From Burkholderiaceae bacterium (GTDB lineage: Bacteria > Pseudomonadota > Gammaproteobacteria > Burkholderiales > Burkholderiaceae), in the NCBI GenBank assembly GCA_017997515.1, contig JAGOEY010000077.1:1-7781 (forward strand): 7,781 nucleotides of DNA. The letters run 5' to 3'. Below the pieces are notes generated by a model that saw only the letters and a program-made list of their open reading frames with translations, ran no database searches and had not been told where the DNA came from. Both the position numbers and the translations under genes were made by a program. Positions 1-7,781 of the stretch are shown piece after piece; the stretch's first letter is position 1; the number at the start of each line of letters is the position of its first letter.

Positions 1-65
1 TCCACGGTGACTGCGGCCGCGTCCAGCCCCAGCAAAGCACGGCTTTGCACCAAAGAAAGGCCCAT
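1..65 (-). CDS. comM: ComM/YifB-family Mg-chelatase-like AAA+ ATPase, N-terminus only (gene runs off the left edge)
   Basis: Reading the minus strand from an ATG at 65-63 gives 21 codons before the window ends: MGLSLVQSRALLGLDAAAVT and one further V. This matches the characteristic YifB/ComM opening (M-S-L-x-x-V-x-S/T-R-A, then G-L/V-x-A-x-x-x-T-V-E), the first strand of the N-terminal ChlI-like domain. A strong Shine-Dalgarno (GGGAGGAG on the minus strand, 71-78) sits 5 nt before the ATG and supports the start. From family knowledge, ComM is a hexameric helicase that promotes branch migration during natural transformation; the ATPase motifs would lie beyond the edge and cannot be checked. 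It is divergent from the porin gene, with a shared 198-bp spacer. The call rests on a short stretch of protein, but the stretch is distinctive. Confidence 0.8.
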   Translation of the reverse strand, partial: MGLSLVQSRALLGLDAAAVTV

Positions 66-119
66 ATCCACTCCTCCCCATTCAAGTGCACAGCGTCTGA
101 CGCAAAACATGCACCAATT

Positions 120-136
120 TGCACCTTGTTGGTGCG
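120..136. promoter_or_regulatory. NtrC-binding site (enhancer) upstream of the porin-glnK-amtB operon
   Basis: The 17-mer TGCACC-TTGTT-GGTGCG matches the NtrC (GlnG) palindrome TGCAC(C/T)-N5-(A/G)GTGCA at every conserved position except the last base. A further TGCACC half-site lies exactly 10 bp upstream (110-115), on the same helical face, so an NtrC oligomer could extend there. The centre (128) is about 107 bp upstream of the predicted sigma-54 start point (about 235), close to the spacing of the NtrC sites at enteric glnA. Site and spacing are seen in the sequence; regulation by NtrC is inferred and agrees with the nitrogen genes downstream. Confidence 0.8.
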
Positions 137-208
137 TTTATGAATTTCGACCTGGCAACTTGAAAGAAACGCCGTGGCGTATGCACCAAGAAACCGATTG
201 GCACAACT

Positions 209-224
209 TGGCACGCTCCATGCA
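209..224 (+). promoter_or_regulatory. Sigma-54 (RpoN) -24/-12 promoter of the porin-glnK-amtB operon
   Basis: TGGCACG-CTCC-ATGCA matches the sigma-54 consensus TGGCACG-N4-TTGC(A/T) with one mismatch (A for the first T of the -12 box). The invariant GG (210-211) and GC (222-223) have the required 12-bp offset. Transcription would start near 235, leaving a 5' leader of about 29 nt with the Shine-Dalgarno at 253-258. With the NtrC-type site at 120-136 this forms a complete NtrC/sigma-54 nitrogen-limitation promoter. A second TTGGCAC copy just upstream (198-204) lacks a correctly spaced -12 box. Confidence 0.82.
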
Positions 225-263
225 TTACCACACCAGAACACCCCACCACTTTGGAGAACCTTG

Positions 264-1010
264 ATGAAGTCCACGCTCGTGAAAACCCTGGCTGTTGTTG
301 CTGTTGCCGCTTTGCCTGCCTTGGCCAGCGCACAGCTTACAGCCAATGTCAGCCTGACCACCAATTACAAATTCCGTGGCCAGGACCAGGACGTCATTGG
401 CAAAAACGGCAGCATCAAGGACAAGGCCGTCAAGCCCGCACTGCAAGGTGGCCTGGACTACGCACACGAAAGCGGCTTCTACATCGGCAACTGGAATTCC
501 AGCGTCAACTGGCTCGCAGGCAACTCGCTCGAATCCGACATCTACGGCGGCTACAAATTCAAGGCCGGCGAGATCGACATGGATGTGGGCCTGCTGACCT
601 ACATCTACCCCGGCAACAGCCTGGGCAACACCACCGAAGGCTACGTCGGCGCCACCTTTGGCCCCATCAGCGCCAAGTACTCCCACACCTTCTCCGAAGA
701 CTACTTCGGCTGGGCCGGTACCAGCCTGGGTTCAGGCCTCAAGGGCCGCAACACCGGTTACCTGAACCTGGCGTTTGCACAGGAAGTCGCACCCAAGCTC
801 ACGCTCAAGGCATCGGTGGGCTTCACGCAGTTCGCCAGCGACATCAAGGACAACGGCGTGCCGAACTACATGGACTACAGCGTGGGCGGTGCCTACGACC
901 TGGGTGAAGGCTTCACGCTGGGTGCCAACGTGGTGGGCGCCAACAAGCGCGGCTTCTTCGGCCCGGTCAACAAGAACCGCCTGATCGTCAGCATCACCAA
1001 GACCCTGTAA
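264..1010 (+). CDS. TorF-family putative outer-membrane porin (Gcw_chp / TIGR02001 type)
   Basis: A 248-residue exported protein. Residues 1-23 form a clear Sec signal peptide (Lys2/Lys7, hydrophobic core, ALASA|Q cleavage at 23/24). The mature protein alternates aromatic and polar residues in beta-barrel style. It opens with LTANVSLTTNYKFRGQDQD, the start typical of this family, and contains repeated GY/GF-containing strands and a short terminal strand (LIVSITKTL). The ATG at 264 is chosen over upstream in-frame codons because GGAGAA (253-258) is correctly spaced and the signal peptide begins there. Family members are predicted outer-membrane barrels with poorly known substrates, and in Burkholderiales I recall them beside glnK-amtB. 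Here it is first behind an NtrC/sigma-54 promoter, which suggests a role in letting ammonium or small nitrogen compounds through the outer membrane. The substrate is inference. The final residue is Leu instead of the more usual Phe of barrel proteins. Confidence 0.87.
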   Translation: MKSTLVKTLAVVAVAALPALASAQLTANVSLTTNYKFRGQDQDVIGKNGSIKDKAVKPALQGGLDYAHESGFYIGNWNSSVNWLAGNSLESDIYGGYKFKAGEIDMDVGLLTYIYPGNSLGNTTEGYVGATFGPISAKYSHTFSEDYFGWAGTSLGSGLKGRNTGYLNLAFAQEVAPKLTLKASVGFTQFASDIKDNGVPNYMDYSVGGAYDLGEGFTLGANVVGANKRGFFGPVNKNRLIVSITKTL

Positions 1011-1430
<420 letters not shown>

Positions 1431-1450
1431 GGCCCGGAGGAACCATCACC

Positions 1451-3100
1451 ATGAAAAAACTACTTTCCATCATCACCTTTATCGCGCTGTCCATGACAGC
1501 GCAACTGGGCATGGCTGCGGACTTTCCGGAGTCCAAGCTGAACTTTGAACTGGGCAAGAGCGAACTGCCAGCCGAAGCGTCTGACGCAGTGGCCAAAGTG
1601 GCTGCCTTCCTCAAAGCCACAGCCGATGCCAAGGTGCAAGTTTCTGGTTACACCGACACGTCGGGTGATGCGGCACAAAACGCCGAGTTGGCCAAGAACC
1701 GCGCACAGGCCGTGAGCCAGGCGCTGACAGCCGCCGGTGTGCCCGCCGACAGCATCGTCATGAAGAAGCCCGAAGAAGTCGAAAAGGTCGGCAGCCCTGA
1801 AGCCGCCCGTGTGGTGGTGCTGTCGCTGGCCGTTGTGGCGCCCGCCGCAGATGCACCTGCAGCCGCTGCGCCCACGCTCAACTCGGGTGACACGGCCTGG
1901 ATGCTGACATCCACGCTGCTGGTGATCCTGATGACCATCCCCGGTCTGGCCTTGTTCTACGGTGGCCTGGGCCGCTCGAAGAACATGCTGTCCGTGCTGA
2001 TGCAGGTCTTCGTGATCTTCGCGCTGATCAGTGTGTTGTGGGCTGTGTATGGCTACTCGCTGACGTTCAGCGGTGAAGGCAGCTTCTACGGCGGCTTCGA
2101 CAAACTGTTCCTCGCCGGTATCACCCCTGACACGCTGTCCGGTCTTCTGCCCACCATCCCTGAATATGTGTTCGTCGCCTTCCAGGGCACGTTTGCTGCC
2201 ATCACCGTGGCACTGATCGTGGGCTCCTACGCCGAACGTATCCGTTTCTCCGCTGTGCTGCTGTTCTCGGTGATCTGGTTCACCTTCAGCTACCTGCCAA
2301 TCGCCCACATGGTGTGGGGTGGTGGTCTGCTGGCCAAGGACGGTGCACTCGACTTCGCGGGTGGCACGGTCGTGCACATCAACGCCGGTATCGCCGGTCT
2401 GGTGGGCTCCTATGTGATTGGCAAACGTATCGGTTTTGGCAAGGAAGCCATGACGCCGCATTCCCTGACCCTGACGATGGTTGGTGCCTCTTTGCTGTGG
2501 GTGGGCTGGTTCGGCTTCAACGCCGGCTCGGCAGGTGCTGCCAACGGTGTGGCCGGTCTGGCCTTCATCAACACGGTGCTGGCCACTGCTGCTGCCACCT
2601 TGTCGTGGATCGCTGCTGAAGGCCTGATCAAGGGCAAGGGCTCCATGCTGGGTGCTGCATCCGGTGCGGTGGCTGGCCTGGTGGCCATCACGCCCGCCGC
2701 TGGTTTCGTGGGCCCCATGGGTTCCATCGTGCTGGGCCTGATCGCTGGTGTGGCCGGTGTCTGGGGTGTGAGCAGCCTGAAGAAGATCCTGGGCGCTGAC
2801 GATGCATTCGACGTGTTCGGTGTGCACGGTGTCTGCGGCATCGTGGGTGCCGTCCTGACCGCCGTGTTTGCAGCCCCTGGCCTGGGTGGTACGGGTGGCC
2901 TGACCCCCGACACCTTCAACATGGCCAGCCAGGTCTGGATCCAGATCAAGAGCGTGTTGATCACCATCGGCTGGTCTGCTGTGGTGGCTTTCATCGCCTA
3001 CAAGATTGCCGATGTGGTGATTGGTCTGCGTGTGTCGGAAGAAGCCGAACGCGAAGGCCTGGACATCACGTCCCACGGCGAAACGGCTTACCACCGTTAA
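1451..3100 (+). CDS. amtB: Ammonium transporter AmtB with an extra N-terminal OmpA-like peptidoglycan-binding domain
   Basis: At 549 residues this is about 120 longer than E. coli AmtB (428). Residues 1-22/23 are a Sec signal peptide (MKKLLSIIT..., GMAA). Residues about 28-128 form an OmpA-like domain: KLNFELGKSEL, then VSGYTDTSG, N77, ELAKNRAQAV and a final VVVLSLAV strand. Asp69 and Arg84 are 15 apart, like the two residues that grip diaminopimelate in OmpA. An Ala/Pro-rich linker (about 129-142) leads to a full Amt core: F244 (outer gate), W289 and D301 (ammonium site), and the twin pore histidines H309 and H459. All spacings equal those of E. coli AmtB, and the C-terminal tail (EREGLDITSHGE) that GlnK contacts is kept. 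The Amt N-terminus faces the periplasm, so the added domain would too. Shine-Dalgarno GGAGGAA (1436-1442) is ideal. The core is certain; the tethering role is inference. Confidence 0.96.
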   Translation: MKKLLSIITFIALSMTAQLGMAADFPESKLNFELGKSELPAEASDAVAKVAAFLKATADAKVQVSGYTDTSGDAAQNAELAKNRAQAVSQALTAAGVPADSIVMKKPEEVEKVGSPEAARVVVLSLAVVAPAADAPAAAAPTLNSGDTAWMLTSTLLVILMTIPGLALFYGGLGRSKNMLSVLMQVFVIFALISVLWAVYGYSLTFSGEGSFYGGFDKLFLAGITPDTLSGLLPTIPEYVFVAFQGTFAAITVALIVGSYAERIRFSAVLLFSVIWFTFSYLPIAHMVWGGGLLAKDGALDFAGGTVVHINAGIAGLVGSYVIGKRIGFGKEAMTPHSLTLTMVGASLLWVGWFGFNAGSAGAANGVAGLAFINTVLATAAATLSWIAAEGLIKGKGSMLGAASGAVAGLVAITPAAGFVGPMGSIVLGLIAGVAGVWGVSSLKKILGADDAFDVFGVHGVCGIVGAVLTAVFAAPGLGGTGGLTPDTFNMASQVWIQIKSVLITIGWSAVVAFIAYKIADVVIGLRVSEEAEREGLDITSHGETAYHR

Positions 3101-3113
3101 GAAAATGCGCCTC

Positions 3114-3141
3114 GGGCCACACTGCTGCGCAGTGGTGGCCC
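3114..3141 (+). other. Stem-loop after amtB, without U-tract
   Basis: GGGCCAC-ACTGC (3114-3125) pairs with GCAGT-G-GTGGCCC (3129-3141) around a TGC loop: 12 base pairs with one bulged G. It begins 13 nt after the amtB stop and is not followed by a T run. It is more likely an mRNA 3'-end stabiliser or an accessory hairpin ahead of the true terminator at 3173-3200 than a terminator itself. Confidence 0.55.
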
Positions 3142-3172
3142 TTGGCAAGTGAAAGAGTCTCCTTTGGATGTT

Positions 3173-3200
3173 GGGCCCGCAGTGATGCGGGCCCTTTTTT
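3173..3200 (+). terminator. Rho-independent terminator of the porin-glnK-amtB operon
   Basis: A perfect 9-bp GC-rich stem GGGCCCGCA / TGCGGGCCC with a GTGA tetraloop (3182-3185) is followed at once by six T residues (3195-3200). It lies 73 nt after the amtB stop and ahead of the lactonase gene, and so separates the nitrogen operon from the following genes. Confidence 0.92.
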
Positions 3201-3270
3201 GTTGGCGCCGCTTGTCTGTGCTGCTGGAGCAATCGGCACAATCGGTGTATCTATTTCAGAGGAGCGTGGC

Positions 3271-4203
3271 ATGGCATGGCAAACCGTTGTGGGGCAACCC
3301 AGCCAGTTGGGCGAATCGCCGTTCTGGCATCCCGGTGAGCAGCAGCTGTACTGGGTGGATATTCCCGGGCGGAAAATCCTGCGGGTGCGCCCAGCAAGCG
3401 GGGCGGTGGATGAGTGGCCGCTGCCGCAGGATCCCGGCTGTATCGCCCCGGCACTCGGCGGCGGCTTGGTCATTGCCCTGCGCGACGGCATCTACCGCGC
3501 CCACACCTGGGGCGGGCCGCTGGTGCAGCTGGCCGCCGCCACCCACGACCCTGCAACCACCCGCTTCAACGACGGCAAATGTGACGCACTGGGCCGCTTG
3601 TGGGCAGGCACCATCTACGAGCCGCGTAACGCGCAGCGGGCGGGCCTGTACTGCCTGGACGCGCGCGGCACCAGTGGCGATGCCCCGCCCACGTTGCAGC
3701 ACAAACTCGGGGACGCCACCACCGCCAACGGTCTGGCCTGGTCACCCGACGGGCGCACCCTGTACTGGTCGGACACGCCCCGGCATGTGACCCACGCCTG
3801 GGACTTTGATGCCGCCACGGGGGCATTGCAGAACCAGCGGGTGTTCCAGCAGTTCGCGCCCAAACCCGCAGACTGGACGCCCGGCGCGCCAGGCGCATCG
3901 GGGTATGGCGGCCGCCCTGACGGTGCGGCGGTGGATGTGGACGGCAACTACTACTGCGCCATGTTTGAAGGCGGGCGGCTGCTGAAGTTTGCCCCCACCG
4001 GTGCGCTGCTGGCCGACATCCCAACACCTGTGCGCTGCCCGACCATGCCGTGTTTTGGGGGAGACGACCTGCGCACCCTCTACCTCACCAGCGTCCGCGC
4101 GGGCCGCCCCGCGGCCGAGTTGGCGGCAATGCCAGCGTCGGGTTGTGTATTCGCCATGCGGGTGGAGACGCCCGGCTTACCCGTTAATTTTTTCCTGGAT
4201 TGA
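3271..4203 (+). CDS. SMP-30/gluconolactonase-family lactonase (six-bladed beta-propeller)
   Basis: A 310-residue cytosolic protein of the usual family length. The metal-site residues known from SMP-30/gluconolactonase are visible: Glu15 in LGESPFWHP, Asn100 in RFNDGKCDALGRLWAGT, Asn153 in ANGLAWSPDGRTLYWSDT, and Asp217 in GYGGRPDGAAVDVDGNYY. These bind one divalent cation that activates a sugar-acid lactone for hydrolysis, for example gluconolactone or another aldonolactone in an oxidative sugar pathway. The substrate cannot be told from sequence. The start at 3271 is chosen because AGAGGAG (3258-3264) is 6 nt upstream and the protein opens in family style. An upstream in-frame TTG (3142) would run through the terminator and adds unrelated residues. 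The gene is 81 nt ahead of glcE on the same strand and may be co-transcribed. No dehydrogenase partner is visible. Confidence 0.92.
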   Translation: MAWQTVVGQPSQLGESPFWHPGEQQLYWVDIPGRKILRVRPASGAVDEWPLPQDPGCIAPALGGGLVIALRDGIYRAHTWGGPLVQLAAATHDPATTRFNDGKCDALGRLWAGTIYEPRNAQRAGLYCLDARGTSGDAPPTLQHKLGDATTANGLAWSPDGRTLYWSDTPRHVTHAWDFDAATGALQNQRVFQQFAPKPADWTPGAPGASGYGGRPDGAAVDVDGNYYCAMFEGGRLLKFAPTGALLADIPTPVRCPTMPCFGGDDLRTLYLTSVRAGRPAAELAAMPASGCVFAMRVETPGLPVNFFLD

Positions 4204-4284
4204 TGGCGCAGCGTTTTCGCTCACACCCGCTGTTCAAAAAAATCACGGCGTGGCCGGGGCTGGGGCCGCCACCAAGGTACTACG

Positions 4285-5400
4285 ATGCACACCATGGACT
4301 CCGCCCTGCAAACCCTCGCCGACCACATCCGCCACGCCGCCGCCCATGGCACGCCGCTGCGCATCCGGGGTGGCGGCACCAAGGACTTTTATGGCGAGCC
4401 GCCGCAAGGTGAGGTGCTCGACACCACCACCTGGAGCGGCATCACCGACTACGAGCCCAGTGAGCTGGTGGTCACCGTGCGCAGTGGCACCCCACTGGCC
4501 GTGCTGGAAGACACCCTGGCCCAACAAGGCCAGTGCCTCGCGTTTGAGCCGCCGCGTTATGCCCCGGGTGGCACCGTGGGTGGCATGGTCGCTGCGGGGC
4601 TGAGTGGCCCGGCCCGCGCCCATGTGGGTGCCGTGCGCGACTTTGTGCTGGGTGTGACACTGCTCAACGGCCGAGGTGAGCTGCTGACCTTTGGTGGCCA
4701 GGTCATGAAAAACGTGGCCGGTTACGACGTCTCGCGGCTGATGGCCGGTGCGCTGGGCACGCTGGGTGTGTTGACCGACATCAGCCTGAAGGTGCTGCCG
4801 TTTGCGCCAGCCGAGGCCACACTGCGTTTTGGCATGGACCAGGCCACGGCCTTGCAGCAGCTGCACCGCTGGGGTGGGTTGCCTTTGCCGCTCAACGCCA
4901 GTTGCTGGGTCAGCGACAACGGGGTGGACACGCTGTACGTGCGCCTGCGCGGCGCGGTGGCCGCAGTGGACGCCGCCTGCCGCCAGATGGGCGGTGAGCG
5001 CCTGGACAACCCGCAGGTAGCGGCTGACTGGCAGGCCTGCCGCGACCACCAGCTGCCCTGGTTCAAAGCCCGCGCCGGGCGGGCCTTGTGGCGGCTTTCC
5101 GTGCCACAGACCGCACCGGTGCTGGATCTGCCCACCACGCCCCTGGTCGAGTGGCAGGGCGCACAGCGCTGGGTGATGGTGGACGCAGGCGACGCCGCTG
5201 CCGCAGGCCACCTGCGCCGCACCGCTGCGGCGGTGGGGGGTAGTGCTTCACTTTTCATAGCTGCTCCCGCAGATGGGTTGGGCGCTACAGGTCGATTTGA
5301 TACATTGTCTGCGCCCTTGGAGCAAATCCACCGGGCGCTCAAACGTGAATTTGATCCGGCGGGCATCCTGAACCCCGGTCGGCTCTACCCGGGCTGGTAA
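4285..5400 (+). CDS. glcE: Glycolate oxidase FAD-binding subunit GlcE
   Basis: A 371-residue flavoprotein subunit (E. coli GlcE is about 350). An FAD-binding PCMH-type domain fills the first half: LRIRGGGTKDFYG (25-37), then PPRYAPGGTVGGMVAAGLSG (89-108), GAVRDFVLGVTLLNGRGE (115-132) and the GlcE hallmark GQVMKNVAGYDVSRLMAG (138-155). The C-terminus ends FDPAGILNPGRLYPG, common to this oxidase family. GlcD, GlcE and GlcF together oxidise glycolate to glyoxylate and pass electrons to the membrane. The start at 4285 has AAGG (4274-4277) 7 nt upstream; Met4 (4294) is an alternative. Residues about 320-342 are encoded by a stretch with odd codon use (AGT, TCA, ATA, ACA, CGA) that looks like an absorbed repeat. 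The stop codon overlaps the ribosome-binding site of the next gene, which suggests coupled translation. Confidence 0.95.
   Translation: MHTMDSALQTLADHIRHAAAHGTPLRIRGGGTKDFYGEPPQGEVLDTTTWSGITDYEPSELVVTVRSGTPLAVLEDTLAQQGQCLAFEPPRYAPGGTVGGMVAAGLSGPARAHVGAVRDFVLGVTLLNGRGELLTFGGQVMKNVAGYDVSRLMAGALGTLGVLTDISLKVLPFAPAEATLRFGMDQATALQQLHRWGGLPLPLNASCWVSDNGVDTLYVRLRGAVAAVDAACRQMGGERLDNPQVAADWQACRDHQLPWFKARAGRALWRLSVPQTAPVLDLPTTPLVEWQGAQRWVMVDAGDAAAAGHLRRTAAAVGGSASLFIAAPADGLGATGRFDTLSAPLEQIHRALKREFDPAGILNPGRLYPGW
5242..5306. repeat. Candidate interspersed repeat of Comamonadaceae type, embedded in frame in glcE
   Basis: The stretch around ATAGCTGCTCCCGCAGATGG (5257-5276) and GGGCGCTACAGG (5280-5291), ending ATTTGATACAT, strongly resembles a short element I recall as abundant between genes in Acidovorax, Polaromonas and Rhodoferax genomes. 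It holds an imperfect inverted repeat (TAGC...CCC / GGG...GCTA). Codons across it (AGT, GCT, TCA, ATA, ACA, CGA, TTT, GAT) are A/T-ending, while the flanks are almost all G/C-ending. It stays in frame and encodes roughly residues 320-341 of GlcE. No second copy is in the window, so the repeat status rests on memory and composition. Confidence 0.6.
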
Positions 5401-5409
5401 GGCATCCAC

Positions 5410-6243
5410 ATGCGGCGACTGCGCTTTCTCACAGGCCGGCACCGCTCGCCGTCCACCAACACCACCCTCGGCCTGCTGCTGGCGTTTAACGCCGGGGCGG
5501 TGAACGCGGGCGGGTTTCTGGTGCTGCACATGTACACGTCGCACATGACGGGTTTCGCCTCCCAGGTGGCGGACGGCCTGGTGCTGGGCAACCTGACGCT
5601 GCTGCTCAACGCGTTGGGGGCGTTGCTGGCATTTATCTGTGGCGCGGCGGTGTCCGCCATGCTCATCAACTGGGGGCAGCAGTACCAGCTGCGCAGTGTG
5701 TATGCGCTGCCCCTGCTGATCGAGTCCGCACTCATGCTGGTCTTCGGGTTGATGGGGGCCATCACTCTGACCTGGCACACCCCGTTTGCCCTGCCCCTTA
5801 CCGTGCTGCTGCTGTCCTTCATCATGGGCCTGCAAAACGCGGTGGGCACCAAAAGTTCAGGCGGCAAAATCCGCACCACCCACATGACCGGCAACATCAC
5901 CGACCTGGGCATCGAGCTGGGCAAGATGCTGTACTGGAACCGCCGTGGCACACCCGTGGCCGCGCTGGTGCGCCACAGCCGCGAACGGCTCTGGCTCTTC
6001 ACCGGCCTGGTGGGGATGTTCATCCTCGGGGGGCTGATGGGGGCGGCCGGTTTCAGCTACGTCGGCTTCATCTGTGTGGTGCCGCTGGCCGCGCTGCTGC
6101 TGGCGCTGTCTTTGCCCCCGTTCCTGGAAGATGTGCAGCGCTCCGCCCATCTGCGGCAACTGCTGCGTGCCATTGCCGAACGTCTGCACCTGCGCCGCCG
6201 CCGCACACAGCCCGAAGACGGTGCACCTCCCCGCGACGACTGA
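5410..6243 (+). CDS. DUF1275/YoaK-family integral membrane protein
   Basis: A 277-residue membrane protein with about six hydrophobic segments (roughly 17-42, 58-85, 97-120, 125-145, 196-212, 214-236). Family motifs are visible: [11 protein letters not shown] (26-36), a first SHMTGF (44-49), GLQNAVG (140-146) and [13 protein letters not shown] (155-167). The two HMTG motifs suggest an internal duplication. The C-terminus (about 240-277) is an arginine-rich then acidic cytosolic tail. The biochemical function of DUF1275 is not established; transport is a guess often made for it. The ATG at 5410 is 9 nt after the glcE stop, with AAGG at 5399-5402 overlapping that stop, so translation is probably coupled to glcE. 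It sits between two subunits of one enzyme, so a link to glycolate oxidase (substrate entry or membrane anchoring) is worth considering but unproven. Confidence 0.9.
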
Positions 6244-6268
6244 CTCTCAAAAAAAAAGACACACCGCG

Positions 6269-7498
6269 ATGCAAACCCAACTCGCCCCCGAATTCCAGGG
6301 CACCCCCGACGGTGCCGAGGCCGAAGCCATCCTGCGCAAATGTGTGCACTGCGGCTTCTGCACCGCCACCTGCCCGACCTACCAGCTGCTGGGCAACGAG
6401 CTGGACGGCCCGCGCGGCCGCATCTACCTGATCAAGCAGGTGCTGGAAGGGGCCACGCCCACCCGCGCCACCCAGATGCACTTGGACCGCTGCCTGACCT
6501 GCCGCAACTGCGAAAGCACCTGCCCCAGCGGCGTGCAGTACGGCCATCTGGTGGACATTGGTCGCAAGATCGTGGATGAGAAAGTGCCGCGTGGTCTGGG
6601 CGAACGCGCTGTGCGCTGGGCGCTGAAAGAAGGCCTGCCGTCACCGCTGTTTGGCCCCGCCATGAAGCTCGGCCAGGCGGTGCGCGGTGTGTTGCCCGCG
6701 TCACTCCAGGCCAAGGTGCCAGCGCCCCAGGCGGCAGGCCAGTGGCCCACCCGCAGCCACACCCGCAAAGTGCTGATGCTCGAAGGCTGCGTGCAGCCCG
6801 CGATGATGCCCAACATCAACAGCGCCACGGCGCGGGTGCTGGACGCCATCGGGATTGAGGCCGTGCGCCTGCCAAAAACCGGTTGCTGCGGCGCGGTGAA
6901 GTTCCACCTGAACGACCAGGACGGTGGCCGCGCCGAAATGCGCGCCAACATCGACGCCTGGTGGCCGCTGGCTTCGACGGGTGGAGTCGAGGCCATCATG
7001 GTCAATGCATCGGGGTGTGGTGTCACCGTGAAGGAATACGGCCATCTGCTCAAGGACGACCCGGCCTACGCCGACAAGGCCGCCCACATCAGCGCCCTGG
7101 CGCGCGACCTGAGTGAATGGCTGCCCGAGCTGGCCACCGCGTTGCAAGGCCGTGTCAGCCCGCCCGCAGGCATGCTGGCCTTTCACCCACCGTGCACGCT
7201 GCAGCACGGGCAGCAGTTACGTGGCGGCGTCGAGGCCCATCTGGGTGCACTCGGCTTCCAGGTGCAGGTGGCACGCACCGAGTCCCATCTGTGCTGTGGC
7301 TCGGCCGGTACCTATTCGGTATTGCAGCCCGAACTGGCCTACCCGCTGCGTGACCGCAAACTCGGCCACTTGCAGGCGCTGGTCCCCGAGGCCATTTTGT
7401 CGGCCAACATCGGCTGTATCACCCACCTGCAAAGTGGCACCGCAACACCCGTCAAACATTGGGTCGAAGTGCTGGATGCCGCTTTGTTGCCGAATTAA
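6269..7498 (+). CDS. glcF: Glycolate oxidase iron-sulfur subunit GlcF
   Basis: A 409-residue protein (E. coli GlcF is 407). Two 4Fe-4S motifs are intact: C25-V-H-C28-G-F-C31-T-A-T-C35-P and C75-L-T-C78-R-N-C81-E-S-T-C85-P. The C-terminal half has two CCG domains: [11 protein letters not shown] with [12 protein letters not shown] (C206, C207), and FHPPCTLQH (C309) with CCGSAGTYS (C342, C343), typical of heterodisulfide-reductase-like subunits. GlcF takes electrons from the GlcD/GlcE flavins towards the respiratory chain. The ATG at 6269 is chosen because the protein opens in family style ([15 protein letters not shown]). The long upstream in-frame extension overlaps the membrane-protein gene and is not GlcF-like. 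No good Shine-Dalgarno precedes the start; instead a run of nine A (6249-6257) lies in the 25-nt gap. Confidence 0.95.
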
Positions 7499-7667
7499 TT
7501 TGAATATTTTTTAAGCACCAAAGTGTGGCGTTTTGCAGCGGCTGCCAGCGCTGCTGCAGGGGCCTGCGCGTGGCGCAACCGCGGCTGAAAAACTGCCCAA
7601 CCCTTGCTGCACAAGGCGTTCGCGCTTACGGAGTCTTTTTAAAAAATACCTATCCCTGGCGCGGACT

Positions 7668-7684
7668 TGCAGCCTATTGGTGCA
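7668..7684. promoter_or_regulatory. Possible second NtrC-like site
   Basis: TGCAGC-CTATT-GGTGCA fits the same 17-bp NtrC architecture as the site at 120-136, with one mismatch in the left arm and a perfect right arm. A further GGTGCA half-site lies at 7704-7709. The only sigma-54-like sequence close by (TGGCCAG-TTTG-GTGCA, 7694-7709) keeps GG and GC at the right distance but mismatches elsewhere, and lies too near for a normal enhancer. The site may act on a gene outside the window or be chance. Confidence 0.35.
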
Positions 7685-7739
7685 TTGCAGCAATGGCCAG
7701 TTTGGTGCATGCCATTGTCCGGGATTACCCCTAAAAATA

Positions 7740-7761
7740 AATACTTTACTTATGAAGTATT
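7740..7761. repeat. AT-rich inverted repeat (possible operator)
   Basis: AATACTT (7740-7746) and AAGTATT (7755-7761) are perfect 7-bp inverted arms around an 8-nt spacer, inside an AT-rich patch unlike the rest of the window. TTGAC, a possible -35 core, follows at 7760-7764. Operator-like spacing suggests a regulator site or promoter for a rightward gene off the edge. No partner -10 is visible inside the window. Confidence 0.4.
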
Positions 7762-7781
7762 GACCCATAAACTGAGCCCAA

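Follow-up and report, generated by a model that had tools for sequence, protein, structure and literature searches.

Both halves of the protein reported here are already known, and what appears to be new is the Amt fusion as one case of putatively wall-anchored inner-membrane machines. It is encoded in the window, our name for the whole stretch of 7,781 nucleotides of a Burkholderiaceae contig that was analyzed. One half is the ammonium channel AmtB (PF00909; chain 2nuu_A, which we take to be E. coli AmtB). The window Amt aligns with this chain over the whole core, keeps its pore residues and C-terminal tail and has glnK upstream, but differs by a 105-residue OmpA-like module between the signal peptide and the first helix. 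The other half is the peptidoglycan-binding domain of OmpA, Pal and MotB (PF00691; 3TD5, 2AIZ and PorE). The module shares its predicted fold and D/N/R contacts, whereas the module subfamily has its own signature without the classical tail motif and is carried by inner-membrane proteins for energy handling and transport.

OmpA-like domains also occur in other membrane complexes. Photosystem I PsaB of PDB 7f4v (chain aB, presumably from Gloeobacter) has an OmpA-like stretch at 755–831. It is likewise a domain on an energy-converting membrane complex, but scores just 40 bits to our module profile and its host is unrelated. In the type VI secretion system, passages on TagL describe an inner-membrane machine anchored to the wall via an OmpA-like domain (PMC8253398). 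TagL is an accessory protein of a secretion machine, whereas in the window protein the domain and the channel form one chain. The likeness to the TagL or MotB type would be solely one of working alike.

Another such host is a membrane pyrophosphatase of Paucibacter with a C-terminal OmpA-like domain, described in 2024 in a paper whose OmpA passages call the role of the domain still to be elucidated (PMC11210485). As in our case, an OmpA-like domain sits on an ion-pumping inner-membrane protein of Burkholderiales; the host and the end differ, and the two are likened by that paper's description, not by sequence. Its OmpA passages mention neither Amt nor oxidases. It was the sole paper on the module on other hosts that we found in the open-access literature, judged by titles and abstract starts. 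The same kind of search of that literature found no paper on an OmpA-Amt fusion.

All seven genes listed in the window lie on the + strand. A TorF-family putative porin gene (264–1010; TIGR02001, 122.6 bits against a cut-off of 47.15) is followed by glnK for a P-II protein (1092–1430; Pfam/NCBIfam). After a gap of 20 bases comes the fusion gene (1451–3100), an open frame of 549 residues from ATG. Downstream are an SMP-30/gluconolactonase-like gene (3271–4203), glcE (4285–5400), a DUF1275 membrane protein gene (5410–6243) and glcF (6269–7498), the DUF1275 gene lying between the two glc genes.

The fused protein starts with a signal peptide of residues 1–22 (MKKLLSIITFIALSMTAQLGMA; 1451–1516), having a KK start and, just ahead of the probable cleavage point, the small residues G-M-A; cleavage after GMA was judged by eye. 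Other fused Amts likewise have a signal peptide ahead of the module. Then come the OmpA-like module of residues 24–128 (1520–1834; Pfam PF00691, AF2, Foldseek and VIA), an Ala/Pro-rich linker of residues 129–146 (1835–1888) and the Amt core of residues 147–549 with the stop codon (1889–3100; PF00909, TIGR00836 and alignment to 2nuu). The initial annotation had read the frame as a single OmpA and Amt fusion, and both Pfam domains indeed score above their cut-offs within the one 549-residue frame. Its placing of the module on the periplasmic side is supported by the KK-start signal peptide, the G-M-A cut and the C-terminal tail (EREGLDITSHGETAY), which closely resembles that of chain 2nuu_A.

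Pfam Ammonium_transp (PF00909) matches residues 149–547 with 405.1 bits against a cut-off of 23.2, and TIGR00836 of NCBIfam gives 445.1 against 343.3. The AmtB equivalog PRK10666.1 of NCBIfam scores 601.9 bits, below its cut-off of 657, so the protein is filed as an AmtB-like Amt-family transporter, not as that equivalog. F244, W289, D301, H309 and H459, which we take to be the Amt pore residues, align with identical residues of chain 2nuu_A, as expected from the complete core that had been claimed.

A search with residues 22–146 showed the same architecture elsewhere. The best 120 of 210 proteins comprise 97 OmpA plus Amt fusions, 11 DUF2853 proteins, 4 COX2, 4 CcoP, 3 H+-pyrophosphatases and 1 DUF937/YidB-like protein. 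Chance or an assembly artefact is rejected, since proteins of the same length (P0015 and P0025, both of 549 residues and 99–100% identical over the domain) represent 313 and 333 contigs and 97 of those best 120 are also fused.

The PF00691 cut-off of 27.2 bits is exceeded by the match to residues 32–104 of the module, which scores 60.5 bits and spans profile positions 2–76 of 98. The AF2 model has a pLDDT of 81.7 with a 54-row alignment (the window and 53 representatives of 89 extracted modules) and 68.7 without an alignment. Its predicted fold is beta-alpha-beta-alpha-beta-beta, matched to OmpA and Pal by Foldseek and VIA-align. The structure prediction that the initial annotation had proposed yields an OmpA-like fold.

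The contact trio D/D+8/D+15 of the peptidoglycan-binding OmpA/Pal/MotB domains is present. Passages of PMC6572160 report that D271 and R286 of A. baumannii OmpA bind diaminopimelate. These residues correspond to D69 (codon 1655–1657, +; also PorE D576) and R84 (codon 1700–1702, +; also PorE R591), which agrees with the 15-residue spacing previously noted for the pair. N77 (codon 1679–1681, +), equivalent to PorE N584, is a third conserved contact beyond that pair. Only three distinct modules (L146, L169 and L170), all on reaction-centre cytochromes, depart from these contacts, with Ser in the place of D69.

The end of the module is divergent. The classical OmpA/Pal C-terminal motif, which we take to be NxxxxGRxxNRRVE, is replaced by KPEEVEKVGSPEAARVVVL in the window module; there it is absent (KVGSPEAARVVVL) and R120 alone is kept among the motif Arg residues. 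The module is therefore filed as a separate subfamily with the signature SGxxDxxGxxxxNAELAKxRA ... KP ... ARRVE. Judged by sequence, it is a distinct OmpA subfamily common to several energy-handling membrane proteins, which is new here. In 11 whole genomes, its matches score above 91 bits and other OmpA-like matches at most 66, while the larger samples have a few in between at 69–76 bits.

The hosts besides Amt are H+-pyrophosphatase, COX2, CcoO, CcoP, reaction-centre cytochrome, cytochrome c, RND adaptor, YidB, DUF2853 and single-helix proteins, the module being joined to the C-ends of other proteins via Ala/Pro-rich stretches. Ten representatives scanned with Pfam gave CytoC_RC (2), Cytochrome_CBB3-type cytochrome c (2), FixO, HlyD_D23, FixP_N, YidB, H_PPase and COX2. 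Host labels otherwise come from BLAST to a few references, and 'solo' means no such match, with the Pfam scans made on non-solo proteins. L131 (a pyrophosphatase preceded by a stretch of N), L155, L159, L022, L095, L173 and L185 were labelled by reading, and five families among these labels were confirmed by Pfam on L155, L159, L022 and L095. The ammonium channel thus appears as one host among several of a mobile module rather than its sole bearer.

Some hosts have peculiar arrangements. In L022 (3077–4588) the module lies between two cytochrome c (haem) domains of one protein. Reaction-centre cytochrome subunits have it at the C-end (L046 and L170, and by similarity L146, L169, L184 and L186). 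RND-type periplasmic adaptors (L095, L173 and L185, with the Pfam scan on L095) have a more divergent module at the C-end. The pyrophosphatase and cytochrome c modules of genome G016 are 83% identical, which suggests module copying within a genome.

One peptide pattern run over GTDB species genomes finds at least 480 relatives. The best 80 that were kept are mostly of Burkholderiales and also include Neisseriaceae, Uliginosibacterium, Azonexus, Dechloromonas, Lysobacter and Erythrobacter. The genome samples overlap and are centred on Ottowia thiooxydans (G002), which was chosen and is present in every sample. In the GTDB family sample of 60 genomes, 31 contain a match at E≤1e-18, and in 30 of these it scores at least 90 bits. 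Among the 63 matches that they hold are 27 single-helix proteins, 13 pyrophosphatases (one assigned by eye), 5 Amts, 5 YidB-like proteins, 3 reaction-centre cytochromes, 2 COX2, 2 CcoP and one each of CcoO, cytochrome c and RND adaptor, with three matches of 70–75 bits counted apart as classical-like.

Candidates scored per genome were limited to at most 24, 32 and 12 in the larger family (200 genomes), order (150) and phylum (398) samples, so that their counts are lower bounds. They are at least 103 of 200 genomes (4 by weak matches alone, best E 1e-20 to 1e-18), at least 21 of 150 (2 of them weak) and at least 15 of 398 at E≤1e-22, respectively. The fused Amt itself is patchy, being found in 5 genomes of the 60-genome sample from one GTDB family, the chosen centre included, and in at least 8 of the 200 (G001, G002, G030, G046, G056, G069, G238 and G326). 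An Amt is present in 135 of the 150 genomes sampled from the order, and among the matches listed G002 alone has the module and Amt adjoining.

The initial annotation had held that only a signal peptide precedes the first helix of AmtB. This nearly holds for a few unfused relatives with almost no tail (L211, L227 and P0125), but most have a signal peptide plus an Ala/Pro-rich tail. In the fused Amts the module lies between the signal peptide and a linker, the module-to-GDTAW distance being 12–48 residues in those tabulated. Most simply read, the module would have been inserted into a pre-existing periplasmic tail.

With the Amt core as query and 8000 candidates scored, the best 120 begin with 39 fused rows from the group to which the window protein belongs, and after them come 81 unfused ones, including Acidovorax, Paracidovorax and Simplicispira at 85–90% identity. 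In a tree of 68 cores (28 fused and 40 unfused), the fusion label changes 13 times and at least 10 changes are forced by well-supported branches, as counted by a quick method. These cores represent 190; 12 loci without a GDTAW-type motif were excluded (L003 and L117 among them represent a single fused locus), and the extraction did not cover L190 and L201. As fused and unfused Amts are so intermingled, the domain is dispensable for an Amt.

The module tree has 136 representatives of 283 modules, excluding matches below 85 bits and duplicate loci, and many of its forks lack resolution because the columns are few. It places 29 of 32 Amt modules in one clade (SH-aLRT 95). The other three (P0090, P0095 and P0119) lie near pyrophosphatase modules, which suggests, but does not force, a second capture of the module by an Amt. 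The window and P0040 are 91% identical in the module but just 71% in the core. Grouping the cores of the window, P0011, P0040 and P0043 is rejected (p-AU 1.9e-88, 30 rows) and grouping the modules of all short-core fused Amts weakly so (p-AU 0.039, 105 columns, 30 rows), although these values are not strict because the groups were named after identities were seen. Since the cores are intermingled yet most Amt modules form one clade, the N-terminal part may have been exchanged between Amt genes or lost many times, and both are possible together.

By Nei-Gojobori estimates on 9 pairs of fused genes, dN is below dS in the module of all 9, with omega of 0.13–0.62 and some dS near saturation. The core omega is 0.09–0.33 and is exceeded by the module omega in 8 of 9 pairs, L001/L003 being the reverse. 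Hence, the module appears to be under purifying selection, yet evolving faster than the core.

The single-helix proteins (for example L028 at about 3800–4294, and L114) have about 150–200 residues with a DDD-rich start, one helix, an Ala/Pro linker and the module. Their acidic starts have a mean net charge of -2.5. Of 50 distinct proteins, 39 have more Lys and Arg behind the helix than ahead of it, 7 have equal numbers and 4 have fewer; the 55 solo rows with repeats give 43 with more. By the positive-inside rule, this pattern would put their module in the cytoplasm, where no wall exists, and so counts against a wall role. If it is cytoplasmic there, either the rule fails for them or the module does something else in them. 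A conserved operon partner was rejected on reading 19 loci by eye, where neighbours are common to close kin only, such as L025/L030, L028/L077 and L073/L080.

Our main reading is that the window protein is probably a wall-tethered Amt, an AmtB-like channel with a periplasmic N-terminal putative peptidoglycan-binding module. Architecture, predicted fold, contact residues, host range and patchiness were computed, and from these we infer wall binding, tethering and a benefit. As in AmtB, the signal peptide would direct the N-terminus into the periplasm, and after its cleavage the module would stay tied through the Ala/Pro linker. The module would bind stem peptides of the sacculus, and therefore, as we propose, each trimer would be tethered by up to three wall contacts. 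Channel transport and the GlnK block would be unchanged from AmtB. The gain would be one of position, with less drift and perhaps nearness to other fixed machines. The further idea of the initial annotation, that the domain could sense wall stress, gains no support from the analysis.

Several results count against this reading, namely the divergent module end with a Pfam match that stops at profile position 76 of 98, the faster module evolution, the evolutionary dispensability, the single-helix charges and the three modules with Ser for D69. Moreover, the linkers of 12–48 residues may limit the reach. By rough arithmetic, not measurement, a fully stretched 20-residue linker would reach about 7 nm.

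The job of the module is probably generic, holding membrane machines under the wall rather than serving ammonium, because the subfamily is joined to several other energy-handling inner-membrane proteins; bacteria may therefore tie such machines to the wall. The pyrophosphatase matches of our analysis carry this subfamily. A broader and more tentative generalization, which we hold possible though on balance doubtful, is that a dedicated wall module moves about within Burkholderiales genomes and becomes attached to the periplasm-facing end of energy-converting or ion-moving inner-membrane proteins (the ammonium channel, H+-pyrophosphatase, haem-copper oxidases and a photosynthetic cytochrome). 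This would fix the machines as stationary patches of the sacculus, the tethered and free channel versions being swapped by exchange of the N-terminus alone.

The module might instead be a docking domain, the modules pairing mutually or with a common partner to cluster Amt, H+-pyrophosphatase, oxidases and single-helix proteins, with wall binding weak or secondary. All 5 fused-Amt genomes of the 60-genome sample also carry a fused pyrophosphatase, found in 13 of the 60, and a single-helix module protein. A common scaffold would explain this no less well than a common wall, but kinship is a confounder and the chosen centre is among the five. The strong conservation of E79, K82, K106-P107 and R120 outside the contacts and structure titles such as TolB/Pal and YfiB-YfiR, with OmpA-like domains complexed with proteins, speak for docking, whereas the diaminopimelate contacts are kept nearly throughout. 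We consider docking unlikely as the main role.

The patchy label on the core tree and the conflicting module and core histories would suit a passive passenger, a harmless mobile N-terminal segment kept by amtB recombination with no function of its own. That is quite improbable in view of dN below dS in every pair, the almost invariant contacts and the many unrelated hosts of related modules. Least probable is cleavage of the module in the periplasm, which would leave a usual AmtB and, separate from it, a wall-binding protein. Proteases might attack the Ala/Pro linker, but no second cleavage signal is seen by eye in the window protein, and nothing in the way the same module is joined via Ala/Pro-rich stretches to other proteins at their C-ends points to release.

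If the wall-tethered reading is right and the module binds the wall, these Amts offer a natural experiment on whether it matters that a transporter or oxidase is kept immobile in the membrane. Close relatives that differ chiefly by the module are useful for it, such as the window core and that of unfused P0121 at 90% identity. Being common to several hosts, the module also provides a testable hypothesis for the pyrophosphatase puzzle as stated in the OmpA passages of PMC11210485, extended to respiration, photosynthesis and nitrogen uptake.

The gene neighbourhood is shared with unfused Amts. Among 7 distinct fused loci examined, glnK adjoins the fused amt in all and a TorF-type porin in 6. A fusion-specific role of the porin-glnK cluster is rejected because 20 hand-picked unfused loci, some on contigs that end nearby, have glnK upstream in all 20 and the porin in 14. 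GlnK of L001 is 96% identical to that of the window, and the idea of glnK being part of the swapped segment was dropped because most unfused relatives of the window core also show 90–97%.

Upstream of the porin-glnK-amt cluster, a tentative NtrC-like palindrome (120–136, +) and, before the porin gene, a tentative sigma-54-like -24/-12 site (209–224, +) have one mismatch each to the motif. Such a pair would be expected for nitrogen control. The sigma-54-like pattern is not enriched in the window, with 3 found against 3.4 expected, so this site may be there by chance. The NtrC-like pattern gives 5 rows against 0.9 expected, two pairs of which are one palindrome each read on both strands. A second NtrC-like palindrome, also with one mismatch, lies at 7668–7684 close to the window end.
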